Assembly: GCA_014874185.1 (NCBI GenBank)
Contig: JACWAF010000019.1
Coordinates: 1 to 64,000, forward strand
Source of the DNA: Nitrospirota bacterium
GTDB taxonomy: Bacteria; Nitrospirota; Thermodesulfovibrionia; Thermodesulfovibrionales; JdFR-88
Reading direction: 5' to 3'
DNA length: 64,000 bases
Position 1 is the stretch's first letter; every line of letters starts with the position of its first letter. Both the position numbers and the translations under genes were made by a program. Below, in pieces: positions 1 through 64,000 of this stretch. The notes below the pieces were generated by a model that searched no databases, was not told the DNA's origin, and saw only the letters and a program-made list of their open reading frames with translations.

Positions 1-331
1 GAATGACGAACTATTTTCTATGCTGGTTCAGGTTTGCAAACCACAGCTGTCCAAGATAATCTGAAAAGGACCTTTCTGTTCCAAAGCGGATCGGGTCACC
101 CGTGGGCGGGTGACTCCCACGAAAAATGACGAACCATTTTCGCTTTTTTCTCTTATTTGAAATGCTGTCCAAGATATTTATTTTGGACAGGTGTGGTTTG
201 CAACTTGAACCCGAATAGTTTACCCTTCAGATCACGAATTCTCTGGCTCAGGTTACAAACCTGGCCAGGAGAAAGAGGAAATATATTCACTTAAATGGGT
301 TTTTTGCGGAATTGGACTTTGGCTGCCCGGA
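1..331. repeat. Repeat-rich non-coding end of window
   Basis: No credible gene is seen here. Two direct-repeat units start at 2 and 124 (AATGACGAAC then ATTTTC), and GCTGTCCAAGATA recurs at 46-58 and 164-176. The stretch 35-54 is an inverted copy of 183-202 with one mismatch in 20. Two short hairpins are visible: 95-102 with 107-114, and 165-172 with 183-190. A related string, ATTTTGGACAGG, recurs near 49517. This looks like the edge of a dispersed repeat continuing outside the window; no transposase is visible. Confidence 0.6.
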
Positions 332-541
332 TCACCACATTATTGACAGCAGGCTCTCGATGTCGGACTGGTAGCGGTTGTATTTGCATTCGAAGACCAT
401 GCACTGCGACGAACGGTAGCAATAGCCGCCCTTTATGACCACGTGCACCTCAATGCCGGTCTTCTCTTTATAGGGGCATGGTATATGCAGTTTGCCTGTG
501 TTCTCGGAGAACTTCTTCTTCTCCACCGGGTCGCTTCTCAT
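332..541 (-). CDS. Small cysteine-containing hypothetical protein (69 aa)
   Basis: I do not recognise the family. The predicted protein has no signal peptide or membrane segment. Four Cys residues (in IPCPY, GGYCY, SQCMV and FECKY) are spaced as in small metal-binding proteins, and the chain is rich in charged residues. It lies 26 bases after the SurA-like gene on the same strand. There is no Shine-Dalgarno sequence; instead a TATAAT box ends six bases before the ATG, which fits a leaderless transcript starting at the ATG. The Cys pattern and promoter argue for a real gene, but it is short and unconfirmed. Confidence 0.5.
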   Translation of the reverse strand: MRSDPVEKKKFSENTGKLHIPCPYKEKTGIEVHVVIKGGYCYRSSQCMVFECKYNRYQSDIESLLSIMW

Positions 542-547
542 GCTTAT

Positions 548-576
548 ATTATATGCCTGGGGGAAACCTATTTAAA
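548..576 (-). promoter_or_regulatory. Candidate promoter for the small Cys protein
   Basis: Read on the minus strand, TTTAAA (571-576) and a perfect TATAAT (548-553) are separated by 17 bases. The -10 box ends six bases before the ATG at 541, so transcription would start at or next to the start codon. The promoter overlaps the stop codon of the upstream SurA-like gene. Confidence 0.4.
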
Positions 577-1095
577 GCCGCCCGGGGGTGGAAAGACTTT
601 TATCCATGCCCTGGCCCGGAGGTCGGCTATCTGGCTGGCAAGCTTGCGGTTCACTTCCCTTTCCTCGAGGAGCGTCTCTATCTGGTCTCTTGCCTTCTCG
701 TATGGCAGGCCGTCAAATTTGGCCTTGTTCCGGTCGTAATAGGCCCTGACCTCCTGCTCCGGCACCCTGATATAGGCCCTTACTTTCAGGTCTATGTACT
801 CTTTTAAAAGAAGGTCCTCGTCCTGGGGCCCGGGGAAGAATTTTTGCGCGTCCTGAAGAAGCACTTTCCTGTTTATGAGGGTCTGCAGGACATCGTCTTT
901 GGTTATGGAGGGGTCAATGGCGTGCGTCTTCTGGTAGGCATTGTCCAGGTCGCTTAAGAGGATTGCATCATCGTTTACGAAGGCCACGGTGCGGTCTATC
1001 ACCTCGGCCCTGAGCGGCGCGGCTGCCGCCAGCAGGAAAACCAGTATCAGAAAGAAACTAGAATGCCTGTCCAATGCTGAAGTGCAGCTCCCCAC
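568..1095 (-). CDS. SurA-like periplasmic chaperone, N-terminal domain only
   Basis: This 175-residue exported protein has a hydrophobic signal peptide (about residues 12-30, ending PLRAE) and a SurA_N-type helical chaperone domain starting with VIDRTVAFVNDDAILLSDLD. It has no parvulin isomerase domain, whereas classical SurA is over 400 residues with two, so any role is probably holding unfolded outer-membrane proteins rather than isomerising proline bonds. The start is GTG, with GGGAG just upstream, and it overlaps the end of the BamA-like gene by 38 bases, implying translational coupling. Position after bamA and tamB supports a role in outer-membrane protein assembly. Confidence 0.75.
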   Translation of the reverse strand: MGSCTSALDRHSSFFLILVFLLAAAAPLRAEVIDRTVAFVNDDAILLSDLDNAYQKTHAIDPSITKDDVLQTLINRKVLLQDAQKFFPGPQDEDLLLKEYIDLKVRAYIRVPEQEVRAYYDRNKAKFDGLPYEKARDQIETLLEEREVNRKLASQIADLRARAWIKVFPPPGGFK

Positions 1096-3727
1096 TGCTC
1101 TCTCCCGGTTGTCTGTTTAATTTTATCCCGTAATCCACTCTTATCGGGCCCACCGGGGTCTGGTATCTGAAGCCGATTCCGGTAGTGTACCTCAGGTCTC
1201 CGGGGTTCATGTCGCCTATTTTAAGCCATACGTTCCCCATGTCCACGAAATTCACAAGCCCCAGGCTCTTAGTCAGGGCCGTGCGGACCTCCACGTTGCC
1301 AAGCAGGAAGGCGTTGCCGCCGATGGGGTCGCCGGCCGGGGTCTTCGGCCCCAGGGTGTCCTGGGCATAGCCCCTCACCGTGTTCCTCCCGCCCAGAAAG
1401 AACCTCTCCACTATGGGAAGCTCGTTGGTTTGCCCGTATCCCTGCGCAAGCCCCGTCTCCGCCCTCAGGGCCAGCACGAACGGCTTGAACAGGCGGTGGT
1501 AAGTGCTGACCTGCGCGATGAGCTTGCCGAAATTGGTCTCCGAGAGGAAGGCCGACGAGGCCAGTTTGAAAGATACCCCGGCGAATACGCCCTTTTTCGG
1601 GTCGAAGGGGTTGTCCCTGGAATCGTATTCGATCGCGGGCCTTACCGCGCTTATGGCCAGGGTGCCCACGTCCTCCCTGGTAAGGACCACGTCCGGTTTT
1701 ACGTTATATGTGTTCACAAGCGAGAACTCGTAGTAGAACTCCCCCTTTACCCTGTCCGTGAGCTTTTTTTCCACTCCGGCGTTCACCGAATATCTCCTCA
1801 GCTTATAGAGTATCTCGTCCGTGTCGATGTTCTTTTCTTCCCTGTCTTCCCTGAGGAGGAAGGCCCTGAACGGGACGTTGTACCCCAGGAACCACGGCTC
1901 GTCATATTGCAATATCTCCCGGTCCTCCAGGGAGCTGAACTCGAAGCGCACGGAGCCCTTCCTGTCCTCTCCGAAGAGGTTCCCGTAAGAGAGCGATACG
2001 AAGCCCCTCTCTTTTTCGAACTCTCCATAGCCCAGGCCGAACTCCACAGCCCCCGCCTTCGCCTCGCGCACCCTGTACACGGTGTCGAAGTGGGCGCCGT
2101 ATCCCTTTACGGCCTCCACGTTCACCTCGCTGAAGAGCCCAAGCTCATAGAGCTTCTGCATCTCCGTCATCAGGACCTTCTGGTTGAAAGGCTGGCCCTC
2201 CCTGTGCTCAAGCTCCCGCTCAATCACACCGGTTTTCGTCTTTTTATTTCCGACAATTATGGATTTGCCGAAGAACCTCTGCGGCCCTTCGGTTATCTTG
2301 AAGACGAGGGTGGCATTCGATCCCGAAAACTCGCGCCGCACGTCAACGGCGCTATTGTAAAAACCCCTGGCCGAGTACATGTCCAGCACCCTGTACCTGG
2401 CGTTAGCGATGTCAACGTCGTTGTACGGGTCGCCCGCTTTTATCCCGATGGCGTTGGTTATTTCCCCGGCCGGTATCCTGCCTGCCCCTTCCACCCGCAC
2501 TCCGGCGACATGGTAACGGCTGCCCTCTTTAATCTGGAAGCTCACCTCCATCCCCTTGGGTGTGCTCACCACTTCCGGCCCCGATACAGCGGCATCCAGA
2601 TATCCGAGGCTTTGGTAGAAGCTCTTTATCCTGCCCGCGTCGTCGGCGATCCTTTCGGGGCTGTACACGCTTCCCTTTTCAAGCGCTATTATCTCCTCCA
2701 GTTTCTTCTCCGGCACGGTGCTGGCGCCCGGCATATGAACGGAGGCGACGGCCACCCTCCTGCCCTCGTTTATATAGAAGTTCACCACCTCGGCATCCGG
2801 CTCCGTCTTCAGCACTGAGGCTATCTGCACGCCGGCATAGCCCTGTTCATGATAAAGAGTCCTCATCCTTTGCGCCGCCTCTTCCACAAGGTCGTCCCTG
2901 ACGTCTCCGGCCTCCATGAAGGGGAGGAGCTTTTTAAGCTTCTTCCTGCTGATATTGGAATTGCCGCTTATCTTCACGAACAGCTTCCTGCCGGGGTCCA
3001 CCTTGATGTAAAGCTCTCCGGCCGAGAAGGCGTAAGGCCCCACGATCGGGTCATAGTAGCCCTTTTTCCTGTAATGGTTCCCAAGCTCTTCCATACCCCT
3101 GGCGAGGTCTGATTGGTTGAATACGTCGCCGGGCGAGAGCCTCAGATAGCCTGTCACCTCGTCCGCGGGCCTGCCGATAACGGTTATGTGCTTCACGATG
3201 AGCGGCTTGCCCCTGTCTATATGCACGGTCACCTTCACCCGGTAGGGCGTTTTTCCCTTTTCCGTTGAGACGGAAACTTTGGCGTCCGGATAGCCGGCCC
3301 GCGATACGGCCTCCTTCAGGGTGCGCGCCGCCTGGTCAATCAGGCCGTATCTCATGAAGCCCTCCGGCTTCAAAATGAAATTATTGCGAAGGAGCTTCCC
3401 CGATATGTCCCCGCCCCCTTTGAACCTGACCTCGTCTATCACATCGTGTTCGCGGACGACCACCCGTATGACCCCGGGCTGGTTCGGGTCCTGGTCAACT
3501 TCGATATAGTCGAATATCCCTTTTTTGAACGCCCTTTTTATGCCATAGGAGAGCTTCACGCGGTCTATCGAAGCCGCGTTAGACAGGCAGAGCAGATATA
3601 TCAGCTCGCTTTTTTTTATGGACCGGAGCCCTTCGACGTCTATCCTCTTTATGGGTATCTCCGCGCGGGCCAGCGCGGGAAGGGCCAGGAGGAAGCACAG
3701 CGCGAGGAAGACGGGCCTTCTTGTCAT
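1058..3727 (-). CDS. bamA: BamA/TamA-family outer-membrane assembly protein with seven POTRA repeats
   Basis: An Omp85-superfamily protein of 889 residues. The signal peptide is about residues 1-22. I count seven POTRA units at roughly 24-94, 95-175, 176-250, 250-323, 324-404, 405-484 and 485-557, then a 16-strand-type barrel from about 560 to 889. The barrel holds the family motif region GGRNTVRGYAQ and ends in a terminal Phe (SIGQAF), the usual barrel insertion signal. Classical BamA has five POTRAs and TamA three, so this form is enlarged. It overlaps tamB by four bases (ATGA), an arrangement more typical of TamA, so it could be BamA, TamA or serve both roles. It acts in the outer membrane, inserting beta-barrel proteins. 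Confidence 0.9.
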   Translation of the reverse strand: MTRRPVFLALCFLLALPALARAEIPIKRIDVEGLRSIKKSELIYLLCLSNAASIDRVKLSYGIKRAFKKGIFDYIEVDQDPNQPGVIRVVVREHDVIDEVRFKGGGDISGKLLRNNFILKPEGFMRYGLIDQAARTLKEAVSRAGYPDAKVSVSTEKGKTPYRVKVTVHIDRGKPLIVKHITVIGRPADEVTGYLRLSPGDVFNQSDLARGMEELGNHYRKKGYYDPIVGPYAFSAGELYIKVDPGRKLFVKISGNSNISRKKLKKLLPFMEAGDVRDDLVEEAAQRMRTLYHEQGYAGVQIASVLKTEPDAEVVNFYINEGRRVAVASVHMPGASTVPEKKLEEIIALEKGSVYSPERIADDAGRIKSFYQSLGYLDAAVSGPEVVSTPKGMEVSFQIKEGSRYHVAGVRVEGAGRIPAGEITNAIGIKAGDPYNDVDIANARYRVLDMYSARGFYNSAVDVRREFSGSNATLVFKITEGPQRFFGKSIIVGNKKTKTGVIERELEHREGQPFNQKVLMTEMQKLYELGLFSEVNVEAVKGYGAHFDTVYRVREAKAGAVEFGLGYGEFEKERGFVSLSYGNLFGEDRKGSVRFEFSSLEDREILQYDEPWFLGYNVPFRAFLLREDREEKNIDTDEILYKLRRYSVNAGVEKKLTDRVKGEFYYEFSLVNTYNVKPDVVLTREDVGTLAISAVRPAIEYDSRDNPFDPKKGVFAGVSFKLASSAFLSETNFGKLIAQVSTYHRLFKPFVLALRAETGLAQGYGQTNELPIVERFFLGGRNTVRGYAQDTLGPKTPAGDPIGGNAFLLGNVEVRTALTKSLGLVNFVDMGNVWLKIGDMNPGDLRYTTGIGFRYQTPVGPIRVDYGIKLNRQPGESSGELHFSIGQAF

Positions 3728-6700
3728 TTAAATTCGAACCGGAAGGTCAGGTCCCCGCCGATGCTGCCCAGATCGTCGCGGACGCCTATCAGCGATATGC
3801 TTTTGGTAAGCGCGTATTCCAGTCTTATTACCTGTTCTTCCGTCCCTACCGGCGCCGAATAGGTTATGAAGAGCTTATCTCCCAGAAGCCTCTTGGAGAC
3901 CGTTATCCTCGGCGTAATATTGCCCGTGGTCTTTGAGATATAGGGGTCCACCTGGAAGCGGTCCAGCCCGGTGAGGCTCTTCAGTCTCTCCGTTATGACT
4001 TCCTGCACCTTGCCGGTGAGGAACTGGGCGGCCTCCGCCGCGCCGATCCCGCCCTGGGCGCTCTTCACATTCTCGCCGAACTCGCCGAAGGCCAGGAGCG
4101 AAAAGATATCGTTCTCGTCCAGGTGGGGATCAGAGGTAAGGGCCAGGTTGAACCTGTCAACGGTGCCCGCGAGGCTGACCGTTATCTTGTAGCCCTTTAC
4201 AATGCTGCTGGCCAGGACGTTTACATTGGGGTTTATGCGCGACGGGTCCCCGAAGATGACGGAGGCGTGCTGCAGGTCGAATTCCGTGTTCCTGAAGAAT
4301 ATCTTCCCGGTGGCCGCCTCGATCTTCCCCAGCGGGATGGGGTGCGCCAGCGTGCCCCTCATCGTCAGGTCCACGCTCAGGGGCGCCCTTGCTATGTTGT
4401 TTTTTATGGAGATGTCGTCAGATCCGTACACGCGCACGTTGAGGCTGGTGGCCTCAGCCCCGGTGGGCACGCCTTTGACCTCAATGGCCCTCCTCTTCGC
4501 AAAGAGGCTTCCGGTAAGCTCCACGTCTTTTTTGTAGCTTGCCCGTCTTATGTTAAGCTCTCCGGCCAGGTTCCTGCCCTTGCCGTCTCCGCGGTAGACC
4601 AGGTTGCCGCTGAAGGTGGCGGCAATGCCGCTGAAGTTTGTGCTTACGTTATTCAGGAGCACATCGAAGTAAAATCCCGTTGGACGGAACCCATCCAGGT
4701 AAACGACACCCGTGGCGCCCGCGTCCCCCCCGCCTATCTTCCCGGCCATCTGGTCCAGCACAAGCTTGCTCTCGTCCACGTAGAGGTATGCCGAGTTCAC
4801 CTTTACCGGTTGCGGCATGCCCTTAAGCCCCAGTATCATGTCCGAAAGACTGAGGCCGCCGCTTATGTCCGGCTTCTGCCAGTGCCCCCCCACGTGGAGG
4901 ACGTAACTGGCGCTTCCGGAGATGAGTTCCACCGATTTCACAAAGGCCTTTACGGGGGCAAGCGACATCCGGCCTTCGGCATCCACATTGTAGGATTGGC
5001 CCAGGACCACATCGCCTGTGAGATTGACGCTGGCCTGCCCCCCCCTAAGCGCAAAATCATTCAGGGTTATGGCCTTGTCCCTGATCGTAAGGCGGGCCTC
5101 TTTTTCGGAGGAGAAGCTTTGGCCGTATGCCGCGAACGTAAGCTGCCTTAATAAAAGCGAGCCGTTTATGCTGCTCCTGGTGCCGGAGAACGAGCCTTTG
5201 GCGCTCAATGTCAGCAGGAGGTCCCGGGGAAGCTCCTTGAGAAAACCGGCCAGGAACTGGTCGTATCTGCCGCTTTTGATATCGACATCGGCCTTCCACG
5301 GCATGTCCCCGGAAAGCTCCGCGCTGCCCGCCGCAGTAAGCCTCCTGCCCTGAAGACTGAGCTGCGCATCCAGCTTCCTGCCTGTAAGGGCGGCCTTGAA
5401 CCCCCCCCCTTGCAGGGACTGGCCCCGGAAAGAGCCGTCGGAGAGACTGCCTTCCGCGTGGATGACCGGATTATCAAAAGTGCCGCTGCCTGTTGCCCTC
5501 AGGGTCATGCGATAATCCACTGGAAGGGGCTTCGGTAAAATTTCGCTCAGCTTGAGCCCGTCCGAGACCGCCTTTATATCGAACTGCTTGTCTGCGCCTA
5601 TGCTGCCGGAGAACCTTATCGAGGACGAGCCCTTTCTGATAACGGCGCTTGCAATTTTTGCTTTGCCCTTATCATAGGTCAGGTTCGCGTCCGCCCTGGA
5701 GAAGCTGTAGCCGGAATAGGCGCCGTTTTCCACTTTCAGTTCCCCGGAAATGACCGGGGCGGTCCCCCTGACCGTCATATCAATGCTCGCGGTCCCGGTC
5801 ACCGGGTAATTGAGCCCCACCGCTTTTACCATGTCCTGAAGGGGCGCACGGTCCATTACCGCATGGAGGCCGAACGAGGGCCCGGTGAAATCGAAGAGAT
5901 TGGCCGCCTTCGGAAAAGAAATCGTGCCGGATACCGAGACGTCCTCGGAACCTATTTTCCCTTGAAGGTTTTTTATATCGAGCAGGTCCTTCGAGTAGGA
6001 AACATCGGCTGCCACGTCGCCGAAAACATGTCCTTTTACGGCCGCTCCGGAGAGGACGAGCCTGCCGTTTATGGCGGGGTCTTCAAGCGGGCCGGCGACC
6101 GTCCCGTCGAATGTCCCCTTCCCTTTGGCATCTGGAAAATCGGGCCTCGTCAGGTCGCCTGCATCGTCCGTGTTCAGATGGACCCCGAAGCTGAGGGTCT
6201 TGTCCCTCATGTCCACAAGGCCGTCGGCCGTGATCTGCGAGGACCCCGTATTTACCTTCAGTCCGGAGAGTTTTATCATGTCCCCTTCGGCAAACTGGTA
6301 CGAGCCCTCGAAGGTCTTTATCCTGCCGGTCACGTCCGGTCCGGGCACGGTGGTCCGGGCGGTGAAATGCCCGGACGGCATGAATTTTGGCCCGTCCGAG
6401 ACAAGCGTGCCATTTACCTTCCCCTCCGGCAGCGGGGCCTTGAGTTTCAGGAAGGCGAGGAGCCCGGACGTGCTTGCCCCTTTCATGTCCACATTCAGGG
6501 CAAGCCGGGTAACTTTGGGCAGGGTTATAGAGAAATCCGCGTTTGCCATCCCGCCGTAGACCTGTCCTTTTATGCCGCTCAGTGCCAGGACCCCCCGGGC
6601 CCAGTTGAGCTTGAAATCGAACCTCCTGGCGGGAAGGCCGTAAATATTGCCGTTTTTAACGCTGCCAGTGCCCGAGGCCGTAAAGTCCCTGACCGGGCCC

Positions 6701-7659
6701 TTGATGTGACCGCTGACCGAAGCCATGCCGTATATCTGAGTGTCGGCCTTTACAAGCTCCAGGAGAGTTTGCAGGTAGAAATCGCCTTTCACCTTCAGGT
6801 CCAGAAGGGCGTCCCTGATATCGGAGATGTTCCTGAATTTTATGCTGCCCTTCACCGATACCCTGCCCTGCCCCGGCCCTTGCAGGTGGAAGAGTTTTTT
6901 CAGCGTCTCCGGCAGAAGCTCCAATTCCGTTTTCAGAGAACCGCCTTTCTGCTGCTCATACCGGCCCTCGGTTGATACGTTTGTGCCCTCCATCTGGAGC
7001 GATAATTTTCTCAGGTGCAGGGTTTCATCCTTTATGCTGCCGGAGAGCTGGGCCAGTTTCGCCTGTAAAAAGGGCAGTTTTGGCGCGGCCAGGGAAAGCC
7101 TTTTGGCAGATACCCTGAAGTCCCGGGCGAGGTTGAAGAGGGCCTCGCCGTCAAGCCCCTCCGCCCTGAAATCCACTCCCTTCGATTTATCCGCAAAATA
7201 AACCGCGCCGTCCCTGACCTCCACGCCTTTTATCTTCACCTTCCAGCCGCGGCGTTTCTTCCCGGCCTCGTCCCGCCCCAGTTTCAGCTTCTCTTCCAGG
7301 TCCCTGATGCGCGCCTCGTCCAGTTTCGCCCCGGCAGCCGTGAGGACAAGCCTGTCCACGCGCACAACCTTGCTGAAGGCCTCGGAGAGCCCTATATAGC
7401 CCCTTATCGATTTGGCCTCGAATATACCCTCTCCGTTTGGGGCAAGTATTTTTATATTCGTCCCCTCGATAAAAAACGGAAACGGGTTGAAGAATATCCT
7501 GTCCGCCGTTATCTGGTACCCCGTCCTGGACTGGAACTCTTCAAAGATGGTCCGCTTCAGAAGGTTGGAGAGTTCGGTGCTCCTCAGGACAAGGAAGACT
7601 GCGGCAAAGCCGGCAAGCAGTACGCCTGCGATTATGACCGTGCTTTTCCTGATTTTCAT
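3724..7659 (-). CDS. tamB: TamB-like translocation and assembly module protein (DUF490)
   Basis: A 1311-residue AsmA/TamB-type protein. One N-terminal membrane anchor lies at about residues 8-26, followed by a long repetitive beta-rich region and a C-terminal DUF490 domain ending in the typical LEYALTKSISL...LTFRFEFK pattern. TamB-type proteins span the periplasm as a hydrophobic groove and are linked to outer-membrane protein assembly and phospholipid transport to the outer membrane. It is the first gene of the operon and is coupled by ATGA to the BamA-like gene. No good Shine-Dalgarno precedes the ATG at 7659. The length is typical of the family. Confidence 0.93.
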   Translation of the reverse strand: MKIRKSTVIIAGVLLAGFAAVFLVLRSTELSNLLKRTIFEEFQSRTGYQITADRIFFNPFPFFIEGTNIKILAPNGEGIFEAKSIRGYIGLSEAFSKVVRVDRLVLTAAGAKLDEARIRDLEEKLKLGRDEAGKKRRGWKVKIKGVEVRDGAVYFADKSKGVDFRAEGLDGEALFNLARDFRVSAKRLSLAAPKLPFLQAKLAQLSGSIKDETLHLRKLSLQMEGTNVSTEGRYEQQKGGSLKTELELLPETLKKLFHLQGPGQGRVSVKGSIKFRNISDIRDALLDLKVKGDFYLQTLLELVKADTQIYGMASVSGHIKGPVRDFTASGTGSVKNGNIYGLPARRFDFKLNWARGVLALSGIKGQVYGGMANADFSITLPKVTRLALNVDMKGASTSGLLAFLKLKAPLPEGKVNGTLVSDGPKFMPSGHFTARTTVPGPDVTGRIKTFEGSYQFAEGDMIKLSGLKVNTGSSQITADGLVDMRDKTLSFGVHLNTDDAGDLTRPDFPDAKGKGTFDGTVAGPLEDPAINGRLVLSGAAVKGHVFGDVAADVSYSKDLLDIKNLQGKIGSEDVSVSGTISFPKAANLFDFTGPSFGLHAVMDRAPLQDMVKAVGLNYPVTGTASIDMTVRGTAPVISGELKVENGAYSGYSFSRADANLTYDKGKAKIASAVIRKGSSSIRFSGSIGADKQFDIKAVSDGLKLSEILPKPLPVDYRMTLRATGSGTFDNPVIHAEGSLSDGSFRGQSLQGGGFKAALTGRKLDAQLSLQGRRLTAAGSAELSGDMPWKADVDIKSGRYDQFLAGFLKELPRDLLLTLSAKGSFSGTRSSINGSLLLRQLTFAAYGQSFSSEKEARLTIRDKAITLNDFALRGGQASVNLTGDVVLGQSYNVDAEGRMSLAPVKAFVKSVELISGSASYVLHVGGHWQKPDISGGLSLSDMILGLKGMPQPVKVNSAYLYVDESKLVLDQMAGKIGGGDAGATGVVYLDGFRPTGFYFDVLLNNVSTNFSGIAATFSGNLVYRGDGKGRNLAGELNIRRASYKKDVELTGSLFAKRRAIEVKGVPTGAEATSLNVRVYGSDDISIKNNIARAPLSVDLTMRGTLAHPIPLGKIEAATGKIFFRNTEFDLQHASVIFGDPSRINPNVNVLASSIVKGYKITVSLAGTVDRFNLALTSDPHLDENDIFSLLAFGEFGENVKSAQGGIGAAEAAQFLTGKVQEVITERLKSLTGLDRFQVDPYISKTTGNITPRITVSKRLLGDKLFITYSAPVGTEEQVIRLEYALTKSISLIGVRDDLGSIGGDLTFRFEFK

Positions 7660-7681
7660 TTAAAATTCTTGTACATAAGAA

Positions 7682-7693
7682 ATACTATAGTAT
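7682..7693. promoter_or_regulatory. AT-rich palindrome upstream of tamB
   Basis: ATACTATAGTAT is a perfect 12-base palindrome 23 bases upstream of the tamB start. It contains TATACT and TATAGT, either of which could be the -10 box of the tamB operon, and could also bind a dimeric regulator. No clear -35 box accompanies it. Confidence 0.3.
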
Positions 7694-7783
7694 AAGCAAA
7701 ACAGGCCAAAAAAAATGTAATCTCCCTCTTAAAAACCTTGCGGGGAATGTTTTATAATAGGGTGGGCCCGCGCGATGGTTTCC

Positions 7784-7812
7784 TTGACAAAACCGCCGCG
7801 TTCGGGTTTATC
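7784..7812 (+). promoter_or_regulatory. Probable tRNA-Val promoter
   Basis: A consensus TTGACA (7784-7789) is followed 17 bases later by the weak -10 candidate TTTATC (7807-7812). The tRNA begins 15 bases downstream. The -35 box is convincing; the exact -10 is not. Confidence 0.5.
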
Positions 7813-7827
7813 TAATTAGACTGGCGA

Positions 7828-7899
<72 letters not shown>

Positions 7900-7910
7900 C
7901 TCTAAAAATC

Positions 7911-7947
7911 AAAGGGGATTAACCCTGAACGGGTTAATCCCCTTTCC
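7911..7947 (+). terminator. Terminator after tRNA-Val
   Basis: A perfect 15-base stem (7911-7925 with 7931-7945) encloses a five-base loop, with the T-rich run CTTTCCTTT at its 3' side. It lies 12 bases after the tRNA. It may also stop minus-strand transcription from the NifX-like gene that ends at 7976. Confidence 0.85.
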
Positions 7948-7975
7948 TTTGAAGTGCACAGGGTCAGGCGGCGTT

Positions 7976-8356
7976 TCAATGCGCGCAGCCTCCCCCGTGG
8001 GAATGCCCGCCGCAGGTCTGGCTTATCTTGAACTCGGGCAATCTCTGGGCCAGGAGCATATCGACGTTGTCTTTTATGTTTTCCGCGCCCGCCCTGTAAA
8101 CCCTTATGCCGGCCTGGTTGAGCTTGCTCAGGGCGCCGGCCCCGATGCCGCCTGCGATCACCGCGTCCGCTATCTGGCCGCCAAGGGCCATCACCGGATT
8201 GCAGGCCCCATGGGCGTGATGCATGTCTTTGTTGGAAATCGTCGAGAGGCCGTTCGTGTCGGTATTGAATATTGCGAAGACCGGCGCGGAACCGAAATGG
8301 CCGTAAACCTTGCTCTCCATTCCTTCGAAGATTTCAACCGGGATGCAGACTCTCAT
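7976..8356 (-). CDS. NifX/NafY-type dinitrogenase iron-molybdenum cofactor domain protein
   Basis: A single-domain protein of 126 residues starting MRVCIPVEIFEGMESKVYGH, with the family's glycine-rich GGIGAGAL segment at about residues 69-76. The tail is rich in His and Cys (CGGHSHGGGCAH) and probably binds metal. Members of this family carry or deliver iron-sulfur or iron-molybdenum clusters; many lone copies occur outside nitrogen fixation, and no nif gene is seen here, so its partner is unknown. AGGAGG sits five bases before the ATG. It is the second gene of a two-gene operon with the DUF134 protein, nine bases downstream of it. Confidence 0.85.
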   Translation of the reverse strand: MRVCIPVEIFEGMESKVYGHFGSAPVFAIFNTDTNGLSTISNKDMHHAHGACNPVMALGGQIADAVIAGGIGAGALSKLNQAGIRVYRAGAENIKDNVDMLLAQRLPEFKISQTCGGHSHGGGCAH

Positions 8357-8365
8357 TTTGTCCTC

Positions 8366-8656
8366 CTATTCGCATATGGTTTCCTCGAAAATTATTGCCT
8401 TGCACTCGGCAAGCGCGCTTGCAGCCTTTCTGCGTGCGACGGCAACCAGCCTCTGTACTGTCCCTCTTGATACTCCCATCCTTCTGCCGGCCTCCTCCTG
8501 GGTAAGCCCGTCCAGGTCGCAGAGCTTGAATGCCTCCAGTTCATCCCGGTACAAAATTACCTGGCCGATCCCGGCCAACGGTATGCCCGCGGGCTTGAAC
8601 GCCCTGCCCTTCAACAGGCACCCGCATGACCTCGGTTTTTTATGCCTTGGCGACAT
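8366..8656 (-). CDS. DUF134-family DNA-binding protein
   Basis: A small protein (96 residues from this start) of the DUF134 family, with an N-terminal RHKKPRSCGCLLKGRAFKPAGIP segment and a sigma-70-region-4-like helix-turn-helix (GLTQEEAGRRMGVSRGTVQRL). The reading frame is open further upstream, but a good promoter lies between 8685 and 8713, so the ATG at 8656 is the likely start and transcription would exclude the longer form. The family is often encoded next to NifX-like proteins, as here, suggesting a regulator of that gene and perhaps of the divergent cytochrome. Function is inferred. Confidence 0.8.
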   Translation of the reverse strand: MSPRHKKPRSCGCLLKGRAFKPAGIPLAGIGQVILYRDELEAFKLCDLDGLTQEEAGRRMGVSRGTVQRLVAVARRKAASALAECKAIIFEETICE

Positions 8657-8684
8657 TCCCCATCCGCTTTTTGTGCATATACAC

Positions 8685-8713
8685 ATTATATTTGTAGGTT
8701 TAGAATAAATCAA
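8685..8713 (-). promoter_or_regulatory. Promoter of the DUF134/NifX-like operon
   Basis: On the minus strand TTGATT (8708-8713) and a perfect TATAAT (8685-8690) are exactly 17 bases apart. The predicted start of transcription is about 20 bases before the ATG at 8656. Confidence 0.65.
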
Positions 8714-8721
8714 TCTATAAT
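8692..8721 (+). promoter_or_regulatory. Divergent promoter of the split-Soret cytochrome gene
   Basis: TTGTAG (8692-8697) and a perfect TATAAT (8716-8721) are 18 bases apart on the plus strand. This promoter almost completely overlaps the opposing DUF134 promoter, so the two probably compete for polymerase or share an operator. Confidence 0.55.
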
Positions 8722-8768
8722 TTGATGGCAAAGGGAGACTTAAGGGGTCCTGGATCAGAAACGGAATG

Positions 8769-8789
8769 GCAGTTTCAAACTGAAACTGC
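8769..8789. promoter_or_regulatory. Inverted repeat in the cytochrome gene leader
   Basis: GCAGTTTCA (8769-8777) and TGAAACTGC (8781-8789) form a perfect nine-base inverted repeat with a three-base centre. It lies between the predicted promoter and the ribosome binding site of the cytochrome gene. It could be an operator or an RNA hairpin. Confidence 0.45.
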
Positions 8790-8813
8790 AAAAAACGTCA
8801 GGGGGTGAAGCCT

Positions 8814-9620
8814 ATGAGAGAGGGCGGTATGCTTACGGAAAAGATTTCACGGAGAGGTCTCTTCAGGAATGCGGGCAAACTGGCTGTCGGGGCAGCGGCA
8901 ATGGCGGCCATGACCTCCGGAGGGCTGGCTTTTTTATCCAAGGCCGAGGCGAAAGGCGGCCCGACTGAAAAATGGCCGTGGCCTTACGAGAAACTGGACC
9001 CCGGAAAAACGGCGGAGATAGCCTATAACGAGTGGTACAGGGTATTCTGCGGCGCCGCGGTCATCAGCAGCGTGTTCGGGCAGCTGAGGGAAAAAATAGG
9101 AGCGCCTTACACGTCATTTCCCATTGACGCTTTCGTTTTTCTTGAAGGCGGCATATCCGGCTGGGGGACGGTATGCGGCTCCAATGCGGGCGCCAATATC
9201 ATCTCGAACATCATAATCGGCCCAAGGATTGCAGAATCCGCTGACGGCATGCTGATGGGCAGCGAGATAATGCAATGGTATTCAGAGACCGCGATGCCCG
9301 TCTTCACTCCCAGCGAGCCGAAGATAAAGGCCGCGATCCCCAAAACCATAAGCAATTCCCCCCTGTGCCATATTTCGGTCGGCAGGTGGATGAAGGCCGC
9401 AAACAAGGACCTGATGAGCCCCGAGAGAAAGGACAGGTGCGCACGGGTTACGGCCAGCGTGGCATATCATTTGACGGAACTCCTGAACCAGTGGAAAGAC
9501 AACACGTACGCCACAAAGGGGACAATCCCCTCAAAATCATGCGGAATAACCGGCCAGCATAACTGCACGGACTGCCACGGCTCGAATGTGCCGGCCCCTC
9601 CGCTTCCGAAGAGCTTATAA
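8814..9620 (+). CDS. Split-Soret-type cytochrome c, Tat-exported
   Basis: This 268-residue protein has a twin-arginine signal (SRRGLFRNAGKLAVG) and an Ala-rich hydrophobic stretch, so it should be exported folded. The body has a Cys-Gly-Ala-Ala segment (RVFCGAAVISSVFGQL) like the redox family that includes the split-Soret cytochrome of Desulfovibrio, and a C-terminal haem c site, CTDCH. Only one CXXCH is visible; further Cys residues (VCGSN, PLCHIS, SCGITG) could bind another metal centre. A GTG nine bases upstream is in frame, but AGGGGGTG at 8800-8807 spaces well to the ATG at 8814. It stands alone, divergent from the DUF134/NifX-like pair. Family assignment is from memory of motifs. Confidence 0.75.
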   Translation: MREGGMLTEKISRRGLFRNAGKLAVGAAAMAAMTSGGLAFLSKAEAKGGPTEKWPWPYEKLDPGKTAEIAYNEWYRVFCGAAVISSVFGQLREKIGAPYTSFPIDAFVFLEGGISGWGTVCGSNAGANIISNIIIGPRIAESADGMLMGSEIMQWYSETAMPVFTPSEPKIKAAIPKTISNSPLCHISVGRWMKAANKDLMSPERKDRCARVTASVAYHLTELLNQWKDNTYATKGTIPSKSCGITGQHNCTDCHGSNVPAPPLPKSL

Positions 9621-9633
9621 CAGACAGGCAGAC

Positions 9634-9654
9634 GGGCGGAAAACCCTTCCGCCC
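9634..9654 (+). terminator. Weak terminator-like hairpin after the cytochrome gene
   Basis: GGGCGGAA (9634-9641) pairs with TTCCGCCC (9647-9654). No T run follows, so intrinsic termination would be weak. It lies 14 bases after the stop codon. Confidence 0.35.
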
Positions 9655-9784
9655 GCCCTCAAACATCCATGCAAAACCAGCAGCGTCCGCCCATGTCCCG
9701 TTTGACTAGGGCCGCATTGAGTGGTATTTTCTAGAAAATCGCGTTCCGGTTCTTCCGGCCGGAGCTGGAGAGAGGGGTGGCAGC

Positions 9785-10510
9785 ATGGCAGAGGATTCCG
9801 GCAAGCCCATGGAAAATCCGCAGCCCACGCGCAAGGAGCAGCTTTTGGAAGTGCTGGTTTTCCTGTTTTTGATCCTGCCCTCGCTCGCCCTTTCGTTTTT
9901 CGTTGCCGGACAGGCAACCGGCCTCAGTTTCCTTTTTCTGTCCGGTTCCGTTATCTTGCGAGACCTGTCCCTTTTGTGCCTGGTGCTCTTCTTCGTCTGG
10001 CGCAACGGGGAGCACCCACGTGCCGTCGGCCTTACCGCCGGGAACTTCTGGAGGGAGGTCAATATAGGCATCTGGCTGTTCATCCCCCTGTTCCTGGTCA
10101 CTTCCGCCCTGGAGAGCTATTTGCACAGGGCGGGCCTGTCCGCCCCCCCAAACCCGCTGCCCGCTTTAATAAGAGAGAAGGGAACGGCGGAATTCCTGCT
10201 GGCTTTTTTCATGGTGGTGATAGTGGCCCTGGCGGAGGAGACCATCTTCCGCGGATATCTCACATTGCGCTTAAAGTCGGTCACGTCCAGCCCGGCCGCG
10301 GCTGTGCTTCTGTCGACCTTCATCTTTACCATGGGGCATGGCTATGAGGGCTCAGCCCGGGTCGTAACCATCTATGTAATAGGCCTGGTTTTTGCCCTGG
10401 TCTATCTATGGCGAAAGAGCCTGATCGCCCCCATCGTGATGCACTTTCTGCAGGATTTCATCGGGATAGTCTTGGTGCCATTGATGAAACAGTTTAATAT
10501 TCCCCATTGA
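9785..10510 (+). CDS. CPBP-family intramembrane glutamic endopeptidase
   Basis: A 241-residue polytopic membrane protein with all three conserved blocks of the CAAX protease / bacteriocin-processing (CPBP, Abi) family: EETIFRGY (the EExxxR motif), FTMGHGYEG (FxxxH) and HFLQDF (HxxxD) near the C terminus. Members cleave within membranes; substrates in most bacteria are unknown. Hydrophobic segments run from about residue 20 onward. GAGGGG lies eight bases before the ATG. It stands alone between the cytochrome and the M16 peptidase, which start in separate transcripts or a loose cluster. Confidence 0.9.
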   Translation: MAEDSGKPMENPQPTRKEQLLEVLVFLFLILPSLALSFFVAGQATGLSFLFLSGSVILRDLSLLCLVLFFVWRNGEHPRAVGLTAGNFWREVNIGIWLFIPLFLVTSALESYLHRAGLSAPPNPLPALIREKGTAEFLLAFFMVVIVALAEETIFRGYLTLRLKSVTSSPAAAVLLSTFIFTMGHGYEGSARVVTIYVIGLVFALVYLWRKSLIAPIVMHFLQDFIGIVLVPLMKQFNIPH

Positions 10511-10619
10511 GACGGGGTTTCCACCTTTGACCCGGCGGATTCATTTTCCAGGATTTTTTGGTAAGATAGGCTGTGATGAGCTGAAAACATGCCGCGCTTT
10601 AGAACGGAGATGACATCCC

Positions 10620-13325
10620 ATGTTCCATTTCAGGGCCAGTAAACCATACCGCTTTATGAGATATCCGGCAGTCCGGCCTTTTTTCCTGGTCTTCCTTTTC
10701 ACCTTCCTGCTGGCCTTCCCCTTGAAGGAAGGCCTGGCCGCTAACGGGGTCCTCCGGGCGACCCTGGAAAACGGCCTGCGGGTGGTCATCGTGAAGAACA
10801 CGCTTGCCCCGGTGGTGACGACCCAGATCAATTACCTTGTCGGCGCGGACGAGACCCCCGCCGGGTTCCCTGGAACGGCCCACGCCCTTGAGCACATGAT
10901 GTTCCGCGGGAGCCCAGGGCTTTCGGCGGACCAGCTTGCCAGGATAATCGCGGACCTTGGCGGCCAGTTCAATGCCGACACACAGCAGACGGTCACGCAA
11001 TATTTTTTCACCGTGCCCTCAAAAGACCTGGAGATACCTCTTCACGTGGAAGCGATCCGGATGAGGGGCATCCTCGCCACAGAGAAGCTCTGGGGCCTGG
11101 AGCGGGGGGCCATCGAACAGGAAGTGGCCCAGGACCTCTCAGACCCTGAATATGTCTTTTATACAAAGCTCATCTCAAATATGTTTGCCGGTACGCCTTA
11201 CGCCCACGACGCCCTTGGCACGCGCCCATCCTTTAACAAGACGACGGGCGCGATGCTGCGAAAATTCCACCGGGAATGGTACGCCCCCAATAACGCCATC
11301 ATGGTCATTGTGGGCGATGTTGACCCGGGAAAGACGCTTGAAAAAGTCAAAAGGCTGTTCGGGCCGATCCCGGCCCGGCCCGTTCCCGCAAGGCCCCCGG
11401 TGCGGCTTCAGCCCATGAAGCCGGCCGCCATAGAGCAGCAGACCGACCTGCCCTACGAGGCAGTAGTGGTTTCGTACCGGCTGCCGGGCTATGACAGCCC
11501 GGATTTCGCGGCGGTCAGGGTGCTCTCGGACGTGCTGGACAGCGAGCGGGGCAACCTCTTTGCGCTGGTTGCGGAGGGGAAGGCGCTTTCCGCCGATTTC
11601 AGCCGTGAGTCGCTCCCAAAGGCATCCATCGGGTATGCAATGGTATCGTTCCCGGTAGGGGGGAACGGCCCGGAGATGATATTGACTGCAAAGGGCATCA
11701 TCAATGATTACATAAAAAACGGCGTTCCCGCCGACCTGGTGGAAGCTTCCAAGCGCCACGAGATAGCCGGCATGGAATTCCGGAAGAATTCCGTGGAGGG
11801 GCTTGCAAACCTGTGGTCTCAGGCGCTTGCCGTGGAAGGGCGCCGTTCCCCGGATGAAGACATAGCGGCAATACAGAAGGTCACCACGGCCGATGTGAAC
11901 AGGGTTGCAAGGGAATACCTGGTTAATAACAGGGCGATAACCGCCATGCTTACGCCCCGCCCCTCCGGCAAGGCCGTTACAGCCAAAAGGCCCCGCGGAA
12001 AGGAATCCTTCACCCCAACCAAAGTGAAGCCGGTAAAATTGCCGTCATGGGCCAAAAAGGTGGAATCCTTGCCGTCCATTCCGCCTTCCACGGTAAAGCC
12101 GGTGGTCTATACCCTGCCAAACGGGCTGCGCCTCATAGTCCAGCCGGAGACGATAAGCAACACGGTGGGCGTCTACGGCCGCATAAAGAACAACCCGGCC
12201 CTCCAGGAGCCGCCCGGCCAGGAAGGGGCCGCCCAAATAGTTGACGGGCTGTTCCCTTACGGGTCGGCAAATCTGGGCCGCCTGGCCTTTCAGAAGGCGC
12301 TGGACGATATCGGGGCCGAGGAGTCGGCAGGCAGTTCATTTGAGCTTGAGATCCTGGCGGACCATTTTGATGAAGGCACAAAACTGCTGGCCGATAACCT
12401 CCTGCACCCGGTTGTTGCGGAGACCGACTTCAGGATCGTCCGGCAGGAGACGGCCGGCGAACTGAAAGGGCTTATGCAAAGCCCCTCTCATCTTGCAAGG
12501 CGCGCCCTCCTCGATGCGCTCTATCCAAAAGGCGATCCGGCACTGCGCCAGGCCACCCCGCAGACCGTACAGTCGCTGAAGCTGGATAATGTCAAGGCGT
12601 ATTACGGGAAGACCTTCCGCCCGGACATGACGACCATAGTGGTCATCGGCAATATCGCGCCCGATCAGGCGAAGTCGGTGATTGAAAAATATTTCGGCGG
12701 ATGGAAGGCAGCCGGCCCGAAACCAAATACGGACCTCCCGCCGGTGCCGCCCAACAAGCCTTCGGCAAGCGTGGTCCCGGACGCAAGCCGGGTGCAGGAC
12801 GAGGTGGTGCTTGCCCAAACGGTGGGCGTCCTGCGCTCAAGCCCGTTTTACTACCCTCTGCAGGTAGGCCGCCATATACTGGCCGGGGCTTTCTATGCCA
12901 CCCGGCTTTACCGCGACCTGCGGGAAGAGACCGGCCTGGTATACAGCGTGGAGTCCGTGCTGCATGCGGGTAAAACCCGGTCCAGCTTCATGGTCATATA
13001 CGCCTGCGACCCGCAAAATGTAGAAAAGGCCCGCTATATAGTGGAACGCGATCTCCGCCAGATGCAGAACCGTAAGGTGACCCCTCTGGAACTGCGGCAG
13101 GCAAAGGTGCTGCTTCTGAGACAGATCCCGCTTTCGGAATCGAGCACCGGCCGGATTGCCGGGAAACTGCTGGACCTCTCGATAGAGGGCCTGCCGCTCA
13201 ATGAACCCATTCTGGCCGCAAGGCATTACAGGGAGACCACGGCCGGGCAGGTGAAGTCCGCCTTCCTGAAATGGGTCCGGCCCGAAGGCTTCGTCCAGAT
13301 CATCCAGGGGCCTGAACCGAAGTAA
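10620..13325 (+). CDS. Double-domain M16 (insulinase-like) zinc peptidase, exported
   Basis: A 901-residue protein with an N-terminal hydrophobic segment (about residues 20-40, ending GLAAN), so probably periplasmic. The first M16 half carries the inverted zinc motif HALEH (His88, Glu91, His92) and the downstream IEQEVA helix that supplies the third ligand. The second half, from about residue 475, has the M16 fold pattern but no HXXEH, as expected for the non-catalytic partner half. Such pairs are usually two adjacent genes or one fusion; this is the fused form. The target is unknown; related proteins degrade peptides in the periplasm. GGAG lies nine bases before the ATG. Confidence 0.9.
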   Translation: MFHFRASKPYRFMRYPAVRPFFLVFLFTFLLAFPLKEGLAANGVLRATLENGLRVVIVKNTLAPVVTTQINYLVGADETPAGFPGTAHALEHMMFRGSPGLSADQLARIIADLGGQFNADTQQTVTQYFFTVPSKDLEIPLHVEAIRMRGILATEKLWGLERGAIEQEVAQDLSDPEYVFYTKLISNMFAGTPYAHDALGTRPSFNKTTGAMLRKFHREWYAPNNAIMVIVGDVDPGKTLEKVKRLFGPIPARPVPARPPVRLQPMKPAAIEQQTDLPYEAVVVSYRLPGYDSPDFAAVRVLSDVLDSERGNLFALVAEGKALSADFSRESLPKASIGYAMVSFPVGGNGPEMILTAKGIINDYIKNGVPADLVEASKRHEIAGMEFRKNSVEGLANLWSQALAVEGRRSPDEDIAAIQKVTTADVNRVAREYLVNNRAITAMLTPRPSGKAVTAKRPRGKESFTPTKVKPVKLPSWAKKVESLPSIPPSTVKPVVYTLPNGLRLIVQPETISNTVGVYGRIKNNPALQEPPGQEGAAQIVDGLFPYGSANLGRLAFQKALDDIGAEESAGSSFELEILADHFDEGTKLLADNLLHPVVAETDFRIVRQETAGELKGLMQSPSHLARRALLDALYPKGDPALRQATPQTVQSLKLDNVKAYYGKTFRPDMTTIVVIGNIAPDQAKSVIEKYFGGWKAAGPKPNTDLPPVPPNKPSASVVPDASRVQDEVVLAQTVGVLRSSPFYYPLQVGRHILAGAFYATRLYRDLREETGLVYSVESVLHAGKTRSSFMVIYACDPQNVEKARYIVERDLRQMQNRKVTPLELRQAKVLLLRQIPLSESSTGRIAGKLLDLSIEGLPLNEPILAARHYRETTAGQVKSAFLKWVRPEGFVQIIQGPEPK

Positions 13326-13417
13326 TTGCCGCAAGGCGCTAAGGCCTGGACAGGTGGCGCGGGGGCAGGGACGGGGGAGGCGGCAGTTTACACTGGAGGG
13401 GCGATGTTTGCCGCCTT

Positions 13418-14578
13418 TCAGGCCTTGCTTTTAAAAAACCGGGAGTACAAATAGATATTCATGCTCGTCAGCGCCCCGTATAAATAAAATGGCAGGGCGA
13501 TAAAATAAATCGAGAATATATATCCCGTAAACAGTGTCCCGCCCGCCGACGCGGCAAGCCTCGCAATCTGGTTTATGCCAAAGGCCCGCCCGAACTCGTC
13601 CTGAGCGACCATCTCCGTCATCAAAGACTGCTGGATAGGCAGTGCGGCCACCCTCAGCGCGGGCATCAGAAAATATATCGCGGCCGATACCGGCAAGACC
13701 CTTATCACGGGCAGAAGCACGGTGAGGACAGCCCCTATCCCCCTTGTTAAATTTATGCTCTTCACAAAGCCGAAACGGCCTTCCAGGCGCGGCGCCAGGA
13801 GCAATGAAAGCGAACCTATGAGCCCGCTTATGAACGCATACGTGGCCATTTCGGACTTGGGCAGATGATAAACGATTACAAAAAAGGGCACGATAAAAGG
13901 AGTTATCAACCCCTGGGAAAGCCCGTTCAGCATGCCCGTTAATAGAAACTTGCCTATGGCAACCTTGCTTTTCAGCCTTATCAGACTCCCCTTTGGCTCT
14001 TCCGACCTTATCGGGAGGATGAAAAAGATCGAGGCCATGGAAATGGCCGCGGCGAAAAGGAAGGTGTCGTTTATGGTCAGTACTTTTACCAGCAGTGAGC
14101 CCAGGGCCGCGGCCATGCTGCTTATGAAGGCCACAAGAGAGAAATAGAATGTCCTTCTGCCGGAGGCCAGGGCCGCCAGAATAGAGCTCTGTATGGGCAC
14201 TGCCGCCCCGCCAACCCCTCCTCCGGCCAGCGACCCCGTTGCCGAAAATCCGCCCAGCATGGCCGCGATGAATAGGGAAAGGAGGCTTTTGGAAAAATAT
14301 ACCAGAAGCGAGCTCAAAGGCAGAAGAAGGGCCACAATGACAAGCGTGACCTTCCTCCCCCTCGTATCGGCCATGAACCCGGACAAAAGCCCCAAGGCCG
14401 CCGTGGCAATCGTTGCCGAGGTATATATCAGGCCGAGCCTGAACGGGCTGTGATGAAGCTCCGTCAGTACCAGATATGGGAACGCAAGGATTATCATGCC
14501 CGCGGAAACGCTTCTCAAGACCCTGAAAATAATCAGCAGGGTTATGTAATGCTCGGGCTGATTTTTAGATTTGAACAT
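13418..14578 (-). CDS. Major facilitator superfamily transporter
   Basis: A 386-residue polytopic protein with about 12 membrane segments and the MFS motif-A-like loop GFMADTRGRKVTLVIVALL between helices 2 and 3. The substrate cannot be told from sequence; drug or sugar efflux are both possible. A TTG nine bases upstream is in frame, but the ATG at 14578 is preferred. It is convergent with the M16 gene and divergent from the methyltransferase gene. Confidence 0.85.
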   Translation of the reverse strand: MFKSKNQPEHYITLLIIFRVLRSVSAGMIILAFPYLVLTELHHSPFRLGLIYTSATIATAALGLLSGFMADTRGRKVTLVIVALLLPLSSLLVYFSKSLLSLFIAAMLGGFSATGSLAGGGVGGAAVPIQSSILAALASGRRTFYFSLVAFISSMAAALGSLLVKVLTINDTFLFAAAISMASIFFILPIRSEEPKGSLIRLKSKVAIGKFLLTGMLNGLSQGLITPFIVPFFVIVYHLPKSEMATYAFISGLIGSLSLLLAPRLEGRFGFVKSINLTRGIGAVLTVLLPVIRVLPVSAAIYFLMPALRVAALPIQQSLMTEMVAQDEFGRAFGINQIARLAASAGGTLFTGYIFSIYFIALPFYLYGALTSMNIYLYSRFFKSKA

Positions 14579-14655
14579 ATTTTTCAAATGGACCGGCAGA
14601 TCATATTCAGTCTATCACAATACCCGGCTGCGGAAAGAATCCAATCTCAAGTCTG

Positions 14656-14685
14656 TTCCCGCGGAAAACCCGTATTTAGTATAAT
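14656..14685 (+). promoter_or_regulatory. Candidate promoter of the methyltransferase gene
   Basis: A perfect TATAAT (14680-14685) has the weak -35 candidate TTCCCG 18 bases upstream. It lies 40 bases before the ATG at 14726. Confidence 0.4.
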
Positions 14686-14725
14686 TAATAAGTTTGGAAA
14701 TTCTTTTTAAAGAGGAGTCTTTTTA

Positions 14726-15301
14726 ATGGAGTCCAAAAAATTCGACCCAAAAAAACTTGCCAAACTGAATGACCCCAGGCGGCTTGAGTTCCTGGACCCG
14801 GACCTGATGTGGCGGACCCTGGACCTTGAAAGCCCTGACGTTTTAATAGACATAGGGGCGGGCACGGGGTTCTTTGCTTCCATCTTCAGCGGAAAGCTGA
14901 AGGACGGCAAGGTGTACGCATGCGACATCCTGGACGTGATGATCGAATGGATGAAGGAGAACCTGCCAGCCAAATCCAAAGGGAAAGTGGTCCCGGTCAG
15001 GATGGAGGAGAGTTCGGTCCCGCTGCCTGACTCCATGGCTGACCTGGTGTATATGATAAACCTTCACCACGAGCTGGATGAGCCCATGAAGGTCCTCGGA
15101 GAGGCATTCAGGCTTCTGAAAGGGAAGGGCAGGCTGATGGTTGTGGACTGGAAGAAAGAGGAAACGCCGGAAGGGCCGCCAATCGAGATCAGGCTTACGG
15201 AAGACGCGGTAGAGGACCAGATGCGCACCTGCGGGTTCAAGGGTATCAAAAGGCATCCGGGCCTGCCATACCATTATTTTCTGACAGGGGAAAAACCGTA
15301 G
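14726..15301 (+). CDS. Class I SAM-dependent methyltransferase
   Basis: A soluble 191-residue protein with the SAM-binding motif I DIGAGTGFFASIF (about residues 39-51), motif II around YACDILD, and a post-core segment DWKKEETPEGPPIE. It is of the methyltransferase-11 type, which methylates small molecules, lipids or quinones; the substrate is unknown. GAGGAG is spaced well from the ATG. It is a single gene, convergent with the CysRS-like gene 19 bases away. Confidence 0.88.
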   Translation: MESKKFDPKKLAKLNDPRRLEFLDPDLMWRTLDLESPDVLIDIGAGTGFFASIFSGKLKDGKVYACDILDVMIEWMKENLPAKSKGKVVPVRMEESSVPLPDSMADLVYMINLHHELDEPMKVLGEAFRLLKGKGRLMVVDWKKEETPEGPPIEIRLTEDAVEDQMRTCGFKGIKRHPGLPYHYFLTGEKP

Positions 15302-15320
15302 ACCTGGGCCAAATCGAGGC

Positions 15321-16538
15321 TTAGAAGATCACCCCTAAAACCTCGTCTATTCCCCTCAGGGCCTTTATGAGCGAGGCAGCCTCCCCGCCGGGCAGGTTGC
15401 AGGCGAGCGCTTCGGAGAGGATGGCGTCCATGCCTTCAAATGCGCCGGCCACGTCAAGGTCGTTGTCCATGTTTTCAGAAAAAATTCTCCTGAGCCGGTC
15501 AGAGGCCCCATCGGCCAGCGCGGCTTTTGCCCCGGCAAGCCCCAGGACCCTGGCTGCCTTCTTCCTGAACCCCCTCAGTTTTTCAGCCATACGGCCCATT
15601 GCCGCCTCGGAATAGTCCAGCTTCTCGCGGTACCTGGAGCATATCAGGAAGAACCTGATCTCCCTCGCCCTATGGTCTTTTCCCATCAATGTGTCCGTGT
15701 AGTAGATATTCCCCCTGCTTTTGGACATTTTTTTACCTTCCACAAAGAGGTGGTTCGCGTGAAGCCAGTACTTCGCCATCGGGTAGGGCCGCACGGACTC
15801 AAGGACCGCCAGCGTGTAATCGTGGTGCCTGAAAAGGTTGTCTATGCCGCCGCAGTATATGGACAGGGTCTCGTGGAAGAGGCTGGCCACGATGCTTGCG
15901 TCCTGGATGTTCCAGGACGGCCTTCCCCTGCCTATCATTGTTTCCCGGAAAACCGGGTCCCCTTTCCTGTACCCGAACCAGAGGATGAAGTCCCCAAGGT
16001 TCCACTGTATCCCGGGATAGGTGTCCTTATGGAACCTCCTCTTTTTTTTGGGCCAGCGGGACATATCGAGGCCGAAGAGCTTCCCGAAGCCTGGGAACTT
16101 AAGTGGGTCGAAATAGACGTCGCGCTTATGCCGGTACGCTATGCCCTTGCGAATAAGCTCTTCTATGATAGCGGCGGACTCGCCCACGTAGTCCGAGGCC
16201 TTTGGCAGGTAATCGGGGATTTTCATACCCAGGAGTTTCATATCGCGCACGAACTCCCTTATATTGCGCTCCGTAAGTTCCGTTAGAGAGATGCGTCTTC
16301 GCCTGGCTTCTTCTATGGCCTTGTCCTCCATATCGGTTATGTTCATCCCTCTAAGCACGTTATAACCGCTGTAGCGGAGGTAGCGGACGAGGACGTCTTC
16401 GAACAGGAAGGTCCTGAAGTTCCCTATATGCGACCGCTGATAGACAGAAGGCCCGCAGGTGAAGACCGTCACAAGCCTGCTGTTTAGGGGCCTGAAGTCC
16501 TCCATCCGCCTGCCCAGGGTGTTAAAGAGCCGCAGCAT
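15321..16538 (-). CDS. Cysteinyl-tRNA synthetase-like protein, short and divergent
   Basis: A class I aminoacyl-tRNA synthetase homologue of 405 residues. It has HIGN (37-40, for HIGH) and KMSKS (270-274), and its closest match is CysRS (TCGPSVYQ, MNITDMEDKAI). Of the four zinc ligands of CysRS, Cys28 and the His at 239 are kept, but the Cys of the usual WHIEC motif is Asp213 (WNIQD) and the Glu of HHENE is Thr242 (HHDYT). The chain stops where the C-terminal anticodon-binding part would begin, about 55 residues short of E. coli CysRS and near the size of the ligase MshC. It may be the working CysRS of a divergent lineage or a paralogue with another role. Starts at ATG overlapping the MATE stop; the long open frame upstream is a shadow of that gene. 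Confidence 0.85.
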   Translation of the reverse strand: MLRLFNTLGRRMEDFRPLNSRLVTVFTCGPSVYQRSHIGNFRTFLFEDVLVRYLRYSGYNVLRGMNITDMEDKAIEEARRRRISLTELTERNIREFVRDMKLLGMKIPDYLPKASDYVGESAAIIEELIRKGIAYRHKRDVYFDPLKFPGFGKLFGLDMSRWPKKKRRFHKDTYPGIQWNLGDFILWFGYRKGDPVFRETMIGRGRPSWNIQDASIVASLFHETLSIYCGGIDNLFRHHDYTLAVLESVRPYPMAKYWLHANHLFVEGKKMSKSRGNIYYTDTLMGKDHRAREIRFFLICSRYREKLDYSEAAMGRMAEKLRGFRKKAARVLGLAGAKAALADGASDRLRRIFSENMDNDLDVAGAFEGMDAILSEALACNLPGGEAASLIKALRGIDEVLGVIF

Positions 16539-17830
16539 CAGTCCACCCTCACGTGCTTCCAGCGGCCCCTGTGAAACCTGACGGCCATCAGCATCCCCTG
16601 TACGCACATTGACGCGACCATTGCCGCCCAGACCCCCACCGCCCCATAATGGAGCACAATGGCAAGAAGATACGCAAGCGGCAGGCGGATGAGCCACATG
16701 GAAAAGATTATCACCCACATGGTGCCGCGCGTATCCCCGGCGCCCTGCAAGCCCCCCACCAGGACGGAACCAAGCGCCATGAAAGGCTCGGAGACCATGC
16801 TGATGCGCAGATAGCGCGTGGTCTCGGCCAGCACCGCCCCATTGGACGTAAGAAATGCCGCAAGGCGGGCGGCCATTATGAATATCGCGAGCGCCATTAC
16901 GCTCACCAGGAGGACGCCCGCCTGCGCTATCTTCCATCCGGTCTTTTCCGCGCGGGCGGGGTTTCCGGCCCCAAGGTTCTGCCCGATAAGCACCGAAGCC
17001 GTCATGTTGAGGGCGAATGCCGGAAGGTAGATGACCGCCTCGATCCGCAGGCCGTTCGTAAGCGCGGCCATCGCGGCAATGCTCGCGGCCCCCAGCCGGG
17101 CCAGGATATTGTAAATGAGGATATACCCGGCGTTCCAGGCTATCTGCAGCATACCGGCGGGCCAACCCAGGCGCACTATCCTGCCGGCCGCCTCAAACGA
17201 AATCTTCAGGGGCGCGCTGTAGAAGGAGCGCCACCTTCCGCCCCTGAAAAAGCCGAGATTTATCAGCATGCCGGAAGAGGCCGAAATGGCCGTGGAGAGC
17301 GCTATGCCGATGTATCCCATGCGGGGGAAAGGGAATATGCCGAGCACCAGAAGGAAATCCCCGGCTATATTCACAAGGCTCACCACGAACATCGTGAAAA
17401 GCGGCTTTTTCACCTCGCCCGCGGCCCTGAAGACGGCATTCGATATGATCAGGATATAATTGGGGCCCAGCGCCAGGGCGAATATCCTGAGGAAATCCCC
17501 CGCGATCACCCTTATGCCCGCCGGTAACCCGGCCCAGTCTATTATTTCCCTGTAAAAGACAAACCCCGGGACCGAAATGCATGCCGCCACAATCAAACTG
17601 AAGAGGAGCGATTGCCTGGCGATCTCCACCGCCCTCCCAGGGTCCCTGGAGCCGGCCGCCCTGGCCACAAGGGCCAGCGTGCCGATGCTGATGGCGTTTG
17701 CGATTACGGTAATGAACAGGTAAATCTGGTATACGAAGCCTATTGCCGCCTGCACATCCGGCCCGATCAGTCCCGCGACATAGATATCGGTCAGGCCCAC
17801 AAGGAAATAGAAGATCATTATAAGGAGCAT
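16538..17830 (-). CDS. MATE-family efflux transporter
   Basis: A polytopic multidrug and toxin extrusion transporter of at least 430 residues with two repeated MatE halves. From the first ATG the protein begins MLLIMIFYFLVGLTDIYVAG, cutting the usual start of helix 1. The frame stays open upstream and encodes IRASIWRISWPM, a typical MATE N terminus; the only initiators there are CTG (17897-17899), which has GGAGAGG four bases upstream, or ATT. A CTG start would give 453 residues, the usual length. It overlaps the CysRS-like gene by one base (ATGA arrangement). The exported substrate is unknown; coupling to sodium or protons is family knowledge. Confidence 0.88.
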   Translation of the reverse strand: MLLIMIFYFLVGLTDIYVAGLIGPDVQAAIGFVYQIYLFITVIANAISIGTLALVARAAGSRDPGRAVEIARQSLLFSLIVAACISVPGFVFYREIIDWAGLPAGIRVIAGDFLRIFALALGPNYILIISNAVFRAAGEVKKPLFTMFVVSLVNIAGDFLLVLGIFPFPRMGYIGIALSTAISASSGMLINLGFFRGGRWRSFYSAPLKISFEAAGRIVRLGWPAGMLQIAWNAGYILIYNILARLGAASIAAMAALTNGLRIEAVIYLPAFALNMTASVLIGQNLGAGNPARAEKTGWKIAQAGVLLVSVMALAIFIMAARLAAFLTSNGAVLAETTRYLRISMVSEPFMALGSVLVGGLQGAGDTRGTMWVIIFSMWLIRLPLAYLLAIVLHYGAVGVWAAMVASMCVQGMLMAVRFHRGRWKHVRVD

Positions 17831-18026
17831 CGGCCACGATATGCGCCATATGCTTGCCCGGATGTTCCCTATCGTGAGATCTGCCGCGTTTTCTTTCAGG
17901 GCGCCTCTCCGGTGATTAAACTTGGCAATTGGCGGTGTCCTGCCATAGAAAGCATACCAGAATTAAACAGGGCCCTTAAGCGTATTTTGAATGCGGTGGG
18001 CACAATGGGATGCAGCCGCGGGTTTT

Positions 18027-18929
18027 TCAGTCCTCGTCTTTTGCCATGGGGTGAAACTTGTCGTAAACGTCCATGAGATGCGCCAGGTCCAGGTGGGTGT
18101 ATCGCTGCGTGGTGGAGAGGCTTGAGTGCCCCAGGAGTTCCTGGATCACCCTGAGGTCCGCCCCGGACTGGAGGAGGTGGGTGGCAAACGTGTGCCTTAC
18201 CGCGTGCGGGCTGATGCGTTTTCCCAGGGCCAGGCCGGAGTATTTCACCACCACCCGCCTGACTGTCCTTTCGGTAAGCCTTGCCCCGGAGCGGTTCACG
18301 AAGAGCGCGGCCCCCATCTCTCTCTTCAAGCTCCTTTTAAAAAGGAGCCTCTCCAACAGATAGACCCTTATCGCCTCGATTGCCTTGCCCCCGATGGGGA
18401 CAAGCCGCTCTTTCTTGCCCTTCCCTTCCGCCTTGAGCATGCCTTCCCTGAGGTTCAGGTCGTCCAGGTCCAGGGCCGTAAGCTCGCTTACGCGGAGTCC
18501 GCTTGAGTACAGGAGTTCCAGAATGGCCCTGTCCCTCACGGATTGAAATCCAGTTTCACGCGGGGCCTCAACCAGACTCCTGGCCTCTTCCATTTCGAGA
18601 AAGCGGGGGAGCTTCTTCCCGGCCTTGGGCGAGGGGACGAGCTTTGCCGGATTGGCTTTCAGATAGCCCTCGCGGTTCAGGTATTTAAAGAAAGACCTCA
18701 GGGACGATAGCATCCGGAGTACGGAGACCTTCTTCATCCCCCCGCCTATAAGAGAGGCCACGAACGCCCTCACCTCGGATAGGGTGACCTCTTCGGGAGA
18801 GATGTCCCATTCATTAAAAAAAGCGTGGAGCCCCTGCCGGTAAGCGCGGATGGTATGCGCCGAAGCGCCCTTCTCCACCTCCATGCGCCGGAGGAATTTC
18901 CGGATCAGTTCGGCGCTTCTTTCATTCAC
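18027..18929 (-). CDS. xerC: Tyrosine recombinase XerC/XerD
   Basis: A 300-residue site-specific recombinase with an N-terminal SAM-like core-binding domain (about 1-95) and the catalytic domain with all residues: Arg in SSGLRVSEL, Lys in GKGKKERLVP, HAVRH, the His of LGHSS and the nucleophile Tyr in TQRYTHL. XerC and XerD together resolve chromosome dimers at dif during cell division. Length and context in a housekeeping operon, coupled by GTGA to the DgkA-PAP2 gene, argue for Xer rather than a phage or element integrase. XerC against XerD cannot be settled from sequence alone. Confidence 0.9.
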   Translation of the reverse strand: MNERSAELIRKFLRRMEVEKGASAHTIRAYRQGLHAFFNEWDISPEEVTLSEVRAFVASLIGGGMKKVSVLRMLSSLRSFFKYLNREGYLKANPAKLVPSPKAGKKLPRFLEMEEARSLVEAPRETGFQSVRDRAILELLYSSGLRVSELTALDLDDLNLREGMLKAEGKGKKERLVPIGGKAIEAIRVYLLERLLFKRSLKREMGAALFVNRSGARLTERTVRRVVVKYSGLALGKRISPHAVRHTFATHLLQSGADLRVIQELLGHSSLSTTQRYTHLDLAHLMDVYDKFHPMAKDED

Positions 18930-19627
18930 TTGTAGAAGATTTCAAACAGCAGAAATGTGAGGGCGATGCCCAAGGCGCCGCCCGCGATCACCTCGGAAGG
19001 GCTGTGTATCTTCTTTCCCACCCTGCTCTGGGCAATAATGACCGCAAGCAGCAGGGTCAGGGCCGAGGCGAAGAAATTCCCGGTCAGGAAGGTAACGGAA
19101 ACCCATACGGAAAACGCGAAGGCCGAGTGGCCCGACGGCATGCCGCCCATCAGCGGATGGCCCTTTCCGAACCGCGCCTTGAGGAGCACTACCGCTATCA
19201 GCACCAGGGCCGTGGACAGTATGGCTATGTCGTACCCCGAGTGTTTGGCGATCGTAAAACCGCGCTCGAAGAACAGGACGAAATATGGATAGAGCAATAT
19301 AAGGCCGATCACCGCCGCCCCGAAGGATGTTATAAAGACCGCCCCGGCGGCCACGTCCTTGGCTATCCGCGCCTTCTCATTCAGTCCGGGTGAGAAAAGG
19401 TCCACGGCCGCCTCTATGGCCGTGTTGACCGTCTCCGCAAGGAGCACCAGTATCACCGCCAGCGAGACCAGTATGAAATCCGTCTTCGTAACGCCCATCG
19501 CGAAGCAGAGGATAAGGACTGCAAACGCGGTAATAAAATGATACCTGAGGTGCCGCTGGGTCCTGGCCGCGTGCAGTATGCCTTCTATGGCAAAGCCCGC
19601 GCTCTTAAGCCATCTCCTAAAGGGCAC
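18926..19627 (-). CDS. Diacylglycerol kinase (DgkA) - PAP2 phosphatase fusion
   Basis: Two membrane enzymes in one 233-residue chain. Residues 1-118 are a DgkA-type kinase with its signature ETVNTAIEAAVD and AKDVAAGAV. From about 125 follows a PAP2 phosphatase with MPSGHSAF and SRVGKKIHSPSE; the last motif has Glu where Asp is usual. DgkA phosphorylates diacylglycerol or undecaprenol and PAP2 enzymes remove phosphate from such lipids, so the fusion joins opposing activities and may act in lipid carrier recycling. Start is GTG. It overlaps xerC by four bases and ybeY by 11, in a compact operon. Confidence 0.88.
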   Translation of the reverse strand: MPFRRWLKSAGFAIEGILHAARTQRHLRYHFITAFAVLILCFAMGVTKTDFILVSLAVILVLLAETVNTAIEAAVDLFSPGLNEKARIAKDVAAGAVFITSFGAAVIGLILLYPYFVLFFERGFTIAKHSGYDIAILSTALVLIAVVLLKARFGKGHPLMGGMPSGHSAFAFSVWVSVTFLTGNFFASALTLLLAVIIAQSRVGKKIHSPSEVIAGGALGIALTFLLFEIFYK

Positions 19628-20069
19628 GGAGGAACTCCCTCTCCTTTCGCGTCATCTTTCTTTCCTCTTCCTCCCCAAGCTCGTGGTCATAGCCCAGGAG
19701 GTGCACGAAGCCGTGCACCAGCAGGCGGCTTATTTCTTCATCCAGGGTGGCCCCGTAAAGCCGCGCGTTCCTCAGGGCAACCTCCGGGCATATCACGATA
19801 TCGCCCAGGAGGAAGGGTCTGCTCTCTTTTTTTCTTTTTATCCGGCCGATCTCGCCAGGCTCGACCTGCGGGAACGAGAGCACGTCCGTGGGCCTGTCCC
19901 TGCCCCTGAACTCGCGGTTCAGGCGGCGCATCCGGGAGGCCCCGGCGAGGACTACTCCAAGCTCCGCCCGGTCAAGACCTGAAAGGAGAAGCAGTCTGCG
20001 GCTGTTTCTCTCTATCCGCCGAGGCCTTACCGGTATCCGCCTTTGGGAACTGGATAGCCGTACTTTCAA
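19617..20069 (-). CDS. ybeY: Endoribonuclease YbeY
   Basis: A small zinc endoribonuclease for 16S rRNA 3'-end maturation and ribosome quality control. The diagnostic zinc site is HGFVHLLGYDHE, preceded by the conserved RPTDVLSFP. The longest frame starts TTG at 20093, but a second TTG at 20069 has GGGAGG six bases upstream and gives a normal 150-residue protein, so this start is preferred. Its 5' end lies about 100 bases inside the HD-phosphodiesterase gene. Order phoH-HD protein-ybeY-dgkA is a common bacterial arrangement. Confidence 0.9.
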   Translation of the reverse strand: MKVRLSSSQRRIPVRPRRIERNSRRLLLLSGLDRAELGVVLAGASRMRRLNREFRGRDRPTDVLSFPQVEPGEIGRIKRKKESRPFLLGDIVICPEVALRNARLYGATLDEEISRLLVHGFVHLLGYDHELGEEEERKMTRKEREFLRAL

Positions 20070-21537
20070 CGCCCGCCTCCCTGCTGAAATCAAATCCGGG
20101 GTAATCTATCCTCTTGTGCAGTATGCCCGTAAGGATGAATATGAACCGCCTTTTTACAGCCTGTATGTCCTTCAGAGTAAGCTCGCATTCATCGAGCTGG
20201 CCCTCGAGGAATATGTGATTTATTATCTTGTTCACCAGGCTCGCGATGCGCGCCGGGGTGGGCTCCGAGAGCACCCTGGAGGCCGCCTCCACAGCGTCCG
20301 CCATCATCACCAGCGCGGCCACCTTGCTCTGGGGCTTGGGGCCGGGGTACTTGTACTCGTCCTCGGGCAGCTCCTCGGCCTTCTCCTTCGCCTTCTGATA
20401 GAAATAGGTTATCAGGCTGTTGCCGTGGTGCTGCTGGATGATGTCTATTACCGCCTCCGGAAGCTTATACTGCCTTGCCAGGTCCTCGCCCTCCTTGACG
20501 TGAGAGATAAGCACCATGCTGCTCATGTGCGGGGTAAGGCGGTCGTGCCTGCTGGCCCCTCCGGCCTGGTTCTCCACAAAATAGTCCGGCATCTTTATCT
20601 TCCCGATGTCATGGTAGTAGGCGCTGACCCTGGCCAGGAGCGGGTTCACGCCCACGTCCTCCGCGGCGGCCTCCACCAGGTTCCCCACTATTATGCTGTG
20701 GTGGTAAGTGCCCGGCGCGGCGATCATCATCGTGCGCATAAGGGGGTGCTCCAAATCCAGAAGCTCCAGCAGGCTTATGTCAGTCGTTATCCCGAAGAGA
20801 TATTCCAGAATGGGGAGCGCTATCGAGACTATCGCTATCACGGAAACAGCGGAGACCGTGGCGAAGACGAAGGAGTAGAATGCCATGGTGGTAAAGAGCT
20901 GCTCCCTGAAGAGCAGTATGGCAAATACGGTCAGGACGTTGACCGCAAAGACATAAGCCCCGCCCTTTATTATCTCCGTCCGGCGCTTGCACCGTATCAC
21001 GCTGAATGCGGCCGTGAGGCTGCCCATAAAGGCATAAAACCCATACGACGCGTCATGAAGCCAGACGCCGGAGAGCACACTGGTGACGAAAGAGAACATT
21101 ATGGCCGTATGCGTGTCGAAGAGGAGCATCGAGAGCATCGCCCCGGCCGCTATGGGGATGGCGTAGACGATGCTGGCCGACGGGAAATAGAGCCCCCTGG
21201 ACATCCCGGCGAAGACGAATTCCCAACCCCTTCCGAGTATGAGCGTGCCCGCCGTCAGGAGCCCGAGGAGGAGCATCTTTTTATCGTCCTTCAGAAAACG
21301 GGGCTTGTACCGCTCGATGTCGCGGTAAAAGACCACCATTAAAAAATAGGAGATGAAAAGCGCCCCCAGTACGGTGTCCGCGCGGAGCTTCGTGGTGATT
21401 GCAAGGGCCGTCCCCAGGGCGAAAAGACCGATATAGTAATACCTTTTCAGGTCTTTTTTCTTCGGCTCGCGGGAGGCTTCTTTTTTGGAGCGACCATTAG
21501 TCTTTTGGCTCTTCGCGCCGTTTCTCGTATCTTTCAT
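19972..21537 (-). CDS. 7TM-HD membrane phosphodiesterase (PgpH-like)
   Basis: A 521-residue membrane protein: a basic N-terminal tail, seven or eight membrane segments (about 35-265), then a cytoplasmic HD domain with YHHSIIVGNLVEAA and the HD pair in YYHDIGKIKMPDYF. This is the domain order of PgpH, which hydrolyses cyclic di-AMP, but the large extracellular 7TMR-HDED domain of PgpH is missing, so sensing would differ. Cyclic di-AMP as substrate is inference from the family. It overlaps phoH by 41 bases and ybeY at the other end. The C-terminal tail is Lys/Gln-rich and probably disordered. Confidence 0.88.
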   Translation of the reverse strand: MKDTRNGAKSQKTNGRSKKEASREPKKKDLKRYYYIGLFALGTALAITTKLRADTVLGALFISYFLMVVFYRDIERYKPRFLKDDKKMLLLGLLTAGTLILGRGWEFVFAGMSRGLYFPSASIVYAIPIAAGAMLSMLLFDTHTAIMFSFVTSVLSGVWLHDASYGFYAFMGSLTAAFSVIRCKRRTEIIKGGAYVFAVNVLTVFAILLFREQLFTTMAFYSFVFATVSAVSVIAIVSIALPILEYLFGITTDISLLELLDLEHPLMRTMMIAAPGTYHHSIIVGNLVEAAAEDVGVNPLLARVSAYYHDIGKIKMPDYFVENQAGGASRHDRLTPHMSSMVLISHVKEGEDLARQYKLPEAVIDIIQQHHGNSLITYFYQKAKEKAEELPEDEYKYPGPKPQSKVAALVMMADAVEAASRVLSEPTPARIASLVNKIINHIFLEGQLDECELTLKDIQAVKRRFIFILTGILHKRIDYPGFDFSREAGVESTAIQFPKADTGKASADREKQPQTASPFRS

Positions 21538-22489
21538 ATGCCCTTAGGATCTCCTGAACGAGCTTGTGCCTCACCACGTCTTTTTCGCTAAAGTATATCA
21601 TTTTTACATTTTCGACATCCCTTAGCACCTTCTCGGCCTCGATAAGCCCCGAGACCTTGCCCGGAGGCAGGTCTATCTGGGTTATGTCCCCGGTGATTAC
21701 GGTCCTCGAGTTGAAGCCTAATCTGGTAAGGTACATCTTCATCTGCTCGCTCGTCGTATTCTGGGCCTCATCCAGTATTATGAACGAGTCGTTCAGCGTC
21801 CTGCCCCTCATGAAGGCAAGCGGGGCAACCTCTATTATCCCCTTCTCTATCAGCCTCAGTGATTTTTCCGCCTCCATCATGTCGAAGAGGGCATCGTAAA
21901 GCGGCCGGAGATAGGGGTTTACCTTCTCGTATATGTCACCGGGAAGAAACCCCAGCTTCTCGCCCGCTTCCACCGCTGGCCGCGCAAGCACTATGCGGGA
22001 GACCTCCTTCCTCACAAGCGCATTCACGGCCATGGCCATGGCGAGATAGGTCTTCCCCGTGCCAGCCGGGCCGATGCCTATCACCATGTCATGCGTGCGA
22101 ATGGAATCTATGTACTCCCTCTGGGTTTCGGTCTTCGGGATTACAAGCCTCTTTTTTGAGGAGACCTCTATATTGCTCTGGAAGAGGCCCCTCACTGAAA
22201 CGCCCTCGCCGGCGGTCTGCGCATCGAGGGCCTGCCTTATATCTTCGGGCTTTATTACATAGCCCTGCCTGTTTATGGCCCTAAGCTCTTCTATTATCTT
22301 CTCCGCCTTTCCAACCGATGCTTCGTCGCCCTGGATGAAAAGCCTGTCCCCCCGGAAGCTGATGACCACGCCAAGCCTTTCCTCGATAAGCCTGAACGAC
22401 GGCTGAAGGGCCTCGCTTACCAGTTCCAGTTCCCTGTCTATGTCTATTTCTATCTGAGCTGTTACCACTCTGCGGAGGGGGTTTTGCAA
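21497..22489 (-). CDS. phoH: PhoH-family ATPase
   Basis: A 330-residue cytoplasmic P-loop ATPase with Walker A GPAGTGKTYLAMA at about residues 139-151 and Walker B IILDEAQN, preceded by an N-terminal KH-like segment. PhoH proteins are linked to RNA metabolism; neighbourhood with ybeY is common across bacteria. The annotated start is TTG at 22489; a GTG seven codons later is possible, but neither has an ideal ribosome binding site. The 3' end overlaps the HD-phosphodiesterase start by 41 bases. Confidence 0.92.
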   Translation of the reverse strand: MQNPLRRVVTAQIEIDIDRELELVSEALQPSFRLIEERLGVVISFRGDRLFIQGDEASVGKAEKIIEELRAINRQGYVIKPEDIRQALDAQTAGEGVSVRGLFQSNIEVSSKKRLVIPKTETQREYIDSIRTHDMVIGIGPAGTGKTYLAMAMAVNALVRKEVSRIVLARPAVEAGEKLGFLPGDIYEKVNPYLRPLYDALFDMMEAEKSLRLIEKGIIEVAPLAFMRGRTLNDSFIILDEAQNTTSEQMKMYLTRLGFNSRTVITGDITQIDLPPGKVSGLIEAEKVLRDVENVKMIYFSEKDVVRHKLVQEILRAYERYEKRREEPKD

Positions 22490-22520
22490 CTTCCGGTACG
22501 CCTTCTCAGGGTCGATCTTT

Positions 22521-23534
22521 TCATCTATCTAATATAAGCATAGCATCCCCATAGGAAAAAAATCTATAACCCTCATTGACGCATTCTTTATAAGCCCCAA
22601 GCAGGTTTTCCCGCCCGCAGAGGGCCGAGGCCAGCATCAGCGGAGTGGACCGCGGGAGGTGAAAATTGGTTATCAGACAGTCAGCCGCGCGGAAGTTATA
22701 GCCCGGATAAATGAAAATCCCGGTTGTGCCCATTATCCGGCCATTGGGGGAGGAGAGAAGCCCGCAATTTCCGGACAGATACCCCTCGACAGCCCTTGTG
22801 GCCGTAGTGCCCACGGTAAAGACCCTTCCGCCTGATTTTTTTGTCTTTTCGATCTCTTCGGGCAGCGTGCGGTCCAGCTCAAAATATTCCTCTTCCATCC
22901 TGTGATCTTCCAGATTATCCGCCCGGATGGGGGCGAATGTGCCCCGCCCGACATGCAATGTAAGCTCCCGGACCAAAACGCCTTTTTCTCTTAGCCGGTC
23001 CAGAAGCCCCGGCGTGAAGTGCAGTCCCGCCGTCGGGGCCGCGATGGAACCTTCTTTTCTGGCATAGACGGTCTGATAGCGCTCTTTGTCCAGCCCGTCC
23101 GGTTTCCTTTTTATATAAGGGGGAAGGGGCATATCGCCGGAATCGTAAAGGATCTTTTTCAAGTCGCCTTCATATAAAAGACGGGCCTTCCCGCCCCCGG
23201 TCAGCTCCAGGCTCAGATGTTCAGAGACCCGCAAAGAACCGGTATAGCCCCCTTTTGAGAGCACCTCCCATGTGTCGCCGGAGAGGTTTCTTGCCAGGAG
23301 CACTTCCAGTTTCCCTCCGGTGGGCTTTTCGCCCGTGAGCCTCACAGGGAGCACCTTTGTGTTGTTTATGATGAGGAGGTCGCCTTTGCTCAGATATTCC
23401 GGCAGGTCGCGAAAACGCCTGTGCTCAAGGCGGCTGCCCCTGAGTACGGCCAGCCTGGATTCGTCTCTCTTTTGAGCGGGCCGGAGCGCTATCAGCGCTT
23501 CGGGGAGGGGGAAATCAAATTCCCTGATTTCCAT
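22521..23534 (-). CDS. queA: tRNA S-adenosylmethionine ribosyltransferase-isomerase QueA
   Basis: QueA transfers the ribosyl part of SAM to 7-aminomethyl-7-deazaguanine in tRNA, forming epoxyqueuosine. The 337-residue protein begins MEIREFDFPLPEALIA and carries TAGLHFTPGLL and the C-terminal NEGYRFFSYGDAMLI, both typical. The frame is open 53 codons upstream, but that part is a shadow of the spoIID-like gene; this ATG overlaps that gene by 20 bases. With queH three genes upstream in the same operon it covers two late steps of the queuosine pathway. Confidence 0.95.
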   Translation of the reverse strand: MEIREFDFPLPEALIALRPAQKRDESRLAVLRGSRLEHRRFRDLPEYLSKGDLLIINNTKVLPVRLTGEKPTGGKLEVLLARNLSGDTWEVLSKGGYTGSLRVSEHLSLELTGGGKARLLYEGDLKKILYDSGDMPLPPYIKRKPDGLDKERYQTVYARKEGSIAAPTAGLHFTPGLLDRLREKGVLVRELTLHVGRGTFAPIRADNLEDHRMEEEYFELDRTLPEEIEKTKKSGGRVFTVGTTATRAVEGYLSGNCGLLSSPNGRIMGTTGIFIYPGYNFRAADCLITNFHLPRSTPLMLASALCGRENLLGAYKECVNEGYRFFSYGDAMLILDR

Positions 23535-24510
23535 ACAAGACCAGGGACGTCCCCGGATAGAAGTATGAAAGTATCTCTTTATAGGTCTTGCCGGACCTGG
23601 CCATCTCCAGGGCGGACCACTGGCACATGCCCACCCCGTGGCCGTATCCGGAGCCTTCCATGTCCATATAGCCGTCCTTGAACTCGAAATCAAATGCCGT
23701 GCTGGGGAGCTTCCGCCAGCCCATCATCCTCCTGAAATCGGTGGCCTTCACTACCGTGACGCCCTTGTCCGTGTCTATCTCCAGTTCGCGCACCCTCCCG
23801 GTCACCGTCCTTGATTTTAACCTGATGTCCTTTATTCCTTCCATATTCAGGGCGGCCTCTATCTCCTGCACGCTGAACCGGCGGGCCCAGCTTGCGTAGG
23901 GGGAGAGATCGGATTTCACCTTTACGGGCTTCAGATACGGAAGCGATTTGCCGAAGACCTCAACCGGGTCCTCGGTCTCGCCCACCGAAGTGGAATGGAA
24001 GAACGCCTGTATGAGCTTGCCTTTATATGTGAGGACCTCGCCGGCGGTCGCCTTTACCGCCTCGGAGACCTTCTCGTCGTCAATGTCCCCCTCGTAAACC
24101 TGGTTCAAAGTGGAAGAAGTTATATCGTAATTCGAATGCTCGTTCTGCTCCTTCTGATAAAGGGCGTAAGTCCGTGAGACCACGGCCTGGGCCTTAAGGG
24201 CCTCCATCGCCCAATCGGTCCCGGTCTCGGCCTTCACCACGCTTTTCAGGTATTCCTCCAGGGGCATCTCGTTTACCAGATAAAGCCCTCCGCTCCCCTT
24301 CCAGACCTCTATCTTGCCGCTGAAGGGCTTATCGTGGGATATGAGGAGTTTCCCCATGGTCTGGTCCACAAGCTTTATATTCTCGTTTGCCTGGGGCGCC
24401 TTGAACTGGCCGTCCGTAATAAGGACCCTTATCGTGGTCTCGGCGTAAACTGCCGCCGGCAGGAAGACGCTTATCAGGAAAACAAAAAAAACCCTCTTCA
24501 ATCTCTCCAC
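23515..24510 (-). CDS. SpoIID/LytB-domain exported protein
   Basis: A 331-residue protein with an N-terminal signal peptide (residues 1-23, ending PAAVYA) and a SpoIID domain ending in the conserved GSGYGHGVGMCQWSALEMA block. SpoIID proteins are lytic transglycosylases that cut glycan strands of peptidoglycan stripped of stem peptides; non-spore-forming bacteria carry them too. The start is GTG. It sits between DUF2905 and queA, overlapping queA by 20 bases, an order seen in other bacteria but without a known functional link to queuosine. Confidence 0.88.
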   Translation of the reverse strand: MERLKRVFFVFLISVFLPAAVYAETTIRVLITDGQFKAPQANENIKLVDQTMGKLLISHDKPFSGKIEVWKGSGGLYLVNEMPLEEYLKSVVKAETGTDWAMEALKAQAVVSRTYALYQKEQNEHSNYDITSSTLNQVYEGDIDDEKVSEAVKATAGEVLTYKGKLIQAFFHSTSVGETEDPVEVFGKSLPYLKPVKVKSDLSPYASWARRFSVQEIEAALNMEGIKDIRLKSRTVTGRVRELEIDTDKGVTVVKATDFRRMMGWRKLPSTAFDFEFKDGYMDMEGSGYGHGVGMCQWSALEMARSGKTYKEILSYFYPGTSLVLYGNQGI

Positions 24511-24520
24511 TTTCCGGGCG

Positions 24521-24727
24521 CTAGCGGCGGCCCAAAAGCCATAATATGAGGGTAAGTATAACGCTTAGCAGTATGCTTGTGGCAAGTGGAAAATAGAGGG
24601 TGAAGTTCTTCCTCTTGATTACTATATCGCCGGGGAGCTTGCCCAAAAAAGGCACATGTCCCGCGGCCAGAAAAACAAGCCCTATTGCGGCCATAACCAC
24701 TCCCGCAATAATCAGGATCCTGGCCAT
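24521..24727 (-). CDS. DUF2905 small membrane protein
   Basis: A 68-residue protein with two hydrophobic segments (about 3-22 and 45-64) and the family's central LGKLPGDIVIKRKNFTLYFP. Function is unknown. It lies 10 bases upstream of the spoIID-like gene and 14 bases after queH, clearly in the same operon. Confidence 0.85.
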   Translation of the reverse strand: MARILIIAGVVMAAIGLVFLAAGHVPFLGKLPGDIVIKRKNFTLYFPLATSILLSVILTLILWLLGRR

Positions 24728-24741
24728 CTCGTGAAATCCGT

Positions 24742-25302
24742 TCAGGGCTTTCCCTTCCCGGCGTGTTTGGGCCCAAGGAACCTTTCCATCTCGGAGTATA
24801 TGCAGCCGCAGTATTTCTGCCTGTAGAGGCCCAGTTCCTTTGACATCCTCACGCCCTCCCTGTATCCGGGCCGGAAGTCCTCGTAATAGAACGGGATCTT
24901 ATAAAGCGATTCCACCTCCCCCGCCTCCTCCAGAAGGATGTCGAACTTCTGATAGGGGCTTACAAGCAGGGTGGTGCTGAAGGCGTCCGCCTTCAGCCTC
25001 TTCGCGGCCCCCGCGGTCTCCTCAAGGCGCATCCGATAGCATATCCTGCACCTTTCACCCGGTTCGGTCTTCTCGCCCACGGCACGCAGGAAATCCTTCA
25101 GCCCGTAATTGTCCGCATAGGCGATATCGAGCCCCCAGAGTTCCTGAAGACTGTTCAGGGCCGCAAGCCTGTTCAGGTACTCCTGCGCGGGGTGGATATT
25201 GGGGTTATACCAGAAGCCTTTCATCTCCATGCCGGCATCCCGCAGTTTGGAAACGGGATACAGGGCGCAATTGGCGCAGCAGATATGCAGGAAAAGCCTC
25301 AT
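24742..25302 (-). CDS. queH: Epoxyqueuosine reductase QueH
   Basis: QueH (DUF208) reduces epoxyqueuosine to queuosine in tRNA and replaces QueG in many anaerobes. The 186-residue protein begins LHICCANC and has the further Cys pairs CRICYRMRL and KYCGCIYS, which hold the iron-sulfur and metal centres of this family. The frame also offers TTG at 25308, but the ATG two codons later fits the family start better. It is the first gene of the queH-DUF2905-spoIID-queA operon. Confidence 0.93.
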   Translation of the reverse strand: MRLFLHICCANCALYPVSKLRDAGMEMKGFWYNPNIHPAQEYLNRLAALNSLQELWGLDIAYADNYGLKDFLRAVGEKTEPGERCRICYRMRLEETAGAAKRLKADAFSTTLLVSPYQKFDILLEEAGEVESLYKIPFYYEDFRPGYREGVRMSKELGLYRQKYCGCIYSEMERFLGPKHAGKGKP

Positions 25303-25316
25303 AATCAATTTTAACC

Positions 25317-25366
25317 GTTCTTTTCTTGTAAGAAAAGAACCAAAAGAACTTTTGGCCCAAAGGGGC
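25317..25366. repeat. Tandem hairpin array upstream of queH
   Basis: Three adjoining inverted repeats: an 11-base perfect stem (25317-25327 with 25330-25340), a 7-base stem (25340-25346 with 25349-25355) and a 4-base stem (25355-25358 with 25363-25366). The AAGAAAAGAACC style resembles the array at 58021-58141. It may be a mobile palindromic repeat or a transcript-end structure. Confidence 0.55.
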
Positions 25367-25385
25367 TTTTAGAACATTCCCCTGA

Positions 25386-25423
25386 AAAACAAAAAAGCGG
25401 AGGGAAAGGCACTTTCCCTCCGC
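25386..25423 (-). terminator. Terminator of the DUF4382-like lipoprotein gene
   Basis: On the minus strand a perfect 12-base GC-rich stem (25412-25423 with 25397-25408) with a three-base loop is followed by a run of T (25390-25396). It lies 18 bases after the lipoprotein stop codon. Confidence 0.85.
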
Positions 25424-25441
25424 ATATGTTAAGTTTCCGGT

Positions 25442-26590
25442 TTACATCATGGGCATCTCGCCGCCGGGCATTACTCCAGGCCCGCCGGGCGTTGGCCCCG
25501 GCATCCCGGGCATATTGCCCACTCCCATAAGCATCGTCCTTACGAGAACGGCGTTGAACAGGTCCGTAGTGGAATCGAAGCTGTCCAGCTTCGTGGTCAC
25601 GAATACCCCGTTCTGAAAGGTCCCCAATACGGCCGCATTGGAGAATCCGACATTCAGGGTCGCGTTGTTGATGGCGGTCAGGTTGAACGTGGACAGAACG
25701 GTGTTGAGGCTGGATACCGTGCCCGAAGCAAGCACGAAGATGTTGGTTGCGTTGCACATCCCGCTTGAGATGTCGGTTTCGCTGCAGATGACCTGCATTG
25801 GGAACCCGTTCGCCTGGGCCATGCCCACCATGTTGCCGAGCCCGGTCTGGTTGGCAATACCCCCGCTGTTTACCAGAAACGACATCGGCCCCACTCCGAT
25901 CGTGAGCGAATTATTGGCAAAACCGCCTGGAAACCCCGTCATCCCCGAATGGTAACCCTGCACCCTCCTCTGGTCCATCTCCGAGGCGTTCATCGGGGTT
26001 GTCGTCATGGTCACCGAGCAGGCGTTCGTCCCAAACCCGGATACGTCGAAGTTCTTGAGGTCGAAGTCCATTCCGGCCTCGGCATTCTGGTTTGGAAGGA
26101 CATCAACGGCCCCGGTCAAGTCGATGGAGCAGTTGTTGCCTATGCAGCTGATGACGTTCGGCGCGGCGCCCGGCGCCGTCCTGAAAGAATTGAAGGCGCA
26201 GGTATTCGTCACGCCCGAACTGTTCGTCAGGATCACGTTGCGGTCAAATGCCATGTGCAGCCTGGTGTAGGAACCGGACGGACAGTTGGAGACGTTCACA
26301 AGCTGAAGCGTGTTGGCCAGCCCGGTCAGATCCAGGCTTACCGCGTTGGAGAGCACGGTGCAGGTCTGGCCGGAGGCGGCGTTTATCATGGAGACGGAAT
26401 TGATGGTGGCCGTAACCTGTCCGTAATTGGAGATATCGTCAGTGAAATAGAAGCTTACGGGCGCGGTCTGGGCCGATGGGCCGGGCCCCGGCCCGCCGCC
26501 GTGGTCGCCGCCGCATCCGGAGAACCAGACGATCAAACCTGTGGAAAACAGCCATAATAAAAAAAGTTTGTGCCAGGCCCTTGTTCTCAT
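25442..26590 (-). CDS. Lipoprotein with DUF4382-like domain
   Basis: A 382-residue exported lipoprotein. The signal peptide ends in WFSGC, with Cys about residue 26 as the lipidation site, followed by a Gly/Pro/His-rich linker. The next segment (about 42-190) has the pattern of DUF4382, a beta-sandwich of unknown role: VSFYFTDDISNYGQVTATINSV. Paired Cys (SNCPSG, CAFNS, CIGNNC) suggest disulfides. The C-terminal tail is a Gly/Pro/Met-rich low-complexity stretch. GGGGGG precedes the ATG. It forms its own transcript with a strong promoter and terminator. Confidence 0.75.
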   Translation of the reverse strand: MRTRAWHKLFLLWLFSTGLIVWFSGCGGDHGGGPGPGPSAQTAPVSFYFTDDISNYGQVTATINSVSMINAASGQTCTVLSNAVSLDLTGLANTLQLVNVSNCPSGSYTRLHMAFDRNVILTNSSGVTNTCAFNSFRTAPGAAPNVISCIGNNCSIDLTGAVDVLPNQNAEAGMDFDLKNFDVSGFGTNACSVTMTTTPMNASEMDQRRVQGYHSGMTGFPGGFANNSLTIGVGPMSFLVNSGGIANQTGLGNMVGMAQANGFPMQVICSETDISSGMCNATNIFVLASGTVSSLNTVLSTFNLTAINNATLNVGFSNAAVLGTFQNGVFVTTKLDSFDSTTDLFNAVLVRTMLMGVGNMPGMPGPTPGGPGVMPGGEMPMM

Positions 26591-26655
26591 GGATTTCCCC
26601 CCTTGATTTGCAGCGCGATTAATACGGTTGAAGGAACCCTGGGTAATCTATTTAG

Positions 26656-26683
26656 ATTTTATATGAATGGAATCGGTTGTCAA
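26656..26683 (-). promoter_or_regulatory. Promoter of the DUF4382-like lipoprotein gene
   Basis: On the minus strand a consensus TTGACA (26678-26683) and TAAAAT (26656-26661) are 16 bases apart. The start codon is 66 bases downstream of the -10 box. Confidence 0.7.
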
Positions 26684-26704
26684 AAGTTTTCAAAAAGGGC
26701 AAAG

Positions 26705-26734
26705 TTGTTGAATTTTAAATGGCTTTGATAATAC
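26705..26734 (+). promoter_or_regulatory. Weak candidate promoter for yggS operon
   Basis: TTGTTG (26705-26710) and TAATAC (26729-26734) are 18 bases apart, 21 bases before the yggS ATG. TATATA at 26735-26740 is an alternative -10. Confidence 0.35.
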
Positions 26735-26755
26735 TATATAAACTGTTCAAACGGG

Positions 26756-27451
26756 ATGTCAGGCGGAATTGAAGGCAATATCGGGGCCGTGCTCGGGCGG
26801 ATCGAAAGAGCCGCCCTCAAGTCCGGGAGGAAGGCGGGGGACATCATGCTCCTTGCCGTCTCGAAGACTGCAAGCCCGCAGTTGGTAAGAGAGGCGTTCC
26901 GGGCCGGTCAGCGCCATTTCGCCGAGAGCCGCGTCCAGGAGGCCAGGGCCAAGATGAAAGAGCTTGAAGACCTCGAAATAGACTGGCAGTTTATCGGCCA
27001 TTTGCAGATCAATAAGGCCAGGGCGGCCGTAGGCTGCGGATTCTCGCTTATCCACTCGGTGGACAGCAAAAAACTCCTTTTGGAGCTTGAGAGGGAAGCC
27101 GCCAGGGCCGGGCGCGTGCAGAGGGCGCTTCTGGAAGTGAAGCTCTCGCCGGAGGAAACCAAGCACGGGGTTGAAGAAGAAGGTTTGATGGAACTGCTCA
27201 TCGGGTCCGGAAAGACAAAGCACATGAAAATAGAAGGGCTGATGACCATACCCCCCTATTCCGATCGCCCGGAAGACTCCAGGCCTTATTTCAGGAGATT
27301 GAGGGAACTCAGGGACAGGGCGGAGGGCGAGGGTTTCCGGCTTCCGGAGCTTTCGATGGGGATGTCCAACGATTTCGAAATAGCAATCGAAGAAGGCTCC
27401 ACGATAGTGCGCGTGGGCACGGCCATCTTCGGGGAGCGGGGTCAGGCATGA
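26756..27451 (+). CDS. yggS: YggS-family pyridoxal-phosphate homeostasis protein
   Basis: A 231-residue single-domain PLP-binding protein of the alanine-racemase-like barrel fold without known catalysis. The PLP Lys lies in LLAVSKTAS, and the family pattern is complete: FAESRVQEARAK, WQFIGHLQINKAR, HSVDS, GLMTIPPY and LSMGMSNDFEIAI. It buffers PLP and affects amino-acid metabolism. It heads the cluster yggS-proC-yggT-divIVA-hisS and overlaps proC by four bases. The Shine-Dalgarno is poor. Confidence 0.94.
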   Translation: MSGGIEGNIGAVLGRIERAALKSGRKAGDIMLLAVSKTASPQLVREAFRAGQRHFAESRVQEARAKMKELEDLEIDWQFIGHLQINKARAAVGCGFSLIHSVDSKKLLLELEREAARAGRVQRALLEVKLSPEETKHGVEEEGLMELLIGSGKTKHMKIEGLMTIPPYSDRPEDSRPYFRRLRELRDRAEGEGFRLPELSMGMSNDFEIAIEEGSTIVRVGTAIFGERGQA

Positions 27452-28257
27452 GTAATCTCACGATAGGTTTCATCGGCGGAGGCAATATGGCCGAGGCCCT
27501 CATAAAGGGGCTTACGGCCCAGCCACGGCTGGGCAATAAGGACATAATCGTCTCCGAGCCCAGGGAAGAGCGCCGCTCCTACCTTGAAAAGACCTATGGG
27601 GTCAAAGCCACCGGGTCGAATGCCGAGGCCGTAAAAGCCTCCGGCATCATCGTCCTTGCCATTAAGCCGCAGATAATGGAAGAGGTGCTGAATGGGATTG
27701 CCCCTTTCGTAGACGAAGAGAAAGCGGTTGTCTCCATAGCGGCCGGGGTGAGGCTTTCATACCTGGAAAGGAAGCTGAAAACCAAAAAGCTTGTGCGCGT
27801 TATGCCCAACACCCCCGCCCTTGTCGGCCAGGGGATGACCGTGCTCTCCCTCTGCGAGTGCATGCACGGGGAAGAGATGTCCATAATCCGGGATGTGTTC
27901 ATGTCCGTGGGAAAGGTGATAACCCTGCCCGAGAAATACATGGACGCGGTGACGGCCCTTTCCGGGAGCGGCCCGGCTTTCGTCGCGCTCTTTCTGGAAG
28001 GGATGATAGAGGGCGCGGTAAAGATGGGCCTGAAGGAGGAGGACGCGCGGATGCTTGCCATAGAGACGGCGATAGGGACGGCCCGGCTCCTGGAAGAGGA
28101 AGGGCTCAGCACAACGAGACTCCGCGAGATGGTAACTTCGCCGGGCGGCACCACGGAGGCCGGCCTGAAGGCGTTCGAGGCGGAGGGACTGAAAGAGACC
28201 GTCCACAAGGCAATCGAGAGCGCAACCCAAAGAGCGAAGGAGCTTGGAAAGGACTGA
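27448..28257 (+). CDS. proC: Pyrroline-5-carboxylate reductase ProC
   Basis: ProC makes proline from pyrroline-5-carboxylate with NAD(P)H. The 269-residue protein has the Rossmann start IGFIGGGNMAEALIKGL and the C-terminal dimer and substrate region ALSGSGPAFVA and TSPGGTTEAGL. The start overlaps yggS by ATGA and the stop overlaps yggT by one base, so the genes are translationally coupled. Confidence 0.96.
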   Translation: MSNLTIGFIGGGNMAEALIKGLTAQPRLGNKDIIVSEPREERRSYLEKTYGVKATGSNAEAVKASGIIVLAIKPQIMEEVLNGIAPFVDEEKAVVSIAAGVRLSYLERKLKTKKLVRVMPNTPALVGQGMTVLSLCECMHGEEMSIIRDVFMSVGKVITLPEKYMDAVTALSGSGPAFVALFLEGMIEGAVKMGLKEEDARMLAIETAIGTARLLEEEGLSTTRLREMVTSPGGTTEAGLKAFEAEGLKETVHKAIESATQRAKELGKD

Positions 28258-28556
28258 TGGTAATCTACTATTTCATAACCGCAATAGCCAGGATACTGGA
28301 CATAGTCCTCAGCATTTATACGTGGGTAATAATAGCCGCCGCGCTCATAAGCTGGGTGAGCCCGGACCCATACAACCCGATAGTGCGGTTCCTCTACCGT
28401 GTTACAGAGCCGGTCCTGCGCCCGATAAGGAGGCGGCTGGGCGTATTGGGCGGCATCGATTTTTCCCCGATGATAGTCATACTGATCATACTTCTAATAA
28501 AATATTTCGTAATAGGGCTTTTGAGGCAGCTTGCATTCAGATTTGCAGCGATATAG
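28257..28556 (+). CDS. yggT: YggT-family membrane protein
   Basis: A 99-residue protein with two hydrophobic segments (about 2-30 and 66-92) and the YggT family block YTWVIIAAALISWVSPDPYNP and VTEPVLRPIRR. In Gram-positive bacteria the homologue YlmG stands in the ylm cell-division cluster; the function here is unknown. It begins TGATG on the proC stop and lies 52 bases before divIVA. Confidence 0.92.
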   Translation: MVIYYFITAIARILDIVLSIYTWVIIAAALISWVSPDPYNPIVRFLYRVTEPVLRPIRRRLGVLGGIDFSPMIVILIILLIKYFVIGLLRQLAFRFAAI

Positions 28557-28608
28557 CGGCAGAGGGGCGCGGGGCGCAAAGGCCGCTTAATAAAATCAGG
28601 AGGTAGCG

Positions 28609-29133
28609 ATGAGGATTTCGCCCCTGGACATCCAGCAGAAGAACTTCCCCATGAGGTTTCGGGGATTCGACCCCGACGAGGTCTACGCCTTTCTGGAACT
28701 CATAAGGGAGGAGATGGAAGAGCTGAACCGCGAGAACGCCTCCCTGAAAGAGACCGTCGGCCGGCTGGAGAACCAGCTTAAGGACTACAAGGACATGGAG
28801 GTGGCCCTCAGAGAGACCCTGATGACCGCCCAGCAGATGGTGGACGAGTACAAGAACAACGCCCGGAAGGAGGCCGAGCTGATCATCCGCGAGGCCGAGA
28901 TAAAAGGCGAAGAGATGCTCAGGGACGCCCAGGAGCGCGTGGTGAAGATCCACGAAGACATCGTGGACCTGAAGGGCATCAGGAGGCATTTCAAGGAAGA
29001 GCTGCGCCGCCTGATAGACAGCCATCTGAGCATGGTGGAGTTCGACAGGGAGCGCGAGGGCGAGGCCGAAGAGGAGAGCGCAGCCGCCCCGGATTTCCTG
29101 GAAGACCCCGGAGAGGACGACAGCGCCAGGTGA
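28609..29133 (+). CDS. DivIVA-domain coiled-coil protein
   Basis: A 174-residue protein with the N-terminal DivIVA membrane-curvature-binding motif (SPLDIQQKNFPMRFRGFDPDEVYAFL), a long coiled coil from about 30 to 145, and an acidic tail. DivIVA proteins sit at curved membranes such as poles and septa and recruit division or growth proteins. AGGAGG is six bases before the ATG. It overlaps hisS by GTGA. DivIVA is uncommon in proteobacteria but known in other Gram-negative phyla. Confidence 0.92.
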   Translation: MRISPLDIQQKNFPMRFRGFDPDEVYAFLELIREEMEELNRENASLKETVGRLENQLKDYKDMEVALRETLMTAQQMVDEYKNNARKEAELIIREAEIKGEEMLRDAQERVVKIHEDIVDLKGIRRHFKEELRRLIDSHLSMVEFDREREGEAEEESAAAPDFLEDPGEDDSAR

Positions 29134-30398
29134 AACCGCGGTTCCATGCCCTGAAGGGCGTTGAAGACATACTGCCCCCCGATACATACCTTTGGCGGGA
29201 TATAGAACGCAAGGCCATGCAGGCCTTTGGCCCCTGCGGCTTCGAAGAGATAAAAATTCCCATAATTGAGCATACCGAACTCTTCTTAAGGAGCATCGGC
29301 GAGACCACCGATATTGTGGAAAAAGAGATGTATACCTTCACGGACAAGGGCGGGCGCAGCGTCACGCTTCGCCCGGAGGGGACCGCCCCGGTCGTCCGTG
29401 CTTATGTGGAGCATAACCTCGCCACGCGGCCGTCTCCCCAGAAATTCTTCTACCGGGGGCCGATGTTCCGCTATGAGAGGCCCCAGAAGGGCAGGCAGAG
29501 ACAGTTTTACCAGATAGGGGTGGAGGCGTTCGGTGTGGCGGAACCGGGCATAGACGCTGAAGTGATAGCCATGCTTATCGATTTTCTTGAGAAAGCCGGG
29601 CTCTCCAGCTCGCTCTCGCTGGAGCTGAACTCGATAGGCTGCGATGTCTGCCGCCCGGATTATAAGGCAAAACTCAGGGAGTACTTCGGGGGCAGGCTGA
29701 GTGAACTCTGCCCGGACTGCGCGCGCCGCTTCGAGCAGAACCCGCTGCGCATCCTTGATTGCAAGGTTGAAAGGTGCGCGGCCCTGAAACAGGACGCCCC
29801 GCTGATAACAGACAGCCTCTGCGAGGCTTGCCGGACGCATTTCGACGAGCTTAAAAACCTGCTTGGGAATCTGGGAATAGATTACAAGCTGAACCCGCGT
29901 ATGGTGCGCGGACTGGATTACTACACGAGGACCACCTTCGAGGTGACCACTAACCTGCTGGGCGCGCAGAACGCTGTGGCCGCAGGCGGAAGGTATGACA
30001 AGCTTGTAGAGGAGTTCGGCGGGCCGCCGACCCCGGCCATAGGGTTTGCCGCCGGGACAGAGCGCCTGGCCGCGTTATTGCAGTCCACTCTCAAGGCGCC
30101 CTCGCCAAGTCTGTTCATAGCCACTCTGGGCGCGGAGGCCTCGCGCGAGGCCCTGAAGATGGCCGTCTCGCTGAGGCGGAAGGGCATATGGACCGAGATT
30201 GGCTACGGAGGGGCATCCCTCAAGAGCCAGCTCCGCAAAGCCGACCGGACCGGAGCGGTCTACGTCTTCATAATCGGAGAGGACGAACTGCGCGAGCGAA
30301 AGGCGAAATGGAAGAACCTGAAGGACGGCTCTTCTGGAGAGGTCCGCCTGGAAGACGCGGAAGGCTTCATCCAGAACGCGGGCCAGCGGCTTGCATGA
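29130..30398 (+). CDS. hisS: Histidine-tRNA ligase
   Basis: A class II synthetase of 422 residues that charges tRNA-His. Motif 2 (FYRGPMFRYERPQKGRQRQF), the His-specific block VRGLDYYTRTTFE and GGRYD are all present, with a C-terminal anticodon-binding domain from about residue 325. The GTG start overlaps the divIVA stop, and the stop overlaps the histidine kinase start, both by four bases. Confidence 0.97.
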   Translation: MKPRFHALKGVEDILPPDTYLWRDIERKAMQAFGPCGFEEIKIPIIEHTELFLRSIGETTDIVEKEMYTFTDKGGRSVTLRPEGTAPVVRAYVEHNLATRPSPQKFFYRGPMFRYERPQKGRQRQFYQIGVEAFGVAEPGIDAEVIAMLIDFLEKAGLSSSLSLELNSIGCDVCRPDYKAKLREYFGGRLSELCPDCARRFEQNPLRILDCKVERCAALKQDAPLITDSLCEACRTHFDELKNLLGNLGIDYKLNPRMVRGLDYYTRTTFEVTTNLLGAQNAVAAGGRYDKLVEEFGGPPTPAIGFAAGTERLAALLQSTLKAPSPSLFIATLGAEASREALKMAVSLRRKGIWTEIGYGGASLKSQLRKADRTGAVYVFIIGEDELRERKAKWKNLKDGSSGEVRLEDAEGFIQNAGQRLA

Positions 30399-33300
30399 TT
30401 GCCCTGGGCCTTGTCGTCTCCCTGCTGGCCTCTATCGCCTGCCTGTTCGCTTTTCGAAGGCTTTCCAGGTCGGTCCAGGAGATACGGAACGGGATAGAGA
30501 GGCTCAAGAGGGGCGATTTTGGACCGCAGGCAATCGGTGCGCAATCCGGTCCTCTGGCGGATGAGTTCAGGCAGCTGACTGAGAGCCTCCGGGAAAGGTT
30601 CACCGCGCTGGACTGGAAGGCCCGGTATTTGGAAAGCATGCCGGACCCCGTGCTGGTGCTCGATTACGACAACCTCATAATGGATTTCAATCCCGCCTTC
30701 ACGGCCCTGCTTGGATACAGTAAAGAGGACATGGTGGGCTACTCCATATTCGATCTTATGGACGAGGAGAACGGGAAGGTGATGTCCCGGAACCTTCTGG
30801 CAAACGGGCATGGAAAGCTGACCTCGCACGAGGTGTCCCTGATTGCCAGGGGAGGCAAGGCGGTGCCCGTGCTTATCTCATGCGCCCCCGTAACGGACAG
30901 GGAAGGAGAGGTGGTGGCCAAGGTGGGGGTGCTGAAGGAATTCAGCAAGGAGGTCTCTCTCCGGAAAAGCCTCAGGGAACTTGGCGAGAACCGCCGGGTC
31001 ATAATGGACAGCATGCCCGATATCCTCCTGGTCCTTAACCGGGAATATGAAATAGTGCTTGCAAACAGGACCGCGTGCGAGACCGGGGGCGAATTGGCCG
31101 GCAAGAGGTGTTACGAGGTCTTCCACGACAGGGAGTCCGTCTGCCCCGGCACGGACGGCCAGGACTGCCCCGTACAGGAGGTATTCAGGCAGGGGAAGCC
31201 CTCGGGGGCCGTGCACCTCTACCACGAACAGGGCCGCAGGAAATATGTGCAGATAAGCGCCTATCCCATAAAGGACGAGGACGGGCTCGTGCGGAACGCA
31301 GTCTGCATAATGAGGGACATAACCGCAGGCAAGACGTACGAGGACGAGATAGCGAGGCGCAACAAGGAACTGGCTACCCTGCTTTCCATTTCAAGGAAGG
31401 TGAACAATTCCCTGAAGGGCGAAGACATATTCAACTCCGCCCTGGAGAGCCTGATAGAGCTCACCGGCATGCAGGGCGGGGCCATCTTCCCGCTCGACGA
31501 GTTGGGGAGGGAACTCGCCTGCAATTATCACAGGGGGCTTTCGGACGATTACATAAAGGGAATGGCAAAGTTCCGGGTTGGGGAGGACATCCCCGGGAGG
31601 GTGGCGCAAAATGGGGAGATATTCACATCCGCCGACCTCACTGAAGACAGCAGGGCCCGGAGGTCGCTCTTCATCCATACGGGCATAAGGGGATGCGCTA
31701 GCTTCCCGATAAAGGGGAAAGAGAAGACTATCGGCGTTTTCTGCCTCTTCAGTTTCGGCCGGCACGAGTTCACGCCGGATGAGGAGAGGATATTCATGTC
31801 CGTGGGGGAGATAACCGGAATAGCCTTCGACAACATAAAGCTTTACGAGAAGATGAAGCTCCTTTACCAGCAGCACAAATGGAGAAAGACCGAGGAACAG
31901 AAAAAGCTCCTCGAACTGGCAAGCGTCCTCTCGACGAAGCTCGATGTAAGGGAGATGCTCGACACGGCCATCCTCACGGTAAAACAGTTCTTCAGGGCGG
32001 ATTTCGCCTGTTTTCTGGAGATGGACAACGGGGGGAACCTGGTAGTGAGGTCCGCCCCTGGTTCGGGGCTGCCCGAAGGCGCGTTGATATATGAAAAGGG
32101 CGATAACTCGATAGAGGCCGCCGCCATCAGGACGAAGAGGCCCGTGATCGTGGAGGACATCCAGTCACAATATGGATACGCCTTTGCAAGGGACATAGCG
32201 CGCGGGCAGTACAAGGTGGCCTGCGCCATACCGGTATACTCGGGCAACCGCGCGCTCTCCGCACTGAGCTTCTACTGTTCTTACTTCAAGCGGCTGAGGG
32301 ACGAGGACATCTTTTTCTTCCAGACGATGGCCAACATACTGGATGTGGCCCTGGAAAGGGCGCAGCTATATGATAAATTCATCATAGGCAAAGGGATGTC
32401 CGAGACGATCCTGGAGAGCATAGAGGACGGGATCATCACCGTGGACACCCAGGGCAGGGTGCTGGCCGCAAACAGGGCCGCCGGGGCCCTTGCCGGGATA
32501 GACCCGGTTTCGGCACTGGGCCGGTACTTCAGCGAACTCTTCGGGGATTCCGAAGAGGATCTGAAGTTCAGCTATCTGCTCTCGAAGATAATGGAAGAGG
32601 TCCTGCAGGGCAATCACATGGAAAGAGAGGCGGCCATAACCGGCCGGAGCGGCAGGAAGGTCCCGATCCTCCTCAACGGATATCCGGCAAGGGACCAGAA
32701 GGGTTCGGTGGCAGCCGTCATCTTCGCGCTGCGGGACATCTCAAGGCACGAGGAGGCCGACAGCATAAAAAGCGAGTTCCTGCGGAGCGCCTCTCACGAG
32801 TTCCGCACCCCGCTCTCCGCGATAGTGGGCATGACGGAGATGATCCTCGACCGGGAGGTCTCCAGGGAGAAGGAGCGCGTTTACCTGGAGACCATATACA
32901 CCGAGGGGAAGAGGCTTTCCGAGATAGTGTCCTGTCTCCTTGATCTTGACGCCATCGAGAGCGGCAAAGAGGTCTTGAGGCTGGGCGAGACCAGCCTTGA
33001 CAGCCTCATATCGGAGGTGCTCGCCGAGTTCGCGCCCGCCGCGGGCAGGAAGGGAGTTGACCTGAGCGTGTCGATGGAAGGCGATATGCGCGGGTTCAAG
33101 GCCGATGCCGAAAAGCTCAAGCAGATGCTCAGGAACCTCATGCAGAATTCCCTCACCTACTCAGATCCGGGCTCAAGGATAGAGATAACAGGCGAGAGAG
33201 TGGAGGGCGGCCTCGAGTTGGTCCTGAGGGACACGGGATGGGGCATACCGGAAGATGACCTGAAGCACCTGGGCCAGAAATTCTACAGGGGCCGCTACGC

Positions 33301-33460
33301 ACAGAAGACCAAGGGCAAGGGCCTGGGCCTCGCACTGGTCAAGGAGATAGTAAAACTGCACCGGGGCGCTATCGGGATAGACTCTCATGAGGGGAAAGGC
33401 ACTACCATAAAAATAGAGATTCCGGAGAAAGGGACCGATGAGCAAGATCCTTCTGATTGA
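30395..33460 (+). CDS. Multi-sensor histidine kinase (PAS-PAS-GAF-GAF-PAS-HisKA-HATPase)
   Basis: A 1021-residue sensor kinase. One membrane helix (2-20) is followed directly by a HAMP-like stretch, PAS1 (about 75-185), PAS2 (205-312), GAF1 (335-490), GAF2 (515-660), PAS3 (675-790), HisKA with phospho-acceptor His801 (SASHEFRTP) and the ATPase domain (NLMQNSLTYSD, DTGWGIP, GKGLGLAL). PAS2 has three Cys (239, 250, 258) in a spacing that could bind a metal or act as redox switch. The start overlaps hisS by ATGA; an open frame 69 codons upstream is a shadow of hisS. The 3' end overlaps the response regulator by 23 bases, so they are probably a pair. The signal is unknown. Confidence 0.93.
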   Translation: MIALGLVVSLLASIACLFAFRRLSRSVQEIRNGIERLKRGDFGPQAIGAQSGPLADEFRQLTESLRERFTALDWKARYLESMPDPVLVLDYDNLIMDFNPAFTALLGYSKEDMVGYSIFDLMDEENGKVMSRNLLANGHGKLTSHEVSLIARGGKAVPVLISCAPVTDREGEVVAKVGVLKEFSKEVSLRKSLRELGENRRVIMDSMPDILLVLNREYEIVLANRTACETGGELAGKRCYEVFHDRESVCPGTDGQDCPVQEVFRQGKPSGAVHLYHEQGRRKYVQISAYPIKDEDGLVRNAVCIMRDITAGKTYEDEIARRNKELATLLSISRKVNNSLKGEDIFNSALESLIELTGMQGGAIFPLDELGRELACNYHRGLSDDYIKGMAKFRVGEDIPGRVAQNGEIFTSADLTEDSRARRSLFIHTGIRGCASFPIKGKEKTIGVFCLFSFGRHEFTPDEERIFMSVGEITGIAFDNIKLYEKMKLLYQQHKWRKTEEQKKLLELASVLSTKLDVREMLDTAILTVKQFFRADFACFLEMDNGGNLVVRSAPGSGLPEGALIYEKGDNSIEAAAIRTKRPVIVEDIQSQYGYAFARDIARGQYKVACAIPVYSGNRALSALSFYCSYFKRLRDEDIFFFQTMANILDVALERAQLYDKFIIGKGMSETILESIEDGIITVDTQGRVLAANRAAGALAGIDPVSALGRYFSELFGDSEEDLKFSYLLSKIMEEVLQGNHMEREAAITGRSGRKVPILLNGYPARDQKGSVAAVIFALRDISRHEEADSIKSEFLRSASHEFRTPLSAIVGMTEMILDREVSREKERVYLETIYTEGKRLSEIVSCLLDLDAIESGKEVLRLGETSLDSLISEVLAEFAPAAGRKGVDLSVSMEGDMRGFKADAEKLKQMLRNLMQNSLTYSDPGSRIEITGERVEGGLELVLRDTGWGIPEDDLKHLGQKFYRGRYAQKTKGKGLGLALVKEIVKLHRGAIGIDSHEGKGTTIKIEIPEKGTDEQDPSD

Positions 33461-33818
33461 CGACGAGCCTTTCATCTTGATGATGATTGAAGACAAGCTG
33501 AAGAGGGCCGGGCTTGCGGTAGTCACTCAACGGGAAAGCGTTACCGCAGTGGAGAGGGCCAGGAGGGAGCGGCCCGACCTGATCATCCTGGACTGGATGA
33601 TGCCGGAGGTAAGCGGGCTGGAGGTCTGCAAGGCCCTCAAATCCGACCCGGAACTCTCACATATCCCGATAATCATGCTTACCGCGAAGAGCCAGGAGGA
33701 CGAAGAGAAACTTGGGATCAGCTGCGGCGTGGAGCGTTACATGATCAAGCCTTTCAGCCCCAAGATACTGCTTGAATACGTCCTTGAAGTCCTGGAAAAA
33801 TACAAACGGAAACCCTGA
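33438..33818 (+). CDS. Single-domain response regulator
   Basis: A 126-residue receiver domain without an output domain. The acidic pair in IDDEPF, phospho-acceptor Asp52 (ILDWMMP), the Thr in MLTAKS and the Lys of MIKPFS are all present. It overlaps the kinase gene upstream and is followed by a terminator, so it closes the operon. With no output domain it must act by protein contact, for example in a phosphorelay. Confidence 0.93.
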   Translation: MSKILLIDDEPFILMMIEDKLKRAGLAVVTQRESVTAVERARRERPDLIILDWMMPEVSGLEVCKALKSDPELSHIPIIMLTAKSQEDEEKLGISCGVERYMIKPFSPKILLEYVLEVLEKYKRKP

Positions 33819-33841
33819 CATATCCGTAAATAAACGCATCA

Positions 33842-33870
33842 GGGCCCGCCTTGGCGGGCCCTTTCATTTT
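33842..33870 (+). terminator. Terminator of the yggS-response regulator operon
   Basis: GGGCCCGCC (33842-33850) and GGCGGGCCC (33853-33861) form a perfect nine-base stem, followed by TTTCATTTT. It lies 23 bases after the stop codon. Confidence 0.88.
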
Positions 33871-33965
33871 CACCTGCTGTGACAGGGATTACATCTTTTT
33901 ATCGACCCGTCCGGTTAGAATCCACCTGATTCTTTTGAATTGACCAAAAACCAGTTCTGTTTCCG

Positions 33966-33996
33966 AAAAGGCAAACTCCGCACGGGCGGGCCTTTT
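33966..33996 (+). promoter_or_regulatory. Leader hairpin before the glycosidase-like lipoprotein gene
   Basis: AAAAGGC (33966-33972) pairs with GCCTTTT (33990-33996), enclosing an inner stem CCGC/GCGG with a tetraloop. A T run completes an attenuator-like or terminator-like shape 16 bases before the ATG and just ahead of the GGAGG site. GGCAAACTCCGC recalls part of a cyclic di-GMP riboswitch, but the rest of that motif is missing. Confidence 0.4.
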
Positions 33997-34012
33997 TAGT
34001 GGAGGTAAAAAG

Positions 34013-35566
34013 ATGAGAAGATTTCAAGGGCACTGGAGCTATGCGGCAATCTGCACGCTGATCCTGCTGGCGTTCACAATGGCCGGATGCGGAGGAGGAG
34101 GCGGAAGCGCGTCCACAAGCCCCGGCGCCAGCAGCGGAAGCAGCCTTCAGCCTTCCGGCTCCAATCCGGACCAGCCAACCCCGCCCCCTTCAAACGGGAA
34201 TACTTCCGGGGCACAGCCGCCCTCGGGCAATACCAACGGCACTCAGCCCCCGGCAGCCGGAGGCTCGGGCGGCACACAGACTGCCTCGATGGGCCCGCTG
34301 AAGGTATGCGCCTCGAACCCGCGCTACTTCTGCGACCCGCAGGGCAACCCGGTCTATCTCACCGGCTCCCACACATGGAGCGACCTCAAGGAGGTGGACT
34401 CCACCACAAACCCCCCTGCCCCGTTTGATTACACCGCCTGGCTGGATTTCCTCCAGGCCCATAATCACAATTTCATGCGCGGCTGGACTTGGGAGCTGTC
34501 CAAGTATACCTATGACGGCACGATGAACTATTCCTCCCCGTTCCCTTGGCCAAGAACGGGGCCCGGCACCGCGCTGGACGGCCAGCCCAAGTTCGATCTC
34601 TCGCAGTTCAACCAGGCCTACTTCGACCGGATAAGAAACGAGGTCATCGAGGCCGGGCAGCGGGGGATTTATGTCTCGATCATGCTCTTCGAGGGGCACG
34701 GGGTGCAGGAGTCGCTTGCCCCCTGGTGCTGGAACGGCCACCCGTTCAATATCAACAACAACATTAACGGGATAAACGGCGACCCCAACGGGGACGGCCG
34801 GGGCACGGAGATAGACACCCTCCAGATCCCCGCCGTGACCGCCATCCAGGAGGCCTATGTCAAAAAGATGATAGACACCCTGAACGACCTGGACAACGTG
34901 CTCTGGGAAGTGGCCAACGAGGCCGGTTCCTATTCGACCCAATGGCAGTACCATATGATCAATTTCATCAAGAGCTACGAGGCCACAAAGCCCAAGCAGC
35001 ACCCCGTTGGGATGACCTTCCAGTACGCTGGCGGCAGCACCTCTACGTTATTTGCCAGCCCGGCGGACTGGATATCCCCCGGCACGGACATGCCTTATCA
35101 GACGAATCCCCCTGCCGCCGACGGCAGCAAGGTCGTCATAGTGGACACCGATCATCTTGGCGGCGCCTGGGGCGACAGGACATGGATATGGAAGTGCTTC
35201 GCGCGCGGCCTGAACCCCATAGTGATGGACCCCTATCTTGAAGGGGGCGGCAACGAGGGCGAGAGGGTCGCCATGGGCGAGACGCTTACATATGCTAAGA
35301 AGATGGATTTAGGCTCGGATGTCCCCAGGGGAGACCTCTCCTCCACGGGTTATGCGCTGGCAAATCCGGGCAAGGAGTACCTGGTCTATCAGCCCGGTTC
35401 AGGAAGCTCTTTCAGCGTGAGCCTTGCGGCCGGAACTTACAGTTACGAGTGGTTCAACACGGCCACGAACTCCGTGGCCGCAACCGGCACCGTGACCTCG
35501 AACGGCGGGTCTCTGAGCTTCACACCCCCGTTCTCGACAGACGCGGTGCTGTATCTGCATCAGTAA
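34013..35566 (+). CDS. Lipoprotein with glycoside-hydrolase-like domain
   Basis: A 517-residue protein with a lipoprotein signal ending TMAGC (Cys about residue 26), a Gly/Ser/Pro/Asn-rich linker to about residue 95, then a domain resembling DUF4038-type TIM-barrel glycosidases: FLTGSHTWSDL-like start (YLTGSHTWSDLK), PFDYTAWLDFLQAHNHNFMRGW, and WEVANEAG, where the Asn-Glu pair is the usual acid/base site. A C-terminal beta-sandwich (about 415-517) ends the protein. It would sit on the cell surface or in the periplasm and act on a polysaccharide; the substrate is unknown. GGAGG is spaced correctly to the ATG. It is a single gene between two terminators. Confidence 0.75.
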   Translation: MRRFQGHWSYAAICTLILLAFTMAGCGGGGGSASTSPGASSGSSLQPSGSNPDQPTPPPSNGNTSGAQPPSGNTNGTQPPAAGGSGGTQTASMGPLKVCASNPRYFCDPQGNPVYLTGSHTWSDLKEVDSTTNPPAPFDYTAWLDFLQAHNHNFMRGWTWELSKYTYDGTMNYSSPFPWPRTGPGTALDGQPKFDLSQFNQAYFDRIRNEVIEAGQRGIYVSIMLFEGHGVQESLAPWCWNGHPFNINNNINGINGDPNGDGRGTEIDTLQIPAVTAIQEAYVKKMIDTLNDLDNVLWEVANEAGSYSTQWQYHMINFIKSYEATKPKQHPVGMTFQYAGGSTSTLFASPADWISPGTDMPYQTNPPAADGSKVVIVDTDHLGGAWGDRTWIWKCFARGLNPIVMDPYLEGGGNEGERVAMGETLTYAKKMDLGSDVPRGDLSSTGYALANPGKEYLVYQPGSGSSFSVSLAAGTYSYEWFNTATNSVAATGTVTSNGGSLSFTPPFSTDAVLYLHQ

Positions 35567-35582
35567 ATTTTCTCCTTGACTG

Positions 35583-35628
35583 AAAAGAGGGGGCGGGCGC
35601 AAGCGCCCGCCCCCTCTTTTCTCTTTTT
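35583..35628 (+). terminator. Strong terminator after the glycosidase-like lipoprotein gene
   Basis: A perfect 18-base stem (35583-35600 with 35603-35620) with a two-base centre, rich in G/C, ends in a T run and TTTCTCTTTTT. It begins 17 bases after the stop codon. Confidence 0.93.
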
Positions 35629-35814
35629 GATTACTCGAATTTTAAATTCAAATTTTGATTACACCGGCTAAGGCGCATTCATCGCTGCGGCTTGGGAGTG
35701 AAGATTACTTCTGAAATGGAACCGTCCCATTTTCGCCCTTTTCTAAGTAATCCTTTGTTTGTCATTCCGGGCTTGACCCGGAACCCAGAGATGTGTAGTA
35801 GTGTAGTGGGTCGA

Positions 35815-35930
35815 GTTAGCGGAGCGTAACCCGACATTTCCGATTCTGTTTCACCCAGAGAATTTTAATGGTTTGATTTATAAGGTCTATAATCTATTAA
35901 CAGAATTTGTCGGGTTACGCTCCGTAGAAG
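35815..35930. mobile_element. MITE-like palindromic element
   Basis: A 17-base perfect terminal inverted repeat (CGGAGCGTAACCCGACA at 35820-35836 and its complement at 35908-35924) is extended inward by a second inverted pair (35843-35850 with 35899-35906). The centre is AT-rich and non-coding. This is the layout of a miniature element moved by a transposase encoded elsewhere. Confidence 0.5.
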
Positions 35931-36072
35931 AGATAACATTCCAGACTGGATTCCCGCTTTCGCGGGAATGACAACGACCTCGATGGAATTCTTTATTTCT
36001 GTAATCCCCCCGCACCCCCCTTTAGAAAGGGGGGGGGAACTGGTTTAATTCCTTAACAGAGGTTTTTCGGGG

Positions 36073-36130
36073 GTATGGGGGCGGAGCCCCCATACAAAAA
36101 AGGGGTGGTGGGCGGGATTAGATAAAAAAA
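36073..36130. repeat. GGGATTAGAT repeat, copy A
   Basis: GTATGGGGG/CCCCCATAC hairpin (36073-36095), then an A-rich spacer and GGGTGGTGGGCGGGATTAGAT followed by an A run (to about 36130). Related copies stand at 45324-45373 and 45694-45744. Confidence 0.65.
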
Positions 36131-36171
36131 TTGTTCTTACGCTTTTGAAGCTCTGCTCCATATCCAAATCC

Positions 36172-37548
36172 CTATCTCCTCCTCAATATCTCCCTTGCCG
36201 CGATCACGCCTGAGGCAGAGGCCTGCACAAGCCCCCGGCTCACCCCCGCGCCGTCGCCCACGGCAAAGAGGTTCTCCACCTCCGTCTCCAACTGGGGCGT
36301 GAGCTTCGGGCGCATAGAGTAGAACTTCACCTCCACCCCGTACAGAAGAGTATGCCTCTCGTTCACGCCGGGGGCAAGCTTGTCCAATGCCTGCAGCATC
36401 TCGATTATGTCGCTCAGATAGCGGTAGGGTATCACGAAGCTTAGGTCTCCGGGGGTGGCGTCCTTCAGCGTGGGCGTGACCACGCCTTTTGCAATCCTCT
36501 CAGGCGTGGAGCGCCTGCCGACAAGCAAATCCCCAAGCCTCTGTATCAGGACGCCCTGCCCCAGGAAATTGGCAAGCTGGGCGATGTGCCTTCCGTAAGA
36601 GACCGCCTCGTGGAAAGGCTCTGTAAAGGTGGTGCTTACGAGCAGGGCGAAGTTGGTGTTGCTGGTCTTCTTTTTTGCGTAGCTGTGGCCGTTCACCGTC
36701 CAGATGCCTTTCAGGTATTCCTTCACCACCTCGCCATAGGGGTTCACGCAGAAGGTGCGCACCTTGTCGTCGAAGCTTTTTGAATAGTAGATGAACTTGG
36801 GCTCATAAGTGATGTCGGTAAGCCGCTCGAATACCGGGGCGGGCACCTCCACGCGCACGCCTATGTCCACCGGGTTGTTGAAGACCGTGAGGCCCAGCCT
36901 TTTCACTTCCTTTTCAAGCCACTTGGAGCCTTCCCTGCCGGGGGCCACGATGACGTAACCGGCCTCGATCCTCTCGCCGTTTTTAAGGAGAACGCCCCTC
37001 GCCTGGCTGCCATCGAGGAGCACCTCTTCCACCTCGGTCTCGAAGAGGATGTCCACATGCGGGGCGATATGGTCTTTCATCCTCTTCAAAACCCCCTTCG
37101 CGAGGTCCGTGCCTATGTGGCGTATCTTTGAGTGGACGAAGAGGAGCCCGCATCTGGCGGCCTCCCTGGATATCCCGGCGATCCCTTCAGTGTCCTGGCC
37201 GTAAAGCTCTTTGGGCGCCCCGAACCGCAGGTACATGCCGTCCACGTAATCTATCAGGCCTTGGAGGATTTCCGGGGTGGTATATTCCTTGAGGTATCCG
37301 CCCACATCGGGGGAGAGGGAGAGCTTTCCGTCGCTGAACGCGCCCGCTCCGCCCCATCCGCTCAGAAGCGCGCACTCCGGGCAGGCATTGCAGGAGATCT
37401 CTTTCATCTTCATCGGGCAGCGGCGGCGGTTAAGGTCCCTGCCCTTCTCTATCATCAGGACCTTGAGGCCGTCCTTCTCTATCAGTTCAAGGGCGGCGAA
37501 TATCCCCGCCGGGCCCGCCCCCACGATGACCACGTCGTACTTTTTCAT
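36172..37548 (-). CDS. FAD-dependent oxidoreductase (COG2509-like)
   Basis: A 458-residue flavoprotein with the N-terminal dinucleotide-binding motif VVIVGAGPAGIFAALEL, a Cys-rich segment (RRRCPMK, SCNACPECALLSGWGGAGAFSDGK) and a C-terminal second FAD block FAVGDGAGVSRGLVQASASG. It matches the group of uncharacterised FAD dehydrogenases rather than a named enzyme; the four Cys near residues 44-60 could hold an iron-sulfur cluster. The substrate is unknown. It is the last gene of the minus-strand operon and abuts yjbQ. Confidence 0.85.
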   Translation of the reverse strand: MKKYDVVIVGAGPAGIFAALELIEKDGLKVLMIEKGRDLNRRRCPMKMKEISCNACPECALLSGWGGAGAFSDGKLSLSPDVGGYLKEYTTPEILQGLIDYVDGMYLRFGAPKELYGQDTEGIAGISREAARCGLLFVHSKIRHIGTDLAKGVLKRMKDHIAPHVDILFETEVEEVLLDGSQARGVLLKNGERIEAGYVIVAPGREGSKWLEKEVKRLGLTVFNNPVDIGVRVEVPAPVFERLTDITYEPKFIYYSKSFDDKVRTFCVNPYGEVVKEYLKGIWTVNGHSYAKKKTSNTNFALLVSTTFTEPFHEAVSYGRHIAQLANFLGQGVLIQRLGDLLVGRRSTPERIAKGVVTPTLKDATPGDLSFVIPYRYLSDIIEMLQALDKLAPGVNERHTLLYGVEVKFYSMRPKLTPQLETEVENLFAVGDGAGVSRGLVQASASGVIAAREILRRR

Positions 37549-37947
37549 TCAGCCCCGGATGAATTTAAGGACGGTGCGCCTGTGCCTGGGGCCGTCGAAC
37601 TCGCAGAAGTAGATGGACTGCCAGGTCCCCAGGGTGAGCTTTCCGCCATCGATGGGCACGTAAGCGCTGGCCCCCACGATGCTGGATTTTATATGCGCGT
37701 CGGAGTTGCCTTCGCGGTGGAAGTATCCCATATCGTGAGGGACAAGCCTGGTGAGACTATTCTGGATATCACGCTGCACTGCGGGGTCGGCCCCCTCGTT
37801 TATGGTCACCCCGGCCGTTGTATGCGGCACGTAAACGTAACAGACCCCGTCCTCTATTCCGGCTTCCCTGAGGGCGTTTTCCACGTCGGAGGTGATGTCT
37901 ATGAACTCTATCCGCTGCTTGCTACGGATGTTCAGATACTTGATCAT
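37549..37947 (-). CDS. YjbQ / UPF0047 family protein
   Basis: A 132-residue single-domain protein with the family block YVPHTTAGVTINEGADPAVQRD and GTWQSIYFCEFDGPRHRR. Members were named secondary thiamine-phosphate synthases from genetic evidence; the physiological role is unsettled. It overlaps lpxK by 26 bases and ends next to the FAD enzyme start. Confidence 0.92.
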   Translation of the reverse strand: MIKYLNIRSKQRIEFIDITSDVENALREAGIEDGVCYVYVPHTTAGVTINEGADPAVQRDIQNSLTRLVPHDMGYFHREGNSDAHIKSSIVGASAYVPIDGGKLTLGTWQSIYFCEFDGPRHRRTVLKFIRG

Positions 37948-38917
37948 GGACCCTCCCGAAAAAGTCGCGCCAGAACGCGTCCTGAAGCGCCAAACCCACC
38001 CTCAGTGCATGGAGAACAAGCCCCGCCGGGACCTCTCCGAGCCTCATTATATCCTTTTCCGTAGTGAGAATCCATGCATTTTTGGCCCTTGCGCTGATGC
38101 GTTTCAGTTCGCCGCCCGTAAACCTGTGATGGTCCTGAAAGGCCGTGAATTCCTTTATGACAGCGCCTGTTTCAAGGAGGGTTTTTTCAAGCGAGGAGGG
38201 CTCGCCTATGCCGCAGAAAGCGGCCACCTCCCGGCCCTTCAGTTCCTCTACCGGGCAGGTCTTGCGCGATGGGAATTCGATGACCGATTCGGGCTCGTAC
38301 CAGGCGGGGTAGATGGGCGCGCCGGCGTTCCATTTCCTTATCTCTTTTGCAATTTCATCCGGCACCGCCTTGCATTTTGTGACCAGGATTAAATCCGCCC
38401 TCTTCACCTCTTTTACGGGCTCCCTCAGATCTCCTATCGGCAGGAGTTTCCCTCCCCCAAACGGGTCGTCCGCGCTTATGAGGAGCATATCCAAATCCCG
38501 GTGGAGCCCCCAGTGCTGGAAGCCGTCATCCATAATAAAGATATCGGGGGCGGGGCTCAGGTTCTTTAATGCGAAGAGCCCCCCGGCATGCCTGTCCGCG
38601 CATTTTATCACCGGCACCGAGGGGAGCCTTCCGGCAAGGAGCAGGGGTTCGTCCCCGGCGTCTTCCGGACGCATCCCAGGCCTCACGACAACGGGGCCGG
38701 CAAGACTGCCCCCATAGCCCCTGGTGAGGATGGCCGGCCTGGACCCCTTCGCCTCCAGTGCGGACGCGATGGCGATCGCAAGCGGGGTCTTTCCCGTCCC
38801 CCCGGTAGTCAGGTTCCCTATGCTTATGACCGGCGCGGGAAGCTTTTTCCGCCCTTTCAGGCCGAAGTATCTGTCAGTTTTATAGGCAAGCCAGTAAAGG
38901 ACGCCGAAGAGCCCCAT
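37922..38917 (-). CDS. lpxK: Tetraacyldisaccharide 4'-kinase LpxK
   Basis: LpxK adds the 4'-phosphate to the lipid A disaccharide at the inner membrane. The 331-residue protein has an N-terminal membrane-associated segment, the P-loop NLTTGGTGKTPLA (about residues 33-45), LTRGYGG, and IMDDGFQHWGLHRDLD. It lies directly after waaA (one-base overlap) and before yjbQ, in the lipid A operon. Confidence 0.95.
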   Translation of the reverse strand: MGLFGVLYWLAYKTDRYFGLKGRKKLPAPVISIGNLTTGGTGKTPLAIAIASALEAKGSRPAILTRGYGGSLAGPVVVRPGMRPEDAGDEPLLLAGRLPSVPVIKCADRHAGGLFALKNLSPAPDIFIMDDGFQHWGLHRDLDMLLISADDPFGGGKLLPIGDLREPVKEVKRADLILVTKCKAVPDEIAKEIRKWNAGAPIYPAWYEPESVIEFPSRKTCPVEELKGREVAAFCGIGEPSSLEKTLLETGAVIKEFTAFQDHHRFTGGELKRISARAKNAWILTTEKDIMRLGEVPAGLVLHALRVGLALQDAFWRDFFGRVHDQVSEHP

Positions 38918-40182
38918 CAGGACGCCTCTTTGCGAAATAGAGACGGGTATGCGGCCTCTATCTCCCGGAGGGTTTTCTCCACCGCCCCGGAATGCTCCTC
39001 GTAATACCGCCTCCCCTTTGCACCCATCCCGGCACGCTTGTTATCATCTTTTAATAAAGTATCCAGGAGGCCATAAAGTCCGTGTTTGTCAACACTCACA
39101 GCGGCCTGCCTTTCAAGCAGGTCTTTCATGAACGGGAAATTCTCCATATGGGGGCCGGTCACGACCGACTTCCCCCAGTATAAGGCCTCCAGCGGGTTCT
39201 GCCCCCCGTGAGGGATGAAGCTGCCGCCTATTACCACTATATCAGCCGCCGAATATATCTGAAATAGCTGGCCCACCGTGTCCACGACCACGCATCCGGG
39301 CAGCAGCGAACTGTTTTTGATTTCGGAAGAAAACACGCATTGAAGCCCCTCGATGCGGAGGGCCTCAGCCGCCTCTTGCTTTCGTTCCGGATGCCTTGGG
39401 GCAAGCACAAGAAAGAGAGATGGGAATCCCGCTTTAAGCCTCTTAACAGTCTGCGCTATTGTCTCCTCCTCGCCCAAATGCGTGCTCCCCGCCACAATGA
39501 CGGGACGGGAGAGTTTTTGAAGCCAGAAAGGGGGCCCGCCCTTGGGTTTCACCTCAAACTTGAAATTGCCGGAGACACGGACTGAGTCCCTCTTTGCGCC
39601 AAGCTCCAATGCCCTTTCCGCGTAAACCGCATCCTGCATGAAGAGAATGTCTATCTTCCGCAGCACGGGGCCGATGAAGAACTTTGCCTTCCGGTAATTT
39701 TGAAAGGACTTTTCGGAGAGCCTGCCGTTTACGATGAATACAGGTATACCCGCCTTGTGCATCTGATTGACCGCATTGGGCCATAGCTCTGTCTCAATCA
39801 TAATGAAGGCGGCTGGCCGCGCCCGCCTTATCGCCCTTTTGAGGCAGAAAGGGATATCGAAAGGCATATGGAAAACCGGGGCCCACGGAAGTTTTTCCCG
39901 TGCCATTTTCCGCCCGGTGCCGGTTATGGTGGACACGACCACGTCCGCCCCCTTTTCGCGCAATGCCTCTATGAAGGGGACCGCCGCGGCCACCTCGCCC
40001 ACGCTCACCGCGTGCACCCAGATTGCGCCGTGAACCCAGGCCGCTCCTTCTCCGGCGGCGGGCAGAAAACCAAGTTTCTCCCTGACCCATCCGGGCCGCT
40101 CCGGCTCCGGTCTTTTCCGAAGCTCGAAAGGAAAAACAATCAACAGGGCCAGGCAGTAAAGGAAGGTGTAGATGAGAAACAA
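38917..40182 (-). CDS. waaA: Kdo transferase WaaA (KdtA)
   Basis: A 421-residue GT30 glycosyltransferase that adds Kdo from CMP-Kdo to lipid A precursor. It starts with a membrane anchor (about 2-18) and shows IWVHAVSVGEVAAA, VSTITGTGRKMA, ETELWPN and GGSFIPHGGQNPLEA, all typical. Start is TTG. It sits between lpxB (three bases upstream) and lpxK (one-base overlap). How many Kdo units it adds cannot be told. Confidence 0.95.
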   Translation of the reverse strand: MFLIYTFLYCLALLIVFPFELRKRPEPERPGWVREKLGFLPAAGEGAAWVHGAIWVHAVSVGEVAAAVPFIEALREKGADVVVSTITGTGRKMAREKLPWAPVFHMPFDIPFCLKRAIRRARPAAFIMIETELWPNAVNQMHKAGIPVFIVNGRLSEKSFQNYRKAKFFIGPVLRKIDILFMQDAVYAERALELGAKRDSVRVSGNFKFEVKPKGGPPFWLQKLSRPVIVAGSTHLGEEETIAQTVKRLKAGFPSLFLVLAPRHPERKQEAAEALRIEGLQCVFSSEIKNSSLLPGCVVVDTVGQLFQIYSAADIVVIGGSFIPHGGQNPLEALYWGKSVVTGPHMENFPFMKDLLERQAAVSVDKHGLYGLLDTLLKDDNKRAGMGAKGRRYYEEHSGAVEKTLREIEAAYPSLFRKEAS

Positions 40183-40185
40183 CGC

Positions 40186-41325
40186 TTATCTCCAGCCGGC
40201 CAGTTCCGCGGCCATATCCGCCACCCTGCGGGAGGCGCCGGGCCCGCCGAAACGGCCTTTCAGTTCCCTGAAATCCGAGAGCATCCGCCCCCTCTCAGAC
40301 TGATTTTTCAATATTTTCCCCAATTCCCGGACGATGTTTTCAGGGGTTGCCTTTTCCTGCAATAGTTCCCTTGCCGACTCCCGCCCAAGGATTATATTCA
40401 AAAGGGTAACATATTTCACCCTCAGGATGAGCCTGCCCGCCAGATAAGTAAGCCGGGATAATTTGTAGATGACCACGAACGGGGTCTCAAGGAAGGCGGC
40501 CTGCAGGGTTGCCGTCCCCGAAGCTATAACGGCCCCCTCGCTTGCGGCAAGCATCTTTAACGCGCTCTCTTTCCGTATCAGCACGCCGCGGTCTTTCAAT
40601 TCTTCGAAATCATTTTTAAATGGGTCCGTATCCAGGTTCGGGGCAAGGGGAAGGATATATCCATACTCCGGGAACTCTCTTTTCAGCAGCTTGAGAGTTT
40701 CTATTAAAATGGGGAGATGGCGTTTAAGCTCGGAAGGGCGGCTTCCCGGTAAAATGGCGATATACGGCCCGTCCTCCAACGATAATTCCCTCTTAAGAGA
40801 GGCCTTGTCCTTGACGGCCATTGATTCTATCTCGTCCAGCACCGGGTGGCCCACGAACTCGCATGAGATGCCGGCTTTTCTGTAAAGGGGCTCCTCGAAA
40901 GGCAGGATCACCGCCATCCTGTCCACGAAGCGGGCCATCTGGCGCACCCGTCCCGCGCGCCACGCCCATATCTGCGGGCTTACGTAGTAGAGGATCTTTA
41001 TCCCGCGCCTTTTAAGCGCCTTGCCAAGCTTGAAGTTGAAGTCCGGGAAATCAATAAGCACGGCCAGCTTCGGGCGGCGCTGGTCGGCAATCTCCAGGAT
41101 TTTCTTAAAGGTAACTCGCAATTCTTTTAAATGGGAGAGGGCCTCGGAGAGCCCGAACGCGCCGGAAACCGTCCTCGTAACATCCACCCCTTCGGCCCTC
41201 ATGCGCTCCCCGCCCACGCCGAAAATTTTTATGTCCGGGTATCTCGCCCTTATCTCTTTTGCCAGGAGTGCGCCATAGAGTTCGCCTGAGGATTCGCCGC
41301 TGACTATGAGGAGGCTTTCAGGCAC
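40186..41325 (-). CDS. lpxB: Lipid-A-disaccharide synthase LpxB
   Basis: A GT19 glycosyltransferase of 379 residues that joins lipid X and UDP-diacylglucosamine. The start LLIVSGESSGELYGALLAKE, IDFPDFNFKLGK, YYVSPQIWAWRAGR and ILPGSRPSEL are all diagnostic. Start GTG overlaps the aminotransferase gene by eight bases. Coupling with that gene suggests its acceptor or donor carries an amino group at C-3. Confidence 0.95.
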   Translation of the reverse strand: MPESLLIVSGESSGELYGALLAKEIRARYPDIKIFGVGGERMRAEGVDVTRTVSGAFGLSEALSHLKELRVTFKKILEIADQRRPKLAVLIDFPDFNFKLGKALKRRGIKILYYVSPQIWAWRAGRVRQMARFVDRMAVILPFEEPLYRKAGISCEFVGHPVLDEIESMAVKDKASLKRELSLEDGPYIAILPGSRPSELKRHLPILIETLKLLKREFPEYGYILPLAPNLDTDPFKNDFEELKDRGVLIRKESALKMLAASEGAVIASGTATLQAAFLETPFVVIYKLSRLTYLAGRLILRVKYVTLLNIILGRESARELLQEKATPENIVRELGKILKNQSERGRMLSDFRELKGRFGGPGASRRVADMAAELAGWR

Positions 41326-42409
41326 TTCTTATCACATCTGCTATAAGCCGGAGGTCCTCTTCGGAAAGCTCCGGGCAGATGGGAAGGGACAACACCTCTT
41401 TTGCGGCCCGCTCGGCCTCCGGGAAATCGCCCTCTTTATACCCCAGGAAGGCGAGTGCGGGCTGAAGATGCAGCGGTACGGGGTAATACACCATGGAAGA
41501 CGCGCCCGCCTCTTTAAGGCGCTCGCGGAGCCGGTCCCTTTCAGGGTGGCGGATAGTGTACTGGTGGAAAACATGGTAATAACCCTCCGGGCCGAATGAG
41601 GGGCATTTCACCGTGCCGCCAAGAAGCTCGTTATAGAGGGCGGCTCTCTTTCTCCGTTTCGAGTTGTACTCCTCAATCCTCTTGAGCTTTATATTCAGTA
41701 TGCCGGCCTGCAGCTCGTCCAGCCTCGAATTGAACCCTATCGCGCCGTGGACGTATCCGCCCTTCTGCCCGTGATTGCGGAGCATTCTTATCTCTGCCGC
41801 AAGGGCCTCGCCATTTACCGATATAAGCCCGCCGTCCCCGTAGGCCCCCAGGTTTTTGCTTGGGTAAAAGCTGAAGCATCCGGCATCTCCGAAGCCGCCG
41901 GTCTTCTTGCCGTTTATCGAGGCCCCGAAGGATTGGGCGCAGTCTTCTATTACCTTCAACCCATGTTTATTCGCGATGGCCGTTATCTTTGGCATATCGG
42001 CCGGGCAGCCGAATATGTGCACCGGGATTATGGCCTTTGTCCTTGGGGTGATCTTCTCTTCGATCAATTCAGGGTTTATATTGAAACTCACCGGGTCTAT
42101 ATCTACAAAGACCGGCGTTGCCCCTTCGTAAATGACCGCTTCGACCGTGGCGAAGAACGTAAAGGGCGTGGTTATCACCTCGTCGCCCTTGCCGACGCCC
42201 GCGGCCCGCAAGGCAAGGTGCAGGGCGTCCGTGCCATTTGCCACCCCTAATGCGTAATTCGTGCCGAGATAGGCCGCCGTCTTCTCCTCGAACTCTTTTA
42301 CGTATTTGCCAAGAATATACTGGCCGCTCTCTATAATCTCTATGCTTACCGAAAGGACCTCTTCCTTTATCTCCTCGAACTGCTTTTTCAGGTTCACCAT
42401 CTGGATCAT
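41318..42409 (-). CDS. gnnB: DegT/DnrJ/EryC1/StrS aminotransferase, probable GnnB
   Basis: A 363-residue PLP sugar aminotransferase. The PLP Lys lies in FYPSKNLGAYGDGG, with GTDALHLAL, EDCAQSFGA and the N-terminal GQYILGKYVKEFE block. It overlaps lpxB by eight bases on one side and the dehydrogenase gene by ATGA on the other. In Acidithiobacillus ferrooxidans the gnnA-gnnB pair next to lpx genes makes UDP-GlcNAc3N for a lipid A with amide-linked chains at position 3; this gene order matches. The role is inferred from context, and other 3-amino sugars for O-antigen remain possible. Confidence 0.8.
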   Translation of the reverse strand: MIQMVNLKKQFEEIKEEVLSVSIEIIESGQYILGKYVKEFEEKTAAYLGTNYALGVANGTDALHLALRAAGVGKGDEVITTPFTFFATVEAVIYEGATPVFVDIDPVSFNINPELIEEKITPRTKAIIPVHIFGCPADMPKITAIANKHGLKVIEDCAQSFGASINGKKTGGFGDAGCFSFYPSKNLGAYGDGGLISVNGEALAAEIRMLRNHGQKGGYVHGAIGFNSRLDELQAGILNIKLKRIEEYNSKRRKRAALYNELLGGTVKCPSFGPEGYYHVFHQYTIRHPERDRLRERLKEAGASSMVYYPVPLHLQPALAFLGYKEGDFPEAERAAKEVLSLPICPELSEEDLRLIADVIRSA

Positions 42410-43320
42410 CTGCTGTTACGCCTCGCTTCCTCTGAGATCTTGAGCGCAAGCTCCAGGGCCGCCCTGGCCTCGACCGGTTTTACCCTGGGCGCTCTGCCCG
42501 CTTTTATGCATCCGATAAAGTCTTTCAGCTCTTCGCGGAGCGGCTCGGCATCGCCGGCCTGAAACTCCCGCTCGCCCCGCCTGCTCCTTTCAAGGAGCTT
42601 TCTGTTCATGAAATCAACCTCAATGTACTTCTCGTCCCCTATTGCCCTCATGATGCGCCGTTTTTCGGGCGAGACCCTCCCGGCGGTAAAAACTGCCGAC
42701 TGGCCGCCCTCGAAATCCACCCAGGCCTTCACATAATCCAGTGTTTCCGTGAGCACGGAACTGCCCGCCGCCTTTATCCGGCTTACAGCCGGAGAACCAA
42801 AGAGGCTCAGCGCTATATCTATGTCGTGTATCATAAGGTCCAGTGTTATGTCCACGTCCGTCCCCCTGCCCTGAAAGGGCGAGACCCTTTCGGCCTCGAT
42901 AAAACCCGGTCTGGCCGCTATCCTGGCGAACTCTTCAGCAGCCGGATTGAACCGCTCTATATGGCCCACCTGCAGGACGAGGCCCCTCTTTGCGGCCTCT
43001 TCGATAAGCGAGTCAGCCTGCTGAACGGTGCTTGTGATTGGTTTTTCCAGAAAGACGCTTTTCCCTGCCCGGAGGCATTCAAGCGCTATACCGTGGTGCG
43101 TTTCAGTGGGGGTCACCACGCTTACCGCATCCACCAGGGGGAGGAACTCCCGGAAATCGGAACAGGGCTTCGCGCCCGTGGCCTGGGCCGCCTCGCTGGC
43201 CCGCCCAGGGTCGGGGTCCGCTATGCCGTACAGCTCCGCGCCCTCCAGGGAGGAAAAAATCCTCGCATGGTGCCGCCCCAGGTAGCCAACCCCTATAACC
43301 GCAATCTTTATCATCGTCAT
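42406..43320 (-). CDS. gnnA: Gfo/Idh/MocA dehydrogenase, probable GnnA
   Basis: A 304-residue NAD(P)-dependent sugar dehydrogenase with the Rossmann start IAVIGVGYLGRHHARIF, the family EKP motif (FLEKPITSTVQQAD) and the catalytic segment DLMIHDIDIALSLFG. As GnnA it would oxidise the 3-hydroxyl of UDP-GlcNAc to a ketone for GnnB. It is the first gene of the minus-strand lipid A operon and divergent from ftsH. No strong Shine-Dalgarno precedes the ATG. Confidence 0.8.
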   Translation of the reverse strand: MTMIKIAVIGVGYLGRHHARIFSSLEGAELYGIADPDPGRASEAAQATGAKPCSDFREFLPLVDAVSVVTPTETHHGIALECLRAGKSVFLEKPITSTVQQADSLIEEAAKRGLVLQVGHIERFNPAAEEFARIAARPGFIEAERVSPFQGRGTDVDITLDLMIHDIDIALSLFGSPAVSRIKAAGSSVLTETLDYVKAWVDFEGGQSAVFTAGRVSPEKRRIMRAIGDEKYIEVDFMNRKLLERSRRGEREFQAGDAEPLREELKDFIGCIKAGRAPRVKPVEARAALELALKISEEARRNSR

Positions 43321-43411
43321 TCAAACCAGTTATTCTGCCCTAAACAGTCCTCTTTGGGCAAGTTGCATCAGCCCGTTTTTATTGTTTTTCTATGATAAAA
43401 TAATATTGAAC

Positions 43412-45319
43412 ATGCCTGATAAAAGAACTCCACAGGAGAAAACAAAAGTCCCGCTCTGGGGCACGATAGCGGTATTCGTCCTTTTCGCGCTCCTGATCTA
43501 TTACTGGGGGCGCGCCCTCACCCCCGAACCAGCAGAGAAATATGCGATCTCTTATACGGAATTCATCCAGCAGGTGAATGCGGGGAACGTGAATTCCGTG
43601 ACAATCCAGGGCCTGGACGTGACCGGCGACCTGAAAAAGCCGGTGCAGATACAGGTCCCGAACCAAAAAAAACCGGTCAGCACCGTCTATTTCAAGACCA
43701 CCCTGCCAACCTTTCAAAGCGGAGACCTGCTGAAGACCCTCCAGGAAAACGGGGTGACAATAAATATAAAGCCCGCTCAGAAGAGTTCCGCCCTGTGGCA
43801 GTTCGTTATCGGCTTCCTGCCCTGGATACTTATCATCGGGTTCTGGATATTTATGATGCGGAGGGCGCAGCAGGTGCAGGGCGGCGCCGGGGGGCTCTTC
43901 GCCTTCGGGGCCAGCAAGGCCAAGCTGTATGACGTGAAAAAACCGAGCATCACCTTCAGGGACGTTGCGGGGATGGAGAACGTCAAGAAAGACCTTGAAG
44001 AGACGATCGAGTTCCTGAAGCACCCGGAAAAATTCAAGAAACTGGGGGCGAAGATACCAAAAGGCGTGCTCCTTATAGGCCCTCCGGGCACGGGAAAGAC
44101 CCTCCTGGCCCGCGCCACCGCTGGCGAGGCCGGGGTGCCCTTCTACAGCATAAGCGCCTCTGAGTTCATAGAGATGTTCGTAGGCGTGGGGGCCGCCCGC
44201 GTGCGGGACATGTTCAAGAAGGCCCGGGACTCCCAGCCAAGCATCATCTTCATAGACGAGATAGACGCCGTGGGGCGCACCCGCGGGGCGGGCCTGGGCG
44301 GCGGACATGACGAGCGGGAGCAGACACTGAACCAGCTATTAAGCGAGATGGACGGCTTCGAGCCCCACGAGGAAGTAATCGTGATAGCCGCGACAAACAG
44401 ACCTGACGTCCTTGACCCGGCCCTGTTGAGGCCCGGCCGTTTCGACAGGCGTATAGTCGTGGACAGGCCCGGCTGGAAGGAAAGACTTGAGATTTTAAAA
44501 ATCCATACGAAAAACAAGATCCTGGCATCTGAAATAGACATGGAAAAAATAGCAAAGGGCACCCCCGGCATGACGGGGGCCGACCTTGAGAACCTGGCCA
44601 ACGAGGCCGCATTGATAGCCATCAGGAAGAACAAGGACATGATAGACATGAGCGACTTCGAGGAGGCCAGGGACAAGATACTGATGGGTGCGGTGCGGGA
44701 AGAGACTATCAGCGGAAAAGAGAAGAAGATAACGGCCTATCATGAAGCCGGACACGCGATAGTGGCCTGGGAACTGCCAAATACAGATCCCCTGCACAAG
44801 ATAAGCATCCTCCCGCGCGGGCTTGCTATGGGCGTGACCCAGACCCTTCCCGAAGAGGACAGGCACTATTATCCGAAGAGCTATCTGATGGACAGGCTTT
44901 CGGTCATGCTTGGGGGCAGGGTGGCCGAAAAGATCGTCTTCAATGATACAAGCACGGGGGCGCAAAACGACCTCAAAGAGGCCACCGGGATTGCCGAAAA
45001 GATGGTGGCCCAATGGGGCATGAGCGACAAGATAGGCCCGGTAAACCTGGGCCGTGGTGAAGAACACCCGTTTTTGGGTCGTGAGCTTGCCGCGCCCAAG
45101 CGGTACAGCGACGAGATGGCCTGGCTGATGGACCAGGAGATTCAAAAAATGATCGGAAAGGCCGAGGACAAGGCCGAAGAGGTCATTGGAGCAAACCGCG
45201 ACTTGTTGGAAGCCCTGGCCGAAGCCCTTATAAGGGAAGAGGTGATGGACCGCGCGGCCGTGGACAAGGTGATAAAAGAGGCAAAAGAGAAGAGGCAGAA
45301 ACCCGCGCCAGCCCAGTGA
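43412..45319 (+). CDS. ftsH: ATP-dependent zinc metalloprotease FtsH
   Basis: A membrane AAA protease of 635 residues that degrades misfolded membrane proteins and regulators; in E. coli it controls LpxC. Two membrane segments (about 15-33 and 130-148) flank the periplasmic domain. Walker A is GPPGTGKT (213-220), Walker [12 protein letters not shown], the second region of homology contains RPGRFDR, and the zinc motif is HEAGH (444-448). The frame opens with TTG ten codons upstream, but the ATG at 43412 is preferred. No Shine-Dalgarno is seen. It diverges from the lipid A operon. Confidence 0.96.
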
Positions 45320-45323
45320 TTGG

Positions 45324-45373
45324 CCGGGGGGCGGAGCCCCGCTAAACAAGGGCGGCGGGATTAGATAAAAAAA
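45324..45373. repeat. GGGATTAGAT repeat, copy B
   Basis: A GGGGC/GCCCC hairpin, then AGGGCGGCGGGATTAGAT and an A run. It begins five bases after the ftsH stop codon and could help end that transcript. Confidence 0.65.
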
Positions 45374-45693
45374 TACGTTTGATTTGCTGAATACTGTTTG
45401 GCCCTCCGGGCCAATTCCGCTCAGATTAAATCAGTTTTTGCTGGCGCCTTTCCCCGGCCCCGTTTCAGGGCTCAGACATTCGTCGCAATGAATAAGACCA
45501 TCTATCCGTTCCGCCGGGAACAGCTAATCTTTTTAAACCCATTAGGCCCCTTCAGGGTCTTCCCCGGCCCGCTCAATCAAGAACTCTCCTCAAAGTCTGC
45601 GCTCCTGAAACCGAACCGGGGCTATTACCTAAAAGGAAATAGGAATGAGGATAAAAAAACGAAGATATTTCCTTAAATGGATTCTTTCCGGGG

Positions 45694-45744
45694 TCATAGG
45701 GGCGGGCCCCTATACAAAATAAGGGTGGTGGGCGGGATTAGATT
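45694..45744. repeat. GGGATTAGAT repeat, copy C
   Basis: A TAGGGGC/GCCCCTA hairpin is followed by TACAAAATA and GGGTGGTGGGCGGGATTAGAT, which matches copy A in 21 straight bases. Confidence 0.65.
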
Positions 45745-45776
45745 AATGCCTTAATGCTGTTTTGGGTAATTGAAGA

Positions 45777-46430
45777 TTAGATGTCCCTGGACGGGCAGAG
45801 ATCATACAAAACGCACTCACCGTGTTTGGGTTTTTTGGCCTGGCAGACCTTTCGCCCGTGCAGGATCAATAAATGCGAGAGGTCGCGCCATTCCCCGCGA
45901 GGGGTCAACTCCATCAGGTCCCGCTCGATCTTCACCGGGTCCGTGTACTCCGTGAGCCCCAGTCTTCCGGCAAGCCTCTTTACATGGGTGTCCACCGCGA
46001 TCCCCTCGTTTATCCCGTAAGCGTTAGAGAGCACGATGTTGGCGGTCTTTCTGGCCACTCCGGGGAGTCCTGTCAATTCTTCCATCGTGCGCGGCACCTG
46101 GCCGTTGTGCCTTTCAAGTATTATCTCCGCACAGGCCTTTATGTTTTTCGCCTTGTTTTTATAGAAATTTATAGAGCTTACGTCACCCTGCAATTCCTCA
46201 AGCGGGGCCTTCGCAAAATCCTTTATACTCTTATATTTTTTAAACAGAGTGGATGTGATCTTGTTTACAAGCACATCGGTAGCCTGCGCCGAAAGGATTG
46301 TTGCCGCGAGCAATTCGAAGGGCGTCCTGAAATTGAGCGCCGTGCGAGGATGGGGATATTCCTTTCCCAGCCTTCCGATTATCTCCTCCATCCGCTTCTT
46401 TTCGGATTCGATGTCTTTCTTCTTTGCCAT
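45777..46430 (-). CDS. nth: Endonuclease III (Nth) with altered iron-sulfur site
   Basis: A 217-residue base-excision repair glycosylase/lyase for oxidised pyrimidines. The helix-hairpin-helix with catalytic Lys (LPGVARKTANIVL) and catalytic Asp (AVDTHVKRLAGRLG) are intact. The C-terminal cluster loop reads C-x6-H-x2-C-x5-C, where E. coli Nth has four Cys: the second ligand is His (codon CAC). The cluster may be His-ligated, weakened or lost. It follows acpS directly and ends the acpS-nth side of the operon. Confidence 0.93.
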   Translation of the reverse strand: MAKKKDIESEKKRMEEIIGRLGKEYPHPRTALNFRTPFELLAATILSAQATDVLVNKITSTLFKKYKSIKDFAKAPLEELQGDVSSINFYKNKAKNIKACAEIILERHNGQVPRTMEELTGLPGVARKTANIVLSNAYGINEGIAVDTHVKRLAGRLGLTEYTDPVKIERDLMELTPRGEWRDLSHLLILHGRKVCQAKKPKHGECVLYDLCPSRDI

Positions 46431-46799
46431 TTATTTCTCCGCAACCACAAAGGCAATGCCAAATTCTTTCTCATGGCTCATGCTGAGGTGGACGCCGCTT
46501 ATGCCTTTTGCCGAAAAGACCTCTCCTACCCTGCCCCCGGCCTTTATGAAAGGGCTTCCGTCCGGCCTGTTTGAGACCTCGATATCCCGATAGCTGACCG
46601 ACTTCTCACCCACCGCCTTTATGAACGCCTCCTTAGCGGCGAACCGGGCGGCAAGCGAAGCGTAAGGCTCGATTCTTTTATAAGAGTAGTCGATCTCGTT
46701 CCGGGTAAATATCCTGTTTAAAAACCTGTCCCCCCATCTCTCCACGGCGGACTTGAGCCTTTGCACGCTCACCATGTCTATGCCCACGCCGCTTATCAC
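46431..46799 (-). CDS. acpS: Holo-[acyl-carrier-protein] synthase AcpS
   Basis: A 122-residue phosphopantetheinyl transferase that activates acyl carrier protein. GIDMVSVQRL carries the metal-binding Asp, and AARFAAKEAFIKAVG the second acidic ligand. Start GTG overlaps the pdxJ stop by four bases; the pdxJ-acpS order is common in bacteria. Confidence 0.95.
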   Translation of the reverse strand: MISGVGIDMVSVQRLKSAVERWGDRFLNRIFTRNEIDYSYKRIEPYASLAARFAAKEAFIKAVGEKSVSYRDIEVSNRPDGSPFIKAGGRVGEVFSAKGISGVHLSMSHEKEFGIAFVVAEK

Positions 46800-47524
46800 C
46801 TGCCGCTTTCCGCCTGTGCGATAAGCCCCTTCATCTCTCTTACCGCTTTCTTAAGCCCAACCATAACGGCCCGCGAGATGATGCTGTGGCCTATGTATAG
46901 CCCCCGCAGCCCATCTATCGCCGCAACCGGCTTCACGTTAGAGTAATTGAGCCCATGCCCGGCGTTTACCTGAAGCCCGGCCTCCTGAGCGAACGAAACG
47001 GCTTTCCGCACCCGTTCAAGCTCCTTCCGGGCGGCTTTCCCCTTCTGATTCGAGTAATACCCGGTGTGGATCTCCACCATGTCCGCGCCCGCGCGGGCCG
47101 AAAGCTCTATCCCGCGCTCATCGGGATTGATGAAGAGGCTCACAGGGATGCCCCCTTCCTTCAGCTTCTTTATCGCGTCCCTTATCCGGGAGAAGTTCGC
47201 CTTCATATCGATGCCGCCCTCGGTCGTAAGCTCCTGCCTTTTTTCCGGCACCAGGGTGCACATGTCCGGCATGGTTTCGAGTGCGATTTTAATCATCTCG
47301 CGGGTGGCGCCCATCTCCAGGTTAAGCTCATTTGGGACCACCTCCCGCATCAGCCGGAGGTCACGGTCTTTTATGTGCCTTCTGTCTTCTCTTAAATGGA
47401 CGGTTATCCCGTCCGCGCCACCCATAATGGCGAGCCCGGCGGCAAATACGGGCTCCGGTTCCGTGCCCTTCCTGGCCTCTCTCAGGGTTGCCACATGGTC
47501 TACGTTTACGCCAAGTATTATCAT
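46796..47524 (-). CDS. pdxJ: Pyridoxine 5'-phosphate synthase PdxJ
   Basis: PdxJ closes the pyridoxine ring from deoxyxylulose 5-phosphate and aminoacetone phosphate. The 242-residue barrel shows GVNVDHVATLREAR, VHLREDRRHI, VPEKRQELTTEGG, EIHTGYYS and NAGHGLNYSNV, all family hallmarks. It lies four bases after nrdJ and overlaps acpS. The presence of PdxJ implies the DXP-dependent vitamin B6 route. Confidence 0.96.
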   Translation of the reverse strand: MIILGVNVDHVATLREARKGTEPEPVFAAGLAIMGGADGITVHLREDRRHIKDRDLRLMREVVPNELNLEMGATREMIKIALETMPDMCTLVPEKRQELTTEGGIDMKANFSRIRDAIKKLKEGGIPVSLFINPDERGIELSARAGADMVEIHTGYYSNQKGKAARKELERVRKAVSFAQEAGLQVNAGHGLNYSNVKPVAAIDGLRGLYIGHSIISRAVMVGLKKAVREMKGLIAQAESGR

Positions 47525-47528
47525 AATT

Positions 47529-49253
47529 TCAGTCCACCACGTCAGCCAGATTTGTGTATTCGGTCAATTTTACCAGAGTGCCGCGTTTTTTTGTCCCGTA
47601 ACGGAAGACGGTTATCCCCTTGCACCCCTTATCGTAGGCCATCATATAGGCCCGCGCCACATCGGCCCTGGTGGCCCTTTCGGGGAGGTTTATAGTCTTT
47701 GAGACCGCGTTGTCCGTATATTTCTGGAAGGCGGCCTGCATCTCTATATGGTCCCCAGGGGCTATCTCGTGCGCCGTCCTGAAGATGTCCTTGATAGCGG
47801 CTGGGATGCCTTTCACACCGCGCAGGGTGCCCTTTTTCATGACCTGCTGCATTATCTGGTCCGAATAGAACCCGCGCTCCTTGGCCATGCGGACAAAATA
47901 TTTGTTTACCTCCAGTAATTCAGTATCCAGAACGAGCCGTTTGAAGGCTATTTTAAAGAGCGGCTCTATGCCGCTGGAGCAGTCCGCTATCAGAGAGATG
48001 GTGCCGGTGGGGGCGATGGTGGTCACGGTGGCGTTCCTTATCTTCGGCGCGCCGGGCCAGTCGTAAATGGAACCCTTGAAATTGGGGAACTCGCCTTTTT
48101 CAGAGGCGAGTGATTCGGAAGCCTTGTGGCCTTTTTCGTTTATGAACCGCATCAGTTTCCTTGCGAGATCGAAGGCCGCCCGGCTGTCGTAACGTATCCC
48201 AAGCAGTATGAGAATGTCCGCCCAGCCCATCACCCCAAGGCCGACCTTCCGGTTGGACTTGTGCATGACCTCGATCTCCGGCAGGGGATAATGGTTCACG
48301 TCTATGGCGTCGTCCAGAAAGCGGACGGCGGTATTTATGTCCCGCTCCAGAGCGGCATAATCCACATCGTCCCCGGATACGTATTTAGAGAGGTTCAGGG
48401 AGCCAAGTACGCAGGCCTCATTAGGAAGAAGGGGCTGCTCTCCGCAGGGGTTGGTGCTCTCGAAGGAGCCCGCCTGCGGGGTGGGATTATACCTGTTTAT
48501 CACGTCCATGAAGACCAGCCCAGGGTCGCCGGTCTCCCAGGCGCAGGCCACGATCTCGTCCCAGACCTCGCGCGCCCTTATCTTGCGCATCCTCCCGCCC
48601 GTGCGCGGGTTTACCAGGTAATACTCTTTGTCCTTTTTCACCGCGCCCATGAACTTGTCCGTGACCGCTACGGAGATGTTGAAGTTGGCAAGCTCCCCCG
48701 CCTCGCGCTTGGCCCTTATGAATTCAAGTATGTCGGGATGGGTGACGGATAGGATGCCCATGTTGGCGCCCCGTCTGGCCCCGCCCTGCTTGATAACGTC
48801 GGTCGCCGTGTTGTAGATGCGCATGAACGATACGGGGCCGCTTGCCACCCCCATGGTAGAGCGCACGATGTCCGACCGGGGGCGCAGGTGCGAAAACGAA
48901 AACCCCGTCCCGCCGCCGCTCTGGAGTATCTTCGCCGCGCTCTTCAGTGTGCCGAAGATGCCCTCCATCGAGTCCTCCACCGGCAGGACGAAGCAGGCCG
49001 CCAATTGGCCTATTTCCTTTCCGGCGTTCATCAGGGCGGGCGAATTAGGGAGGAATTTCAGGTTGGCCAGGAGGTTATAAAATTTTTCTTCCCATTCCTG
49101 CGGGTCTTTTTTGTATATCCTCTCGGCGGAGGCGATATGGCGGGCCACCCTTCGCATCATCTGGTCTGGCGTCTCCACCACCATTCCCCTTTCGTTCTTC
49201 AGGAGATAGCGCGCCCTAAGTGCCTTGAGGGCGTTATCAGTAAGCTCCACCAA
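47529..49253 (-). CDS. nrdJ: Class II (adenosylcobalamin-dependent) ribonucleotide reductase
   Basis: Reduces ribonucleotides using a coenzyme-B12 radical, without oxygen. The 574-residue chain keeps the core: first redox Cys in AACFVLP, the thiyl Cys in NPCGEQPLLP and its partner in NEACVLGSLNL, plus APTGTISLIADCSSGIEP. It ends at KLTEYTNLADVVD and lacks the usual C-terminal extension with its paired Cys that re-reduces the active site; only four bases separate the stop from pdxJ, so nothing is hidden by a frameshift. Start may be TTG 49253 or GTG 49250; GGAGGG lies 5-8 bases upstream. Confidence 0.93.
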   Translation of the reverse strand: MVELTDNALKALRARYLLKNERGMVVETPDQMMRRVARHIASAERIYKKDPQEWEEKFYNLLANLKFLPNSPALMNAGKEIGQLAACFVLPVEDSMEGIFGTLKSAAKILQSGGGTGFSFSHLRPRSDIVRSTMGVASGPVSFMRIYNTATDVIKQGGARRGANMGILSVTHPDILEFIRAKREAGELANFNISVAVTDKFMGAVKKDKEYYLVNPRTGGRMRKIRAREVWDEIVACAWETGDPGLVFMDVINRYNPTPQAGSFESTNPCGEQPLLPNEACVLGSLNLSKYVSGDDVDYAALERDINTAVRFLDDAIDVNHYPLPEIEVMHKSNRKVGLGVMGWADILILLGIRYDSRAAFDLARKLMRFINEKGHKASESLASEKGEFPNFKGSIYDWPGAPKIRNATVTTIAPTGTISLIADCSSGIEPLFKIAFKRLVLDTELLEVNKYFVRMAKERGFYSDQIMQQVMKKGTLRGVKGIPAAIKDIFRTAHEIAPGDHIEMQAAFQKYTDNAVSKTINLPERATRADVARAYMMAYDKGCKGITVFRYGTKKRGTLVKLTEYTNLADVVD

Positions 49254-49274
49254 ATCATCCCTCCGCTTTTTTGA

Positions 49275-49280
49275 AGATTA
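49275..49280 (-). promoter_or_regulatory. Candidate -10 box for nrdJ
   Basis: A perfect TATAAT on the minus strand, 21 bases before the start codon. No matching -35 box at normal spacing was found. Confidence 0.35.
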
Positions 49281-49376
49281 TATCAAATAAGACCTGCCCA
49301 AAATAAATTTTTCAAACAATATTTCGATTAAGAGAAAAGACGCAAATCTTTTATTATTTCCGAGGTCCTTTCGTCT

Positions 49377-49402
49377 GTCATTCCCGCGAAAGCGGGAATG
49401 AC
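49377..49402. repeat. REP-like palindrome
   Basis: GTCATTCCCGC and GCGGGAATGAC form a perfect 11-base stem with a GAAA loop. A shorter relative stands at 35950-35969. Confidence 0.6.
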
Positions 49403-49537
49403 GACGGCTGTCTTTGTACGGTATGTGAGAATCTGATTCCAGGGCGGAAGGCGGAAACCGTTCAAAGCCAAATAATTTCGAGAACTTATTTCTCTTAAAT
49501 GGGTCTTGTGGAGTTATTTTGGACAGGTTTGCAGATG

Positions 49538-50314
49538 TTATTTGAAGGGGATTTTTTCCGCGCCGGAGGGCTTGCGGAGACTAAGCTGAAGCTCCAGGAG
49601 GCAGGCCTCTTTTACCGCAATGTATAGAAACCTCTGAAAACAGGCGTAAAACCCCGCCGCGCCGTCCAGAAAACCAAATTTGAAGGTGTAGCGCCGCAAG
49701 AATTTCCAGAACGCAGAAATCAATTCGAACCCGGAAAACCGTTCACCTCTTGTAAAATCCCCTTCCGCCTCCGAGCGGGCCAGCCTCATGCTGCGGAACC
49801 ACCATTCGAGAAAGTCCTGGGCCATGTAATGTCGAAGAATGCCGTCAAGCTTTCCCGCCGTGCCGGCTACTTTAAAGCGCGGGTGCAGAGTGGGCGGGGA
49901 CTCCACGGAACCCCGCCTGAAGAGCCTCAAGACCTGCTCCTGCCAGCCGCCATGCCGCAGCCACCTGCCAAGCGCGAAGTTCTGGCGGGTAAGGTAATAG
50001 CCAGAATGCCTGCCGCCAATTTGGAGGACATTTGTTATGTTCCCTTTTAGTTCTGGCGTGACTTCCTCATCCGCGTCCACGACCATCACCCAATCGCAAG
50101 TGGCTTGGGCAATCCCGAAGGCGTATTGCGCGCCCGCGCCCTGCCACTGGTGAACGATGACCCGCGCCCCCTCGGCCTCCGCAATCTCACGGGTATGGTC
50201 AGTGCTTTCGGAGTCGATGACGATGATCTCATCGGCCCACCTAAGGCTTTGGAGGCAGCGGGCGATGTTCTTCTCCTCATTCCTGGTAAGCACTATGGCG
50301 GAGATGGTTTCCAT
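49538..50314 (-). CDS. Family 2 glycosyltransferase, WaaE-like
   Basis: A 258-residue GT-A glycosyltransferase, probably for the LPS core. It starts ISAIVLTRNEEKNIARCL, with WADEIIVIDSESTDHT and the metal-binding DADEEVT. This pattern is close to WaaE/KdtX beta-1,4-glucosyltransferases that act on the first heptose, but the donor and acceptor are not certain. It is the downstream end of the LPS cluster; a palindromic repeat separates it from the next gene. Confidence 0.85.
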   Translation of the reverse strand: METISAIVLTRNEEKNIARCLQSLRWADEIIVIDSESTDHTREIAEAEGARVIVHQWQGAGAQYAFGIAQATCDWVMVVDADEEVTPELKGNITNVLQIGGRHSGYYLTRQNFALGRWLRHGGWQEQVLRLFRRGSVESPPTLHPRFKVAGTAGKLDGILRHYMAQDFLEWWFRSMRLARSEAEGDFTRGERFSGFELISAFWKFLRRYTFKFGFLDGAAGFYACFQRFLYIAVKEACLLELQLSLRKPSGAEKIPFK

Positions 50315-50362
50315 GCGGGCTATTATAAAGGAGATGCCCTATTTGATGTTTAAACCATTTTG

Positions 50363-50438
50363 AAAAATCCCTCCAACCTCCCTTTTCCAAAGGGAGGGAT
50401 TTGCCCCTCTTTGGAAAAGAGGGGCAAGGGGAGATTTT
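50363..50438. repeat. CCTCCC/GGGAGG intergenic repeat, copy 1
   Basis: An imperfect palindromic unit of 76 bases: AAAAATCCCTCC at the left, a CTCCCTTTTCCAAAGGGAG hairpin, a second hairpin CCCCTCTTTGGAAAAGAGGGG and AAGGGGAGATTTT at the right. It stands between two glycosyltransferase genes; copies 2 and 3 lie at 51598 and 52765. Confidence 0.75.
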
Positions 50439-50479
50439 CTGTTATAAAATATCCGATTTAATCTTGCTAAATGACCGGT

Positions 50480-51562
50480 TCAAGCGAGGATATCTTGATA
50501 AACCCGGAGGTTGCCCTGCACCATCCTTAAGATAGAGAACTCCTCTTCGGCAATCCGTCTTCCGGCCTCCCCCATCTGCCTGGCCAGGATGGAATTTTTG
50601 AACAGGTTTAAAATGGCTTCAGCGATGGCCTGAGTATTGCCGGGCGGCAGCAGCATACCGTTTACGCCGTGGCGGACGGCCTCCGGTATGCCGCCCACCG
50701 AAGAGGCTATGATGGGCACGCCGCACGAGGCCGCCTGCAGGAGCGAGACCCCAAGCCCCTCCATAAGGGCCGGGTGCACAAGGATGTCCAGGCAGGGCAG
50801 CAGCAGATGCAGGTCTTCCCTGAACCCGGCGAATATCACGTTGCCTGAAACCCCGGATCTCGAGCAGAGCCCCTTCAGTTCGGCCTCCATCGGGCCCTTT
50901 CCAAAGAAGATTATCTTGGTGTCCGGCATCGTCCGGAGCACATCCGGAAGCGCCTCGATCAGGTATTTATGGCCCTTCCTGGCTATCAGCTGGGCCGATA
51001 CCCCGATCACCTTCGAGTCCGCCCGAAGCCCCAATTCCTTTAAAAAATATTCCCGTTCGCATTCGGGATTGAAAAGGCCGGTATCCACGGCCGAATGTAC
51101 GCAGACCACCTTGCGCTCCGGGATGCCCGCCTTCAAAAGCACGTCCCGGATGCCGTTGGATATGGTTATCACCCTGTCGCATATCCCGTACTTGAGGCGG
51201 GCGATAAGGGCCGGCTCCGGGTTGTCCACCCGGCGGGAGATGACCACCTTCGTGCCCGAGAGCCTCGCTGAGACAAGCCCCCAGATGTCCGCCCCCCGCC
51301 TGCTGTGAAGATGCACGATGTCTGGTTTTTCCAGTCTGATTATGTCTTTCAGTTTCAAAGTGAAGGAGACATCCAGTTCCCCGCGCATGGGGACGGCGTA
51401 GACCCGGTCGGCTATCTCTTTAGTGCAGCCGGCTATTTCAGAATTATCAGGGCAGGCGAGGACGCTTGTAACGCCCTTTTCGCGCAGGCCCCGGAGCAGA
51501 TAGACCACCTGCAGCGCCCCGCCGTAAAGGTTCCTGCCCGTCTCAACGTGGAGGATCTTCAT
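50480..51562 (-). CDS. Family 4 glycosyltransferase
   Basis: A GT-B glycosyltransferase of 360 residues. It begins MKILHVETGRNLYGGALQV, and the C-terminal nucleotide-sugar domain has ISAQL-like SAQLIARKGHKYLIEAL and the acidic HPALMEGLGVSLLQAASCG. It probably adds a sugar to LPS core or O-antigen. The frame also opens at TTG two codons upstream; the ATG is preferred. Repeats flank it on both sides. Confidence 0.88.
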   Translation of the reverse strand: MKILHVETGRNLYGGALQVVYLLRGLREKGVTSVLACPDNSEIAGCTKEIADRVYAVPMRGELDVSFTLKLKDIIRLEKPDIVHLHSRRGADIWGLVSARLSGTKVVISRRVDNPEPALIARLKYGICDRVITISNGIRDVLLKAGIPERKVVCVHSAVDTGLFNPECEREYFLKELGLRADSKVIGVSAQLIARKGHKYLIEALPDVLRTMPDTKIIFFGKGPMEAELKGLCSRSGVSGNVIFAGFREDLHLLLPCLDILVHPALMEGLGVSLLQAASCGVPIIASSVGGIPEAVRHGVNGMLLPPGNTQAIAEAILNLFKNSILARQMGEAGRRIAEEEFSILRMVQGNLRVYQDILA

Positions 51563-51597
51563 TTTCAATACAGTCTCGCAGGATTTCTATTTTCAAG

Positions 51598-51675
51598 AAA
51601 ATCCCTCCTAACCCCTCTTTTCCAAAGGGAGGGATTTACCCCTCTTTGGAAAAGAGGGGTAAGGGGAGATTTTTC
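51598..51675. repeat. CCTCCC/GGGAGG intergenic repeat, copy 2
   Basis: Same layout as copy 1: AAAATCCCTCC, then two hairpins and AAGGGGAGATTTTT. It differs from copy 1 at scattered positions and fills almost the whole gap between two genes. Confidence 0.75.
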
Positions 51676-51685
51676 GGCAAAATTT

Positions 51686-52741
51686 CTATTCACTATTAAG
51701 ACCTTTGTCTCTCCGTAAAACCCCCGCCGCGGCCCGCACGACGTCTTCTTCCGTTATCGCCCTCATGCAGTGGAAATTCCCGCCGCAGACCACGTCCTTG
51801 CGGCAGGGGGAGCACTCCTGCTTTTTGAAGAGGACAACGGCATTTCCGCGCCCGGTAATCGTGTACGGGCAGGTGGAGCCGAATACGCAGACAGTTGGCA
51901 CGTTGTAGGCTATGCCCATGTGGGTAAGCCCGGTATCCACTCCGACCAGAAGGCGGGCTTTTTTGATTATAGCCATCGACTCTCTGAGCGTGGTCTTCCC
52001 GGCCATATTGACGACGGGGATTTTGGACGCGCCCTCGATGGCAGCTGCGGCTTCCACATCCCTTCCAGCCCCCAGGATTATGGGCAGAAGACCCGTGCGC
52101 CTGCTTATCTCTGATATGGCTCCCGGCCACCTATTGCTGATCCAGTGCTTCTGAGGGCGTGTGGTAAAAGGCCCAATCACAAAGTAATCGCCTTTGGCAG
52201 TCCCATTAAAAAAACTGTCCGCATAATCCCCGCCCTCTTTTGTGAAAGGCAGTTCGGGGAGGAACTCACCCTCGTCAAGTCCCAGGGCCTTTGTCACACT
52301 AATGTAATCCGCGCTTATCCTCGGCCCGTCCGTGATAGGGACGCACCTGGTCATCAGATGCCCGGCCCCTTCCCGGCACCCAAGCCCGATCCGTGTCTTC
52401 GCGCCGGAGAGGAAGGCCCAGATTGAGCTTTTCAAGAGGCATTGCAGGTCGAAGACGGTATCGAACCGCCTGCCCCTGAGCCCCCGCGCGAAATTCAGGG
52501 CCTCTCCGGAGAGATTTAAAAATCTCTTATCGCCAGCTTTTTTCTTCCAGAAGCTGGATGGCCAGACGATCACCTCGTCTATAAGCGGGTGGCCTGTCAA
52601 CACGTCCTTGAACCTGTCCTCCACCAGCCAGCTTATACTTGCCCATGGCCAGGCGGCCCTGAAGACGCGCAGCACGGGTGTTGCCATCACGATGTCGCCT
52701 ATGGCGCTTAGCTTTATTATCAGTATTTTCTCAGGCCGCAT
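51686..52741 (-). CDS. Family 9 glycosyltransferase (LPS heptosyltransferase)
   Basis: A 351-residue GT9 enzyme, the family that transfers ADP-heptose to the LPS inner core. It starts ILIIKLSAIGDIVMATPVLRV and has VGVDTGLTHMGIAYNVPTVCVFG. A C-terminal Cys-rich patch (KKQECSPCRKDVVCGGNFHCM) is common in these enzymes from anaerobes. With the second GT9 gene at 52856 it could supply heptose I or II; which one cannot be told. Confidence 0.88.
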   Translation of the reverse strand: MRPEKILIIKLSAIGDIVMATPVLRVFRAAWPWASISWLVEDRFKDVLTGHPLIDEVIVWPSSFWKKKAGDKRFLNLSGEALNFARGLRGRRFDTVFDLQCLLKSSIWAFLSGAKTRIGLGCREGAGHLMTRCVPITDGPRISADYISVTKALGLDEGEFLPELPFTKEGGDYADSFFNGTAKGDYFVIGPFTTRPQKHWISNRWPGAISEISRRTGLLPIILGAGRDVEAAAAIEGASKIPVVNMAGKTTLRESMAIIKKARLLVGVDTGLTHMGIAYNVPTVCVFGSTCPYTITGRGNAVVLFKKQECSPCRKDVVCGGNFHCMRAITEEDVVRAAAGVLRRDKGLNSE

Positions 52742-52764
52742 ATCTTATATTGAGCACTCAAATT

Positions 52765-52843
52765 AAAAATCCCTCCCAACCTCCCTTTTCCTAAAGGGAG
52801 GGAATCCCCCTCTTTGGCAAAGAGGGGTGAGGGGAGATTTTCC
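52765..52843. repeat. CCTCCC/GGGAGG intergenic repeat, copy 3
   Basis: A third copy with the same order of parts: AAAAATCCCTCC, two hairpins, and GAGGGGAGATTTTCC. It lies between the two heptosyltransferase genes. Confidence 0.75.
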
Positions 52844-52855
52844 GATAATATTCAA

Positions 52856-53881
52856 TTAAATTCCCCCGGTATTCAGCATCTCGAGAGCAGCGTTATAGAC
52901 CTCTTCCACGGTGACCGCCTTCAGGCACTCCAGTGTGCCCTGAGGGCATTCCTCTTTAATGCACGGTGCGCAGGGCGGCCTCTTGCTGATGACGCGCACC
53001 TTGTCCCCCAAAGGCCTCGTCTTCCTGATATCCGCCACGTCGATGAACGTGACCACCGGCCTGCCAAGCACCGCCGCCAGGTGCATTGGGCCGGTATCGT
53101 TCGATATAACGAGGTCGCAAATCGTAAAAACAGCCATAAGCTCCCGGAGACCCAGCTTCCCGGTGAGGTCAACGGGCGCACTCTTCATAAGAGAGCTTAT
53201 CTGTCCGGAGATGGCCCTATCCCCGGGCCCTCCAAGTATGACGATACTGCCTCCGGTCCTTTCGACAAGCCTGTCCGCCGCCTCCGCGAACCTCTCCGGA
53301 AACCACCTGCGCGTGGGCGCCACCGAGCCTGGGACCAAACCTATAACGGGCTTTCGCAACCCGTTCCCCTCGAAGAGGGAGCGGGCCTTCGCAAGCTCGT
53401 CCCCGCTCAAAACCAGTTCCGGGTTTTTAAAGGGGGCGTTTATTCCTATAAGAGAGAGCACGCGCAGAAAATGCTCCACCATGTGGATGGACCCGTCCGG
53501 AAAAGGCAGGCTTCTGGTGAGGAGGGGCTTTCGGCCCTCCTTCACGTAGCCTATGCGTTCCGGGATGCCGGCCAGGAAAGGAACCAGCGCCGCATCGAAG
53601 CAGTTGTGGTAAATGACCGCCAGGTCAAATTTCTCACGCCTCAGTTCCCTTATCAGCCTAAGTCTCCCTGTTATCCCCTTGTGCCGTCCCTTGTCTTCAA
53701 ACAGGATAACGCCGTCCACTTCCTTGTTATTTTTAAAAAGCTCCGAAGGGATTGGCTTTGAAAGCACGGTGATGCGCGCCACGGGGAATGCCGTTTTGAG
53801 GGCTTTAATCGAAGGGAGCATGAAAAGGGTGTCCCCAACGCGGTTCACGCTTCGGACAAGGATGTTCCTGTAACCTGGCAT
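52856..53881 (-). CDS. Family 9 glycosyltransferase (heptosyltransferase II-like)
   Basis: A 341-residue GT9 enzyme starting NILVRSVNRVGDTLFMLPSI, with IGLVPGSVAPTRRWFPERFAEA and ISNDTGPMHLAAVLGRPVV, closest to WaaF. A Cys-rich segment (CAPCIKEECPQGTLECL) follows near the C terminus. It would add heptose to the LPS inner core, in line with gmhB three genes upstream. It lies 11 bases after the O-antigen ligase gene. Confidence 0.9.
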   Translation of the reverse strand: MPGYRNILVRSVNRVGDTLFMLPSIKALKTAFPVARITVLSKPIPSELFKNNKEVDGVILFEDKGRHKGITGRLRLIRELRREKFDLAVIYHNCFDAALVPFLAGIPERIGYVKEGRKPLLTRSLPFPDGSIHMVEHFLRVLSLIGINAPFKNPELVLSGDELAKARSLFEGNGLRKPVIGLVPGSVAPTRRWFPERFAEAADRLVERTGGSIVILGGPGDRAISGQISSLMKSAPVDLTGKLGLRELMAVFTICDLVISNDTGPMHLAAVLGRPVVTFIDVADIRKTRPLGDKVRVISKRPPCAPCIKEECPQGTLECLKAVTVEEVYNAALEMLNTGGI

Positions 53882-53892
53882 ACTGAAACTTA

Positions 53893-55113
53893 TTATAACC
53901 CCGCCTGAGTTTTACCGTTTCGTTCCGGAAGATCCACTCCGCCGTTTTTCGAAAGGGCGAACGCGAGAATGGTGTAAAAGGGGAGCATGATGAAAGGGTC
54001 GTGCAGGTAATCGAAAAGTCCGCCCAGCATATAGCACAAAACGCACAAAAGCGCGGAAAAAGTGAATGCGGCATCGAACCCGCCGGGCTTGAGGGCCGCC
54101 AACTTCGCCCGGAGCTTTTTTATAATGTAGAACGTCAAGCCCAGGTAGAGAAAGAGACCTATAAGACCGGTCTCCACCAGGCACTGGAGATAGACGTTGT
54201 GCACGTGCCTGTACTGGGCAGCTCCCATCATCGAGGGCAGATACTTGATGAAAGATGCTTCAGAAACCTGCCTCCATCCGCCGTAACCCACGCCGGTAAA
54301 TAGGTTCCTTGCGCTTTCGGTGGTCACCTTGAGCGCCACTTTCCACATGGCGAGGCGGTCTAGATAGCTCTCGGAATCGGTATTCATAAAATCCCATACC
54401 CTCCCGAAGCTCTCCTTATGAAAAAAGATGAAAAGAATAACCAGCCCCGTTGCACCCGAAAACGCGATGGCGGCCCTCCTCTGCCTGTAGCGCATAATGA
54501 TTATCAGCATGGCCGCAGCGAGAGCGATATAAAAGCTCCTGGTTTCCGTGAGTATCAGCCCGAAGGCAAGGAGGGCCGCAAAAATCGACAGGATCAGCTT
54601 ATATATCTTCCCCTCGCGGGAGAAGAGCACCTGCGAGATGCAGATCACCGCCAGGAAACAATATACCCCCGCGACCCCTATGGGATAACCTGAAAAAGAG
54701 AAGAACCGGCTTCCCCTGTATGCCTGAAACGGGCCGGGCAGCCTGAAACCCAGCTCCATCTGAAGAAAGGCCAGCCCTACCATCAGGGCGGCCAGCCCGC
54801 TGGCGGCAAAGAATATCTTCCTGATGTCAGGGCGGGTCTTTTCAATAAGGGGGGCCAAAAGAAGCGGAGTGAAATAAAAATACCGGCCAAGGAGCTCCGG
54901 TTCCGAATGGTTGAAGAGGGAGGTAAAAAGACTCCAGAGGACGAGCAGAAAGAAGAGAACGACAGTTGCGTCCAGCCTGAAGCCGGCCTGCCTTCTTATA
55001 ATGAGCAGGAGATAAATCCCCAGCAAAACACCGAGGATGATGGACGCCGCGCTCTGCGAGAAGACAGCCGCGGCCATGAGAATGAAGAAAAGCCCATTGG
55101 CTGTCTTTTTCAC
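53893..55113 (-). CDS. O-antigen ligase / polymerase family membrane protein
   Basis: A 406-residue membrane protein with about ten helices and the Wzy_C-type periplasmic loop after residue 220, containing ESYLDRLAMWKVAL and a histidine-bearing YRHVHNVYLQCLVETGLIG, the WaaL hallmark. It would join O-antigen from its lipid carrier to the LPS core. Start is GTG. Ligase and polymerase members cannot always be told apart, but the place between heptosyltransferase and gmhB fits a ligase. Confidence 0.87.
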   Translation of the reverse strand: MKKTANGLFFILMAAAVFSQSAASIILGVLLGIYLLLIIRRQAGFRLDATVVLFFLLVLWSLFTSLFNHSEPELLGRYFYFTPLLLAPLIEKTRPDIRKIFFAASGLAALMVGLAFLQMELGFRLPGPFQAYRGSRFFSFSGYPIGVAGVYCFLAVICISQVLFSREGKIYKLILSIFAALLAFGLILTETRSFYIALAAAMLIIIMRYRQRRAAIAFSGATGLVILFIFFHKESFGRVWDFMNTDSESYLDRLAMWKVALKVTTESARNLFTGVGYGGWRQVSEASFIKYLPSMMGAAQYRHVHNVYLQCLVETGLIGLFLYLGLTFYIIKKLRAKLAALKPGGFDAAFTFSALLCVLCYMLGGLFDYLHDPFIMLPFYTILAFALSKNGGVDLPERNGKTQAGL

Positions 55114-55129
55114 GAGCGGGCCGGCCCCC

Positions 55130-55792
55130 TTAAAAAGCCCCGCCCTCTTCGGCCCCGGCCCCTTCCACCCCCTTGTATATATTGCTCATCCAGATCATGT
55201 TGAAGGAATAGGCCTCGTCTTTAAGGAACTGCCCGGGGCCGCCATCGGGGTTCTTGTTCTTTTTATAGCGGATGAAGAGCCCGTTCATCGCGGAGAGGAC
55301 GGCGGTTTTCATATCGGCCGGAAATGGATAAAGACAGGCGCCCATAACGGGCGGACCGTCCATCTTCACGAACCGGGCGGCAAAGACATCTCCGGGCTTC
55401 ATCCCCTCCATGGGAGAGCTTTCGATCTTCAGGTCCTCCCCCATTATAAAGTCCCCCAGTTCGACAACATTGCCGGTTATGGACCTGACCTCGTAAAAAT
55501 TTATGACCGACTCTTTCATCGCGCGAAGGTCTGTGGTCTCATTCCGCCCGGTCTCCCGCAGATAGAGGTCAATCACGCTCTCTTTGCCTTCCACCAGGTA
55601 ATCGCAGACGAACCAGTCCTCGAAGTTCATGAACGCAAGCTCCAGGGCCAGGCCGGAGAGAAAGTCCTCCGGGTATTCCTCCTCCCAGAAGAACTCGTAA
55701 GCCGTGTCTATCAGGTCGGGATGCTTCACCCTCATATGCTCCATGATAGGCCCGTATGCCTCCTCGCGCAACTTGGCAGTCTTATCTTCCAC
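55130..55792 (-). CDS. Uncharacterised acidic protein in LPS cluster
   Basis: I do not recognise this 220-residue soluble protein. It is acidic, rich in aromatic residues, with EFFWEEEYPEDFLSGLALELAFMNFEDWFVCDYLVEG at the N-terminal side, a beta-rich middle (YEVRSITGNVVELGDFIMGED) and a helical end. There is no signal peptide or membrane segment. The GTG start overlaps gmhB by 11 bases and the gene is 17 bases from the ligase gene, so it is cotranscribed with LPS genes. The pattern of aromatic and acidic residues recalls SEC-C-associated proteins, but the SEC-C motif itself is absent. Confidence 0.75.
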   Translation of the reverse strand: MEDKTAKLREEAYGPIMEHMRVKHPDLIDTAYEFFWEEEYPEDFLSGLALELAFMNFEDWFVCDYLVEGKESVIDLYLRETGRNETTDLRAMKESVINFYEVRSITGNVVELGDFIMGEDLKIESSPMEGMKPGDVFAARFVKMDGPPVMGACLYPFPADMKTAVLSAMNGLFIRYKKNKNPDGGPGQFLKDEAYSFNMIWMSNIYKGVEGAGAEEGGAF

Positions 55793-56327
55793 CTTGTTTC
55801 CCTTCCTCCGTTTTGATTATGTAATCGACCGCATCCCTGAGGGTCCCGGCGCAGAAGTCGGCCTGGACGGATTCCTGTTCAAAGCCCGTCCGCACCAATA
55901 TGGCTTTCATCCCCGCGCTCCTGGCCGTAATCATGTCCAGTTCCCGGTCGCCGACCATGTAAGAGCCGGGAAGGCGAACCCCCAACTCCTTTTCGGCCCG
56001 GATGAGCATCCCCGTCCTGGGTTTTCTGCATTCGCAGCCCTCATCCGGGTGATGGGGGCAGTAATAGAAGGCATCGAACCCGTGCTCACGGGTGAAATAG
56101 GAGTTTATCTCCTTCACGAACTCCTCTGTCATGAGCCCCCTCGCTATCCCGGACTGGTTGGTCACCCCGATGAGTAAAAAGCCCAGGGCCTTAAGCCTTT
56201 GAAGCTGGGCCAGATCGGCAAAGGGCTCGAAATCCGAGGTCCTGGCGAGATAGTTCATCTCCCTGCAGAGTGTGCCGTCCCGGTCGAGGAAAACGGCCCT
56301 GTTATTGATGACATTTTTCTCTTTCAT
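55782..56327 (-). CDS. gmhB: D-glycero-beta-D-manno-heptose 1,7-bisphosphate 7-phosphatase GmhB
   Basis: A HAD phosphatase of 181 residues in the ADP-heptose pathway. It has the nucleophile motif FLDRDGTLCRE, TNQSGIARG, the zinc loop YCPHHPDEGCECRKP and MVGDRELDM. It provides the precursor used by the two GT9 heptosyltransferases in the same cluster. The ATG is the first of the operon after a 72-base gap. Confidence 0.94.
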   Translation of the reverse strand: MKEKNVINNRAVFLDRDGTLCREMNYLARTSDFEPFADLAQLQRLKALGFLLIGVTNQSGIARGLMTEEFVKEINSYFTREHGFDAFYYCPHHPDEGCECRKPRTGMLIRAEKELGVRLPGSYMVGDRELDMITARSAGMKAILVRTGFEQESVQADFCAGTLRDAVDYIIKTEEGKQGGR

Positions 56328-56399
56328 TACCGAATGTAAAAAACCTTGCGGCCTTGGACATTTTAACCGTGAGGGCGCACGCGGGTCAAATGAATGCTG

Positions 56400-56732
56400 C
56401 TATTCGGCGGGCGTGACCACCGCCATCACCGCAAGCCTCTGGCCCTTTGAGGCCCTGAAGCCGTGGGGCACCATCGGCCTGCACATGATGGCCGTCTTCT
56501 CATCGGCCTCGATCACCTCATCGCCCACCATGAACTCCCCTTTGCCCTCCACCACGTACATGAGGAGCTGCATCGGGGCCTTATGAGGTGTAAGCTCCTG
56601 CCCTGGCTCCAGGCACATCAGGGCCACCCTCATCTCCGGGGTCTCCCCGATCATCTCCCTTGTTATCTTCTCAGGCTGGTATTTAATGAATTTTTTAAGG
56701 TCCAGGACTTCCATTGCGCTTTCTTTGTCCAT
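56400..56732 (-). CDS. Cupin-domain protein
   Basis: A single cupin barrel of 110 residues with GQELTPHKAPMQLLMYVVEGKGEF and a C-terminal PMVPHGFRASKG. Metal ligands appear as one His in each motif, fewer than typical cupins. The frame is open 11 codons upstream, but GAAAGGAGG lies six bases before the ATG at 56732, deciding the start. It could be a small-molecule binding or redox-responsive protein; function is unknown. Confidence 0.85.
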   Translation of the reverse strand: MDKESAMEVLDLKKFIKYQPEKITREMIGETPEMRVALMCLEPGQELTPHKAPMQLLMYVVEGKGEFMVGDEVIEADEKTAIMCRPMVPHGFRASKGQRLAVMAVVTPAE

Positions 56733-56813
56733 TGTCCGCCTCCTTTCATATTTAGTGCCGTCCAAGGCATCTCTTCCCTAATGTTATCATTACCCAAAAC
56801 GGGCGCGGGGCTG

Positions 56814-57989
56814 TCAAGAGCGGCGCACCTTTTTCCCGAAGAAGCCGAACCGGAAGAAGATCACGACGGAGATGGCCTCCATGACGATTACAAAGATGTG
56901 TATGTAATTGATCGAGACCTCGTAAAGCATTCCCATTATCGTGCTTCCGGCAAACACACCCAGGCCGTAAATCGAATTGAAGATGCCGTAGGCGATCCCC
57001 CTCTTCCGGGCCCCGGTAAGGTCGCCTATGGCGGCCCTCATTATGGTCTCGTGTATGCCCACGATTGCGCCGAACAAAACCACTCCCCCAGCGGCCTGCC
57101 AGAAGTTGGCCCCGAAGGCCAGAAAGGGGATAGGGATGCACAGGAGAGGTGCGAGGAGCAGGCCCTTGAAGCCGGTCCTGTCATATAATTTTCCCGCGGC
57201 CAGGGCAACGGCGCCGTCCACCGCCATGGCAAGCACGTATAGAAGAGGTATCTCCACGTCCGGCCCAAGGTGTTTGACCTTTATGTGGAAAGAGATCAAT
57301 TGGAAGTGCACCGCCCCGGCAACGCTGAAGAAGGTGAACACGGAATATGCCCAGAAGAACCTGGACAGGCCTTCCACTTTCCCTTCCGGGGCCGCCCCGT
57401 GCTCCAGTTTTTCAGGATGCGGGATAGCGGTCCTGGCCCTGGTAAGAAAGAATATGCAAAGGAGGGCGGGTATCCAGAGTATCTCGAAGCCCCTCTTGTA
57501 ATTGCTGCCCGCAAGGAAGACAAAGGTAAATATGAGCGGCCCGCCAACCGCCCCTATCTGGTCGAAAAATTCGTGCAGGCCGAAGCCCCATCCCCTGCCC
57601 ACGTTGCTTGCCGCATGAGAGAGTATTGCGTCCCTTGAGGGCGTCCTTATCGCCTTCCCGGCACGCTCCAGGACTATCAGGAGGGCCGCTATCTTCCAGT
57701 TCCCGGTGAACGCAAGCGCCGGTATCGTAAGGATAAGCGCATAGCCTGCAAACGTAAGCGGCCAGTAAGCCTTCGTCTTGTCCGCGAAGTAGCCTGAAAC
57801 CAGCCTGAGCCCGTAGCCTATGAACTCGCCCACCCCGGTAACGAACCCCACCACGCCCGCGCTGGCCCCAAGCACCGCCAGGAACGGCCCCGTGATGCTC
57901 CTCGCCCCCTCGTAAGTCATGTCCCCGAAGAGGCTCACCACCCCCATCATGACAATGAACTGGTAAGAGGCCTTTTTTATTTTTTCCAT
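56814..57989 (-). CDS. MFS transporter
   Basis: A 391-residue protein with about 12 membrane helices, beginning SYQFIVMMGVVSLFGDMTYEGARS, with FADKTKAYW after the third helix as motif A. The frame extends upstream, but that part would run through a block of tandem hairpins, so a start at the ATG 57989 is chosen; it has AGGGA close by. The pattern resembles the group that includes putative peptide or metal exporters, but no substrate can be named. Confidence 0.83.
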   Translation of the reverse strand: MEKIKKASYQFIVMMGVVSLFGDMTYEGARSITGPFLAVLGASAGVVGFVTGVGEFIGYGLRLVSGYFADKTKAYWPLTFAGYALILTIPALAFTGNWKIAALLIVLERAGKAIRTPSRDAILSHAASNVGRGWGFGLHEFFDQIGAVGGPLIFTFVFLAGSNYKRGFEILWIPALLCIFFLTRARTAIPHPEKLEHGAAPEGKVEGLSRFFWAYSVFTFFSVAGAVHFQLISFHIKVKHLGPDVEIPLLYVLAMAVDGAVALAAGKLYDRTGFKGLLLAPLLCIPIPFLAFGANFWQAAGGVVLFGAIVGIHETIMRAAIGDLTGARKRGIAYGIFNSIYGLGVFAGSTIMGMLYEVSINYIHIFVIVMEAISVVIFFRFGFFGKKVRRS

Positions 57990-58020
57990 CTTCCCTGGCA
58001 TATAAAAAAGATTAAACCCT

Positions 58021-58141
58021 ACTTCTCTTTTTTGCAAAAAAGAGAAGTAGCAAGAGAAAAAATTCTTGCTTTTTCCCGCTTCTTTGAAGCGGGAAAAATA
58101 CAAAAATTTTCTTTGCTTCTTTCTTTTACAAAAGAAAGAAG
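58021..58141. repeat. Tandem array of four hairpins
   Basis: Four consecutive inverted repeats: a 28-base perfect palindrome (58021-58048), a 7-base stem (58049-58055 with 58064-58070), a 13-base perfect stem (58070-58082 with 58086-58098) and a 12-base perfect stem (58116-58127 with 58130-58141). It fills the gap between two transporter genes and could stop or process the transcript of the symporter. A related array stands at 25317. Confidence 0.7.
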
Positions 58142-58146
58142 GATCT

Positions 58147-59859
58147 TTATTCTTCTTCTTGAACGGGAATGACTGCTGGTTCCGGGCGGGCTATCCATCT
58201 CCAGAGCATCCATCCGCTGGCTGCGGCGATAAGCATCAGGGCGGAGCCGGAGAGGTAAAAGCCGAGGAGGAGTTTCCCGGTGCCCAGGGTAAGGGCGACG
58301 AGGAAGACGCAGCCGTAGAGCCATTGGGCGAGGGGGCCGGTGAGGTCTGTTTTCGCAATCGGCCCCGGCATCGTCTCGCGCACTCTGCGCCAGCCAGGCC
58401 CGCCGGGGTTGGTCCTCTTGTAGAAATCGATGAGCCTCTCCATCTGAACGGGGCGGGTAAGAAAAGTCACGATTACCCAGACCAGCGTGGAGGCCCCTAT
58501 TATGAAGGCAAGCTTCACGTAATAGGCGGAGCCGGCGAGGGCCGGGTATTCATAGGCGACAGCCGAGAACAGGGTGGAGGCGGCCATGGCGGCTATCTCG
58601 CTCCAGGCGTTAATCCGCCACCAGAACCAGCGCATTATATAGACAAGCCCCGTGCCGGAGCCAAAGGCTATCAGGAACTTGAAGACGCCCACGATGGATG
58701 AGACGTTGTAGGTAACGTAGGCGGTCACGCCGGCGAGGACGAGGGTTGCGAGCCTTGAGACCAGCAGCAGGTGCCTCTCCGTTGCGTGCGGTTTTACAAA
58801 CGGCCGGTAAAAATCGTTTATAAAATAGGCCGACGAGAGGTTCAGGTAAGTGCTAAGGCTTCCCATGAAGGCCGCGAAGAATGAGGCCAGCATAAGCCCC
58901 TTGAGCCCTGTCGGCAGGAGGTCCATCATCATGCGGGGATATACGGCCTCGTGGTCTTTCATGGCCGGATAGAGCACCAGTGAGGCAAGGGCCGCTATGA
59001 CCCAGGGCCACGTGCGGAGGGCGAAGGTGACGATATTGAAATAGAGTGTTGCGGCGAAGCTCTGTTTCTCGGTCTTCGAAGAGGCCATGCGCTGCACGAT
59101 GATGCCGCCCCCGTCCGAGGAGTATTTGCTCCACCAGCTGAGGGCTATGTAGCCCAGAAAGGCCATAAAGGCGGCCTCGCCCGGAGAGGGGAAGAACTGG
59201 AGCGTGTGCGCGGGCAGGACCTTTTCAATATGGGCTATCCCGCCAGCCCTGCCCGATGCGGCGAAGGCAAGCACTATGGCCCCGATCATTGCGATTATGA
59301 ACTGGAAGAAATCGGTGGTCACCACGCCCCAATAGCCGCTCATGGTGGAATAGGCGATTGTAACGGAGCTTGCCACCAGGATGCTCTCCCACTTGCCCCA
59401 GCCGGTTGCCACATCCATAATCTTGGCCATCGCAAGCACTATCTGGGCCTTTATGATCGTGTGTATAAGAAGCGAGAAATAGAGCGCCTTGAACCCCCTC
59501 AGAAAACCGGCCTCTTTGCCCGAATATCTCAGCTTTATGAGTTCCACGTCCGTAAATACGCCAAGTCTCCTCCAGAGGCGCGAGAAGAAGAAGACCGAGA
59601 GCATCCCTGAGAATATGAAGCACCACCATTGCCAGTTCTCGTAGATGCCCTTTGTCCTTACGAGGCCCGTTACATAAAGGGGGGTATCGGCTGAAAAAGA
59701 GGTGGCCACCATCGAGGTGCCAGCCAGCCACCATGGCAGGTTTCTGCCCGAGAGGAAGAACTCGCTTATGCTCGAACCCGCCCTGCGGGTGAAGTAAAGC
59801 CCTATCCCCAGTGAAAGCAGAAGATATGAAGCTACTATGAGCCAGTCGGCAGTGTGCAT
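58147..59859 (-). CDS. Sodium:solute symporter family transporter
   Basis: A 570-residue SSS-family transporter with about 13 helices. It starts WLIVASYLLLSLGIGLYFTRRAGSS, then SEFFLSGRNLPWW and SMVATSFSADTPL, the usual first-helix and substrate/sodium region. It couples sodium entry to uptake of a solute such as a sugar, amino acid or organic acid; the substrate cannot be read from sequence. It diverges from the receiver-domain gene, with a 37-base gap. Confidence 0.9.
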   Translation of the reverse strand: MHTADWLIVASYLLLSLGIGLYFTRRAGSSISEFFLSGRNLPWWLAGTSMVATSFSADTPLYVTGLVRTKGIYENWQWWCFIFSGMLSVFFFSRLWRRLGVFTDVELIKLRYSGKEAGFLRGFKALYFSLLIHTIIKAQIVLAMAKIMDVATGWGKWESILVASSVTIAYSTMSGYWGVVTTDFFQFIIAMIGAIVLAFAASGRAGGIAHIEKVLPAHTLQFFPSPGEAAFMAFLGYIALSWWSKYSSDGGGIIVQRMASSKTEKQSFAATLYFNIVTFALRTWPWVIAALASLVLYPAMKDHEAVYPRMMMDLLPTGLKGLMLASFFAAFMGSLSTYLNLSSAYFINDFYRPFVKPHATERHLLLVSRLATLVLAGVTAYVTYNVSSIVGVFKFLIAFGSGTGLVYIMRWFWWRINAWSEIAAMAASTLFSAVAYEYPALAGSAYYVKLAFIIGASTLVWVIVTFLTRPVQMERLIDFYKRTNPGGPGWRRVRETMPGPIAKTDLTGPLAQWLYGCVFLVALTLGTGKLLLGFYLSGSALMLIAAASGWMLWRWIARPEPAVIPVQEEE

Positions 59860-59896
59860 GAAATTAGATACCGGTTCGTGCTAAATTATAACGCTA

Positions 59897-60250
59897 ATGA
59901 AGGAACAAATTCTCATATTCGACCGGGAGCCCCTCGTGCTTTCGGCGGCCCGGAGGGCCTTGACCGAAAAGTGCTACATAGTGGTCGCTGTAACAAGCAA
60001 GGAGGACTACTCCAGGGCGCTGGTTGAAAACCCATTTGACCTGGTGATACTGGATATCGAACTGCCCGGAATAGCCATCAGGAACCTCATAGAGGAGGCC
60101 AGGGCGTCCAACCCGAAGACCCGGTTTCTGTACCTCAGCAGTTCCAGGTCGATGCAGGCCCAGTCCGATTTCTTCCTTAAAAAACCTTTTCTTCTGGATG
60201 ACCTTAACACCCTTGTCCGGAAAGTGCTGGATAGACCCGATATTGAATGA
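59897..60250 (+). CDS. Single-domain receiver protein, slightly degenerate
   Basis: A 117-residue receiver-like domain. It has the phospho-acceptor candidate in VILDIELPG and the Lys in FLKKPFLLDD, but the acidic pair near the N terminus is FDRE instead of DD, leaving a single Asp, and the Thr/Ser site is LYLSSS. Phosphorylation may still work. The stop overlaps the PAP2-GT fusion start by ATGA, so it is tied to envelope sugar modification. No kinase gene is adjacent. Confidence 0.87.
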   Translation: MKEQILIFDREPLVLSAARRALTEKCYIVVAVTSKEDYSRALVENPFDLVILDIELPGIAIRNLIEEARASNPKTRFLYLSSSRSMQAQSDFFLKKPFLLDDLNTLVRKVLDRPDIE

Positions 60251-62247
60251 ATCACGCCGGGCTTGACACTTCTTTATTCTTCCTGATTAACAAGACCCTC
60301 GCCTATCCTTTTCTGGACCGGTTCATGGTCTTCATAACCAACAAGAACCGCTGGATATTTCTGGCATTGGGGCTCTTCATCGCCTTCCGCGAAAAGAAGA
60401 AGGAACGGGGGCTTTATATCGCGCTTGCCGCGCTGGCCTCGGTGGGGCTGGCGGACTGGATTTCATCGAGTCTGAAGGACGTTATCGGCAGGATAAGGCC
60501 CTGCAACGCACTGGAGGGCGTGCGTCTTCTGGTGGGCTGTTCGGGCTCATATTCGATGCCGTCAGGCCATGCCACAAATTCCTTCGCGGTCGCGATGCCC
60601 TTTCTCCTTCTAACGAAAAACCGCCTCAAATGGCTCATGCTCTTCCTGGCCGCGCTGGTGGCGTATTCAAGACCCTATGTCGGGGTGCATTATCCGGGGG
60701 ACGTGCTGGCCGGGGCCCTTCTGGGCAGCCTGATAGCCATCTCCATAGTTGGTTTCTTCAGACTGGCTGATAAAAAGGGCGGCACGGAAGGCCCGCTCAT
60801 GATCTTCCTTGCCGCAATGACCCTGTTCCGTTTTTATTACATCATGAGGGGCGGGCTCGATCTGAGCGGGGACGAGGCGCATTACTGGGAATGGACCCGC
60901 AGACTGGATATCGGGTATTACTCGAAAGGCCCGATAATTGCCTATCTCATCAAAGCGGGCACACTGCTCTTCGGCAATACGGAGTTCGGAGTGAGGTTCT
61001 TCGCGCCGGTGCTCCTGCTGCTGGGGAGCATCTTGCTTTACAGGCTTGGGACGGCCCTTTACGACAAGGAGACCGGTTTCTGGGCGGCCATCCTGTACCA
61101 GATAATACCGCTCTTTTCCGCCTTCGGGGTCCTCATGACCATAGATGCCCCGTTTCTCTTCTTCTGGGTCCTGGCGCTCCTCCTGTTTTTCAGGGCCGTC
61201 ACGCTAAAAAGCCTTCCCGAATGGCTTTTGCTTGGCATAGTGGTGGGCCTTGGGCTCCTGACCAAGTTCACCATGGCATTCTTTTTTGTTTCCGCTCTTT
61301 TTTATCTCCTTGTTTCTCGCGAGGACAGGGCGGAGCTTTTAAGCCCGAGGCCTTACCTTGCCCTTATACTGAGCCTTCTGGTGCTCGCGCCGCTCCTTTT
61401 GTGGGACATGCAACACGGCTGGATAAACCTGAAACATAACCTGAGCCATGCCGATCTGCAAGACGGGCTTCGGTTCTCGGCGGCCAGCCTCCTTCAATTC
61501 ATCGGTTCCCAGGCAGGCGTGGTCACTCCGCTCCTTTTTTTCATGCTTATATACGCCTCGGCCAGGCAGCGGAAAAGCGATCCGTTCGCCTTCTGGTTTT
61601 TCGCGCCCACATTCGTCTTCTTCCTGTTAAAGAGCGTGCAGGGCAAGGTGCAGGCAAACTGGGCGATGGCAGGCTATGTCTCAGGGCTCTTCGCCTTCCA
61701 CAACTATTTCTTGAGGGACTTGAAATATTCCGGCGCGGGCAGGAAGGCCCTGGCGGGCGCGGCCATCGTCCTTTCGATAGCGGTAACGGTCGTATCGTTC
61801 TACCCGAACCTCATCGGGCTTCCAACCAGGCTGGACCCCACGGCAAGGCTGCACGGCTGGAAATCCCTCGCGCGGGAACTGGACAGGTCCGAGATACCGG
61901 AGCTTCAAAAAGGAGGCAAGCCCTTCTTCATCTTCTCGGATGGTTATCAGCTCTCCTCGGAGCTTGCCTTTTATCTGAAAGGACAGCCCGTCACCTACTG
62001 CGCCAATATTGACAGGCGCATGAACCAGTACGACCTCTGGCCCGGCTTCGAGGGGCTTATCCGCGAGAACGCCCTTTTTGTTACAATAGGGGATTCCGAT
62101 CTGCCCGAAAAACTGAAGGCGGCCTTCGGCGGGTATGAGAAAAAAAGCTTTACAGCTACGGAAAAGGGCAAGGTGCTGAGGCAATATTCCATATTCATCT
62201 GCCGGGACTTCAAGGGGCTCAAGAAAGAGGAGTTCACAAGCTTTTGA
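60247..62247 (+). CDS. PAP2 phosphatase - GT39 (ArnT-like) glycosyltransferase fusion
   Basis: A 666-residue membrane protein combining two enzymes. Residues 1-175 are a PAP2 phosphatase with all three motifs: KDVIGRIRP, PSGHATNSF and SRPYVGVHYPGDV. From about 180 follows a GT-C glycosyltransferase of the PMT/ArnT type with the catalytic SGDEAHYWEW loop and many helices. The second half would take a sugar from a polyprenyl-phosphate carrier, and the first could remove phosphate from the spent carrier or from lipid A. Start ATGA-coupled to the receiver gene; the stop overlaps the ArnC-like gene. Confidence 0.9.
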   Translation: MNHAGLDTSLFFLINKTLAYPFLDRFMVFITNKNRWIFLALGLFIAFREKKKERGLYIALAALASVGLADWISSSLKDVIGRIRPCNALEGVRLLVGCSGSYSMPSGHATNSFAVAMPFLLLTKNRLKWLMLFLAALVAYSRPYVGVHYPGDVLAGALLGSLIAISIVGFFRLADKKGGTEGPLMIFLAAMTLFRFYYIMRGGLDLSGDEAHYWEWTRRLDIGYYSKGPIIAYLIKAGTLLFGNTEFGVRFFAPVLLLLGSILLYRLGTALYDKETGFWAAILYQIIPLFSAFGVLMTIDAPFLFFWVLALLLFFRAVTLKSLPEWLLLGIVVGLGLLTKFTMAFFFVSALFYLLVSREDRAELLSPRPYLALILSLLVLAPLLLWDMQHGWINLKHNLSHADLQDGLRFSAASLLQFIGSQAGVVTPLLFFMLIYASARQRKSDPFAFWFFAPTFVFFLLKSVQGKVQANWAMAGYVSGLFAFHNYFLRDLKYSGAGRKALAGAAIVLSIAVTVVSFYPNLIGLPTRLDPTARLHGWKSLARELDRSEIPELQKGGKPFFIFSDGYQLSSELAFYLKGQPVTYCANIDRRMNQYDLWPGFEGLIRENALFVTIGDSDLPEKLKAAFGGYEKKSFTATEKGKVLRQYSIFICRDFKGLKKEEFTSF

Positions 62248-63209
62248 CCGCTCACAGGGACTTTTCAGTAGTAATTCCCCTCTATAACGAGGAAGAGAAC
62301 GTCAGGCCGCTTTACGAGGCCCTGAAACCCGTCCTCGACAAAACGGGAAAGGAATACGAAATCCTCTTTGTGGACGACGGAAGCTCCGACCGCACCCTCC
62401 CCCAACTGGAAGATATCTCTAAAATTGACAAAAAGGTAAAAGTCCTCTCATTCAGGCGTAACTTCGGCCAGACCGCGGCCTTCGCCGCGGGCTTCGACTA
62501 CGCCCAGGGGGACGTGATAATCACCATGGACGGCGACCTGCAAAACGACCCCGCCGACATCCCCCGGATGCTGGATGCCATTCAGGGCTATGACCTTGTA
62601 AGCGGCTGGCGGAAAAACCGCAAAGACCCTTTCCTGAGCCGCAAATTCCCTTCCAGAGTGGCCAATTGGCTGATAGGGCGGGTGACAGGGGTCAGGCTTC
62701 ACGATTACGGCTGTTCCCTTAAGGCCTATAAAAAAGACGTGGTCAAAAACCTGCGCCTTTACGGCGAGATGCACCGCTTCATCCCCGCAGTGGCCAACTG
62801 GTACGGCGTGCGCGTGGCCGAGTTGGAGACCACCCACCACCCGCGTTTAAGGGGCAAATCCAAATACGGGATCTCAAGGACGGTAAAGGTCTTTCTGGAC
62901 CTTATCACGGTAAAATTCCTGCAGAGCTTCTCCACCAAGCCAATTCAGTTCTTTGGCCCCATCGGGCTATTGAGCACAACGGCCGGCTTTTTCATATCGT
63001 TCTATCTCGCCGTGCAAAAGATATTCTTTGGCACTCCCATCGGCGGCAGGCCGCTTCTTCTGCTGGGGGTGCTGCTGATAATAGTAGGCATTCAGCTTAT
63101 CGGGATGGGGCTCCTTGGCGAGATGCTCGTCAGGGTCTACCACGAGAGCCAGCGAAAACCCATCTACGCCCTCAAGAAAGTAATTGGCGCAGACAGCGAA
63201 CAAGCCTAA
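62244..63209 (+). CDS. Polyprenyl-phosphate glycosyltransferase (ArnC/DPM1-like)
   Basis: A family 2 glycosyltransferase of 321 residues that loads a sugar onto a polyprenyl phosphate. It has VVIPLYNEEENV, VDDGSSDRT, the metal site MDGDLQND and two C-terminal membrane helices (about 235-295). Order with the GT39 gene matches the ArnC-ArnT idea: this enzyme makes the lipid-linked donor that the fusion protein uses. Start TTG overlaps the previous stop (TTGA). The sugar is unknown. Confidence 0.92.
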   Translation: MTAHRDFSVVIPLYNEEENVRPLYEALKPVLDKTGKEYEILFVDDGSSDRTLPQLEDISKIDKKVKVLSFRRNFGQTAAFAAGFDYAQGDVIITMDGDLQNDPADIPRMLDAIQGYDLVSGWRKNRKDPFLSRKFPSRVANWLIGRVTGVRLHDYGCSLKAYKKDVVKNLRLYGEMHRFIPAVANWYGVRVAELETTHHPRLRGKSKYGISRTVKVFLDLITVKFLQSFSTKPIQFFGPIGLLSTTAGFFISFYLAVQKIFFGTPIGGRPLLLLGVLLIIVGIQLIGMGLLGEMLVRVYHESQRKPIYALKKVIGADSEQA

Positions 63210-64000
63210 GCGCATCCTTCTGCTGGCATTAAAATTCCTGGTAAGCGGCACTCTCCTGTTCTTCGTCCTCAGGAAGGCCGGCTTCAAAGAGGTCTATTCG
63301 CTTATAAGCCGGATAAACCCGCTTGCGTTCCTGGCCGCAGTGCTCTTCTATGCCCTGGGGCAGCTTGTCTCCAGCGCCAGATGGAGGCTTCTGCTCACAT
63401 CAAGAGTTCCCATGAAGAGGCTCTTCTCCCTCTATATGGTGGGAAGCTTCTTCAGCATGATCCTGCCCGGCCTCGTCGGGGGCGACGCGGTAAAAGGGTT
63501 CTATCTTTACAAGGACACCGGCAAGGCGCCGGAGACCATGGCCTCGATCTTCATGGAGAGATACCTGGGCTTCACGGCCCTCTTGATACTTGGCGCGCTG
63601 GCCTACCCCTTCAGCCTGCCTTATATAAAAGGCTCGCCCCTGGCATGGTATTTTCCTCTTATCGTGGCCGCTTTCCTGGTGTTCAGCCTGGCCTTCTTCA
63701 ATCTGAAAATCGGCCGCAGGATAAAGATGCTCTCCGAGGTCTACGGCTACTTCGGCCTGTACCGGAAACCCGTGCTGGCAAGAGGCGTCCTCCTCTCGTT
63801 CGGCGTGCAGGGGCTTGCCATAATTTCCGTAATTACCATCTCAAAAGGACTGGGGCTGTCCATCCCGGTCCCCCTCTTCTTCGCCTTCGTCCCGATGATC
63901 GTAGCCTTCTCCTCACTGCCGGTATCCGTCTCGGGGATCGGCCTCAGGGAGGCGTCATTCGTGCTCCTCTTCGGCGGGGCTGGCTTGAACGCCGAATCGG
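63184..64000 (+). CDS. LPG-synthase transmembrane / flippase-like (UPF0104) protein, partial
   Basis: An integral membrane protein cut by the window end; 272 codons are seen. The frame starts at TTG 63184, overlapping the upstream gene by 26 bases, and reads through to the last base without a stop. It shows the family features: a basic start, helices every 20-30 residues, SSARWRLLLTSR, SMILPGLVGGDAVKGFYLYK and SGIGLREASFVLLFG. The family includes MprF-like lipid flippases and uncharacterised YbhN proteins. As the fourth gene of the module it may move the polyprenyl-linked sugar across the membrane; this is inference. Confidence 0.85.
   Translation, partial: MAQTANKPKRILLLALKFLVSGTLLFFVLRKAGFKEVYSLISRINPLAFLAAVLFYALGQLVSSARWRLLLTSRVPMKRLFSLYMVGSFFSMILPGLVGGDAVKGFYLYKDTGKAPETMASIFMERYLGFTALLILGALAYPFSLPYIKGSPLAWYFPLIVAAFLVFSLAFFNLKIGRRIKMLSEVYGYFGLYRKPVLARGVLLSFGVQGLAIISVITISKGLGLSIPVPLFFAFVPMIVAFSSLPVSVSGIGLREASFVLLFGGAGLNAES

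Follow-up and report, generated by a model that had tools for sequence, protein, structure and literature searches.

A conserved fusion of a PAP2 phosphatase and an ArnT-type glycosyltransferase in a four-gene operon of Nitrospirota headed by a lone receiver

INTRODUCTION

In three-component Gtr-type systems (GtrA/GtrB/Gtr*, including the GT136 pentofuranose systems), a polyprenyl-phosphate sugar synthase, a flippase and a GT-C transferase are encoded in one operon (PMC11127046). A GtrA-family flippase is the criterion of the Gtr subtype, not of the whole three-component class. In rhizobia, Oligotropha and Aquifex, the PAP2 phosphatase LpxE, the GT2 loader RgtE and the PMT_2 transferase RgtF act on one lipid and replace a lipid A phosphate by galacturonic acid; in Oligotropha the three genes have consecutive locus tags (PMC7663294). 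The Arn operon combines the loader ArnC and the transferase ArnT with ArnE/F. In Pseudomonas, ArnT is physically tied to the PAP2 protein LpxT in a non-covalent complex (PMC13142001), and in Myxococcus the undecaprenyl-linked phosphoglycosyl transferase EpsZ is activated by EpsW, a lone receiver without output domain (PMC12802240).

Here we describe a four-gene operon of a Nitrospirota bacterium, located at the end of a 64,000-nucleotide stretch of contig JACWAF010000019.1 (the window). A preliminary description of this DNA knew of no described system with such a layout. This holds only in part, because the triad of GT2, GT-C transferase and flippase is known, whereas the PAP2/GT-C fusion and the attached receiver are new; neither is described in the literature searched, in which no published PAP2-ArnT fusion was found. 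Compared with the Gtr-type and GT136 systems (PMC11127046), the putative flippase is of the MprF/COG0392 kind rather than GtrA or MATE, PAP2 is fused to GT-C, and the first gene encodes a lone receiver. LpxE, RgtE and RgtF are separate enzymes, whereas phosphatase and transferase here form one protein with a presumed sugar and acceptor; their replacement of a lipid A phosphate by a sugar is the closest functional precedent. The operon shares an ArnC-like loader and an ArnT-fold transferase with the Arn operon, but contains no ArnD or ArnE/F, its proteins score far under the ArnC and ArnT equivalog cut-offs, and the genome has no full ArnA. In contrast to the LpxT-ArnT complex, the two activities share one polypeptide. 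As with EpsW, an output-less receiver is tied to undecaprenyl-phosphate enzymes, but these belong to another family, no kinase is nearby, and the receiver in the window has lost an Mg ligand.

RESULTS

Gene organization

The preliminary description had claimed four translationally overlapping genes, and all four ORFs were found on the plus strand (Table 1). The receiver stop and fusion start overlap as ATGA, the GT2 gene starts with TTG and overlaps the fusion stop as TTGA, and the GT2 and flippase-like genes overlap by 26 bases. The flippase-like gene is cut by the window end (64000), and its remaining 92 bases were read from the assembly. Due to a divergent sodium:solute symporter gene upstream of the receiver gene and a convergent cysM-like gene downstream of the flippase-like gene, the operon consists of exactly four genes. 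The domain identities proposed earlier (receiver, PAP2 plus GT39, ArnC-like loader, flippase-like protein) were matched above Pfam cut-offs.

Table 1. Genes and fusion halves of the operon (window positions)
Feature	Position	Strand	Properties
Lone receiver gene	59897-60250	+	117 aa; Pfam Response_reg 41.5 bits
PAP2/ArnT-type GT-C fusion gene	60247-62247	+	666 aa; Pfam PAP2 81.2 and PMT_2 126.6 bits, one frame
PAP2 phosphatase half of fusion	60259-60759	+	residues about 5-171
ArnT-type GT-C half of fusion	60787-62244	+	residues about 181-666; C-terminal soluble domain
GT2 polyprenyl-phosphate glycosyltransferase gene, ArnC/GtrB type	62244-63209	+	321 aa; C-terminal membrane helices; Glycos_transf_2 116 bits
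Flippase-like membrane protein gene (COG0392/PF03706)	63184-64092	+	302 aa; LPG_synthase_TM 131.5 bits

Conservation of the fusion and of its linkage

Homologous loci were taken as the best 80 matches of one genome-collection scan, almost all of them from Nitrospirota; these relatives place the genome of the window with the Thermodesulfovibrionales of that phylum. The PAP2/GT39 fusion claimed for the window lies in a single reading frame, and PAP2 and GT-C are found in one protein at 72 of these 80 loci, a conservation well beyond chance. The MAG assemblies that hold these loci are independent of one another, which excludes a local sequencing error, and an assembly or frameshift artefact was ruled out as the origin of the fusion. 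The fusion is old and real. At L056 one stop codon separates the two halves. Orthologues of the fusion are 42-57% identical. In a sample of 296 genomes taken across the phylum Nitrospirota, 240 match the fusion profile (E 1e-20), many of these matches spanning one half only. When a plasmid collection was searched with the whole fusion, no record covered 80% of it and none carried a PAP2-GT39 fusion. The taxonomic range given here is that of the scan's best 80 matches and of the plasmid records, and restriction to Nitrospirota is not implied.

Among the best 80 loci, GT2 is the next gene after the fusion at 73 of 78 assessable loci, the flippase-like gene then follows at 69 of 74, and a receiver precedes 31 of about 75 (about 40%), denominators that leave out loci at contig ends. 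The loci without an adjacent GT2 or flippase-like gene form one clade (f6), in whose genomes these two genes adjoin each other but are unlinked to the fusion. Hence, the linkage of GT2 and the flippase-like gene to the fusion extends to nearly all loci, and fails in this clade.

Other Nitrospirota encode the parts as separate neighbouring genes: PAP2-GT39-GT2-flippase in a row (L119), a separate PAP2 gene followed by GT39 (L116), receiver-PAP2-GT2-flippase in a row with GT39 on another contig (L123), and PAP2 beside GT2 without GT39 (L126). This argues that the link between PAP2, GT39, GT2 and flippase is functional, and the PAP2 and GT-C halves belong together functionally. PAP2 is not obligatory, because it was lost in several lineages where GT39-GT2-flippase remained. 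Family f3 is mostly without this GT2 but kept the fusion, or a lone GT39, together with the flippase-like gene, and in the three members of family f8 tested (G018, G030, G039) the fusion and GT2 are absent and only the flippase-like gene is kept, which makes the latter the most widely kept of the set. The genome of the window has a second pair of this kind elsewhere (L035 5071-7387; G000:C23 about 50070-52386), in which the genes for an ArnT-like protein of 565 aa and a PAP2 protein of 217 aa overlap but remain separate.

In a tree of 98 transferase domains, made by a quick method and with a midpoint root only, the fused or single state changes 8 times and receiver presence changes 10 times. 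Unfused sequences occupy the rows most distant from the group of the window. Within the limits of such a tree and root, this points to a derived fused state with several later losses.

Partial likenesses occur outside the phylum. Flippase-like, GT2 and GT39 genes lie side by side on Sinorhizobium meliloti pSymB; its GT2 is 48% identical, but its GT39 and flippase are distantly or not detectably alike, and it has neither PAP2 fusion nor lone receiver. Azospirillum plasmids carry a flippase-like and GT2 pair. An archaeal example of the triad, drawn from the GT2, GT39 and flippase-like families, is also on record (PMC5898192). An R. tumorigenes plasmid (L141 1955-6845) shows similar parts brought together in parallel, with PAP2, a lone receiver, GtrA-GT39 and GT2-GtrA beside a two-component system; its GT39, similar in length to the fusion, has GtrA and not PAP2 as N-terminus.

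The PAP2 and GT-C halves

The AF2 model of the fusion is confident (mean pLDDT 89.9, pTM 0.87). Judged by secondary structure and by positively charged residues, the linker (about residues 178-181) is probably cytoplasmic, and both predicted active sites would thus face the periplasm. The best Foldseek match of the GT-C half is ArnT (5f15/5ezm), and the fold also matches OST, PglB and PMT enzymes. In this half D209 and E210 (after TM1) and K227 are invariant in 81 of 81 sequences; it scores 48.4 bits against the ArnT equivalog and does not reach the cut-off of 567.

The PAP2 catalytic motifs KX6RP, PSxH and SRX5HX3D are present (K77, R84-P85, P105-S106-x-H108, S141-R142, H148, D152), and in the fusion alignment K77, R84, P85, H108, R142, H148 and D152 are invariant or nearly so, with the Ser near-invariant. 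The nearest solved structure by Foldseek is Aquifex LpxE 6ebu (TM-score 0.79 over the target, 31% identity), and among curated models the undecaprenyl-diphosphatases SepP and YbjG score best. The half obtains 24.2 bits against the LpxE model (cut-off 177), a model by which Aquifex LpxE is also unmatched, and no LpxT family match was found at E 0.001. Moreover, Aquifex LpxE, which cleaves lipid A, C55-PP and PGP alike (PMC6581854), gives the same family-score profile as this PAP2 half. Hence, sequence cannot name the PAP2 substrate, and the curated models did not separate LpxE from C55-PP phosphatases.

A dedicated BacA is encoded in 58 of 61 genomes, this one included; the three relatives without it (G003, G014, G046) all keep the fused PAP2, a coincidence that is not significant with 3 of 61 genomes, and BacA absence was set aside as support for a role of PAP2 in carrier supply. 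Within family f1, BacA has two distinct forms, in G001 and G004-G011 versus G000 and G002 (about 175 versus 265 bits).

The GT2 loader and the flippase-like protein

The GT2 aligns end to end with ArnC 9hwj (219 bits) and GtrB 5eke (171 bits) of the PDB, and scores 239.8 bits against the ArnC equivalog, under its cut-off of 529. Its orthologues are 68-78% identical to the window's GT2, versus the lower identities of the fusion given above. This difference points to a single donor sugar that is conserved and to a partner that varies more. For the supply of L-Ara4N, no full ArnA was found in the genome, only separate formyltransferase-like and dehydrogenase-like proteins (32%), and an Ara4N pathway was ruled out by this absence. 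The flippase-like protein scores 49.9 bits with TIGR00374 (above the cut-off of 43.2) and is matched by PF03706 only, not by the GtrA family (PF04138); its AF2 model resembles the MprF flippase domain (TM-score 0.66-0.70).

The lone receiver

The 117-aa receiver consists of Response_reg only, with no output domain. The phospho-acceptor D53, S81 and K96 are kept in all 33 operon-linked receivers, and position 10 is acidic (D) in 32 of them; only the window's receiver has R10, so that D9-R10 replaces the D-D acidic pair and the full phosphorylation site is not present. In CheY-type receivers, this acidic residue binds Mg directly. Since R10 replaces this Mg-binding Asp, phosphorylation of the window's receiver is doubtful. 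The phospho-control suggested earlier is thus plausible for the family but doubtful for this member. No kinase was found near the operon. Receivers occur with varying subsets of partners: PAP2 in the absence of GT39 (L123), GT39 in the absence of PAP2 (L069 and others), or the fusion in the absence of GT2 (L088, L115), which argues that the receiver follows the module rather than one partner. Control by protein contact has a precedent in EpsW-EpsZ. Another lone receiver is encoded at window 33438-33818 (126 aa, Response_reg 89 bits) and has the usual DDE acidic motif.

Lipopolysaccharide genes around the operon

The window holds LPS genes at distances of 4-22 kb from the operon. At 37922-41325 LpxK is accompanied by KdtA-like and LpxB-like genes; heptosyltransferase-like genes at 51.7-53.9 kb, a ligase-like gene and others were recognized by ORF and Pfam. 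As LpxK is present, the lipid A 4'-phosphate, the phosphate that would be removed, is made. LpxK is encoded in 60 of 61 genomes, and LPS presence did not discriminate between genomes with and without the module; family f8 makes LPS mostly without it. The neighbours of the operon differ between families (HemD fusion, universal stress protein, rhodanese, acyltransferase, DsbD and others), and naming the acceptor from them gave no answer. One full-text literature search found nothing published on the LPS chemistry of this bacterial order.

DISCUSSION

Our best reading is that the module is a variant of three-component periplasmic glycosylation, with loader, flippase and GT-C transferase, in which a phosphatase is built into the transferase. 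The preliminary description had seen loading, flipping, transfer and carrier dephosphorylation all represented. Family, fold and conserved linkage speak for loading, predicted flipping and transfer, but the fourth step does not stand. The product of a GT2 loader is a polyprenyl-monophosphate sugar, and ArnT-type transfer releases polyprenyl-phosphate, not diphosphate (as for ArnC/ArnT and GtrB). Hence, the C55-P-sugar cycle yields C55-P without any diphosphate and includes no dephosphorylation of the carrier; the genome also encodes BacA. This leaves two targets for the PAP2 half, the acceptor and undecaprenyl-diphosphate that arises in other pathways.

In the mechanism that we propose, GT2 would put a sugar from a nucleotide donor onto undecaprenyl-phosphate at the cytoplasmic side, and the MprF-like protein would flip the lipid-sugar outward. 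The ArnT-type half would then attach the sugar to an acceptor in the envelope, for which lipid A or the LPS core is the likeliest candidate, with release of undecaprenyl-phosphate, and the PAP2 half, on the same periplasmic face, would take a phosphate off the acceptor, the sugar replacing this phosphate or joining beside it. In relatives with an intact phosphorylation site, the receiver may set the activity of the module through protein contact. While the first three activities have the support described above, we infer the acceptor, the sugar, the substrate of PAP2 and the steps of PAP2 and the receiver. We tentatively favour the reading of the operon as a periplasmic glycosylation module whose PAP2 half dephosphorylates the acceptor of the ArnT-type transfer, which has a fair chance of being wrong; action on the acceptor is preferred because LpxE, RgtE and RgtF, the closest precedent, swap a lipid A phosphate for galacturonic acid. 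The loss of PAP2 from several lineages, LPS made mostly without the module in family f8 and the variable neighbours of the operon speak against it. A more specific form, in which a single polypeptide would couple removal of a lipid A phosphate to placement of the flipped sugar at that position and the receiver would turn this exchange on or off by contact and not by transcription, seems unlikely to hold in full.

If the PAP2 half were instead a C55-PP phosphatase making C55-P and feeding its own loader, the acceptor might be any envelope glycan. Its top scores with SepP and YbjG, the position of PAP2 beside GT2 without GT39 in L123 and L126, its retention in the relatives without BacA (not significant) and its dispensability, as expected if BacA can substitute, are consistent with this. 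However, BacA is present in nearly all genomes, including this one, Aquifex LpxE scores alike so that the scores do not favour C55-PP, and there is no obvious reason for fusing a general recycler to this transferase; we regard carrier supply as a serious but less probable explanation. The module might also glycosylate proteins or extracellular polysaccharide like PMT-type GT-C enzymes, with PAP2 as a housekeeping lipid phosphatase, and both the matches of the GT-C fold to OST, PglB and PMT and the assignment of the archaeal triad of the same three families to protein glycosylation (PMC5898192) would fit. Against it, the top fold match is ArnT, not PMT or OST, and the operon sits in an LPS-gene-rich stretch of this genome, which leaves this possibility decidedly unlikely. 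In Pseudomonas, the PAP2 protein LpxT is a binding partner of ArnT and also its competitor for the same lipid A phosphates (PMC13142001), and an LpxT-like PAP2 half could likewise handle phosphate where the ArnT-type half modifies lipid A, one protein balancing phosphate and sugar. Such site competition is improbable, since the half resembles LpxE and C55-PP phosphatases more closely in both sequence and fold, and LpxT family models gave no match at E 0.001.

Envelope glycosylation with lipid-linked sugars is widespread, which raises the question of how it is coordinated with the removal of phosphate and with the use of a shared C55-P pool. The conserved LpxE-like/ArnT-like fusion shows which two activities go together, and as a natural fusion it suggests that phosphatase and sugar transferase reactions work together. 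It offers a single purifiable protein for testing the coupling recently reported for LpxT and ArnT, and the operon provides a genetic entry point to the post-translational control exerted by lone receivers other than EpsW. If dephosphorylation of the acceptor by the PAP2 half is the true reading, an unusual lipid A or core would be predicted across a whole bacterial order.
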